32,102 nt of DNA, from contig JAQWHT010000114.1 in NCBI GenBank assembly GCA_029249225.1, positions 1 through 32,102 on the forward strand. The letters run 5' to 3'. A program made the translations under genes and the position numbers. The notes under the pieces were generated by a model. It searched no databases, was not told where the DNA came from, and saw only the letters and a list, made by a program, of their open reading frames with translations. Positions 1 to 32,102 of this stretch are shown piece by piece. Each line of letters starts with the position of its first letter. Position 1 is the stretch's first letter. The DNA comes from Flavobacteriaceae bacterium. Lineage in GTDB: Bacteria; Bacteroidota; Bacteroidia; Flavobacteriales; Flavobacteriaceae.

Positions 1-427
1 CAACTTCTGTCCCTTCTTCAAACTCTCCTCCTTCAGTTGAAACTGTTCCACCTTCACTTGTCGTAACAGTTAGAGTATATATCGGTATTAATTCGAATAA
101 TGCTTGATAGGTTTGATTAGAATTTAAGGTAACGGTTAGACTTTCACTTGTAGAACTATTTCCTTCCCAACCTGTAAATCTGTACCCTTCACTTGCAGAA
201 GCTGTAATAGTAACCTCAGACCCTTCATCATATGTACCTCCTTCAGAAGATACTGTACCTCCTTCTGCTGCTGATACACTTAAGGTATATTCAACTGGGT
301 CTGGTTCAGGTTCTGGTTGAGGTATTTGAACTACTGGTGCAACAGATTCTTCTTCTTCAGTAGAACAGCTAAAAACGATTATAAATGATAAAATACAAAT
401 GGATAATAAAGAAAAAGAGTATTTCAT
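1..427 (-). CDS. Surface lipoprotein with InlB-like repeats (partial, runs off the left edge)
   Basis: This is the N-terminal 142 codons of a minus-strand gene whose 3' part lies outside the window. The start ATG is at 425-427. The product opens with a lipoprotein signal peptide (hydrophobic run, then a Cys at about residue 21 in FSCSTEEEE). The acidic residues right after the Cys resemble the export signal described for surface lipoproteins of Flavobacteriia. A Pro/Glu linker (PQPEPEPDP) follows, then at least two copies of a roughly 70-residue beta-type repeat with the pattern YTLxVxxxEGGTVSxEGGxxxEGxEV and GYRFTGWEG. That pattern is typical of divergent InlB B-repeat domains (the Flg_new_2 or List-Bact-rpt kind), which act as stalks or adhesion modules. 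The head domain and true function cannot be seen. Confidence 0.85.
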   Translation of the reverse strand, partial: MKYSFSLLSICILSFIIVFSCSTEEEESVAPVVQIPQPEPEPDPVEYTLSVSAAEGGTVSSEGGTYDEGSEVTITASASEGYRFTGWEGNSSTSESLTVTLNSNQTYQALFELIPIYTLTVTTSEGGTVSTEGGEFEEGTEV

Positions 428-450
428 TTTTATGGTTTTGGTTAACAGCA

Positions 451-458
451 CTAATATA
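451..458 (-). promoter_or_regulatory. Possible -7 box for the lipoprotein gene
   Basis: On the minus strand this reads TATATTAG, one mismatch from the Bacteroidota -7 consensus TAnnTTTG, 24 bases before the lipoprotein ATG. The same octamer stands before the DUF2892 gene (735-742), and in both cases a copy of the direct repeat lies further upstream. No clear TTG -33 box is seen. Confidence 0.35.
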
Positions 459-468
459 CAAAATAGCC

Positions 469-505
469 CCTGAACTTAATGAAGAGGATATACCAATGAT
501 TTAAA
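469..505. repeat. Direct repeat copy 1
   Basis: The first 22 bases (469-490, beginning CCTGAACTTAATGAAGAGG) are identical to 779-800. After a variable stretch both copies continue with a conserved ATGATTT followed by A/G-rich bases. The copies are exactly 310 bases apart and in the same orientation. The end of this copy overlaps the stop codon of the DUF2892 gene. A third, degenerate copy lies at 1678-1708. Confidence 0.8.
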
Positions 506-707
506 CTTTACAAGTATTAGTTCCAAATAATCGGTAGATAACACATATACCTGAGAGAGCATTAAAAATTAAAACACCACCAACAATAGCTTGGGAAATT
601 GCAAATGGGTTATTTTGAAATACTAATGGTGCAGGCAATAAAAAAATGGCTACAATAAATCTAACAACTCTTTCAGCTGTATTTTGGTTTGTTTCAAAAA
701 ATTTCAT
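501..707 (-). CDS. DUF2892 (YgaP-like transmembrane domain) protein
   Basis: A 68-residue membrane protein. It has the layout of the DUF2892 family: a short N-terminal segment with conserved Asn and Arg residues (TNQNTAERVVRFIVA), two hydrophobic helices (about residues 15-30 and 37-58), and a C-terminal GxCxxYRLFGTNTC block with two Cys. The family is the membrane anchor found alone or fused to rhodanese domains, as in YgaP, and is often linked to sulfur handling. No rhodanese partner is visible here. Both ends of the gene are bordered by copies of the same direct repeat. The family call rests on pattern alone, and the exact role is unknown. Confidence 0.75.
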   Translation of the reverse strand: MKFFETNQNTAERVVRFIVAIFLLPAPLVFQNNPFAISQAIVGGVLIFNALSGICVIYRLFGTNTCKV

Positions 708-734
708 TTTAATTGATTTATGATTAATAAGCTA

Positions 735-742
735 CTAATATA
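735..742 (-). promoter_or_regulatory. Possible -7 box for the DUF2892 gene
   Basis: The minus strand reads TATATTAG 27 bases before the ATG at 707. This is the same one-mismatch version of TAnnTTTG that precedes the lipoprotein gene. Repeat copy 2 lies 37 bases further upstream. Confidence 0.35.
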
Positions 743-778
743 GAAAACTCTAAAATATCTCTAATCTGTGTGTTTCTT

Positions 779-815
779 CCTGAACTTAATGAAGAGGATA
801 AGTCGATGATTTGAA
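779..815. repeat. Direct repeat copy 2
   Basis: This is identical to copy 1 over its first 22 bases (779-800) and again over ATGATTT (807-813 against 497-503). The six or so bases between these blocks differ. It sits between the divergently transcribed DUF2892 and Bax-inhibitor-like genes. Confidence 0.8.
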
Positions 816-868
816 TATCAGGATTTAATATTTAATTTAAAGGTATATTCATTTTTTATATAAGGTAA

Positions 869-876
869 TATATTTG
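869..876 (+). promoter_or_regulatory. -7 box (TATATTTG) for the Bax-inhibitor-like gene
   Basis: A perfect TAnnTTTG match lies 24 bases before the ATG at 901. No TTG is present at the expected -33 position. The leader would be about 15-20 bases and shows no obvious ribosome binding site. Confidence 0.5.
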
Positions 877-900
877 TTGTCATTTTAATTTATACATATT

Positions 901-1638
901 ATGAGTGGGCATCTTTCCTTAAGATCAGGTAATCCTGTTCTGTCAAAAGAAACTTTTACAAATACAGTTTTATCATCTGATAAAATGACTATCGAAGGTA
1001 CAGTAAATAAAACCGCAATAAGTCTTTTACTTCTTGTAGGAACAGGTTATTTCACTTTTGATGTAATTAGCCCGGTTTTATTAATTGGAGCTGGAATAGG
1101 AGGGTTCATATTGGCTATTGTAACTATTTTTAAAAAAGAATGGGCACCAATAACTGTTCCACTTTATGCAATATTTGAAGGTGCTTTGCTAGGAGGTATT
1201 TCATATATGTATAATTCTTCATATAATGGGATAGTGACTAACGCCATCCTATTAACTGTAGGGATATTAGTTTCTTTATTGATTGCTTATAGATCGGGCT
1301 ATATAAAAGCAACAGAAAATTTTAAACTTGGAATATTTGCAGCTACAGGGGGTATAGCTATAGTTTATTTTGTGAACTTTATTATGGGATTTTTTGGGTC
1401 AGGCCTTGGGGTAATGAGTGTAAATAATGCTTCTCCTTTAAGTATTGGTTTTAGTATAGTTGTAGTAATAATCGCTTCCCTTAATCTAGTTTTGGATTTT
1501 GATTTTATAGAAGAAGGCGCTGAAAAAGGTGCTCCTAAGTATATGGAATGGTATGGAGCATTTGGTCTATTAGTAACCTTGATATGGTTATATCTGGAAA
1601 TATTAAGATTATTAGCAAAACTTAATTCTAGAAGATAA
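901..1638 (+). CDS. Bax inhibitor-1/YccA family membrane protein
   Basis: A 245-residue protein with about seven hydrophobic segments from residue 40 onward. The soluble N-terminus contains the SGNPVLS motif usual in the bacterial Bax-inhibitor-1-like family. The C-terminal part keeps the characteristic acidic helix pair (LDFDFIEEGAEKGAPKYMEW followed by YGAFGLLVTLIWLYLEILRL), where conserved Asp and Glu residues form the proposed pH-sensing site. Family members are multi-pass inner-membrane proteins linked to calcium leak or to protease modulation, but the bacterial role is not settled. The length is normal for the family. The gene stands alone, with its own -7 box, a repeat copy before it and a degenerate copy after it. 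Confidence 0.88.
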   Translation: MSGHLSLRSGNPVLSKETFTNTVLSSDKMTIEGTVNKTAISLLLLVGTGYFTFDVISPVLLIGAGIGGFILAIVTIFKKEWAPITVPLYAIFEGALLGGISYMYNSSYNGIVTNAILLTVGILVSLLIAYRSGYIKATENFKLGIFAATGGIAIVYFVNFIMGFFGSGLGVMSVNNASPLSIGFSIVVVIIASLNLVLDFDFIEEGAEKGAPKYMEWYGAFGLLVTLIWLYLEILRLLAKLNSRR

Positions 1639-1677
1639 TCTAAATAACCACTTAAATCATTTGTTCTCTACATATGA

Positions 1678-1708
1678 TTAAATGAAGAGTATATGCCTGT
1701 GGTTTAAA
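1678..1708. repeat. Degenerate copy 3 of the direct repeat
   Basis: Aligned without gaps to 475-505, 23 of 31 positions match. The shared blocks are AATGAAGAG, ATAT, CC and TTTAAA. Orientation is the same as copies 1 and 2. It lies just after the Bax-inhibitor-like gene, so that gene too is bordered by copies on both sides. Confidence 0.5.
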
Positions 1709-1740
1709 AGAAAACGCCACTAAAAGTAATTAGTGACGTT
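1701..1740 (-). terminator. Rho-independent terminator, minus strand
   Basis: An inverted repeat of 11-base arms (1713-1723 and 1730-1740, one mismatch, 6-base loop) is followed on the minus strand by TTTTCTTTT. It would end minus-strand transcripts coming from the remnant genes at 1768-2536. Confidence 0.6.
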
Positions 1741-1767
1741 AGTACTTAAAAATGTGCTTTGTTTAGT

Positions 1768-2078
1768 CTATTCTGTAAAGATGTCTTGTAATCTAATACT
1801 TTGGGAGGGTAAAACGCTATTAATGGTAGGGTTGTATGATTTTAAAGCTAAATAAAAAGACTCTATTGAAAACCCGAAAACTTCTTCAAAAAGCCCTTCT
1901 TTGGTGACATCTGTTCTACCTGATTTCCACCAATCATTAAATACTTTTTTAAATGCTTGAATTTCTGTATTTCCTTGCTTTTGTATTTACTAAACAATAA
2001 TTGATTATTAAAAAACTTTTTTTGGTTTATGTCTTTAATTGTCCAATGAATAGGATCTAAAAAACATTGAGTGCTACC
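1768..2078 (-). pseudogene. Frameshifted remnant of an unidentified gene
   Basis: Two minus-strand reading frames join into one protein-like sequence. The upstream frame (about 2078 to 1978) reads CFLDPIHWTIKDINQKKFF and onward with no start codon. The downstream frame (about 1986 to 1768) reads GNTEIQAFKKVFNDWWKSG, later EEVFGFSIESFYLAL, and ends at a TAG (1768-1770). An in-frame TAA (1987-1989) closes the second frame upstream, so a frameshift near 1975-1985 is the simplest explanation. The layout (DPxHW, then a short helical tail with FxxVFG and SFYLAL) faintly recalls the C-terminal end of RteC-type regulators of Bacteroidota mobile elements, but the match is too weak to name. It is followed by a terminator and preceded by two small genes that look element-derived. 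Confidence 0.5.
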
Positions 2079-2087
2079 TTAGGCTTT

Positions 2088-2222
2088 TTAATTTTTAGCT
2101 TTTCGTGTCTTCAAAGTAACAAGTGCTAAATATTCTTCCAAAAGCATATTCCGCTTATGAGCTTCTTCTAGCAATTCTCTTTTTCTTTTTGAACTAAGCT
2201 TAATGCAAACCTCATTTTTCAT
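2088..2222 (-). CDS. Small basic protein, possible ribbon-helix-helix type
   Basis: A 44-residue protein opening MKNEVCIKLSSKRKRELLEE. It has a short potential beta strand (EVCIKLS), a basic patch, then a predicted helix and a second helix around NMLLEEYLALVTLK. That strand-helix-helix order with hydrophilic surfaces is how Arc/MetJ ribbon-helix-helix DNA-binding proteins or antitoxins look, but at this length the assignment is only a suggestion. It lies between the 98-residue gene at 2240 and the broken gene at 1768, all on the minus strand, so the three were probably one transcript from an integrated element. No toxin partner is visible. Confidence 0.45.
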   Translation of the reverse strand: MKNEVCIKLSSKRKRELLEEAHKRNMLLEEYLALVTLKTRKAKN

Positions 2223-2239
2223 AGTTTATATTTTTTTGG

Positions 2240-2536
2240 TTAAAAGATTCTAACATTATTCTCTTTTTCATATTCTCTAACTTTATTTAGCCTCTCTAGC
2301 TCGTCACTAGTTTTAACTATATTGATTTGAATGTCAGATGGCTCATCAACATATTGTTCATTTGTTAGCTTTAGCCTAGGAATCGAATATTGCAAGGCTA
2401 TTTGTAGCAGCTTAATCTTTTGATTGTTATTTAGCAGCTCTATGTCTATCCCTACTATTATACCATCTATCAGCTCTTGAAGTTGCTGCTTAATCTTTGC
2501 TGTTACTTTGTTTGGCACTCCTGCTATTCTACCCAT
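2240..2536 (-). CDS. Uncharacterised mobile-element-type protein (GRxxGxxNK N-terminus)
   Basis: A 98-residue protein with no signal peptide or membrane segment. The N-terminus, MGRIAGVPNKVTAKIKQQLQ, is the basic GRxxGxxNKxT leader seen on many small phage- or island-borne proteins of Flavobacteriia. A predicted amphipathic helix follows (QELIDGIIVGIDIELL), then QYSIPRLK and an acidic, charged tail (SDELERLNKVREYEKENN). Similar proteins are usually found next to integrases or in prophages, and their function is unknown. Here no integrase survives. It starts at an ATG (2534-2536) and ends 17 bases before the next small gene, suggesting co-transcription. A role in DNA binding or packaging is possible but not shown by the sequence. 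Confidence 0.6.
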   Translation of the reverse strand: MGRIAGVPNKVTAKIKQQLQELIDGIIVGIDIELLNNNQKIKLLQIALQYSIPRLKLTNEQYVDEPSDIQINIVKTSDELERLNKVREYEKENNVRIF

Positions 2537-3051
2537 ATTTTGTGTACTTTTTGTTAATAGCTATTATATATTATAACTGCTTTATCTTAGATCTTTCAGG
2601 ACTAGATATACCTCCCCTAAGGGAGGAACTGGCTTTCTAAAAACTGCTTCACCTTGAGTCTCACAATCCTAGATGTTTTAGCTACTACTATAGAACATTG
2701 CTAAAACTTGAGAGTACTTATCACATCTATAGTTCGTGACCCTGCAAGGCGTCTCTCCTGTACCTACCCGTCTTGCCTTTTGCCTTTTGTACAAGACTGT
2801 TATTAAACATTAGCCCAAAGTATTTAGCCAAAAACTAATGCGTTTTTCCCCTGATTTTTAAGGTTCCATACTTATATTACGTTTGTGGATTCTTTTTTTG
2901 CATTTTTAAAAATTTTCTAAAAAACACTTATGCTGACTTAAGGGCATCAATCTGGCTAAACAGCATAAATAACTAGAGGATATTTGAAGGTGGTAAGATT
3001 AGTGCCAAATAAGTGCCAAGAAATTGACTAACTTTATACTAAACTTAATTG
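2537..3051. other. Gene-free stretch between element remnants and the tRNA
   Basis: No convincing reading frame is present on either strand. Visible structures are a 6-base hairpin CCTCCC-ctaa-GGGAGG (2611-2626) and an inverted repeat GTTTTAGC/GCTAAAAC with a 17-base gap (2675-2682 and 2700-2707). A short tandem echo AGTGCCAA...AAGTGCCAA lies near 3000-3021. The patch around 2730-2790 is more GC-rich than its surroundings. This is where an integrase gene and attachment site would be expected, but neither is recognisable. Confidence 0.5.
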
Positions 3052-3053
3052 TA

Positions 3054-3083
3054 AAGAAAAACCCCTCGATAACTCGAAGGGCT
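3054..3083 (-). terminator. Rho-independent terminator downstream of the tRNA
   Basis: The minus strand forms an 8-base stem (3074-3081 pairing with 3062-3069, one G-T pair, 4-base loop) followed by TTTTTCTTT. It lies about 30 bases beyond the 3' end of the CAT tRNA and would terminate its transcript. A smaller hairpin GAGC-ttgc-GCTC (3094-3105) stands between them. Confidence 0.75.
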
Positions 3084-3114
3084 TGTCTTGGTTGAGCTTG
3101 CGCTCTTTTTTTGT

Positions 3115-3191
3115 TGGTGGTCCCACCTGGGCTCGAACCAGGGACCAACTGATTATGAGTCAGCTACTCTAACCAACTGAGCTATAGGACC
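3115..3191 (-). tRNA. tRNA with anticodon CAT (tRNA-Met, or tRNA-Ile2)
   Basis: It folds as a full 77-base cloverleaf including an encoded CCA. The acceptor arm GGTCCTA pairs with TGGGACC, the D arm contains GCTCAGTTGGTTA, the anticodon loop is CTCATAA, and the T arm is CCTGG-TTCGAGC-CCAGG. The anticodon is CAT. A7-type pairing at the acceptor end rules out an initiator-like mismatch, so this is either elongator tRNA-Met or the lysidine-modified tRNA-Ile that reads ATA. The sequence alone does not settle which. It has its own promoter and terminator. Confidence 0.92.
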
Positions 3192-3201
3192 TGTTTGTGA
3201 T

Positions 3202-3210
3202 GCAAATATA
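3202..3210 (-). promoter_or_regulatory. -7 box (TATATTTGC) for the CAT tRNA
   Basis: A perfect TAnnTTTG on the minus strand, with the final G 11 bases before the mature tRNA 5' end. Confidence 0.65.
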
Positions 3211-3432
3211 GACAAACCTTAAAAAAACACAGAGTCTTTTTTAGAAGTTTTGAACCTGATGCTAAAAGGATAACCGCATATAAATTTAGCATGTTCAAAT
3301 AATTAATGTTTGGTCTTTTATTCCTAATTCTTACTGTTATTGGTTTGCACTTAGAACAATGCGTCACGAATGATTATATAAGGTTTGTTTTTCAACTCCC
3401 CGCTTATTTATATATTTATGAAAACTATATCT

Positions 3433-3630
3433 ATGAATTCTAATACACGTCTTTTTATTAGCATTTTGCTGTCTGTAGAAATTTTTCTACTTCTACTTGG
3501 AATTGAAATCCACCATAATAATACTTTATCAAAAGCTCTTGTAGAACGAAGAATAAACAAGACTGTTGTCGGAGATTTAGATTTTTTTTTAATGTGGAGA
3601 TTCAAAATTTTAACTCTAAAAGATAAATGA
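3433..3630 (+). pseudogene. Internally deleted paralogue of the downstream membrane-anchored protein
   Basis: This is a 65-codon frame starting at ATG 3433; earlier in-frame starts at 3418 (ATG) and 3385 (TTG) are possible. Its first half aligns with the N-terminus of the next gene: the membrane helix is followed by LLGIEIHHNNTLSKALVERR here and FLGLEVNQSNTLAKASIRQS there. Its last 13 residues, FLMWRFKILTLKD, then align with FMVVRFQTFNFRD, which lies about 40 residues further on in the paralogue. The middle block is missing and the C-terminal third is absent, so the copy is probably non-functional or reduced to a membrane peptide. Its stop overlaps the start of the intact copy (ATGATGA), as in a translationally coupled pair. 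Confidence 0.6.
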
Positions 3631-4088
3631 TGAGTAAAAATTTTCGGTTTATCATTGAAATCGTAAGCGCTTGTGCAATTGTAGTTTCATTAGTTTTTCT
3701 AGGGCTCGAGGTGAATCAAAGTAATACACTCGCCAAAGCCTCAATTAGACAATCCCTAAACGAAACGGATATGGAAATCTATCAAATGCAAATGGACAAA
3801 GGCATCATTACAAAAGCTTTATACAAAATTGAAAAAAACATCCCCATAGATGATTATGAAGAATTTATGGTTGTCCGGTTTCAAACATTCAATTTTAGAG
3901 ATTTTGACAATTCGTATTATCAATACAGAATTGGTCTTTTTGATGAAAATAATTGGCTCGCATACGAACGGCTAATTAAAGCCCTTCTCAAAGACGAATA
4001 CGTTCAAATAATGCTGGAAAAGGAGATGTCAAATTTCAGTACAGAATTTCAAACAGAATTAAAATCCCTTCTTAAAGAATTGAATTAA
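3627..4088 (+). CDS. Uncharacterised protein with one N-terminal membrane helix
   Basis: A 153-residue protein. Residues 9-28 form a hydrophobic helix (IIEIVSACAIVVSLVFLGLE) followed by VNQSNTLAKASIRQSLNE, then a soluble, mostly helical domain rich in Glu, Lys, Phe and Tyr. The pattern of one membrane anchor, then an (E/V)xQSNxxAxAS motif and a helical cytoplasmic domain, occurs in many unnamed proteins of marine bacteria, with no known function. The start may be 3627 or 3630 (two adjacent ATGs). The first overlaps the stop of the truncated paralogue upstream, pointing to a tandem duplication. No enzyme motif or metal site is visible. Confidence 0.7.
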   Translation: MMSKNFRFIIEIVSACAIVVSLVFLGLEVNQSNTLAKASIRQSLNETDMEIYQMQMDKGIITKALYKIEKNIPIDDYEEFMVVRFQTFNFRDFDNSYYQYRIGLFDENNWLAYERLIKALLKDEYVQIMLEKEMSNFSTEFQTELKSLLKELN

Positions 4089-4259
4089 TTCTGAACATTG
4101 TACTCAACGAAACCTTAAATTAGTCTTAAGGATTCAAAACATTTCAGTTCAGAATAGTTATTAAAATTAAGCAGAAATTTTGATTATAAATTTGTTCCTG
4201 TTCGGAATAGAATTCAAGGTAAGGAGTGGTCGACCTAACCCTTTTAGTTCTGTTTTAAA

Positions 4260-4427
4260 ATGAAAAATTTAATCTTTGTGCTCTTAATAAGCTTCTGCGC
4301 CAATGCACAATTAGAGTATTTATCCCATGAAGAATTAGAACAAAAAATTCAACTAGACACTAAAGTTCAATTGAGTAAAAACAAAATCCGATTTTGGAAA
4401 AAACCCTTAATCACTAAACATCAATAA
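4260..4427 (+). CDS. Short secreted peptide, possibly a truncated gene
   Basis: A 55-codon frame starting ATG at 4260. It begins with a clear signal peptide (MKNLIFVLLISFCANAQ, predicted cleavage after ANA) and is followed by about 38 mostly charged residues (LEYLSHEELEQKIQLDTKVQ, later NKIRFWKKP). No domain can be named, and the mature part is short enough that this could be the 5' end of a once longer gene. It lies in a region of decayed genes. The signal peptide is the main reason to think it is or was real. Confidence 0.4.
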   Translation: MKNLIFVLLISFCANAQLEYLSHEELEQKIQLDTKVQLSKNKIRFWKKPLITKHQ

Positions 4428-4562
4428 TATCCTTGTCGCAAAATCAAGAGTGCCCCGGGAACTAAAATATGCACAAAGAAAATTCACTATTTATTTTAAC
4501 CTAACTTCCTTAATTTCTCTTGGGTTAATTTGATTTTGTATTTTAGAACAAGCCTAGAGCCA

Positions 4563-5099
4563 ATGAAAAAAATTTACTTATTACTTCTTTTTACCCTCTG
4601 AGTTAGTGCCGTCTTTCTTTTTCTTCTGCCTTCAGAAACAAAGCAAATATATGATCTAACAAAAAAAGAAAAAATAAGTACTAAGATTGCTAACGATATT
4701 TTTATTCCAAGCAATATTAATAACAAGGTTTTATTTTTTCTAGATCAAATAAAAAAGAAAAATTCCCATTTCCGATCTTACGACATACGTCTCACCCAAA
4801 AAAATGTTTTTACCACCTCTGAAGATTGGCGGTTTTTTGGGGAAAATTTAGATCAAATTGGTCCTATCCGTATTACCATTCAAATTTCTGAGGGCACATA
4901 TAAGTTCTTTTCAGAATACTTGTTAAATAGAAATTTAACCTTACCCCTTTCCGTAGGTTCAGGAAAAGGATTGTACGACTGCCTAAATAATTGTTTTGAA
5001 GGAATAAATTATGAATCACTAGAGCGTGCCCCTAGATGCGATTGTACAACTTGGTTTTCAAGCCCAAATTTAATAAACTATGAGAAAAAGAACTTTTAA
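4563..5099 (+). pseudogene. Gene interrupted by an in-frame TGA at codon 13
   Basis: From ATG 4563 the frame reads MKKIYLLLLFTL, a stop (TGA, 4599-4601), then 165 further open codons to a TAA at 5097. The N-terminus is a signal or membrane segment split by the TGA (LLLLFTL-stop-VSAVFLFLLPS). The body contains EDWRFFGENLDQIGPIRITI and a Cys-rich patch (YDCLNNCFEGINYES, RCDCTTWFSS) that could bind metal or form disulfides. I do not recognise the family. No ATG, GTG or TTG start lies close after the TGA, so restart is unlikely. The long open frame suggests a recent nonsense mutation, or a sequencing error in a living gene. Confidence 0.55.
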
Positions 5100-5397
5100 T
5101 TTAAAATCCCTCATGTTGCCCATATGGTTTAATCTTGATTTCATTGAGATGATTAAGAATATAGAAAAGTGGTAATTCTTATTTAATTAAGAACCCTAGG
5201 GAGTGCTTAATGTATAGCAATCTATCCAAATAAAAGAGGGCCGTCTGCGATCTTGGCTCGTTTGTTCAGCTCATCATCGACTCTAAAAACAGCCATTAGA
5301 TAAATTGAAAAACCAATTGCAACGACCTATTAAAATACCCTTCCAAGGGCTCCCATCTTTTATTTCTTACATAGAACCCTTACCTTTGTTAAAAAAA
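5100..5397. other. Region with no supported gene before the DUF2452 gene
   Basis: It holds a small perfect hairpin (TTCTTA-tttaat-TAAGAA, 5176-5193) and an adjoining palindrome CCCTAGGG (5194-5201). A more GC-rich patch follows at 5238-5295, in which the minus strand has a 24-codon frame (MAVFRVDDELNKRAK) that stops at once. Nothing here is strong enough to call a gene. The in-frame extension of the next gene back to TTG 5305 is discussed in that entry. Confidence 0.4.
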
Positions 5398-5790
5398 ATG
5401 AAGAAGAAGCCAGACGGAGTAGTGTGGGACGAAACACACGAAACCTATTTTGCAAAGCTATTGCCTTACGCAAGTAATTTGAGTGGACCAATAATAGAAA
5501 TCCCCAATGTAGATTCTTTCAAAAAAAAAGGGGTAGATCGGGTTTCTAAACAATTCCAAGCAGAACTAAAAGACCTTCAAGATCGAATTAAATCATTTGT
5601 TACTCTCGCTTCTGAAACACAAAAAGTCTACGAAGCCCACTTTAAATTTGAACCTATAGTAGGAGAAATATACCATTTATATCAGGGCAAAGATCAAACT
5701 TTTCTTTCCTTAGTAGAGCCATCAGAATGGAACAAAGAACACTTGGGTAGTTTTCGTTTGAACAGTGATTTTAAGTGGGAACGTCAATAA
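5398..5790 (+). CDS. DUF2452 domain-containing protein
   Basis: A soluble protein of 130 residues from the ATG at 5398. The DUF2452 signature is plain: KKPDGVVWDETHETYFAKLL near the N-terminus, PYASNLSGPIIEIPN, a long charged helix, then PIVGEIYHLYQGKD and FLSLVEPSEW at the end. The family is common in Bacteroidota and has no assigned function. The frame remains open upstream to a TTG at 5305 (161 residues), but family members normally begin just before KKPD, so the ATG is preferred. It is followed after 27 bases by rbfA and the FtsX-type permease, so it probably belongs to the same operon. Confidence 0.8.
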   Translation: MKKKPDGVVWDETHETYFAKLLPYASNLSGPIIEIPNVDSFKKKGVDRVSKQFQAELKDLQDRIKSFVTLASETQKVYEAHFKFEPIVGEIYHLYQGKDQTFLSLVEPSEWNKEHLGSFRLNSDFKWERQ

Positions 5791-5817
5791 GCTCTTTTTT
5801 CTCCTTATTTTAGTTGT

Positions 5818-6219
5818 ATGAAGAAACCAGAAACAGCCCGTCAACAAAAGATTAATACTGTGTTGCAACAAGAAGTTGCAACCTTACTACAACAAGCTCT
5901 CAGAGAAGGCTCTGTTAAAAACCTTTTGGTCTCTGTTACTAAGGTAAGGGTTACATCAGATTTATCCACTGCAAAAATTTACCTAAGTATTTTTCCTGCA
6001 AAAGATGCTACTGCTTATTTAGATACCCTTCAGGAGAATAGTTATCAACTCCGGCATGACTTAGCTCAAAAAATGAAAAATCAATTGCGAAGAGTTCCTG
6101 ACCTTCATTTCTATCTTGATGACTCTTTGGATTATATCCAAGGTATAGAGCAAGAGCTTAGTAAGGGGGTTAATCCTCTAAAAAATCCGGAGACACTAGC
6201 CTCCAGACAAAAAAAATAA
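5818..6219 (+). CDS. rbfA: Ribosome-binding factor A
   Basis: RbfA binds the 30S subunit near helix 1 of 16S rRNA and helps its late maturation, especially in the cold. The 133-residue product has the expected N-terminus (RQQKINTVLQQEVATLLQQ), the KH-type core with VSVTKVRVTSDLSTAKIYLS, and the closing RRVPDLHFYLDDSLDYIQGI, all hallmarks of the family. Length is normal. It starts at an ATG 27 bases after the DUF2452 stop and is followed after 17 bases by an ABC permease gene, an order often found in Flavobacteriia, so co-transcription is likely. Confidence 0.95.
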   Translation: MKKPETARQQKINTVLQQEVATLLQQALREGSVKNLLVSVTKVRVTSDLSTAKIYLSIFPAKDATAYLDTLQENSYQLRHDLAQKMKNQLRRVPDLHFYLDDSLDYIQGIEQELSKGVNPLKNPETLASRQKK

Positions 6220-6236
6220 GACAACAACTGTACTGT

Positions 6237-7442
6237 ATGTTTGCCTACTCATTTAAAATAGCTTGGCGATACTTTTTTTCAAAGAGTAATCAAACTGTAA
6301 TCAACCGAATCAATGGGTTTGCTTTTTTAATGGTGGTTGTTGCAACTGCTTCTCTATTCATCGTTCTCAGCGCCTTTGGAGGCCTTAAGGACTTTGGTTT
6401 GTCCTTTTCTGAGACGTTTGATCCAGACTATGAAATTCAGCCCGAAAAAGGAAAATTTTTAAAGGTATCCGATAGCCTTATGAAAAAAATTGAGGAATTC
6501 CCAGAAGTAATTGCGGTCGCTCCTCAAATAGAAGAAAAGGTCTTTCTTTCTTACGATGAAAAAACTCAAGTTGCTTATTTAAAAGCCATTAATCAAAACT
6601 ACTCCCAAGTCGTTCCTGTTGAAAAACTGATTACGCTTGGAGATTGGCTTACTTTTGAGGGTGCTGATGTTGTATTAGGATTTGGTGTGGCAGCTAACCT
6701 TGGAGTGGGTGTGTATGACTACTCAACTTTTTTAAATCTCACTGTTCCAAAAAAAAAGAAACAATCCCTCTTGGATCAAAACCCCTTCACTAAAGTATCT
6801 ACTCTGGTTGTTGGTTTATATCAAATCAACGAAGAGTTAGATAAAAAATATGTGTTCTCACGACTTGAATTAGCTCAAAACCTGCTCCAAGTTGAAAAAG
6901 AACACTATTCTTCTCTTGTTGTAAAAACAATACCTGCTGTTTCTGAAGAAAAATTAAAGAAAAAAATTGTTTCCTTATTCAAAGATCGTCCTATAAGTCT
7001 TATTTCGAGAGCCAACCAGAATGCCGCTTTATACAAAATGCTCAATGTAGAACACCTAGCAATCTATTTTATTTTCACCCTTGTAATGATCATTGGCCTT
7101 TTTAATGTTGTTGGAGCTTTAATCATGATGGTTTTAGACAAACAAGACCAAATGAAAATACTTTTATCATTGGGGGCCAGTCCTCAAGGAATTCATCGTG
7201 TCTTTTTTATTCTGGGCTTATTGATCTGTAGTATAGGAGGGGGTGTTGGACTTCTTTTGGGTATTACACTTGTTTTGATTCAATTTTATTTCCCTTTTAT
7301 CTATGTTCCAGGAACAAGCCTTTCCTACCCTGTACTATTTGAAATAGAAAATGTCTTTATCGTGTTCCTAACGTTAATGCTTTTAGGAACACTATGTTCT
7401 GCTTGGGCCACAAGAGGTGTCGGCAAAAAAACTACGGCTTAA
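6237..7442 (+). CDS. FtsX/LolC-type ABC transporter permease
   Basis: A 401-residue inner-membrane permease with the LolC/LolE/MacB layout. There is one N-terminal helix (about residues 25-47), a large periplasmic domain of roughly 220 residues, and three C-terminal helices (about 272-300, 319-350, 370-392) forming the FtsX domain. The loop MVLDKQDQMKILLSLGASPQ after the second helix is the coupling segment that touches the ATPase. LolC-like members extract lipoproteins from the inner membrane together with LolD. The ATPase gene is not adjacent, as is usual when this gene follows rbfA. Which substrate this copy handles cannot be told. Its stop codon shares four bases with the stop of the opposing dusB gene. 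Confidence 0.88.
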   Translation: MFAYSFKIAWRYFFSKSNQTVINRINGFAFLMVVVATASLFIVLSAFGGLKDFGLSFSETFDPDYEIQPEKGKFLKVSDSLMKKIEEFPEVIAVAPQIEEKVFLSYDEKTQVAYLKAINQNYSQVVPVEKLITLGDWLTFEGADVVLGFGVAANLGVGVYDYSTFLNLTVPKKKKQSLLDQNPFTKVSTLVVGLYQINEELDKKYVFSRLELAQNLLQVEKEHYSSLVVKTIPAVSEEKLKKKIVSLFKDRPISLISRANQNAALYKMLNVEHLAIYFIFTLVMIIGLFNVVGALIMMVLDKQDQMKILLSLGASPQGIHRVFFILGLLICSIGGGVGLLLGITLVLIQFYFPFIYVPGTSLSYPVLFEIENVFIVFLTLMLLGTLCSAWATRGVGKKTTA

Positions 7443-8434
7443 ACCGCTGACTGATCAAAAGCATATTCTTCCAAAATTTGATCTAAAACATCAAAAACAC
7501 CTTTCGAAGAGTCAGAAGTAACCATCCGAGTTCGTAGAGGTTTAAAATTTGAAATCCCTTTGAAATAATTTGTATAATGTCTGCGTGTTTCTAACACACC
7601 TAAAGTTTCTCCTTTCCAATCAATTGCCATGGTTAGATGACGTCTGGCAGCTTCTACTTTTTCCTCTATACTCGGAGGGGAAAGGTGCGCACCAGTAGTT
7701 AAAAAATGTTTTACTTGATCGAAAAACCAGGGATTTCCAATACTCGCTCTGCCGATCATAGCCCCGTCAAGTCCATATTCATCTCTCATTTTTAATGCTT
7801 GTTCAGGGGTGTTTACATCTCCATTTCCAAAAACTGGAATATGCATTCTAGGGTTATTTTTTACCGCTGCAATAGGGTGCCAGTTGGCATCCCCCTTGTA
7901 CATCTGAGCACGTGTTCTTCCGTGTATTGATATCGCTGCACACCCCACGTCTTGCAAGCGTTCTGCAACCTCTACGATATGGATTGAATCATGATCCCAA
8001 CCCAATCTTGTTTTTACTGTAACCGGAAGATTCGTGTGGTTTACCATAGCCTTTGTGAGCGCTACCATTTTTGGAATGTCTTTAAGGATACCCGCACCTG
8101 CACCTTTACAGACTACTTTTTTTACTGGACACCCAAAGTTTATGTCAATAATGTCAGGCTTTGAAGCTTCTACAAATTCTACAGAGCGCAACATGGACTC
8201 TAAATTTGCTCCAAAAATCTGTATTCCTACAGGACGTTCTTTTTCATAAATATCTAGTTTTTGTACACTTTTGGCCGCATCGCGTATCAACCCTTCGCTC
8301 GATATAAACTCCGTGTAAACGACATCTGCACCGTTTTCTTTACACAATGCTCTAAATGGAGGGTCACTCACATCCTCCATGGGTGCCAATAGAAGAGGAA
8401 AGGAAGGTAAACTAATTGAGCCTATTTTTACCAA
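7439..8434 (-). CDS. dusB: tRNA-dihydrouridine synthase, DusB type
   Basis: An FMN-dependent reductase that converts uridine to dihydrouridine in the tRNA D-loop. The 331-residue product is a TIM barrel with LLLAPMEDVSDPPFR (FMN phosphate and substrate region), YTEFISSEGLI, the INFGCPVKKV motif whose Cys102 is the likely proton donor, KTRLGWD, IHGRTRAQMYKG and GNGDVNTPEQA. All are typical of the NifR3/DusB group. The chosen start is TTG at 8434, because the family begins with (M)VKIG and no ATG is nearby. A perfect -7 box lies 15 bases upstream. It is convergent with the permease gene (4-base overlap) and divergent from lepA. Confidence 0.93.
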   Translation of the reverse strand: MVKIGSISLPSFPLLLAPMEDVSDPPFRALCKENGADVVYTEFISSEGLIRDAAKSVQKLDIYEKERPVGIQIFGANLESMLRSVEFVEASKPDIIDINFGCPVKKVVCKGAGAGILKDIPKMVALTKAMVNHTNLPVTVKTRLGWDHDSIHIVEVAERLQDVGCAAISIHGRTRAQMYKGDANWHPIAAVKNNPRMHIPVFGNGDVNTPEQALKMRDEYGLDGAMIGRASIGNPWFFDQVKHFLTTGAHLSPPSIEEKVEAARRHLTMAIDWKGETLGVLETRRHYTNYFKGISNFKPLRTRMVTSDSSKGVFDVLDQILEEYAFDQSAV

Positions 8435-8449
8435 AAGATTAATTTTTTA

Positions 8450-8457
8450 CAAAAATA
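8450..8457 (-). promoter_or_regulatory. -7 box (TATTTTTG) for dusB
   Basis: A perfect TAnnTTTG on the minus strand, ending 15 bases before the TTG start codon. It lies in the 80-base divergent gap shared with lepA. Confidence 0.5.
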
Positions 8458-8483
8458 AGCAAAAAACCCTCCCCCCAAAGCCT

Positions 8484-8491
8484 TATATTTG
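8484..8491 (+). promoter_or_regulatory. -7 box (TATATTTG) for lepA
   Basis: A perfect TAnnTTTG, 23 bases before the lepA ATG. The short leader contains a purine run (AAGAAAGAAGG), one of the few Shine-Dalgarno-like tracts in the window. Confidence 0.55.
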
Positions 8492-8514
8492 CAAGCTAAG
8501 AAAGAAGGCGCCGC

Positions 8515-10311
8515 ATGAAACAGTTTCGGAATTTTTGCATCATTGCCCATATTGACCACGGTAAAAGTACTTTGGCAGACCGTTTGTTGGATTTTACGGG
8601 AGCTGTTAGTGAACGCGAAAAACAGGATCAACTACTCGACAATATGGACTTAGAGCGAGAGCGTGGAATCACAATCAAGTCACATGCCATCCAAATGGAA
8701 TATCAGCACGAAGGTGAGACCTATGTTTTAAATCTTATTGATACTCCCGGCCATGTGGACTTCTCTTACGAAGTTTCAAGATCCATAGCTGCTTGTGAAG
8801 GTGCTCTTTTAATCGTAGACGCTGCACAAAGTATTCAAGCTCAAACTATATCTAACCTTTATTTGGCTTTAGAAAATGATTTGGAAATCATCCCCGTGCT
8901 TAACAAAATTGACCTCCCCTCTGCAAATCAAGAAGAGGTAACAGACGATATTGTTGATCTTTTAGGGTGTTCCCATGAAGAAGTCATTCCTGCATCAGCT
9001 AAAACTGGACTTGGAATTCAAGAGATTCTTACTGCTATAATAGAGCGTATTCCTCCACCAAAAGGGAGCGCTGAAGAGCCACTGCAAGCTTTAATCTTTG
9101 ATTCAGTTTACAACCCCTTTCGTGGAGTTGAAACCTACTTTCGTGTTCTAAATGGACGTATTAGAAAAGGGCAAAAAATTCAGTTTATAGCTACAGAAAA
9201 AACTTATTTTGCTGACGAAATAGGCACTTTAAAATTAAAGCAAGAACCAAAAAGTGAGATTAGTGCTGGCGATGTTGGTTATTTAATTACCGGTATTAAG
9301 GAGGCTAAAGAAGTAAAAGTGGGTGACACCATAACAGATCCCGAAAACCTCACACAAATAGCAATTGAAGGTTTTGAAGAAGTCAAGCCCATGGTATTTG
9401 CAGGAATCTATCCTGTAGATACAGAAGAATATGAAGAATTACGAACCTCCATGGAAAAACTTCAACTTAACGATGCTTCTTTGGTATTCTTCCCTGAAAG
9501 TTCCGCAGCTCTTGGTTTTGGTTTTCGTTGTGGGTTTTTAGGCATGCTTCATCTTGAAATTATTCAAGAACGATTGGAGCGAGAATTTAATATGACTGTA
9601 ATCACAACCGTTCCCAATGTATCTTACAAAGCATATACTAAAAAAGATCCTGATAATTTTTTGAGCGTAAACAATCCATCCGACCTCCCAGATCCATCAA
9701 TGATGGACCGTGTTGAAGAACCTTACATTAAAGCTTCAATTATTACCAAAGCAGACTTTGTGGGAAATGTAATGTCACTTTGTATCGAAAAAAGAGGTCA
9801 GATTACAAATCAAACCTATTTAACTCCAGAACGTGTAGAATTAAACTTCGATTTGCCCTTAGCTGAAATTGTTTTTGACTTTTACGACCGCTTAAAAACA
9901 GTCTCTAAAGGCTACGCTTCATTTGATTATTCCCCTATTGGAATGCGTACGTCAAAACTTGTGAAGGTTGATATTCTTCTAAATGGAAACCAAGTAGACG
10001 CCCTTTCTGCTTTAATACATGCCGATAACGCTTATTCTATTGGTAAGAAAATCTGTGAAAAACTACGTTCCCTTATACCTAGACAACAATTTGATATTCC
10101 AATCCAAGCTGCTATTGGTGCAAAGATCATCTCCAGAGAAACGATAAAGGCTTTGAGAAAGGATGTGACTGCAAAATGTTACGGAGGAGATATCAGCCGA
10201 AAACGAAAGCTGCTAGAAAAACAAAAAAAGGGTAAGAAAAAAATGCGTCAGATTGGAAATGTTGAGATTCCACAGCAAGCGTTTATGGCAGTTCTCAAGC
10301 TCAACGATTAA
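8515..10311 (+). CDS. lepA: Elongation factor 4 (LepA)
   Basis: A translational GTPase of 598 residues, the normal length. EF-4 binds stalled or immature ribosomes and back-translocates or aids initiation. GTPase motifs are intact: G1 AHIDHGKST (residues 11-19), switch region [10 protein letters not shown]3 DTPGHVDF (76-83), G4 NKID (130-133) and G5 SAKTG. The C-terminal LepA-specific domain is present, ending in the basic [15 protein letters not shown] stretch and the closing [11 protein letters not shown], with [14 protein letters not shown] in the EF-G-like domain V. It is a single gene with its own -7 box, divergent from dusB. The stop is followed by a T-rich stretch but no clear hairpin. 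Confidence 0.98.
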
Positions 10312-10346
10312 GTTTCTTTTTTTTTTGCTTCATTTTAAAAATCGTC

Positions 10347-10376
10347 TTGTTTCTTTATATTTTCAATGTATATTTG
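10347..10376 (+). promoter_or_regulatory. Complete Bacteroidota promoter for the usp-sulP pair
   Basis: TTG (10347-10349), a 19-base spacer and TATATTTG (10369-10376) match the -33/-7 promoter of this phylum at the expected spacing. This is the best full match in the window. Transcription should start near 10382, about 14 bases before the ATG at 10396. Confidence 0.7.
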
Positions 10377-10395
10377 AGAATAGACCTTGACATCG

Positions 10396-11259
10396 ATGGC
10401 GTTTAAATCGTTTAAAAAACTTCTTTTTGGATTTGCTTTTTCTCCCTCATTGAGGGCGAATGTATTTGAGGTGACACGATTAGCCTCATTTTTAAACGCT
10501 TCTCTAGTTTTTGTTCATGTAGGAAAAAAAACTTCTGAAAAGGAAGCACAATTTAATTCTATTTTAAACAATTGCCCTGAAGTTCCCAGTGATGTAGAAC
10601 TGTTGTGGAGAGACGGCAAACCGGTAAATACACTGGTCTCTATCTGTAAGGAGATTAATATTGATTTACTCCTGATCGGTGCATTAAAACGCGAAAAAAT
10701 GCTAAAATTTTATCTTGGGTCAATTGCAAGGGAGCTAACCCGTAAAGCGCCCTGTTCTGTATTGCTTATGATCAATCCTTCTATTGAAAGACAAGCGTGC
10801 AAACACATCGTGGTAAACGGATTTGACAGTCCGCAAACCAAAGACACTATTGAAGCTGCATTTGAAGTGGGTCAAGCCTTAAAATCAGATAAAATTACCT
10901 TAGTAGAAGAAGTAAGTGAATCTAGAGTTGCTGTTGCTGTAAATGATGACAGAAGTCTAAGAAAAGCTACCCTAAAAAAAGAAAAAATTAACCGGGAAGA
11001 AAAGTTGCGTGTCGTTGATATCATAAAAAAAATTCCTTCACAAAAAATCCACGGTCTAAACTGGGCCACTCAAAGTGTTTTTGGACGAAGAGGGTATTCA
11101 ATTGGACACTATGCACGTGTTGTTCGTGCAGACCTCCTTGTGATGAATGCCCAAGAGGAAAGCACCTTTTTAAATAGATTTTTCCCAAAAGATTTAGAGC
11201 ATATCCTTGCTGAACTACCAACCGATGTGCTCATCATTCAATCCCACAGAGATGAGTAA
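10396..11259 (+). CDS. Universal stress protein, tandem UspA domains
   Basis: A cytoplasmic protein of 287 residues from the ATG at 10396; a TTG at 10387 is also in frame. The first UspA domain (about 1-135) has the usual beta-alpha fold with FKKLLFGFAFSPSL at the start and DLLLIGALKREKM...LGSIARELTRKAPCSVLLM at its end, the latter covering the nucleotide-binding GSxxxxxxxxxxxCxVL block. The second domain (about 140-287) starts KHIVVNGFDS and ends RFFPKDLEHILAELPTDVLII, with a less conserved phosphate loop. Such proteins bind ATP or AMP and tune other proteins under stress. The stop codon lies inside the first codons of the SulP transporter gene, so the two are translationally coupled and probably work together. 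Confidence 0.9.
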   Translation: MAFKSFKKLLFGFAFSPSLRANVFEVTRLASFLNASLVFVHVGKKTSEKEAQFNSILNNCPEVPSDVELLWRDGKPVNTLVSICKEINIDLLLIGALKREKMLKFYLGSIARELTRKAPCSVLLMINPSIERQACKHIVVNGFDSPQTKDTIEAAFEVGQALKSDKITLVEEVSESRVAVAVNDDRSLRKATLKKEKINREEKLRVVDIIKKIPSQKIHGLNWATQSVFGRRGYSIGHYARVVRADLLVMNAQEESTFLNRFFPKDLEHILAELPTDVLIIQSHRDE

Positions 11260-13456
11260 AAAAGCATCCTTTTCTGAGTCACTACGCTCAATCCCACAAA
11301 ATGTTTTTTCGGGCTTTGTGGTTTCTCTAATCGCATTGCCTTTGGGACTAGGACTTGCTATTGCTTCTGAGGCGCCCCCACTTGCGGGAATCATCGCTGC
11401 TGTTGCAGGAGGTGTCGTTGTTTCACTATTTGGAGGCTCACATGTGACTATTGCGGGTCCTGGAAATGGTTTAGTTATCGTTTTATTAGCTGCTGTAACA
11501 ACATTAGGGCAAGGAAATCTTTATGAAGGGTATCTTTATACTCTCGCGGCAATCATTTTCTCAGGAGTTTTACTTTTTCTTTTTGGTGTACTGCGCCTTG
11601 GTGCTATGAGTGAATTTTTCCCTGCTACAGCATTACAGGGAATGTTAGCTGCTATTGGTGTAGGTATTTTGGCCAAACAATTTCATATCATGCTGGGAAT
11701 AAGAAGTGTAAGCGGAGGAACTATAGAGCAGCTAATGGCAATTCCTGACTCATTTTTAACCTTTTTAGCATTTCACCCTTTTTCGGGAATTCTTGGCTTT
11801 TTAAGCCTTGTATTTCTCTTTTTGTACGGGAAAATACGTAACCCTTATTTTCATCTTATCCCGGCTCCCATGTGGGTTGTTGTCGCTTCAATAGCTGTCG
11901 GATACTATTATAATTTGGTGCTCAAGCAACCGACTCCCATAGATCCGGAATTGTTAATTAAGATCCCAGACCAATTGTTTACCAGCTTACCTCGGCCAAA
12001 TTTCGATAAATGGTTTGATTTTAATTTTCTGGGGGTTGTTTTGTCTATTACACTTGTTGCAAATATTGAATCTTTGTTGAGTATCAAGGCTGTTGATAAA
12101 TTAGACCCAAAAAAAAGACGCTCCAATGTCAATAAGGACCTTCGCGCCCTTGGTTTGGCTAGTATTGTCAGTGGATTTTTGGGTGGACTTAACGTTGTTA
12201 CAGTAATTGCTAGAAGTTCAGTCAATGTCAACAATGGAGGAAGTAATCGTTCGGCAAACTTTTTTCACGCTGCCTTTTTAGTGCTTTTTGTCGTCTTTTT
12301 GGGGGAACAAATTCAGCGTATTCCTCTAACTGCTTTAGCGGCAATTTTAGTTTACACTGGGTATCGTTTAGCGACGCCTGAAAACCTATTAAGAGTCTAT
12401 AAAATTGGCCCAGAGCAAGCATTAATTTTTGTAGTTACCCTGGCCACAACACTATTTACCAGCTTAATCCTTGGAATAGTCGTCGGTATTGTCTTTACTT
12501 TTATTGTTCATCTATTTCTCAGTAAAAACTTCTTCTTGTTTTCAATCAACCTCTTTAAGCCTAATGTATTAATGTACCGGGAAGATCAAAGTGGTAATTA
12601 TTATGTAAGTGTGAAAAATTTCAGTAGTTTTTTAAACTTTTTTCGTCTAAAAACAAAGCTTGACCAAATTCCCGAAACAGAGCATGCTATCGTTGATTTT
12701 TCACTCTGCGATTTCGTAGATCATACTGTTATGGAAGGGATACATGATTACCAACGTACTTTTGCCCGTAAGGGAGGTCATTTTGAAACCATTGGTCTCG
12801 ACATCCATTCTGCTGAAACTCAACATCCTTTTGCTGTAAGAAAATCAATGCCTATCAACGCCTTGCTTGGAATCCAAAATAGTCTTTCAAATAGACAAAA
12901 AAACCTTAGCGCTTTAGCGGAACAACAAAGTTGGTATTATAGCCCTGAATTAAATTACGAACCTGAAGGCCTAGATACCTTCTTGTTTTTTGAGTCTAAG
13001 GTCATCAATTATAAAATTAATTCCATTCAAAACCCGGAAGGGTCATTTTCTGTTTTTGACCTTTCTTTTTCAGAAGGTGCTTTTATCACAAAAGAAGATC
13101 TTAAGGCAACCTTTCTGCTTTTTAAACCGACCATTAATGTCCCAGTTTTTGTACTTGATAAAGAAGACCTAAAAACAACCCTCTATAGTTGGGCCGGTTT
13201 TGATGACATCAATTTTTCGAAATTTCCTGATTTTTCAAGACTTTTTCATCTTAGTGGATCAGATATCAAAGCCATACGAAAACTCTTTACACCAGAACTG
13301 ATTTACTTCTTTGAAAGCCATCCATTCTTCCACTTAGAGTCTAATGGTAACACTATCTTAATTAAGGGGAAAGACCGGCTATCAAGCTTACAAGAAATTA
13401 AAATGATGCTTACTTTCGCCCAAGATTTATCTGAGCTCTTAACTTCCCAAAAGTAA
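11252..13456 (+). CDS. SulP/SLC26 anion transporter with extra C-terminal domain
   Basis: A 734-residue inner-membrane transporter. Residues 1-430 form the SulP core: VVSLIALPLGLGLAIASEAPP, the HVTIAGPGNGLVIVL substrate helix, and the long run of hydrophobic segments ending GIVFTFIVHLFLS. A STAS-like domain follows (about 450-540), with the DHTVMEGI loop at 490-497. After it come about 170 residues (from YYSPELNYEPEG to the end) that match no domain I know. They contain two similar blocks (FFESKVINYKINSIQNP and later FFESHPFFHLESNG). The family moves sulfate, bicarbonate, chloride or dicarboxylates; the substrate is not evident, and no carbonic anhydrase gene is adjacent. The ATG at 11252 is chosen over an upstream TTG at 11207 because MSKKASF fits the family and gives an 8-base overlap with the usp gene. 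Confidence 0.92.
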   Translation: MSKKASFSESLRSIPQNVFSGFVVSLIALPLGLGLAIASEAPPLAGIIAAVAGGVVVSLFGGSHVTIAGPGNGLVIVLLAAVTTLGQGNLYEGYLYTLAAIIFSGVLLFLFGVLRLGAMSEFFPATALQGMLAAIGVGILAKQFHIMLGIRSVSGGTIEQLMAIPDSFLTFLAFHPFSGILGFLSLVFLFLYGKIRNPYFHLIPAPMWVVVASIAVGYYYNLVLKQPTPIDPELLIKIPDQLFTSLPRPNFDKWFDFNFLGVVLSITLVANIESLLSIKAVDKLDPKKRRSNVNKDLRALGLASIVSGFLGGLNVVTVIARSSVNVNNGGSNRSANFFHAAFLVLFVVFLGEQIQRIPLTALAAILVYTGYRLATPENLLRVYKIGPEQALIFVVTLATTLFTSLILGIVVGIVFTFIVHLFLSKNFFLFSINLFKPNVLMYREDQSGNYYVSVKNFSSFLNFFRLKTKLDQIPETEHAIVDFSLCDFVDHTVMEGIHDYQRTFARKGGHFETIGLDIHSAETQHPFAVRKSMPINALLGIQNSLSNRQKNLSALAEQQSWYYSPELNYEPEGLDTFLFFESKVINYKINSIQNPEGSFSVFDLSFSEGAFITKEDLKATFLLFKPTINVPVFVLDKEDLKTTLYSWAGFDDINFSKFPDFSRLFHLSGSDIKAIRKLFTPELIYFFESHPFFHLESNGNTILIKGKDRLSSLQEIKMMLTFAQDLSELLTSQK

Positions 13457-13509
13457 TTACATCGCGATATTCTGCTTATTTTGTAACTTCAATTTAAATC
13501 TACAACCCA

Positions 13510-14496
13510 ATGAAGTTTTATTTTAGTCTCGTATGCGGTTTATTCTCAATGAGTGTTGTTGGACAACAAACGGTCGGGTCTGTTGAATTCCTGAATCCAA
13601 AAATGAGTTCTTTAATTGATCCTGAAGCAAAAATTGAAGTGCTGGCATCAGGATTTTCATGGGCTGAGGGGCCTGTTTGGGTTCCAAAATTGAACGGAGT
13701 TGTGTTTACTGATGTTCCCAACAACAAAGCTTACTTTTGGTCAGAAAAAGAAGGGCTTAGGCTGTTTTTAGACCCTAGCGGTATGACAAACCATGCTCCT
13801 CATTCTACTACTGAAGGAGCAAACGGACTGACTCTGGATTCAGAAGGTAATTTAATTATTTGCCAACACGGAAACCGTTCTATAGCAAAGCTAAAAGAGT
13901 GGTCTTTTGAAACACCATCCTATGAGATTTTAGTTGATCGTTATCAAGGAAAATGGTTGAATAGTCCTAACGACCTTGTGTTTAATAAAGCAGGAACTCT
14001 CTTCTTCACTGACCCTCCTTATGGACTTAAAAATCAAGATCAAGACACAATTAAAGAACTGGAGTTTAACGGAATATATATGTGGTCATCAACTAACGGA
14101 ATTAAGGTACTAGACAAATCTCTTTTGCGCCCCAATGGAATTGCGCTTTCAAAAGATGAAACGGTTGTATATGTGGGCAATTCTGACCCAAAAAATAATG
14201 TCGTCATCGCTTTTGACTATAGTGATGGTCACTTAGAAAATAAGCGCGTTTTCTTTGATGGCAATCAACTAGGAAAAATACGTAAAGGTCTTTTTGACGG
14301 ACTTAAAGTTCATTCTTCTGGGGTTGTTTTTGCTACTGGTCCAGGGGGGGTCTTAGTTCTCGATAAAGACGGTGAACATTTAGGTACAATAATGCCTGGG
14401 AAAAGTACTGCAAATTGTGGGTTCGATACAAAAGAGGAGTACCTCTATCTTACATCCACAGATATTTTTGCGCGTATAAAACTTAAAGTAAAATGA
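13510..14496 (+). CDS. Secreted SMP-30/gluconolactonase-like beta-propeller
   Basis: A 328-residue protein with a signal peptide (MKFYFSLVCGLFSMSVVGQQ, cleavage after VVG or VGQ) and then a six-bladed propeller of the SMP-30/Gluconolaconase/LRE-like family. Metal and active-site landmarks are present: ASGFSWAEGPVWVP near the start (the first metal-binding Glu), EGANGLTLD, NSPNDLVFNKAGTLFFTDPP (metal-binding Asn and Asp), and RPNGIALSKDE with FDGLKVHSSG. Members hydrolyse sugar lactones or related esters using one divalent cation, here outside the cytoplasm. It overlaps the following MBL hydrolase gene by four bases (ATGA), so the two are co-translated and may act on the same compound class. 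Confidence 0.9.
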   Translation: MKFYFSLVCGLFSMSVVGQQTVGSVEFLNPKMSSLIDPEAKIEVLASGFSWAEGPVWVPKLNGVVFTDVPNNKAYFWSEKEGLRLFLDPSGMTNHAPHSTTEGANGLTLDSEGNLIICQHGNRSIAKLKEWSFETPSYEILVDRYQGKWLNSPNDLVFNKAGTLFFTDPPYGLKNQDQDTIKELEFNGIYMWSSTNGIKVLDKSLLRPNGIALSKDETVVYVGNSDPKNNVVIAFDYSDGHLENKRVFFDGNQLGKIRKGLFDGLKVHSSGVVFATGPGGVLVLDKDGEHLGTIMPGKSTANCGFDTKEEYLYLTSTDIFARIKLKVK

Positions 14497-15353
14497 GGTT
14501 ATATCCTATAGAAGCTGGAAATTTTAAATTAGACGGAGGTGCCATGTTTGGTGTTGTGCCGAAAACATTATGGGAAAGAACCAACCCTGCTGATGAAAAA
14601 AACAGAATTGAGATGGCTGCACGTTGTTTGCTTGTTGAAAACGGTGATCAACTCATCCTAATAGATACAGGTATGGGAAATAAACAAGAAGACTCCTTTT
14701 TCCATCACTATGGGCTATGGGGAAATTATACGTTAGAACATTCTCTTGCCAAGGCAGGGTTTCATGCTGATGATATTACCGATGTTTTTTTTACGCACTT
14801 ACACTTCGATCATTGTGGTGGGGCTGTCAATAAAACATCGTCAGGTAACCTTGTTCCTGCTTTTAAAAATGCGCTTTTTTGGGTACATAAATCTCACTGG
14901 GATTGGGCTATACGTCCCAATGCTCGCGAAAAAGCCTCTTTTTTAATCGAAAATATCGCGCCCCTAAAGGAAAGTGGACAATTACGGTTTATAGAGGATC
15001 CGGGTCCTTTTATTTCAAAAACACCCTTTCCTTTTTCAATTCAACTAATCAATGGGCACACCGAAAAACAAATGTTACCCTTATTAAAATATAAAGGGCA
15101 CAGTATACTGTATGCTGCTGATTTAATTCCAACTGTTGGTCATTTACCCGTCCCTTATGTCATGGGCTACGATACAAGACCCTTGTTGTCGCTCCAGGAG
15201 AAAGAGTTGATCTTAAAACAACTCTTCGAAAAAGAAGCATTAATTTTTCTCCAGCACGACCCACATCACGAACTTATTTCACTTCAAAATACAGAAAAAG
15301 GCGTAAGGATGAGAAATCATTTTAATTTTAAATCTTACTTTGGTCATCAATAA
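14493..15353 (+). CDS. MBL-fold metallo-hydrolase
   Basis: A 286-residue cytoplasmic enzyme with the metallo-beta-lactamase fold. The metal-binding HxHxDH motif is HLHFDH (residues 102-107), followed by CGG. The third His is in LINGHTEKQMLPL, the bridging Asp in ILYAADLIPTVGHLP, and the last His in FLQHDPHHEL. The N-terminal GMFGVVPKTLW and CLLVENGDQLILIDTGMG are typical of the lactonase/hydrolase branch (AHL-lactonase and arylsulfatase-like members), but its substrate is unknown. The start ATG overlaps the stop of the lactonase gene by four bases. Its end overlaps an upstream alternative start of the M1 peptidase gene. Confidence 0.92.
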   Translation: MRLYPIEAGNFKLDGGAMFGVVPKTLWERTNPADEKNRIEMAARCLLVENGDQLILIDTGMGNKQEDSFFHHYGLWGNYTLEHSLAKAGFHADDITDVFFTHLHFDHCGGAVNKTSSGNLVPAFKNALFWVHKSHWDWAIRPNAREKASFLIENIAPLKESGQLRFIEDPGPFISKTPFPFSIQLINGHTEKQMLPLLKYKGHSILYAADLIPTVGHLPVPYVMGYDTRPLLSLQEKELILKQLFEKEALIFLQHDPHHELISLQNTEKGVRMRNHFNFKSYFGHQ

Positions 15354-15369
15354 CTTAAACAAACAAAAC

Positions 15370-17196
15370 GTGAAAACATTTTTTACTACGCTAGTATTGA
15401 CACTCGCGTTTAATCTATCATTTGGACAGTATTGGCAACAAGAAGTTGATTATACAATGGAGGTGTCTTTAGAGGCTAAAACAGCAAGATACACAGGTTT
15501 TCAAAAACTGGTTTATACCAATAACTCTCCTGAAAAACTTAACAAGGTGTTTTACCACTTGTATTACAATGCTTTTAAACCTGGGAGCGAAATGGCTGTG
15601 AGGCTCAAGAATGGAGCTGACAGAAATGGACGTTTTAAAGTAGATATTGACTCATTGAAGATGGAACAACAGGGATTTCTGAAGGTCAGTAATGTAACTC
15701 AAGAAGGAAAGCCCGTGCTAATAGAAGATTCTGAAACCATTTTAGAAGTTACTTTAAACACCCCTCTTAATCCAGGTGAAAGTACAACTCTAAAACTCGA
15801 TTTTGAGGGCCAAGTTCCTAATATGATAAGAAGAGCAGGAAAAAACTCTGCTGAAGGAGTTGCGTTTTCAATGGCTCAATGGTATCCTAAAATGGCAGAA
15901 TATGATATAGAGGGGTGGAATGCTGATCCCTACACAGGGCGTGAGTTTCATGGTGTTTGGGGAAACTTTGATGTAAAGATTACTTTAGATAAAGAATTTA
16001 TGGTTGCTGCTAGTGGATACCTCCAAAACGCTGACGATATAGGAAAAGGATACGCTGAAAGAAAAAAACCTAAAACAAAAAAAGGTAAAATTACATGGCA
16101 CTTTAATGCGCCGAAAGTTCATGATTTTACTTGGGCAGCAGATGTGGATTATATACACGACACTTACCCCGGTCCAAATGATGTGACACTTCATTTTTTC
16201 TATAAAAATGATCCTGAAATAATTGAAAATTGGAAAAAATTACAGCCCCATACAGCCAAAATGATGGAATACTTTAATTCTAAAATAGGGGAATATCCCT
16301 ATAAACAATATAGTGTCGTACAGGGTGGTGACGGAGGAATGGAGTATGCAATGTTAACTTTAATTACTGGAGGCAGAAAATACGGTTCGTTATTCGGTGT
16401 AACAGCACATGAACTAGCTCATTCTTGGTTTCAGCACGTATTAGCCACCAACGAAACCAAACATGAATGGATGGATGAAGGTTTTACTTCATTTATTTCC
16501 ACACTCGCAACAAATGAAATATTAGAACAGAATAGAGAATTTCCGCTTGAAGGTTCTTATCGTGGTTATTTTAATTTGGCAATGTCAGGTGTTGAAATGC
16601 CACAAACCACAAATGCTAACAGATATAAACATAACGTTGCCTATGAAAGCTCAGCATATAGTAAAGGCTCGGTTTTTTTAGGACAATTGGGTTATATTGT
16701 AGGGAAAGAAAAATTATTTGAAATTTTGCAAACGTATTATAATGAATGGCAATTCAAACACCCTCAACCGAATGACTTAAGAAGAATTGCAGAGAGAATC
16801 TCTGGCATTCAGCTACAGTGGTATATCACTGATTGGACTCAAACAACAAATAAAATTGACTATGCCATTACTGGTGTTGAAAATATAGGAAGGGGAAGTG
16901 TTGTCCATTTAGAACGCAAAGAACTAATGCCTATGCCTCAGGAGGTCTTAGTGGTTTATAAAAATGGAGACTCTGAGCTGCATTATATTCCAATCTCCCT
17001 CATGCGAGGAGAAAAAGAAAACACTTATTCAATTCCTTGGAAGGTCCAAAAAGACTGGACTTGGGCCAACCCAAAATACGATCTTATTTTAGACCGAAGT
17101 GTAGATGCTATTGAAACCATTGTTTTAGACCCCAGTGGTTTGATGGCAGATATAGATAAGAATGATAATTTCTATGTCAAAAAAAATACAAACTAA
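15370..17196 (+). CDS. Secreted M1 family zinc metallopeptidase
   Basis: A 608-residue aminopeptidase of the gluzincin class. The GTG at 15370 is preferred over TTG 15340 because it is followed at once by a signal peptide (MKTFFTTLVLTLAFNLSFGQ). Domain order is an N-terminal beta-sheet domain with VPNMIRRAGKNS..FSMAQWYPKMA, then the thermolysin-like catalytic domain with GGMEYAM (Glu325, the exopeptidase-type motif) and HELAHSW (His347, His351), with the third zinc ligand Glu370 in EWMDEGFTSF. The last 120 residues look like a beta domain. The protein would act in the periplasm or be exported, releasing amino acids from peptides. It is the third gene of a tight chain, and its 3' end contains the start of rnpA. 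Confidence 0.95.
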   Translation: MKTFFTTLVLTLAFNLSFGQYWQQEVDYTMEVSLEAKTARYTGFQKLVYTNNSPEKLNKVFYHLYYNAFKPGSEMAVRLKNGADRNGRFKVDIDSLKMEQQGFLKVSNVTQEGKPVLIEDSETILEVTLNTPLNPGESTTLKLDFEGQVPNMIRRAGKNSAEGVAFSMAQWYPKMAEYDIEGWNADPYTGREFHGVWGNFDVKITLDKEFMVAASGYLQNADDIGKGYAERKKPKTKKGKITWHFNAPKVHDFTWAADVDYIHDTYPGPNDVTLHFFYKNDPEIIENWKKLQPHTAKMMEYFNSKIGEYPYKQYSVVQGGDGGMEYAMLTLITGGRKYGSLFGVTAHELAHSWFQHVLATNETKHEWMDEGFTSFISTLATNEILEQNREFPLEGSYRGYFNLAMSGVEMPQTTNANRYKHNVAYESSAYSKGSVFLGQLGYIVGKEKLFEILQTYYNEWQFKHPQPNDLRRIAERISGIQLQWYITDWTQTTNKIDYAITGVENIGRGSVVHLERKELMPMPQEVLVVYKNGDSELHYIPISLMRGEKENTYSIPWKVQKDWTWANPKYDLILDRSVDAIETIVLDPSGLMADIDKNDNFYVKKNTN

Positions 17197-17515
17197 GCGG
17201 TTAAAAGGCAAGTCTACAGTTGACTACATCTTTGAAAAAGGTGTAATTGCAAAATCAGAGAATTTACTTCTTAAATATGTGCTAGAACATAATACTGGAG
17301 TTTATCGATCTGGGGTTTCTGTCGCAAAAAAAAGGTTTAAAAAAGCAATTGATAGAAATCATATAAAAAGATATTTACGTCTCGCTATAGCTCATTTGAA
17401 CGAAAAAGACCTTTTTGAAGGCTCAGGTATGCTTGTGTATAAAGGCGGAAAAAATCCCTCCCTTTCTCAATTAAATCTTGAAGTTTATGTTTTATTCGAT
17501 TCGCTTAAAAATTAG
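17174..17515 (+). CDS. rnpA: Ribonuclease P protein component
   Basis: A small basic protein (113 residues from ATG 17174) that binds the RNase P RNA and helps it trim the 5' leaders of pre-tRNAs. The conserved RNR-type motif is RNHIKR (residues 61-66), preceded by SVAKKRFKKAI, and the N-terminal LKGKSTVDYIFEKG matches the LxxxxxFxxVF..G family start. The ATG at 17174 is used because it fits family starts; another lies at 17162. Either way the start lies inside the M1 peptidase gene (23-base overlap from 17174). Its stop shares four bases with the convergent acetyltransferase gene. Here rnpA is not next to rpmH. Confidence 0.93.
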   Translation: MSKKIQTKRLKGKSTVDYIFEKGVIAKSENLLLKYVLEHNTGVYRSGVSVAKKRFKKAIDRNHIKRYLRLAIAHLNEKDLFEGSGMLVYKGGKNPSLSQLNLEVYVLFDSLKN

Positions 17516-17964
17516 GTGGATAAGATCATTGCTGTGTGAGGGATTCCATCCTCTAAGTATTCCTTGCCATCTGCTTGAAATCCGTGTGAATTATAAAACG
17601 GAATTAAATGAGATTGCGCTGATATTTTAATTAAACTTTCTTTATGTTTTTTTGTGGCTTGTTCTATACTAAATTGAACAAGATCGTGCCCTAACCTTTT
17701 ACCTCTATATTCTTGTGAAATAACAACACGACCAATTGCAACAAAAGAAAAATAGGCATGGCCTTTTGGTAAGATTCTAGCGTAAGCAATCACTTTATTT
17801 TGTTTATTTTTCCCAAGGACATGCAGGGCATAAGGATCTTTACCGTCTACATCTTGATATACACAGTTTTGTTCTACAACAAAAACCTCTGATCTTAATA
17901 AAAAGGAATCGTGTAATTCTTTTTGGGATAATTCATCAAATGATTTACAAAAAAAATTTAGCAT
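17512..17964 (-). CDS. GNAT acetyltransferase, ElaA-like
   Basis: A 150-residue N-acetyltransferase using acetyl-CoA. The ElaA subgroup signature is present near the N-terminus: FDELSQKELHDSFLLRSEVF and VVEQNCVYQDVDGKDPYALH. The acetyl-CoA pyrophosphate loop is QEYRGKRLGHDLV, preceded by the strand FVAIGRVVIS. The C-terminal PFYNSHGFQADGKEYLEDGIPH is the usual family ending. The substrate of ElaA proteins is not established. It starts one base after the rpiB stop region, so the two form a minus-strand operon. It is convergent with rnpA, with a four-base overlap of the stops. Confidence 0.92.
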   Translation of the reverse strand: MLNFFCKSFDELSQKELHDSFLLRSEVFVVEQNCVYQDVDGKDPYALHVLGKNKQNKVIAYARILPKGHAYFSFVAIGRVVISQEYRGKRLGHDLVQFSIEQATKKHKESLIKISAQSHLIPFYNSHGFQADGKEYLEDGIPHTAMILST

Positions 17965-17965
17965 A

Positions 17966-18397
17966 TTAGCTACGGGGTATTTTATCTATTCTCCCTTGAT
18001 GACGGCCCCTTTCAAAATCCGTAGAAATGAATGCTTCTACCATTTTAATTGCTTGAGGAATTGAAACAAAACGTGCTGGAATGCTAAGAATATTCGCATT
18101 GTTATGCTGCCGAGCAAGAACAACAATTTCAAGATTCCAACAAAGCGCTGCTCTTACATCCTGGTGTTTATTAGCAGTCATAGCTGCCCCGTTTCCACTT
18201 CCACAAATAATAATACCGAAATCAGATTTTTTTGATGTGACTTCTACAGCCACAGGATGTATAAAGTCAGGATAATCAACACTATCTTCTGTATCGGTCC
18301 CATGATTATAAACCTGATATCCCTTTAATTTTAGATAAGTAACAATCTCTTTTTTATATACGGGTCCCGCATGGTCGTTACCAATACTTATTTTCAT
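17966..18397 (-). CDS. rpiB: Ribose-5-phosphate isomerase B
   Basis: This enzyme interconverts ribose 5-phosphate and ribulose 5-phosphate in the non-oxidative pentose phosphate pathway. The 143-residue product is a normal LacA/RpiB protein. It has ISIGNDHAGPVYK (phosphate-binding His), VDYPDF, the catalytic Cys65 in GIIICGSGNGAAM, ARQHNNANIL with conserved Asn, and the closing FERGRHQGRIDKI. It is the first gene of a two-gene minus-strand operon with the acetyltransferase. Its upstream side is the long AT-rich gap shared with divergent rnr, and no clean -7 box is visible within 60 bases. Confidence 0.96.
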   Translation of the reverse strand: MKISIGNDHAGPVYKKEIVTYLKLKGYQVYNHGTDTEDSVDYPDFIHPVAVEVTSKKSDFGIIICGSGNGAAMTANKHQDVRAALCWNLEIVVLARQHNNANILSIPARFVSIPQAIKMVEAFISTDFERGRHQGRIDKIPRS

Positions 18398-18900
18398 TTT
18401 ATTTTTTAAGTAAAAATAAGAAACCTTTTATTTATGTTGATTAACTGTGAATTACTTTATTAAAGAGTTGTTTACAAATGAAAATTAAAAAAATTGTTTT
18501 ATAACAATAAAATCACCTTTATTAAAAAAAGTATATAAAACAACTTTTTAATCTTTTTTTATACCCGAACTAACTACAAAAAAACACGATTTATTAAAAA
18601 AAATTATTGTCAGCAAGATGAATTTTTATTTACAATTTAAAATATAAACAAGTGTTAAAAAAGAGTAGTAAAAAATTGATATCTAGTAGTTTGATATGTG
18701 AATAAGAAATGAATAGAAGTGTATTGATAATTGGAGTTAAAAATTCAAAATAAATCAAAAAAAAAATATTAGTACTATCAACAAACTATATAAAACATCA
18801 TTATTTAATTTTTAAAAAAAAAAAAGATATATATAATGTTAATAGTGTTTATAATTTTAAAAATTTGATTGTTGTACCTTAGCAACAAGCTATTTACTAA
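18398..18900. other. Very AT-rich gap between rpiB and rnr; candidate replication origin or long regulatory region
   Basis: 503 bases without a plausible gene and far more AT-rich than the rest of the window (18481-18540 has 6 G or C in 60). It contains long A runs and DnaA-box-like 9-mers. TGTGAATAA at 18697-18705 fits TGTGNATAA (the complement of TTATNCACA). One-mismatch versions lie at 18446-18454, 18626-18634 (other strand) and 18847-18855. Such matches are partly expected by chance in DNA this AT-rich. A -7-like TACCTTAG lies shortly before rnr (18876-18883). It could be a DNA-unwinding region of oriC, or just the promoter and leader of rnr. Confidence 0.35.
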
Positions 18901-21057
18901 ATGTCCAAAAAGAAAAAGTATTTAAAAAAATTAGAAACACAAGTACTTTCATTTTTTAAAAACTCACCTCAGTCAATATATAATTATAAACAGTTAGCTG
19001 CCAAACTCGATATACAAGATACAAGAGCAAGAAACAATATTATTCGAGTACTTAATTTATTGCAACAAAAAGAACTCATTGTTTCAGAACAAAGAGGAAA
19101 GTATACTTACAATAGAAAAAGTTTAAAAACAGAAGAAGCTACGATTCAAATTATCCCTTCAGGAAAAGGCGTTATTTCTTTAAATTCCTTTGAAGAAGAA
19201 ATTATTGTACCAAAGAAGTATTTGAATAGATCTTTAAATGGTGATATTGTGGAGGTTAGTATTCACAGAAAAAACAAATCTTTTGTGGCTCATGTTGAAT
19301 TTATAATACAAAGGTCAAATAAAGAATATGTAGGTGTTTTAGAGAGGAAAAAAGAATTTGGTTTTGTTAGCTGCAGAAACAGTACTATTTACACAGATTT
19401 TTTTATTGAAAAAGAAGAACTTAAAAATTTTACTGATGGAGAAAAAGTTGTCGTAGTCTTTAAATCTTGGGGAAAAAAAGAGGATTGTCCTCATGGGAAA
19501 ATAATAAAATCACTAGGTAAACCTGGAGAAACAAATACTGAAATACACGCAATTTTACACGATTATGGATTACCTTATGAGTTTGCAAAGCATGTAACTA
19601 ACGAAGCAGCCCAAATACCTAAAGAGATCAATAAAAAAGAGGTACAGAAAAGGAGAGATTTTAGAAATACACTTACGTTTACCATTGATCCTAAGACAGC
19701 TAAAGACTTTGATGATGCCCTTTCTTATAAAGATATTGGATCTGGTAAAACAGAAGTAGGTATACATATTGCAGATGTATCACATTATGTTAAACCGAAA
19801 ACGGAGCTGGATAATGAAGCTTATAGTAGAGCAACGTCCGTTTATTTAGTGGACCGTGTTGTTCCTATGTTACCAGAAGTGTTATCAAATGACCTTTGTT
19901 CATTACGCCCAAATGAAGAAAAGTTAACTTTTTCTGCTGTTTTTATATTAGATGAAAAAGGAAAATTACTCAGTGAATGGTATGGAAAAACCATTATTTA
20001 TTCAGATTACAGGTTTGCATATGAAGAGGTTCAAGAGATTTTAGAGACAGGTGTTGCTGAAGTTTCTGCTTCTAAGTCGTTAACAAAAAAAAAATATTCT
20101 GTTCCATCGGCGGTTTTTGATGCGTTAAAACAACTTGACAAATATGCCAAAGAGTTAAGAAGAAATAGAATGAATTCTGGCGCAATTAGTTTCGACCGCG
20201 TTGAAGTAAATTTTAATCTTGATGAGCAAGATAAGCCTAATTCTGTTTTCTTTAAAACATCAAAAGACGCAAACAAACTTATTGAAGAATTTATGTTGCT
20301 TGCGAATAAAAAAGTTGCTGAGTTCATTGGAAAAAAAAAGAAAAAACTCCCTTTTGTATATCGAATTCATGACAATCCAGATCAGCAGAAACTAGAAAGC
20401 CTAAAAAAAACGGTTGGATCTTTTGGATATACTTTTAATCTTTCAAATAAGAATATCAACAAAGAAATAAATAGTTTATTGGTCGCTTGTCAAGGAAAAA
20501 AAGAGCAAAACCTTATTGATACTCTTACTTTGAGATGTATGTCTAAAGCAATATATACTACACAGAACATTGGACACTACGGTCTAGCCTTTTCTTATTA
20601 TTCTCATTTTACCTCACCCATACGTAGGTATCCTGATATTTTAGTTCACCGTCTTTTACAACATTATTTAGAAGGATATAAAGCAGAATCAGAACAATTG
20701 ATAGAAGAGGTGTGTGAGCATAGCTCCCAACGAGAACAATTAGCTACTAAAGCAGAAAGAGACTCTATCAAATATATGCAGATGGTGTTTATGGAAGATA
20801 AAATAGGAAATGAGTATGACGGTGTAATTTCAGGAGTTACAGAAAGAGGCTTATATGTGGAAATACTGGAGAATAAGTGTGAAGGAATGATAAGGACTAC
20901 TGACATTAAGGGAGATTATTTTAATTTTGATGTAGACAATCACGCTCTTACAGGAGAGCGAACAAAAAAAAGGTATCAACTTGGAGACCCCTTAAAAATA
21001 AAAGTTAAAAAAGTAAATTTAATTAAACGATTTTTAGATTTTGTTATAATTGATTAA
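18901..21057 (+). CDS. rnr: Ribonuclease R
   Basis: A 3'-5' exoribonuclease able to degrade structured RNA and involved in rRNA quality control and cold adaptation. The 718-residue protein has a winged-helix N-terminus (SIYNYKQLAAKLDIQDTRAR), cold-shock domains (IIPSGKGVISL and GVLERKKEFGFVSC), the RNB catalytic domain (about 245-570) and a C-terminal S1 domain (EYDGVISGVTERGLYVEILE). The RNB active site is intact, with IDPKTAKDFDDAL placing the metal-binding Asp cluster at residues 262-272. HYGLAFSYYSHFTSPIRRYPDI is the family's RNA-path motif, split here only for display. It follows the AT-rich gap. Its stop overlaps an alternative start of the next gene. Confidence 0.96.
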   Translation: MSKKKKYLKKLETQVLSFFKNSPQSIYNYKQLAAKLDIQDTRARNNIIRVLNLLQQKELIVSEQRGKYTYNRKSLKTEEATIQIIPSGKGVISLNSFEEEIIVPKKYLNRSLNGDIVEVSIHRKNKSFVAHVEFIIQRSNKEYVGVLERKKEFGFVSCRNSTIYTDFFIEKEELKNFTDGEKVVVVFKSWGKKEDCPHGKIIKSLGKPGETNTEIHAILHDYGLPYEFAKHVTNEAAQIPKEINKKEVQKRRDFRNTLTFTIDPKTAKDFDDALSYKDIGSGKTEVGIHIADVSHYVKPKTELDNEAYSRATSVYLVDRVVPMLPEVLSNDLCSLRPNEEKLTFSAVFILDEKGKLLSEWYGKTIIYSDYRFAYEEVQEILETGVAEVSASKSLTKKKYSVPSAVFDALKQLDKYAKELRRNRMNSGAISFDRVEVNFNLDEQDKPNSVFFKTSKDANKLIEEFMLLANKKVAEFIGKKKKKLPFVYRIHDNPDQQKLESLKKTVGSFGYTFNLSNKNINKEINSLLVACQGKKEQNLIDTLTLRCMSKAIYTTQNIGHYGLAFSYYSHFTSPIRRYPDILVHRLLQHYLEGYKAESEQLIEEVCEHSSQREQLATKAERDSIKYMQMVFMEDKIGNEYDGVISGVTERGLYVEILENKCEGMIRTTDIKGDYFNFDVDNHALTGERTKKRYQLGDPLKIKVKKVNLIKRFLDFVIID

Positions 21058-21079
21058 TGCGCTTTATGTTATGAATATT

Positions 21080-21769
21080 ATGAAAAAACCTATTTTATTG
21101 TGTATTTCCTCTTTTTTACTAGTCTCCTCAATCTTTGCACAGGATTTAGAAAAAAGAACTCTTGCCACCTCTCCATTTATTGGGCTTAAAGTTTTTTCTG
21201 GACTCAAAATAAGATTAATATATTCAGAAGTCAATAAAGCGGTGGTTTTTGGGCCTCAATCAGATGATGTGATCATTTCGATGAAAAATAATGTGTTACA
21301 GGTTAAAATTGCCCTTGGAAGCATTCCGGACAGCATTCCGACAACAGTAGACCTTTATCATAGTAAGTTATTAAATGAAATATCTGTTTCACAAGGGGCA
21401 AAAGTTTATACAGATCAGCCCATCCGTCAAACAAGTTTAAATCTCTCAACAACTTCCGGAGGTGTTGCAGATTTTGAAGTTTATCTAGAACGACTAGATG
21501 CAAATGCAACTACCGGGGGGCGCCTTGAGCTTAAGGGATCAGCTACGTATCTTAACTTAAAAGTTAATACTGGAGGAAGTTGTGAGGCAGAGCAACTAAA
21601 AACGGATCAGCTACAGGCAAAATTATTGGCTGGTGGATATGCTTACGTAATCGTATCACAACTTCTAGACGCCAAGGTCGTTGGAGGAAGCGTGTTAAGG
21701 GTTTTCGGAAATCCCTTAAAGAGAATATATCAGAAAAAATTAGGGGGTAAAATACACTTCGAAGAGTAA
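21080..21769 (+). CDS. Secreted head-GIN domain (DUF2807) protein
   Basis: A 229-residue exported protein from the ATG at 21080. In-frame starts at 21050 (TTG) and 21071 (ATG) would only lengthen the residues before the signal peptide MKKPILLCISSFLLVSSIFA. The mature part is the DUF2807 (putative auto-transporter adhesin, head GIN) beta-helix: alternating short strands with Gly turns, such as LNEISVSQGAKVYTDQPI, LNLSTTSGGVADFEV, DANATTGGRLELKGSA, LKVNTGGSCEAEQL and DAKVVGGSVLRVFGNP. The family is abundant in Bacteroidota and its role is unclear, perhaps at the cell envelope. It follows rnr closely and ends just before the opposing tRNA-Cys. Confidence 0.88.
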   Translation: MKKPILLCISSFLLVSSIFAQDLEKRTLATSPFIGLKVFSGLKIRLIYSEVNKAVVFGPQSDDVIISMKNNVLQVKIALGSIPDSIPTTVDLYHSKLLNEISVSQGAKVYTDQPIRQTSLNLSTTSGGVADFEVYLERLDANATTGGRLELKGSATYLNLKVNTGGSCEAEQLKTDQLQAKLLAGGYAYVIVSQLLDAKVVGGSVLRVFGNPLKRIYQKKLGGKIHFEE

Positions 21770-21771
21770 AG

Positions 21772-21842
21772 AGGCATCGAGCGGATTCGAACCGCTGTAC
21801 AAGCTTTTGCAGAGCTCTGCCTAGCCACTCGGCCACGATGCC
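21772..21842 (-). tRNA. tRNA-Cys (anticodon GCA)
   Basis: A 71-base cloverleaf without an encoded CCA. The acceptor arm GGCATCG pairs with CGATGCC. The D arm is GCCGAGTGGCTAGGC, the anticodon stem GAGCT/AGCTT encloses CTGCAAA, and the T arm is AGCGG-TTCGAAT-CCGCT. The discriminator base is T (U73), as expected for tRNA-Cys. It lies downstream of folB on the same strand but has its own -7 box. Confidence 0.96.
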
Positions 21843-21848
21843 ATAGGT

Positions 21849-21856
21849 CAAAAATA
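21849..21856 (-). promoter_or_regulatory. -7 box (TATTTTTG) for tRNA-Cys
   Basis: A perfect TAnnTTTG on the minus strand between the folB stop and the tRNA. The last G is 6 bases before the mature 5' end, so the transcript should begin at or very near the tRNA itself. Confidence 0.55.
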
Positions 21857-21863
21857 CTAATTA

Positions 21864-22238
21864 TTAATCGAAATCCACACTAGAACGATGGAGTTCTCTC
21901 TCAACAGCAACTTCTTCTACATTTCCGCCGATGGGTGGGTTTCTTTTTGCAACCTTTACGTGAACAAGACGAACCTCAATGTGTTCTTTTAAAACCCTCT
22001 TCAAGATCCGATCTGCAACCCTTTCAAGCAGTTTTGCACGTATAGACATTTCCTCTTTCACGATCGAATGTAGAGCGACATAATCCACAGTATCTTTCAA
22101 ATTATCTGTTTCCGAAGATGTGCCTAAGTCTACATCAACAGACAGGTTTACCACATAATCGCTTCCTATTTTCTCTTCTTCATCCATACAGCCATGATAG
22201 GCATATAATCGGATATTTTTTAAATATATTTTTCCCAT
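21864..22238 (-). CDS. folB: Dihydroneopterin aldolase
   Basis: This folate-pathway enzyme splits dihydroneopterin to 6-hydroxymethyl-dihydropterin and glycolaldehyde. The 124-residue product shows the family landmarks: IYLKNIRLYAYHGCMDEEEK (the YHG and following acidic residues), IGSDYVVNLSVDVDL, TVDYVALHSIVKEEM, the LLERVADRIL helix, and the conserved Lys of VHVKVAKRNPPIGG followed by VEEVAVE. Length is normal. It has a perfect -7 box only eight bases before the ATG and stands divergent to glnS. No other folate gene is nearby. Confidence 0.94.
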   Translation of the reverse strand: MGKIYLKNIRLYAYHGCMDEEEKIGSDYVVNLSVDVDLGTSSETDNLKDTVDYVALHSIVKEEMSIRAKLLERVADRILKRVLKEHIEVRLVHVKVAKRNPPIGGNVEEVAVERELHRSSVDFD

Positions 22239-22245
22239 TTAGAGT

Positions 22246-22254
22246 GCAAATATA
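22246..22254 (-). promoter_or_regulatory. -7 box (TATATTTGC) for folB
   Basis: A perfect TAnnTTTG on the minus strand, with its last G (22247) nine positions upstream of the A of the ATG. The transcript would have a leader of a few bases at most. Confidence 0.6.
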
Positions 22255-22316
22255 AACACTGTTTTCTTCTTTCCTTACCAAGAAAGCATTCATTATCTTT
22301 ACAACAAATATAAACC

Positions 22317-23984
22317 ATGGAGAGATCCCTACATTTTATCGAACACATTATAGAGGAAGATTTAAAAAAAACATATTCTGAATCTGAACTGCGATTTCGT
22401 TTCCCACCAGAACCTAATGGGTATCTTCACATTGGACATGTTAAAGCGATTTGTTTGAATTTTAACCTTGGGGAACGATACAATGCCCCCGTTAATCTTC
22501 GCTTTGACGATACGAATCCCGCAAAAGAAGAACAGCAATTTGTTGACGCAATTAAAGAAAACATTGACTGGTTAGGGTATAAGTGGGATAGAGAATGTTA
22601 TGCTTCAGATTATTTTGAGGAATTATACAAATGGGCCCACGCATTAATTGACAAAGGACGAGCTTACATTGACTCCCAAACTTCTGAAGAAATTGCTCAA
22701 CAGAAAGGGACACCCACAAAACCAGGCACAGAAAGTCCCTACAGAAATCGCTCGATCACAGAAAACAAAACATTGTTTGAACAAATGAGAGCAGGCCAAC
22801 ATAAAGAAGGCGCTCATGTTCTACGAGCAAAAATTGATATGACGTCTCCCAACATGTTGCTGAGAGATCCAGTCATGTACAGGGTTCTTTTTAAAACACA
22901 CCACAGAACAGGAGATGATTGGTGCATTTACCCCATGTATGATTGGACTCACGGACAGTCTGATTATATTGAACATGTATCACATTCACTTTGTTCCTTA
23001 GAGTTTAAACCACATAGAGACCTCTATGATTGGTTCCTAGATTCACTTTCTCCTCTTTCTAACCTTAGGCCAAAACAGAGAGAATTCGCTCGATTGAATC
23101 TATCTTATACAGTTACAAGCAAACGTAAACTTGCCACCCTAATTGAAGAGGGTCATGTCTTGGGGTGGGATGATCCAAGAATGCCCACAATAGCCGGGTT
23201 AAGAAGGCGAGGGTACACCCCTACCTCATTGCGTAACTTTGTTGATGCGGCGGGAGTGGCAAAAAGAGAGAATATTATTGATATGTCATTATTAGAGCAT
23301 TCCATACGAGAAGATTTAAACAAGACAGCTCCACGAGTTATGGCGGTTTTAAACCCGATTAAACTAACCGTATTTAATTATCCAGACGACAGGACCGAAA
23401 TCCTAGAAGGAGAGATTAACCCAGAACAGCCTGAACAGGGAACAAGAAAGATCCCCTTCTCTAAGCACCTTTACATCGAGAGAGAGGACTTCAAAGAAGA
23501 AGCAAATCGCAAGTTTTTTAGATTAACCCTAGGAAAAGAGGTCCGTTTAAAAAACGCATATATAATAAAGGGCGAGTCGGTAGTAAAAGACAACTCAGGA
23601 CACATTACCGAAATAATTTGTAGCTACGATCCAAAAAGTAAAAGTGGCAGCGGAACAGAGGAAAGTCAACGAAAGGTTAAAGGTACCTTACATTGGGTGA
23701 GTCAATCTGACGCACTTCCCATTGAAGTACGCCTGTATGATCGCCTATTTAAAGAAGAAGCGCCAGATCAAGACAAAGAAGTTGATTTTAAAACCTATTT
23801 GAACCCAGATTCATTATCGTCTCAATCAGGTTATGTAGAACCGAGTGTTTCTGATGCTCTTCCAGGTGACCGATTTCAGTTTCAACGGCTGGGATATTTC
23901 ATAGTGGATACGGAGAGCAGCTCAACAAAACTAATCTTTAATAAAACTGTAGGCTTAAGAGATAATTGGTCAAAAAAAGTTTAA
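22317..23984 (+). CDS. glnS: Glutaminyl-tRNA synthetase
   Basis: A class I synthetase charging tRNA-Gln directly with glutamine. The 555-residue protein has FPPEPNGYLHIGHVKAI (HIGH at 38-41), FDDTNPAKEEQQFVD, WCIYPMYDWTHGQSDYIEHV, SLCSLEF, and VTSKRKL as the KMSKS-type loop. The two C-terminal beta-barrel anticodon-binding domains follow (IYIEREDFKEEANRKFFRL is approximated here by LYIEREDFKEEA and KFFRLTLGKEVRLKNAY). The GlnRS-type PEPNGY rather than SPTG before HIGH separates it from the GluRS gene nearby. A weak -7 box (TATCTTTA, 22294-22301) precedes the ATG. Its stop interlocks with the stop of the convergent SPFH gene. Confidence 0.97.
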   Translation: MERSLHFIEHIIEEDLKKTYSESELRFRFPPEPNGYLHIGHVKAICLNFNLGERYNAPVNLRFDDTNPAKEEQQFVDAIKENIDWLGYKWDRECYASDYFEELYKWAHALIDKGRAYIDSQTSEEIAQQKGTPTKPGTESPYRNRSITENKTLFEQMRAGQHKEGAHVLRAKIDMTSPNMLLRDPVMYRVLFKTHHRTGDDWCIYPMYDWTHGQSDYIEHVSHSLCSLEFKPHRDLYDWFLDSLSPLSNLRPKQREFARLNLSYTVTSKRKLATLIEEGHVLGWDDPRMPTIAGLRRRGYTPTSLRNFVDAAGVAKRENIIDMSLLEHSIREDLNKTAPRVMAVLNPIKLTVFNYPDDRTEILEGEINPEQPEQGTRKIPFSKHLYIEREDFKEEANRKFFRLTLGKEVRLKNAYIIKGESVVKDNSGHITEIICSYDPKSKSGSGTEESQRKVKGTLHWVSQSDALPIEVRLYDRLFKEEAPDQDKEVDFKTYLNPDSLSSQSGYVEPSVSDALPGDRFQFQRLGYFIVDTESSSTKLIFNKTVGLRDNWSKKV

Positions 23985-24916
23985 GAGTCCGTCTCAGGTT
24001 TTTTCTTGTCCTTTAAGTTTTGAGCCTTCATTGCTTCTCCAATCTGGTTACTTGCGGTAAATGACGCGACCATATTATTTAGCATTTCACTTCCCGCCTG
24101 AGGAGAATTAGGCAACAAAATTAGGTTACTATTTGTTTCTTCACCAATGGATTGTAGGGTGTCGTAGTGTTGGGTAACTACAATTAAAGCGGATGCTTCT
24201 TGAGAATTAATACCAACACCATTAAGCACATCTACAGACTCTTCTAAACCACGGGCAATTTCTCTACGCTGATCCGCAATACCTTGTCCCTGAAGCCTTT
24301 TGCTTTCTGCTTCTGCTTTGGCCTTCTCAACAATTAATATACGTTCTGCATCCCCTTCGTATTGAGCAGCTACTTTCTTGCGTTCTGCGGCATTAATTCG
24401 GTTCATAGCAGCTTTTACCTCACTATCTGGGTCAATATCAGTAACCAAGGCTTTGATAATGTCATAACCATAATTAATCATGGCATCGTTTAATTCACCT
24501 TTTACAGCATTTGCTATTTCATCCTTTTTTTCAAAAACATCATCTAATTTCATCTTTGGAACCACCGCTCTTACTACATCAAAAACATAAGAAGTTATCT
24601 GATCTTGAGGATAGTCTAGCTTGTAAAAGGCATCGTAAACTTTTTCTTGAACAACTTTATATTGAACAGAAACTTTAAGTTTAACAAATACATCATCTTT
24701 CGTTTTGGTCTCCACAATTACATCAAGTTGTAAGATTCGAAGACTTATGCGGCCTGATATTTTATCGATCAATGGAATTTTAAAATGTAGACCTGATTGG
24801 CGAATTTTTAAAAATTTCCCAAAGCGTTCAACTATTGCAGCAGTTTGCTGCTTTACAACAAATAGTCCAGTAAGTAAGAAAAGGGCTAGTACACCGAAAA
24901 GGATTAAAGGAATCAT
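23981..24916 (-). CDS. SPFH/Band 7 (stomatin-like) membrane protein
   Basis: A 311-residue protein with an N-terminal membrane helix (about residues 2-22, LILFGVLALFLLTGLFVVK), then the Band 7 domain from IVERFGKFLKIRQSGLHFK through QLDVIVETKTKDDVFVKLKV. A long helical region follows (VKAAMNRINAAERKKVAAQ, KAKAEAESKRLQGQGIADQR) and a variable tail. This layout matches the QmcA/stomatin group, which forms ring-shaped oligomers organising membrane microdomains and often affects proteases. No NfeD partner gene is adjacent. It starts five bases after the gltX stop on the same strand, so it probably shares the gltX transcript. Confidence 0.92.
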   Translation of the reverse strand: MIPLILFGVLALFLLTGLFVVKQQTAAIVERFGKFLKIRQSGLHFKIPLIDKISGRISLRILQLDVIVETKTKDDVFVKLKVSVQYKVVQEKVYDAFYKLDYPQDQITSYVFDVVRAVVPKMKLDDVFEKKDEIANAVKGELNDAMINYGYDIIKALVTDIDPDSEVKAAMNRINAAERKKVAAQYEGDAERILIVEKAKAEAESKRLQGQGIADQRREIARGLEESVDVLNGVGINSQEASALIVVTQHYDTLQSIGEETNSNLILLPNSPQAGSEMLNNMVASFTASNQIGEAMKAQNLKDKKKPETDS

Positions 24917-24921
24917 AAGTT

Positions 24922-26406
24922 TTAAGTTTTTTGGTTAAAAAATGAAATGGTATAAGCAATGCGTTTTAAAGTTACGGTTTTCCCTAAAATCTTACAAATA
25001 TCGAACAGATCAGGGCCTGATAGTTTTCCTACCAGAGCAAGCCTCAAGCATTGCATCATAATCCCTATTCCAATCTCTTTTTCTTTTGCCCAACCCATGA
25101 GCTGCTCTTTTAAATTCTCGAGATTCGACCCGTTCTTTATAATGGAAGAAACACCCTCCAACACCGCAGCAGGGTTTTTAGGGCTAAGCTTGTTTACCAC
25201 TTTTTCATCATAAGGAACAGGAGAAATTACCCACTCAATTTCCTTCTTGAGGTCATTAAGGGTAAATAAACGTTTTTTTAGTAAATCAATTAATTCAAGA
25301 TGAATCTTAGGATCTAATTCGCTTAACTGTTCTTTAACCACAGGATATGTGTATAACTCTTCAGCACTCGTGTTAGAAATATGTTGATGGTTTAACCATT
25401 TCGCTTTTTCAAAATCAAATCGCGCACCACCTTTTTGAATTCCTGAAGTATCGAATTCAGCTTGTAACTCATCAAGGCTGAATATTTCTTGTTCAGTACC
25501 GCTGTTCCAGCCCAATAAAGCTAAATAGTTTATAAATCCTAAAGAAAGAAAACCACTTTCTTTAAACCCTAAAGATTTTTCATCCCAAGACAAAGGAAAG
25601 ACAGGAAAACCCTCTTTATCACCATCTCGCTTAGATAATTTTCCTTTACCCGAAGGCTTCAAGATTAAAGGCAAATGCATGAATTGAGGAGCTTCCCAAC
25701 CAAAAGCGTCGTAAATTAACTGATGAATCGGTAAGGATGGAAGCCATTCTTCACCTCTTATGACACAGCTGATTTCCATTAATTTATCATCCACAACATT
25801 CGCAAAATGGTAGGTTGGCATCCCGTCACTTTTCATTAATATTTTATCGTCTAGAAGGCTACTTTCTAGGGTAATGTTGCCGCGGATTTCGTCATAAACG
25901 GAAATTTTTTGTCCAGGCTCAACCTTTAATCGAACAACATGATCTTCTTTCATTTTTTGTTCAAGTTCCGCTTTCGAAACGGTTAAGCTGTTATCAAAAG
26001 ACATTCGATTTTGAGCACCATATTTAAATGTATCACCTTTTTCTTCGGCCTTCTTTCTGGACTCATTAAGAGCATCGGCATTGTCAAAGGCATAGTAAGC
26101 AGTACCGTTTTGAATTAATTTTTCGATATGGTTTTTGTAAATTTCTTTTCTTTCGCTTTGCCGGTAAGGCCCAAAGTTTCCACCATTTGAAGGCCCTTCG
26201 TCAGGCGTCAAGCCAGCCCATTCAAGCGCACGCTGTATATATTGCTCACTACCCTCCACATATCGGTTTTGATCCGTGTCTTCTATTCTTAAGAGAAATA
26301 CTCCTTTGTTCTTTCTCGCATAGAGATAACTAAATAAAGCAGTCCTCACACCACCAATGTGTAAAGGCCCTGTAGGACTCGGCGCAAAGCGTACACGTGT
26401 ATTCAT
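24922..26406 (-). CDS. gltX: Glutamyl-tRNA synthetase
   Basis: A class I synthetase charging tRNA-Glu. From the ATG at 26406 the protein has 494 residues; a TTG at 26418 is also in frame but the family begins directly before RVRFAPSPTG. Motifs are RFAPSPTGPLHIGGVRTALF (HIGH-type signature HIGG at 16-19), RIEDTDQNR, GEEWLPSLPIHQLIYDAFGW, and KLSKRDGD as the KMSKS loop at about residue 250, followed by the all-helical anticodon-binding domain. The glnS gene nearby means Gln-tRNA need not be made by amidation, so this enzyme is probably discriminating. It has a perfect -7 box nine bases upstream. Confidence 0.97.
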   Translation of the reverse strand: MNTRVRFAPSPTGPLHIGGVRTALFSYLYARKNKGVFLLRIEDTDQNRYVEGSEQYIQRALEWAGLTPDEGPSNGGNFGPYRQSERKEIYKNHIEKLIQNGTAYYAFDNADALNESRKKAEEKGDTFKYGAQNRMSFDNSLTVSKAELEQKMKEDHVVRLKVEPGQKISVYDEIRGNITLESSLLDDKILMKSDGMPTYHFANVVDDKLMEISCVIRGEEWLPSLPIHQLIYDAFGWEAPQFMHLPLILKPSGKGKLSKRDGDKEGFPVFPLSWDEKSLGFKESGFLSLGFINYLALLGWNSGTEQEIFSLDELQAEFDTSGIQKGGARFDFEKAKWLNHQHISNTSAEELYTYPVVKEQLSELDPKIHLELIDLLKKRLFTLNDLKKEIEWVISPVPYDEKVVNKLSPKNPAAVLEGVSSIIKNGSNLENLKEQLMGWAKEKEIGIGIMMQCLRLALVGKLSGPDLFDICKILGKTVTLKRIAYTISFFNQKT

Positions 26407-26414
26407 TTTTTTTT

Positions 26415-26423
26415 GCAAAGATA
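26415..26423 (-). promoter_or_regulatory. -7 box (TATCTTTGC) for gltX
   Basis: A perfect TAnnTTTG on the minus strand, its last G at 26416, ten positions upstream of the A of the ATG. It overlaps the alternative TTG start at 26418, which supports the ATG as the true start. Confidence 0.55.
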
Positions 26424-26466
26424 GTAGCTTCTCATAATTTATCCCTTTAGAGGATCACAAATCCGC

Positions 26467-26474
26467 TATATTTG
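26467..26474 (+). promoter_or_regulatory. -7 box (TATATTTG) for ybeY-mnmG
   Basis: A perfect TAnnTTTG. Transcription would start near 26480, only a few bases before the ATT at 26486 where the conserved part of YbeY begins. Confidence 0.5.
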
Positions 26475-26533
26475 CAAAAAAGAGTATTATCATAACCTAT
26501 AACAACATACCCGAGTTCCTTTATCAAGAAAAA

Positions 26534-26914
26534 TTGAACACTCTTCTTGTTTTCTATATTAATTCTTTTGGGTATAGTGTAGATGAACTGACCTATAATT
26601 TTGTTTCAAAGGAAAAATTATTAGAAATTAATAAACAATTTTTGCACCACAACACACATACTGACATCATTGCTTTTGATTACACACAAAATAAAGCGCT
26701 CAGAGCAGAATTTTTTATTTCGCTGTGGGCTGTGAGGCTCTCAGCAGAAGAATTCTCACAAAGCATTGAAAACGAGACAGTTAGAACTATTGTGCATGGT
26801 GTCCTTCATTGTTTAGGGTATAAAGACAAAACCAATCAAGATAAAACCGATATGAGGAGTCTAGAAGACGAGTTTATTGAAATGTTCCACGTGAAACAAA
26901 ATTCCAATGTTTGA
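26534..26914 (+). CDS. ybeY: Endoribonuclease YbeY (rRNA maturation)
   Basis: A zinc-dependent RNase needed for 16S rRNA 3'-end processing and late 70S quality control. The coordinates use the first standard start, TTG 26534 (126 residues). The frame is open further upstream, and residues encoded from about 26486 (IIITYNNIPEFLYQEK) resemble the missing first strand of the family, so the real start may be a non-standard ATT or ATA. Family motifs are FVSKEKLLEINKQFL, NTHTDIIAFDY and the metal site HGVLHCLGYKDK. The third His of the usual HGxxHxxGYDH motif is replaced, a variant I recall in other Bacteroidota. The last codons (MFHVKQ) contain a ParB site, and the stop overlaps the mnmG start. 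Confidence 0.9.
   Translation: MNTLLVFYINSFGYSVDELTYNFVSKEKLLEINKQFLHHNTHTDIIAFDYTQNKALRAEFFISLWAVRLSAEEFSQSIENETVRTIVHGVLHCLGYKDKTNQDKTDMRSLEDEFIEMFHVKQNSNV
26883..26898. other. parS site 1 (ParB binding)
   Basis: TGTTCCACGTGAAACA fits the 16-base parS consensus TGTTNCACGTGAAACA. It is a near-perfect palindrome inside the last codons of ybeY, where it encodes FHVK. ParB loads here and spreads to organise and segregate the origin region. A second copy lies 1,903 bases downstream. Confidence 0.9.
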
Positions 26915-28778
26915 TTCTTCTTATGATGTTATAGTTGTTGGGGCAGGCCATGCGGGTTGTGAAGCAGCAGCGGCAGCAGCAAATCTGGGTTCACAGACAC
27001 TCTTGATCACAATGAACCTACAAAATGTAGCTCAGATGTCTTGTAATCCGGCTATGGGAGGTATCGCTAAGGGTCAGATTGTTAGAGAGATAGATGCATT
27101 GGGCGGATATTCTGGAATCGTTTCAGATCGAAGTGCGATACAATACAAAATGCTGAACCAATCAAAAGGCCCTGCCATGTGGAGCCCAAGAGTCCAATCA
27201 GATCGAAGTCTCTTTACTCTTGAGTGGCGTTCCTTACTAGAAAAAACACCCAATCTAGATTTTTATCAGGAAATGGTAGTCGATCTTATTGTTGAAAAGG
27301 ATCAAGTTATAGGGGTGAAAACCTCACTTGGGATGAAGATTTTTAGTAAAACAGTTATTCTTACAAACGGAACATTTTTAAATGGCTTGATCCATATTGG
27401 AGAAAAAAACTTTGGAGGAGGTCGGGCTGGTGAAAAAGCCTCTACAGGATTAACTGCATCATTGGTGGAATTAGGTTTTAGCTCAGGGCGAATGAAAACA
27501 GGAACTCCCCCTCGCGTTGACGGGAGATCCTTGGATTACTCTAAAATGGAAGAGCAACCAGGGGACAATAACCCTTCCAAATTTTCCTTTACTGAACTAA
27601 CACAGCCTTTGACTAAACAGATTAGTTGTCATATAACTCACACCAATGAATTGGTTCATGATCTATTACGTACTGGATTTGATCGCTCCCCTATGTTCAA
27701 TGGCGCCATTCAAAGTACAGGCCCTCGCTACTGCCCTTCAATCGAAGATAAGATCAATCGCTTTAGTGAAAAATCACAGCATCAGGTTTTTGTCGAGCCA
27801 GAGGGATGGAATACAGTAGAGGTATATGTCAACGGTTTTTCAACTTCTCTGCCTGACGACATTCAGTATAAAGCTCTCAAACAAGTTAGAGGATTCGAAA
27901 ACGTAAAATTCTTTAGACCAGGCTACGCGATCGAATATGATTATTTCCCGCCAACCCAATTGTTTCATAGCTTAGAAACAAAAAAGATTAATAATCTTTT
28001 TTTTGCAGGTCAAATCAATGGTACAACAGGATACGAGGAAGCTGGAGCACAAGGGATCATGGCTGGAATAAACGCTCACCTAAAAACTAAAGATCAAACC
28101 CCCTTTATACTTGGCAGAGAGGAGGCATATATCGGTGTTCTTATAGACGACTTAATTTTAAAAGGTACAGAGGAGCCCTATAGAATGTTTACTTCTAGAG
28201 CAGAATATAGAACCCTTTTGCGCCAAGATAATGCAGATCAAAGACTTACTCCAAAAGCATACGAAATAGGCTTGGTATCCAAGGAGCGAATGCGAGCAGT
28301 AGAAAAGAAACAAAAGAAGGGCGCCGATTTAGTATCCTATCTTAAAAAAACAAGCTATAACTTAGATCAAGCGAACACCCTTTTGCGAGAAAAAAAGGAT
28401 GTAGAAGTAAAGCAAACCGACAAGTTTTCAAAATTATTGTCCAGACCGAATATTAAAAGAAAGGATCTTTCAAATTTCGAAAATTTAAGTTCTTTTCTCG
28501 AGGAAAATGAAATGGATGACTCAATTTTTGAACAGGCAGAAATCGACATTAAATATGCCGGTTATATTGAAAAAGAAAAGAGGACGGCAGATAAGCTCAA
28601 ACGTTTAGATAATATAAAGATTCCTGCCGAGTTTAATTATGAACAGCTTGCCTCTCTTTCACACGAAGCAAAAGAAAAACTAAGTAAAATTCAACCCACT
28701 ACTTTAGCACAAGCCTCTAGAATAAGTGGTATTAACCCTAGTGATATAAGCGTGTTATTGGTTAGTATGGGACGCTAA
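26907..28778 (+). CDS. mnmG: tRNA uridine-5-carboxymethylaminomethyl modification enzyme MnmG
   Basis: An FAD-dependent enzyme that, with MnmE, modifies U34 of tRNAs reading NNA/NNG codons. The 623-residue protein has the dinucleotide fold VIVVGAGHAGCEAAAAAANL, then MSCNPAMGGIAKGQIVREID, KMLNQSKGPAMWSPR, GRMKTGTPPRVD, the C-terminal NGTTGYEEAGAQGIMAG, MFTSRAEYRTLLRQDNADQR, and the closing ASRISGINPSDISVLLV MnmE-binding helix region. Length is normal. It overlaps ybeY by eight bases and is followed by a ParB site in the short gap before the methyltransferase gene. MnmG (GidA) genes are origin-proximal in many bacteria. Confidence 0.98.
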   Translation: MFDSSYDVIVVGAGHAGCEAAAAAANLGSQTLLITMNLQNVAQMSCNPAMGGIAKGQIVREIDALGGYSGIVSDRSAIQYKMLNQSKGPAMWSPRVQSDRSLFTLEWRSLLEKTPNLDFYQEMVVDLIVEKDQVIGVKTSLGMKIFSKTVILTNGTFLNGLIHIGEKNFGGGRAGEKASTGLTASLVELGFSSGRMKTGTPPRVDGRSLDYSKMEEQPGDNNPSKFSFTELTQPLTKQISCHITHTNELVHDLLRTGFDRSPMFNGAIQSTGPRYCPSIEDKINRFSEKSQHQVFVEPEGWNTVEVYVNGFSTSLPDDIQYKALKQVRGFENVKFFRPGYAIEYDYFPPTQLFHSLETKKINNLFFAGQINGTTGYEEAGAQGIMAGINAHLKTKDQTPFILGREEAYIGVLIDDLILKGTEEPYRMFTSRAEYRTLLRQDNADQRLTPKAYEIGLVSKERMRAVEKKQKKGADLVSYLKKTSYNLDQANTLLREKKDVEVKQTDKFSKLLSRPNIKRKDLSNFENLSSFLEENEMDDSIFEQAEIDIKYAGYIEKEKRTADKLKRLDNIKIPAEFNYEQLASLSHEAKEKLSKIQPTTLAQASRISGINPSDISVLLVSMGR

Positions 28779-28785
28779 CACAACA

Positions 28786-28801
28786 TGTTTCACGTGAAAC
28801 A
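28786..28801. other. parS site 2 (ParB binding)
   Basis: TGTTTCACGTGAAACA is a perfect 16-base palindrome identical to the classical parS sequence. It lies in the 26-base gap between the mnmG stop and the methyltransferase ATG. Confidence 0.93.
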
Positions 28802-28804
28802 TCT

Positions 28805-29644
28805 ATGTCGTCAAAACATAAAATTATTGAAGTTAAAGATCACCTTGTTTCTGGGGAAAGCTTCAGTGTTGTTTATGACGAGTCCCGAGGCTATGCATTC
28901 ACAGATTCTCCAAAAGAATTAAACCTTTCAGATTACTATCCAAATACTAATTACGCCTCTCATAAAGAAAATCATCAAGGAATAAAAGATTGTCTTTATA
29001 AGGGAGTACAAAGCTTAATGCTCCGCTACAAACTCAGTATCCTAAGAAAGCATCAAGCAGGGAAACGAATATTAGATGTTGGTGGTGGAATTGGAGTTTT
29101 TGCAGATTATGTAAGTAAAAAAGGATATATTTCTTATTTGACTGAGCCAAATTCTTCAGCAAGACAGCTTGCAGAAAAAAAAGGAATTGAATCTTTTAGC
29201 TCTTTGAACCAAATCGAAAAGAACACCATATTTGACACGGTATCCCTTTGGCACGTGCTTGAGCATGTAGAAGATCTCGACGAAAGCCTTCAAAAATACA
29301 ATAGCTTACTTAGGGAAAATGGTCTCATGGTAATTGCAGTTCCGAACATCAATAGTTTTGACGCAAAACATTACGGTCCTTATTGGGCTGCTCTAGATGT
29401 ACCTAGACATCAGTGGCATTTTACACCATGGGGGTTGAAAAATGTGCTTAGAAAAAATGGTTTTTCATTTTTGAAATCATACCCATTGTTGTTTGATGCA
29501 CTTTACATTGCGCTACTTTCTGAAAATTATAAGGGAAGCAAAGGGGCCTTTATCAAAGCACTTTTTATAGGTTTTTTTTCCAATTTTAAAGCATTCTTTA
29601 ACGGCGAATATTCGTCTAAAATATTTGTTTTTAAAAAAGATTAA
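28805..29644 (+). CDS. Class I SAM-dependent methyltransferase
   Basis: A 279-residue protein with the Methyltransf_23-type Rossmann domain. Motif I is RILDVGGGIGVFADYVSKKG (about residues 88-107). The acidic post-I position is in YLTEPNSSARQLAEKKG, and motif IV is LWHVLEHVEDLDESL, with the strand ENGLMVIAVPNINSFD. After it come HYGPYWAALDVPRHQWHFTP and GLKNVLRKNGF, a pattern common in methyltransferases of small molecules, lipids or surface glycans. A hydrophobic patch near the C-terminus may touch the membrane. The substrate is unknown. It follows mnmG closely and probably shares its transcript. Its stop abuts that of the convergent polymerase-subunit gene. Confidence 0.88.
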   Translation: MSSKHKIIEVKDHLVSGESFSVVYDESRGYAFTDSPKELNLSDYYPNTNYASHKENHQGIKDCLYKGVQSLMLRYKLSILRKHQAGKRILDVGGGIGVFADYVSKKGYISYLTEPNSSARQLAEKKGIESFSSLNQIEKNTIFDTVSLWHVLEHVEDLDESLQKYNSLLRENGLMVIAVPNINSFDAKHYGPYWAALDVPRHQWHFTPWGLKNVLRKNGFSFLKSYPLLFDALYIALLSENYKGSKGAFIKALFIGFFSNFKAFFNGEYSSKIFVFKKD

Positions 29645-30760
29645 TTAGGCTGCAGGAGTATTGATTAATCTCGTGAGTTGAAATGCCATTTCTGCAAACA
29701 TCATTTTGGCATTACTGTTTCTTTGCACGTAATAGTGGTGATCTTCAAATAGTTTGATCAATTCCTGTATGTTTCCACTATGTACATAAGGGGCTAGTTT
29801 TTTTAGATCAAAACCCGTCTCAGACTTAAAGTGAACAAGCTCATCAAGGGTGTAATTTTTTAAAAAAGCATCGCGAAAGAATTGTATACCAAATTTTAAA
29901 AAGGCCTTTTGTTTTTCTCTTCCTAGGGAGGCAAGGTCATTTGACCAATCCATCAAATCTATAACGACCTTTTTATTGCCTTTTGCCTTGAATGCGGATC
30001 TTAGCCCATTCACCAGTAGAGCCTCGTGATCCTTATTTTGATTTTCTTCTTGCAATAACTTAAGAGTCCTAAAATTTCCTTCTGATTGCCTCAAAATATG
30101 CACCCTATCTTCTTGTATATCAGGGATTAAGCCAATCATTTCTTCCTCTTCAATAGGGCCTAAAGAAATCTCTTGACAGCGAGAAAGAACAGTTGGAAGA
30201 ACATATTCTGTACTTTCGGACAGCAAGATAAAATAGGTGTTTTCAGGAGGCTCTTCCAGAAGTTTAAGAAAGGCATTTGACGATGCTTCGTTCATTTTTT
30301 CTATTCCCCAAATTACACAAACTTTGTTCCCTCCATCGAAAGCTTTTAAATACAAACTTTTGTGGAGTTTTTCAATTTCAGCGACTCCGATGGCCCCTTG
30401 CTTGTTACCCACATTGATTGATTCAAACCAGTCAATATAGTTTCCATAAGGTGTATTGTCAAGGAAAGCATACCATTCACGAATATAGTCACTTGAGAAA
30501 ACTATTTTTTCAGTTCCTCTTTTCACTACAGGGTAAATAAAGTGTAGGTTCGGATGCTGACAACACTCGCTTAAAGTTTTTAGTTCTTTTGACGCTCCAT
30601 TTGGTTTTAAAAGCTGTAAAGCAAAGTCAAGACCGATTGTTAAATTACCATACCCAGAAACAGACGTAAACAACTGTGCATGAGGAACTTGATTGTTTTC
30701 AAGCAGATAGGTCAAGTGTTTTTTAATTCGGTTTTGTCCGAGAGAAAATTTCCAAAGCAT
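29645..30760 (-). CDS. DNA polymerase III delta-prime-like clamp-loader subunit
   Basis: A 371-residue AAA+ protein of the DnaX/HolB family. The N-terminus IGQ-type segment reads SLGQNRIKKHLTYLLENNQV followed by PHAQLF. The phosphate loop is degenerate (SVSGYGNLTIG lacks the GxxGxGKT lysine), as in delta-prime subunits that do not hydrolyse ATP. Sensor and walker-B regions are GGNKVCVIWGIEKMNEASSN, AFLKLLEEPPENTYFILLSE and the SRC motif TVLSRCQEISLGP. It would sit in the clamp loader with DnaX and HolA, opening the sliding clamp. A -7-like box almost touches the ATG. It is divergent from pgk. Confidence 0.9.
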   Translation of the reverse strand: MLWKFSLGQNRIKKHLTYLLENNQVPHAQLFTSVSGYGNLTIGLDFALQLLKPNGASKELKTLSECCQHPNLHFIYPVVKRGTEKIVFSSDYIREWYAFLDNTPYGNYIDWFESINVGNKQGAIGVAEIEKLHKSLYLKAFDGGNKVCVIWGIEKMNEASSNAFLKLLEEPPENTYFILLSESTEYVLPTVLSRCQEISLGPIEEEEMIGLIPDIQEDRVHILRQSEGNFRTLKLLQEENQNKDHEALLVNGLRSAFKAKGNKKVVIDLMDWSNDLASLGREKQKAFLKFGIQFFRDAFLKNYTLDELVHFKSETGFDLKKLAPYVHSGNIQELIKLFEDHHYYVQRNSNAKMMFAEMAFQLTRLINTPAA

Positions 30761-30763
30761 GAG

Positions 30764-30771
30764 TAAATATA
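30764..30771 (-). promoter_or_regulatory. Possible -7 box (TATATTTA) for the delta-prime-like gene
   Basis: One mismatch from TAnnTTTG on the minus strand, ending three bases before the ATG. If it is used, transcription would begin at or inside the start codon, so either the mRNA is leaderless or the match is accidental. Confidence 0.3.
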
Positions 30772-30847
30772 CGCTTCCTGTCTCACTTAATTAAAACACT
30801 CTTTTAACTTATTTTTAAAAGAGGCAGGGCAAGCCCGGCCATTATTG

Positions 30848-30855
30848 TATTTTTG
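30848..30855 (+). promoter_or_regulatory. -7 box (TATTTTTG) for pgk
   Basis: A perfect TAnnTTTG, 16 bases before the pgk ATG at 30872. It overlaps the in-frame TTG at 30845, which argues against that earlier start. Confidence 0.55.
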
Positions 30856-30871
30856 TCAAAATTTTATAAAA

Positions 30872-32059
30872 ATGCGATTATTACAAGAGCAAAACTTTCA
30901 CAGTGAACGAGCAGTGATCCGTGTCGATTTCAATGTTCCCTTAAATGATGAATTTCAAGTTACTGACAAAACCAGAATTCAAGCAGCGAAACCCACGATA
31001 GAATACATTTTATCTCAAGGGGGAAGCTGCGTACTTCTTTCCCACCTTGGTCGTCCCAAAGGAAGAGACCCCAAACTTTCATTAAAGCATATTGTAAACG
31101 AAGTTTCTATGATATTGGGCGTCTCTGTTCTTTTTTGTGATCAAACAGTTGGCTCAGAGGCTGTTTCAATGGCATCAGCTTTAGAGCCAGGACAGATTTT
31201 ACTTATGGAAAATTTACGCTACCATCAAGAGGAAACAAAAGGAGATGAGGCATTTGCTGAGCAATTAGCACAGCTGGGGTCAGTTTATGTAAACGATGCT
31301 TTTGGTACTGCGCATAGAGCACATTCTTCAACTACGATTATGGCCAAATTTTTTCCAGAAAAGAAATGTTTTGGAACCCTTTTAGCAAATGAGGTAAAAG
31401 CTATAGACAAAGTAATGAAAGATGGCGAGTCTCCTGTAGTTGCAATTCTAGGAGGTGCCAAAGTTTCATCGAAAATAACCATTATAGAGTCCTTATTAGA
31501 AAAGGTAGATCATCTTATTATTGGCGGTGGAATGGTATATACATTTACCAAAGCCTTAGGGGGTACAGTAGGAAACTCAATATGTGAGCCAGATTTTTGT
31601 GACTATGCTTTAGAGCTTTTAGAAAAAGCAAAATCAAAAGGTGTAGAAATCCATTTGCCAGTAGATGTAGTAGCAGGGAATGATTTTAGTAATGATGCAA
31701 CTCAAAAAGTATTTGAAGTTAGAAATATTGCTGAAGGTTGGGAAGGGTTAGACGCAGGACCTAAAAGTTGTGAAAATTTTCATAACCTTATATTGAAGTG
31801 CAAGACTATTCTATGGAACGGACCACTCGGAGTTTTCGAATTTCCAAATTTCTCAAAAGGGACAATTTCTATTGGCGAGTCAATAGGGCAGGCAACAAAG
31901 TCTGGAGCATTTTCACTTGTTGGTGGAGGAGACTCGGTTGCCGCAGTAAAGCAGTTTGGATTAGCTTCAAAAATGAGTTATATTAGTACTGGAGGTGGTG
32001 CAATGCTCGAAAGTCTTGAAGGGAAAACACTCCCCGGTATTGCGGCTCTAAACGCTTAG
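30872..32059 (+). CDS. pgk: Phosphoglycerate kinase
   Basis: A glycolytic and gluconeogenic enzyme transferring phosphate between 1,3-bisphosphoglycerate and ADP. The 395-residue protein starts at ATG 30872. It has RVDFNVPL (residues 17-24) for 3-phosphoglycerate binding, VLLSHLGRPKGRDPKLSL, LLMENLRYHQEE, FVNDAFGTAHRAHSS (here beginning YVNDAF), AILGGAKVSSKI, the hinge segment WNGPLGVFEF, and GGGDSVAAV (351-359) near the nucleotide site. Length and motif order are those of standard bacterial enzymes. No gapA or other glycolytic gene is in the window. The remaining 43 bases of the window show no supported feature. Confidence 0.98.
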   Translation: MRLLQEQNFHSERAVIRVDFNVPLNDEFQVTDKTRIQAAKPTIEYILSQGGSCVLLSHLGRPKGRDPKLSLKHIVNEVSMILGVSVLFCDQTVGSEAVSMASALEPGQILLMENLRYHQEETKGDEAFAEQLAQLGSVYVNDAFGTAHRAHSSTTIMAKFFPEKKCFGTLLANEVKAIDKVMKDGESPVVAILGGAKVSSKITIIESLLEKVDHLIIGGGMVYTFTKALGGTVGNSICEPDFCDYALELLEKAKSKGVEIHLPVDVVAGNDFSNDATQKVFEVRNIAEGWEGLDAGPKSCENFHNLILKCKTILWNGPLGVFEFPNFSKGTISIGESIGQATKSGAFSLVGGGDSVAAVKQFGLASKMSYISTGGGAMLESLEGKTLPGIAALNA

Positions 32060-32102
32060 TTATTAGCTTAAACTCAAGTCACATAAAAATGACACATCTG
32101 TT

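Follow-up and report, generated by a model that had tools for sequence, protein, structure and literature searches.

Gene cassette arrays in Flavobacteriales whose repeats match the terminal codons of a tyrosine recombinase gene

Results

Repeats and genes at the locus

The window analyzed here covers the initial 32,102 bases of a contig of 101 kb in a 2.09-Mb Flavobacteriaceae draft genome of 133 contigs. Near its start, a repeat occurs three times on the same strand, at 469-505, 779-815 and 1672-1708 in a 37-base comparison; the first two copies are 86% identical over the 37 bases, and the identity of the third is 68%. The original prediction of three same-direction copies near two genes was thus borne out, the third copy being rescued by a weight matrix (13.2 bits, control 0), although its start moves from the predicted 1678 to 1672 once it is placed in register. 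The features of this region are as follows.

2..427, minus strand: lipoprotein-like gene with InlB-type repeats, 5' portion only (PF18998, E 1.1e-20)
469..504, plus strand: putative recombination site, copy 1 (56.4 bits, zero control sites; predicted span 469-505)
501..707, minus strand: YgaP-like TM/DUF2892-type gene, cargo of a 310-base cassette (PF11127, E 5e-14)
708..778, minus strand: shared leader with a promoter-like TATATTAG box and a TTAATCATAAATC element (putative promoter, from the leader listing)
779..814, plus strand: putative recombination site, copy 2 (51.5 bits; predicted span 779-815)
901..1638, plus strand: Bax inhibitor 1-like gene (BaxI_1), cargo of an 893-base cassette (PF12811, E 2.5e-76)
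1672..1707, plus strand: putative recombination site, copy 3, degenerate (13.2 bits; no control score reached 8)
3115..3191, minus strand: tRNA-Met adjoining the array (array beside the tRNA in 3 of 11 genomes with a tRNA found near rbfA)

The weight matrix covers 36 positions and was built from 137 copies with the consensus CCTGAACTTAATGAAGAGGATATGCCGATGATTTAA; scores of at least 8 bits were counted as sites. A scan of both strands of 43 loci (554 kb), most of them chosen for holding repeat copies, returned 210 sites, against 0 in the same DNA reversed, and because of this separation we regard the degenerate third copy as real. Its right flank (AAAAGAAAACGCCACTAAA...) is similar to the flanks of copies in two other genomes (G008, L117; G015, L120). 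By eye, the stretch to the right of this copy (1750-2000) resembles a decayed remnant of a peptidase-like gene found at the other end of the contig.

The units holding the DUF2892 and Bax-inhibitor genes are two cassettes of the array system described below. The DUF2892 cassette shares 95.3% identity with one in G024 (L128:11385), and the Bax-inhibitor cassette shares 91.6% with one in G025 (L130:4039) and 84.3% with one in G023 (L126:9358). At the protein level, the Bax inhibitor shows at most 87% identity among the matches listed, of which the top ones come mostly from metagenome or single-cell Flavobacteriaceae and Bacteroidetes, one being labelled MS024-2A. When 80 Bax-inhibitor loci from named genomes were scanned without a control, sites of at least 6 bits appeared only in L009 and L015 (5 and 3 sites, 8.1-29.2 bits). 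The leader at 708..778 contains the single occurrence of the TTAANCATAAATC element in the whole window.

The gene at 2..427 is probably the cassette upstream of copy 1, truncated by the contig start; the protein listing shows similar cassettes in G022, G025, G027 and G037. Both ends of the 101-kb contig lie within arrays (L005:2899-4246, corresponding to G000:C74:99898-101245, and window 2-427), and both fall in similar InlB-repeat lipoprotein genes. The assembly probably broke at a repeated InlB-lipoprotein cassette.

On the right, the array adjoins tRNA-Met. In a survey of rbfA and tRNA-Met across 17 loci, the tRNA was found in 11 and an array adjoined it in 3 of these 11, several of the remaining stretches being too short to exclude an array. 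From tRNA-Met to rbfA (3191-5818 in the window), the spacing ranges from <1 kb to >8 kb across genomes of the genus; therefore, the far side of the tRNA is variable too. Rfam models applied to positions 1-4000 matched this tRNA, with one further match under the gathering score and antisense to it. A 98-residue protein without a Pfam match is encoded at 2240-2536; small proteins resembling it by eye lie near recombinases in L199, L200 and L204, and one at 42% identity lies in L282.

The repeat forms arrays of one-gene cassettes across the genus

The search for further copies in the genome and its relatives that the original prediction proposed found them in both. Within the genome itself, four copies were recovered at up to 3 mismatches to 22 bases (C74:469, 779 and 99898; C16:11072; control 0), together with a further match at C60:649 with 2 mismatches. 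At up to 2 mismatches to TGAACTTAATGAAGAGGATA, the repeat is present in 33 of the genus's 38 genomes, the window's own among them, with as many as 20 copies in a single genome; the reversed pattern at the same stringency had no match in any of the 38; with three mismatches allowed, the control gave 0-3 matches per genome in seven genomes.

Across the 43 loci, the sites fall into 28 runs of at least three copies, the longest comprising 13, and 151 of 160 pairs of neighbouring copies within 3.5 kb are on the same strand. The 149 same-strand intervals of 150-3500 bases between neighbouring sites (median 884 bases) make up arrays in which each cassette comprises one gene and one site. In 134 of the 147 cassettes with an ORF of at least 60 residues, the longest ORF runs antisense to the site and so faces the recombinase side; the Bax-inhibitor gene of the window belongs to the minority pointing away.

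Cargo is diverse, the 149 cassettes falling into 134 sequence clusters. Pfam searches at E 0.001 assigned 48 families among the 147 cassette proteins, most commonly InlB-type repeats (6), SnoaL_2 (6), Beta-lactamase (5) and BaxI_1 (3). Exported or membrane-like N termini were called, on a crude criterion of hydrophobicity, in 121/147 cassette proteins versus 7/25 other ORFs of the window. None of the 147 matched an anti-phage model in PADLOC at E 0.001. Copies 1 and 2 have promoter-like boxes next to them, and similar leaders accompany many other copies; when the 134 cassettes with an antisense ORF were compared with three crude leader motifs, 74 matched one or more and 60 had no match.

The repeat coincides with the 3' end of a tyrosine recombinase gene

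The consensus repeat translates as P-E-L-N-E-E-D-M-P-M-I-stop; several arrays contain or adjoin a tyrosine recombinase gene, and by sequence comparison the repeat corresponds to the final 11 codons of this gene with their stop. In G024 and G025, a long open frame terminates in ...GHSSINVSLTYLR(A/G)LE(V/I)-PELNEEDMPMI, and its final 36 bases form the initial repeat of the array. Membership of the tyrosine recombinase superfamily is indicated by PF00589, which scored above its cut-off in all four recombinases searched. Residues R217, K245, R308, H331 and Y340, to which we presumptively assign catalytic roles from motifs of the superfamily, are invariant in 15 of 15 aligned recombinases, and the usual first His of box II is presumably replaced by Tyr305. 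Among solved chains, the recombinase profile matched only 4a8e, an Xer-like recombinase (E 3.5e-10, profile positions 128-331).

Relatives of this recombinase were detected at E 1e-3 in 16 of 38 genomes of the genus, five of them near full length and the rest fragments, several comprising only 20-56 C-terminal residues; these genomes are incomplete, and their contigs often break in arrays. Wider surveys recovered relatives in 18/397 genomes and 14/237 genera of the family (E 1e-20), 21/395 genomes and 8/109 genera of the order (E 1e-30) and 2/395 genomes of the phylum (E 1e-20). The window's own incomplete genome gave no recombinase at the 1e-3, 1e-20 or 1e-30 threshold. Phage and plasmid records yielded only partial relatives, at 26% identity, in two records of a single phage and in one plasmid. 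A phage origin was rejected: nine pattern matches were found in viral contigs, no recombinase relative was confirmed, and exact patterns of both repeat types had no match in viral contigs.

Across 15 aligned recombinases, Met354-Pro355 is invariant and the residues beyond it vary in sequence and length, as expected if each insertion supplies a new tail. Among 199 copies chosen by their first 27 bases alone, 150 have codon 12 as the earliest stop in frame; where TAA is changed at a single base (78 cases), one of the two alternative stop codons results in 51. The copies share descent and so are not independent. Five recombinases, four from the genus of the window and one from another, are identical over their last 33 coding bases, and outside the last 12 codons nine of their ten pairs are 47-53% identical and the tenth 86%. 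The recombinase of G377 is 90% identical to that of G025, but its gene ends in the other repeat type. Two recombinases (L206:10632-11672 and L211:8913-9953) differ from the others in their N-terminal part but have a closely similar catalytic part, a pattern that exchange of the N-terminal domain would produce.

The repeat type follows the recombinase

Each of 21 recombinase loci was scanned for extra copies of the last 36 bases of its own recombinase gene at up to 12 mismatches. Ten held such a copy, against 0 in 21 for the reversed control; L199 and L169 have weak ones, with 10 and 12 of the 36 bases mismatched, and the extra copies of L205 and L207 sit on the opposite strand. In the 11 loci without a further copy, at least four genes (L201, L203, L209 and L210) have a longer or cut tail, so that the last 36 bases are not the site, and some others end near a contig end. 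A change of repeat type is seen in a second genus, g137 (G173 and G360), where the recombinase gene ends in ...TTTAAAAGAAGAAGATATGCCTATGGTTTAG or nearly so and the arrays repeat that sequence. Scanning 96 kb of this genus gave 30 cognate sites (control 0), with all 19 neighbouring pairs on one strand; when 3 mismatches were tolerated, the repeat gave 19 matches in one genome and 15 in the other, and 13 of 18 cassettes have their longest ORF antisense to the site.

Four further families of the order yielded an extra cognate copy in 7 of 16 scanned loci, with one control match in one locus. Several of these copies retain additional C-terminal codons of the recombinase and may represent gene remnants. 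The scan covered loci whose recombinase ends fit its motif, which those of the distant phylum-level relatives G777 and G433 and of locus L268 did not.

Single cassettes are shared between genomes, and homology switches inside the site

We identified 17 homologous cassette pairs covering at least 60% of both members, all of them between genomes. Wherever the flanks of shared cassettes could be compared, the neighbours were different (22 of 22). With a single gene, rbfA, as the yardstick for genome relatedness, applied to 8 of the 17 pairs, the cassettes are 88.3-99.6% identical and rbfA 62.4-72.2% in seven, which at the level of sequence documents the transfer of single repeat-bounded cassettes. 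The eighth pair joins two close relatives, G028 and G036 (cassettes 98.9%, rbfA 97.3%). These genomes share two cassettes in opposite order; one of the two is only 91% identical, below rbfA, its far site in G036 is sub-threshold, and it may not represent a simple move. G028 also carries about 4.7 kb of extra DNA between a gene and a tRNA-like sequence, comprising a recombinase gene-end remnant and a run of four sites. At the matching place, G036 has a short gap, with the recombinase just beyond the tRNA-like sequence, which was called by eye.

In side-by-side comparison of 14 pairs, the flanks diverge beyond the shared cassette, and homology switches within the site. For the closest pairs the switch falls around positions 17-27 of 36, the map being blurred by mismatches outside the site center; we infer a crossover near that center (GATATGCCGA). 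The check for repeat-bounded ends of differences between genomes that the original prediction proposed was positive, both in the switch of homology within the site and in the changed cassette order.

Proposed mechanism

The repeats are most probably recombination sites of an integron-like cassette system, with the recombinase gene's own 3' end as the integration site; our confidence is slightly tempered because the cognate-copy test was positive in only 10/21 and 7/16 loci. In this pathway, a tyrosine recombinase of a lineage found in Flavobacteriales would recombine sites about 36 bases long, its own gene supplying one of them through its final 11 codons and stop. A cassette in circular form, with one gene and a copy of the site, would cross over near the site center, around GATATGCCGA, whereupon the recombinase gene would be rebuilt with a tail and stop codon from the cassette, leaving the cassette between two sites. 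Repeated insertion would produce same-strand arrays, and excision followed by re-insertion would shift single genes within and between genomes. Many cassettes bear a promoter-like leader beside the site, with the gene usually reading back toward the recombinase side. This enzyme as the agent, the circular intermediate, the exact crossover point and promoter activity of the leaders are the presumed elements of the model.

Relation to integrons, suicidal integrases and Xer systems

Integrons share with this system a tyrosine recombinase, one-gene cassette arrays, same-direction sites, diverse cargo and cassettes that stand in different company across genomes. One-gene cassettes in same-strand arrays with an adjoining tyrosine recombinase would also be expected of classical integrons, with IntI and attC sites, that are unrecognised or decayed, but this is very improbable here. 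All four recombinases fall far below the TIGR02249 cut-off for IntI-type integrases (28.3, 24.0, 18.6 and 17.1 bits, cut-off 265). The 40 of 149 sites that were folded showed no excess folding (mean fold z -0.15, -0.08 and -0.13), and the attC boxes GTTRRRY and RYYYAAC occur in 0/149 and 4/149 sites. No attI lies beside the recombinase gene; the platform site overlaps the 3' end of that gene and is an analogue of attI, not attI by sequence. Integron membership was rejected on IntI score and site folding. The systems differ in the site, here about 36 bases without the attC fold or boxes, and in the cargo, here directed toward the recombinase side (134/147) with a promoter-like leader in many cassettes, whereas most integron cassettes are without promoters (PMC9024848).

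An attachment site within the integrase gene is also found in archaeal suicidal integrases of the SSV, pTN3 and pT26-2 types, according to a review (PMC8371274) that terms gene-disrupting recombinases exclusively archaeal. The present recombinases share that placement; however, suicidal integrases split their own gene, whereas here the site occupies the last codons and the gene is whole, open up to the site with the array behind it (for example in L128 and L130). The suicidal-integrase domain PF16795 was absent among Pfam matches up to E 1 in all four recombinases. On insertion, the recombinase gene should be rebuilt rather than split.

The original prediction compared the repeats with Xer/dif-like modules. 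Gene-moving modules recombined by Xer proteins are known as pdif modules, and if the repeats were sites of the chromosomal XerC/XerD, the genes would be moved as by pdif. Conserved arms round a variable center are indeed shared with dif and pdif, and the recombinase is weakly similar to Xer models and to the archaeal Xer structure 4a8e, a distant likeness of the catalytic domain; in 4a8e, only the core-binding and catalytic part matches, and the rest of the recombinase profile is uncovered. This reading also has a very low probability, since the recombinase is dedicated, its site lies in its own gene as the end of that gene, and models of XerC, XerD and other Xer proteins gave 15-48 bits (one 11) against cut-offs of 178-371. 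The predicted recombination module was right in kind, with more copies and repeat-bounded differences between genomes, but the Xer/dif label is not supported.

Alternative origins of the arrays

An unlikely but less remote alternative is that cassettes spread by homologous recombination between repeats, or through another enzyme, the recombinase gene end being only the historical source of the repeat. The 36-base repeats and partly shared leaders would permit homologous exchange, most array-bearing genomes of the genus have no full-length recombinase in the assembly, and exchange could also account for identical gene ends in recombinases about 50% identical as proteins. Such spread accords poorly, however, with a repeat type that tracks the recombinase end in a second genus, with the same-strand order of 151/160 pairs and with protein invariance that stops sharply at the presumed crossover. 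The original prediction had alternatively viewed the repeat as a shared operator. Promoter-like boxes do lie next to copies 1 and 2, as they do next to many others, but a shared operator for a regulator of the flanked genes is hardly credible for 134 clusters among 149 cassettes, for a repeat that is a gene end whose type follows the recombinase, and for a boundary at which homology between genomes breaks.

Discussion

There is strong comparative evidence, drawn from sequence, that the system behind these repeats functions like an integron. We consider it likely that cassette capture independent of integrons operates across several Flavobacteriales families, in which the last codons of the recombinase would serve as the site and each cassette would rewrite the tail, supply the stop, bring a promoter and mostly face the recombinase. 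All three defining parts of an integron differ in this system; if any recombinase-built cassette array is counted as one kind, it would be a variant of that kind. No description of it was found among the listings and abstracts of openly licensed PMC papers that were searched.

The integron is the textbook means by which bacteria gather single genes. If the proposed model is correct, a second platform, with another recombinase, another kind of site and mostly opposite gene orientation, would mean that cassette arrays arose more than once. It would also provide a recombinase whose DNA site is its own protein tail, tying site choice to enzyme sequence, and would explain part of the gene turnover in these small-genome bacteria.
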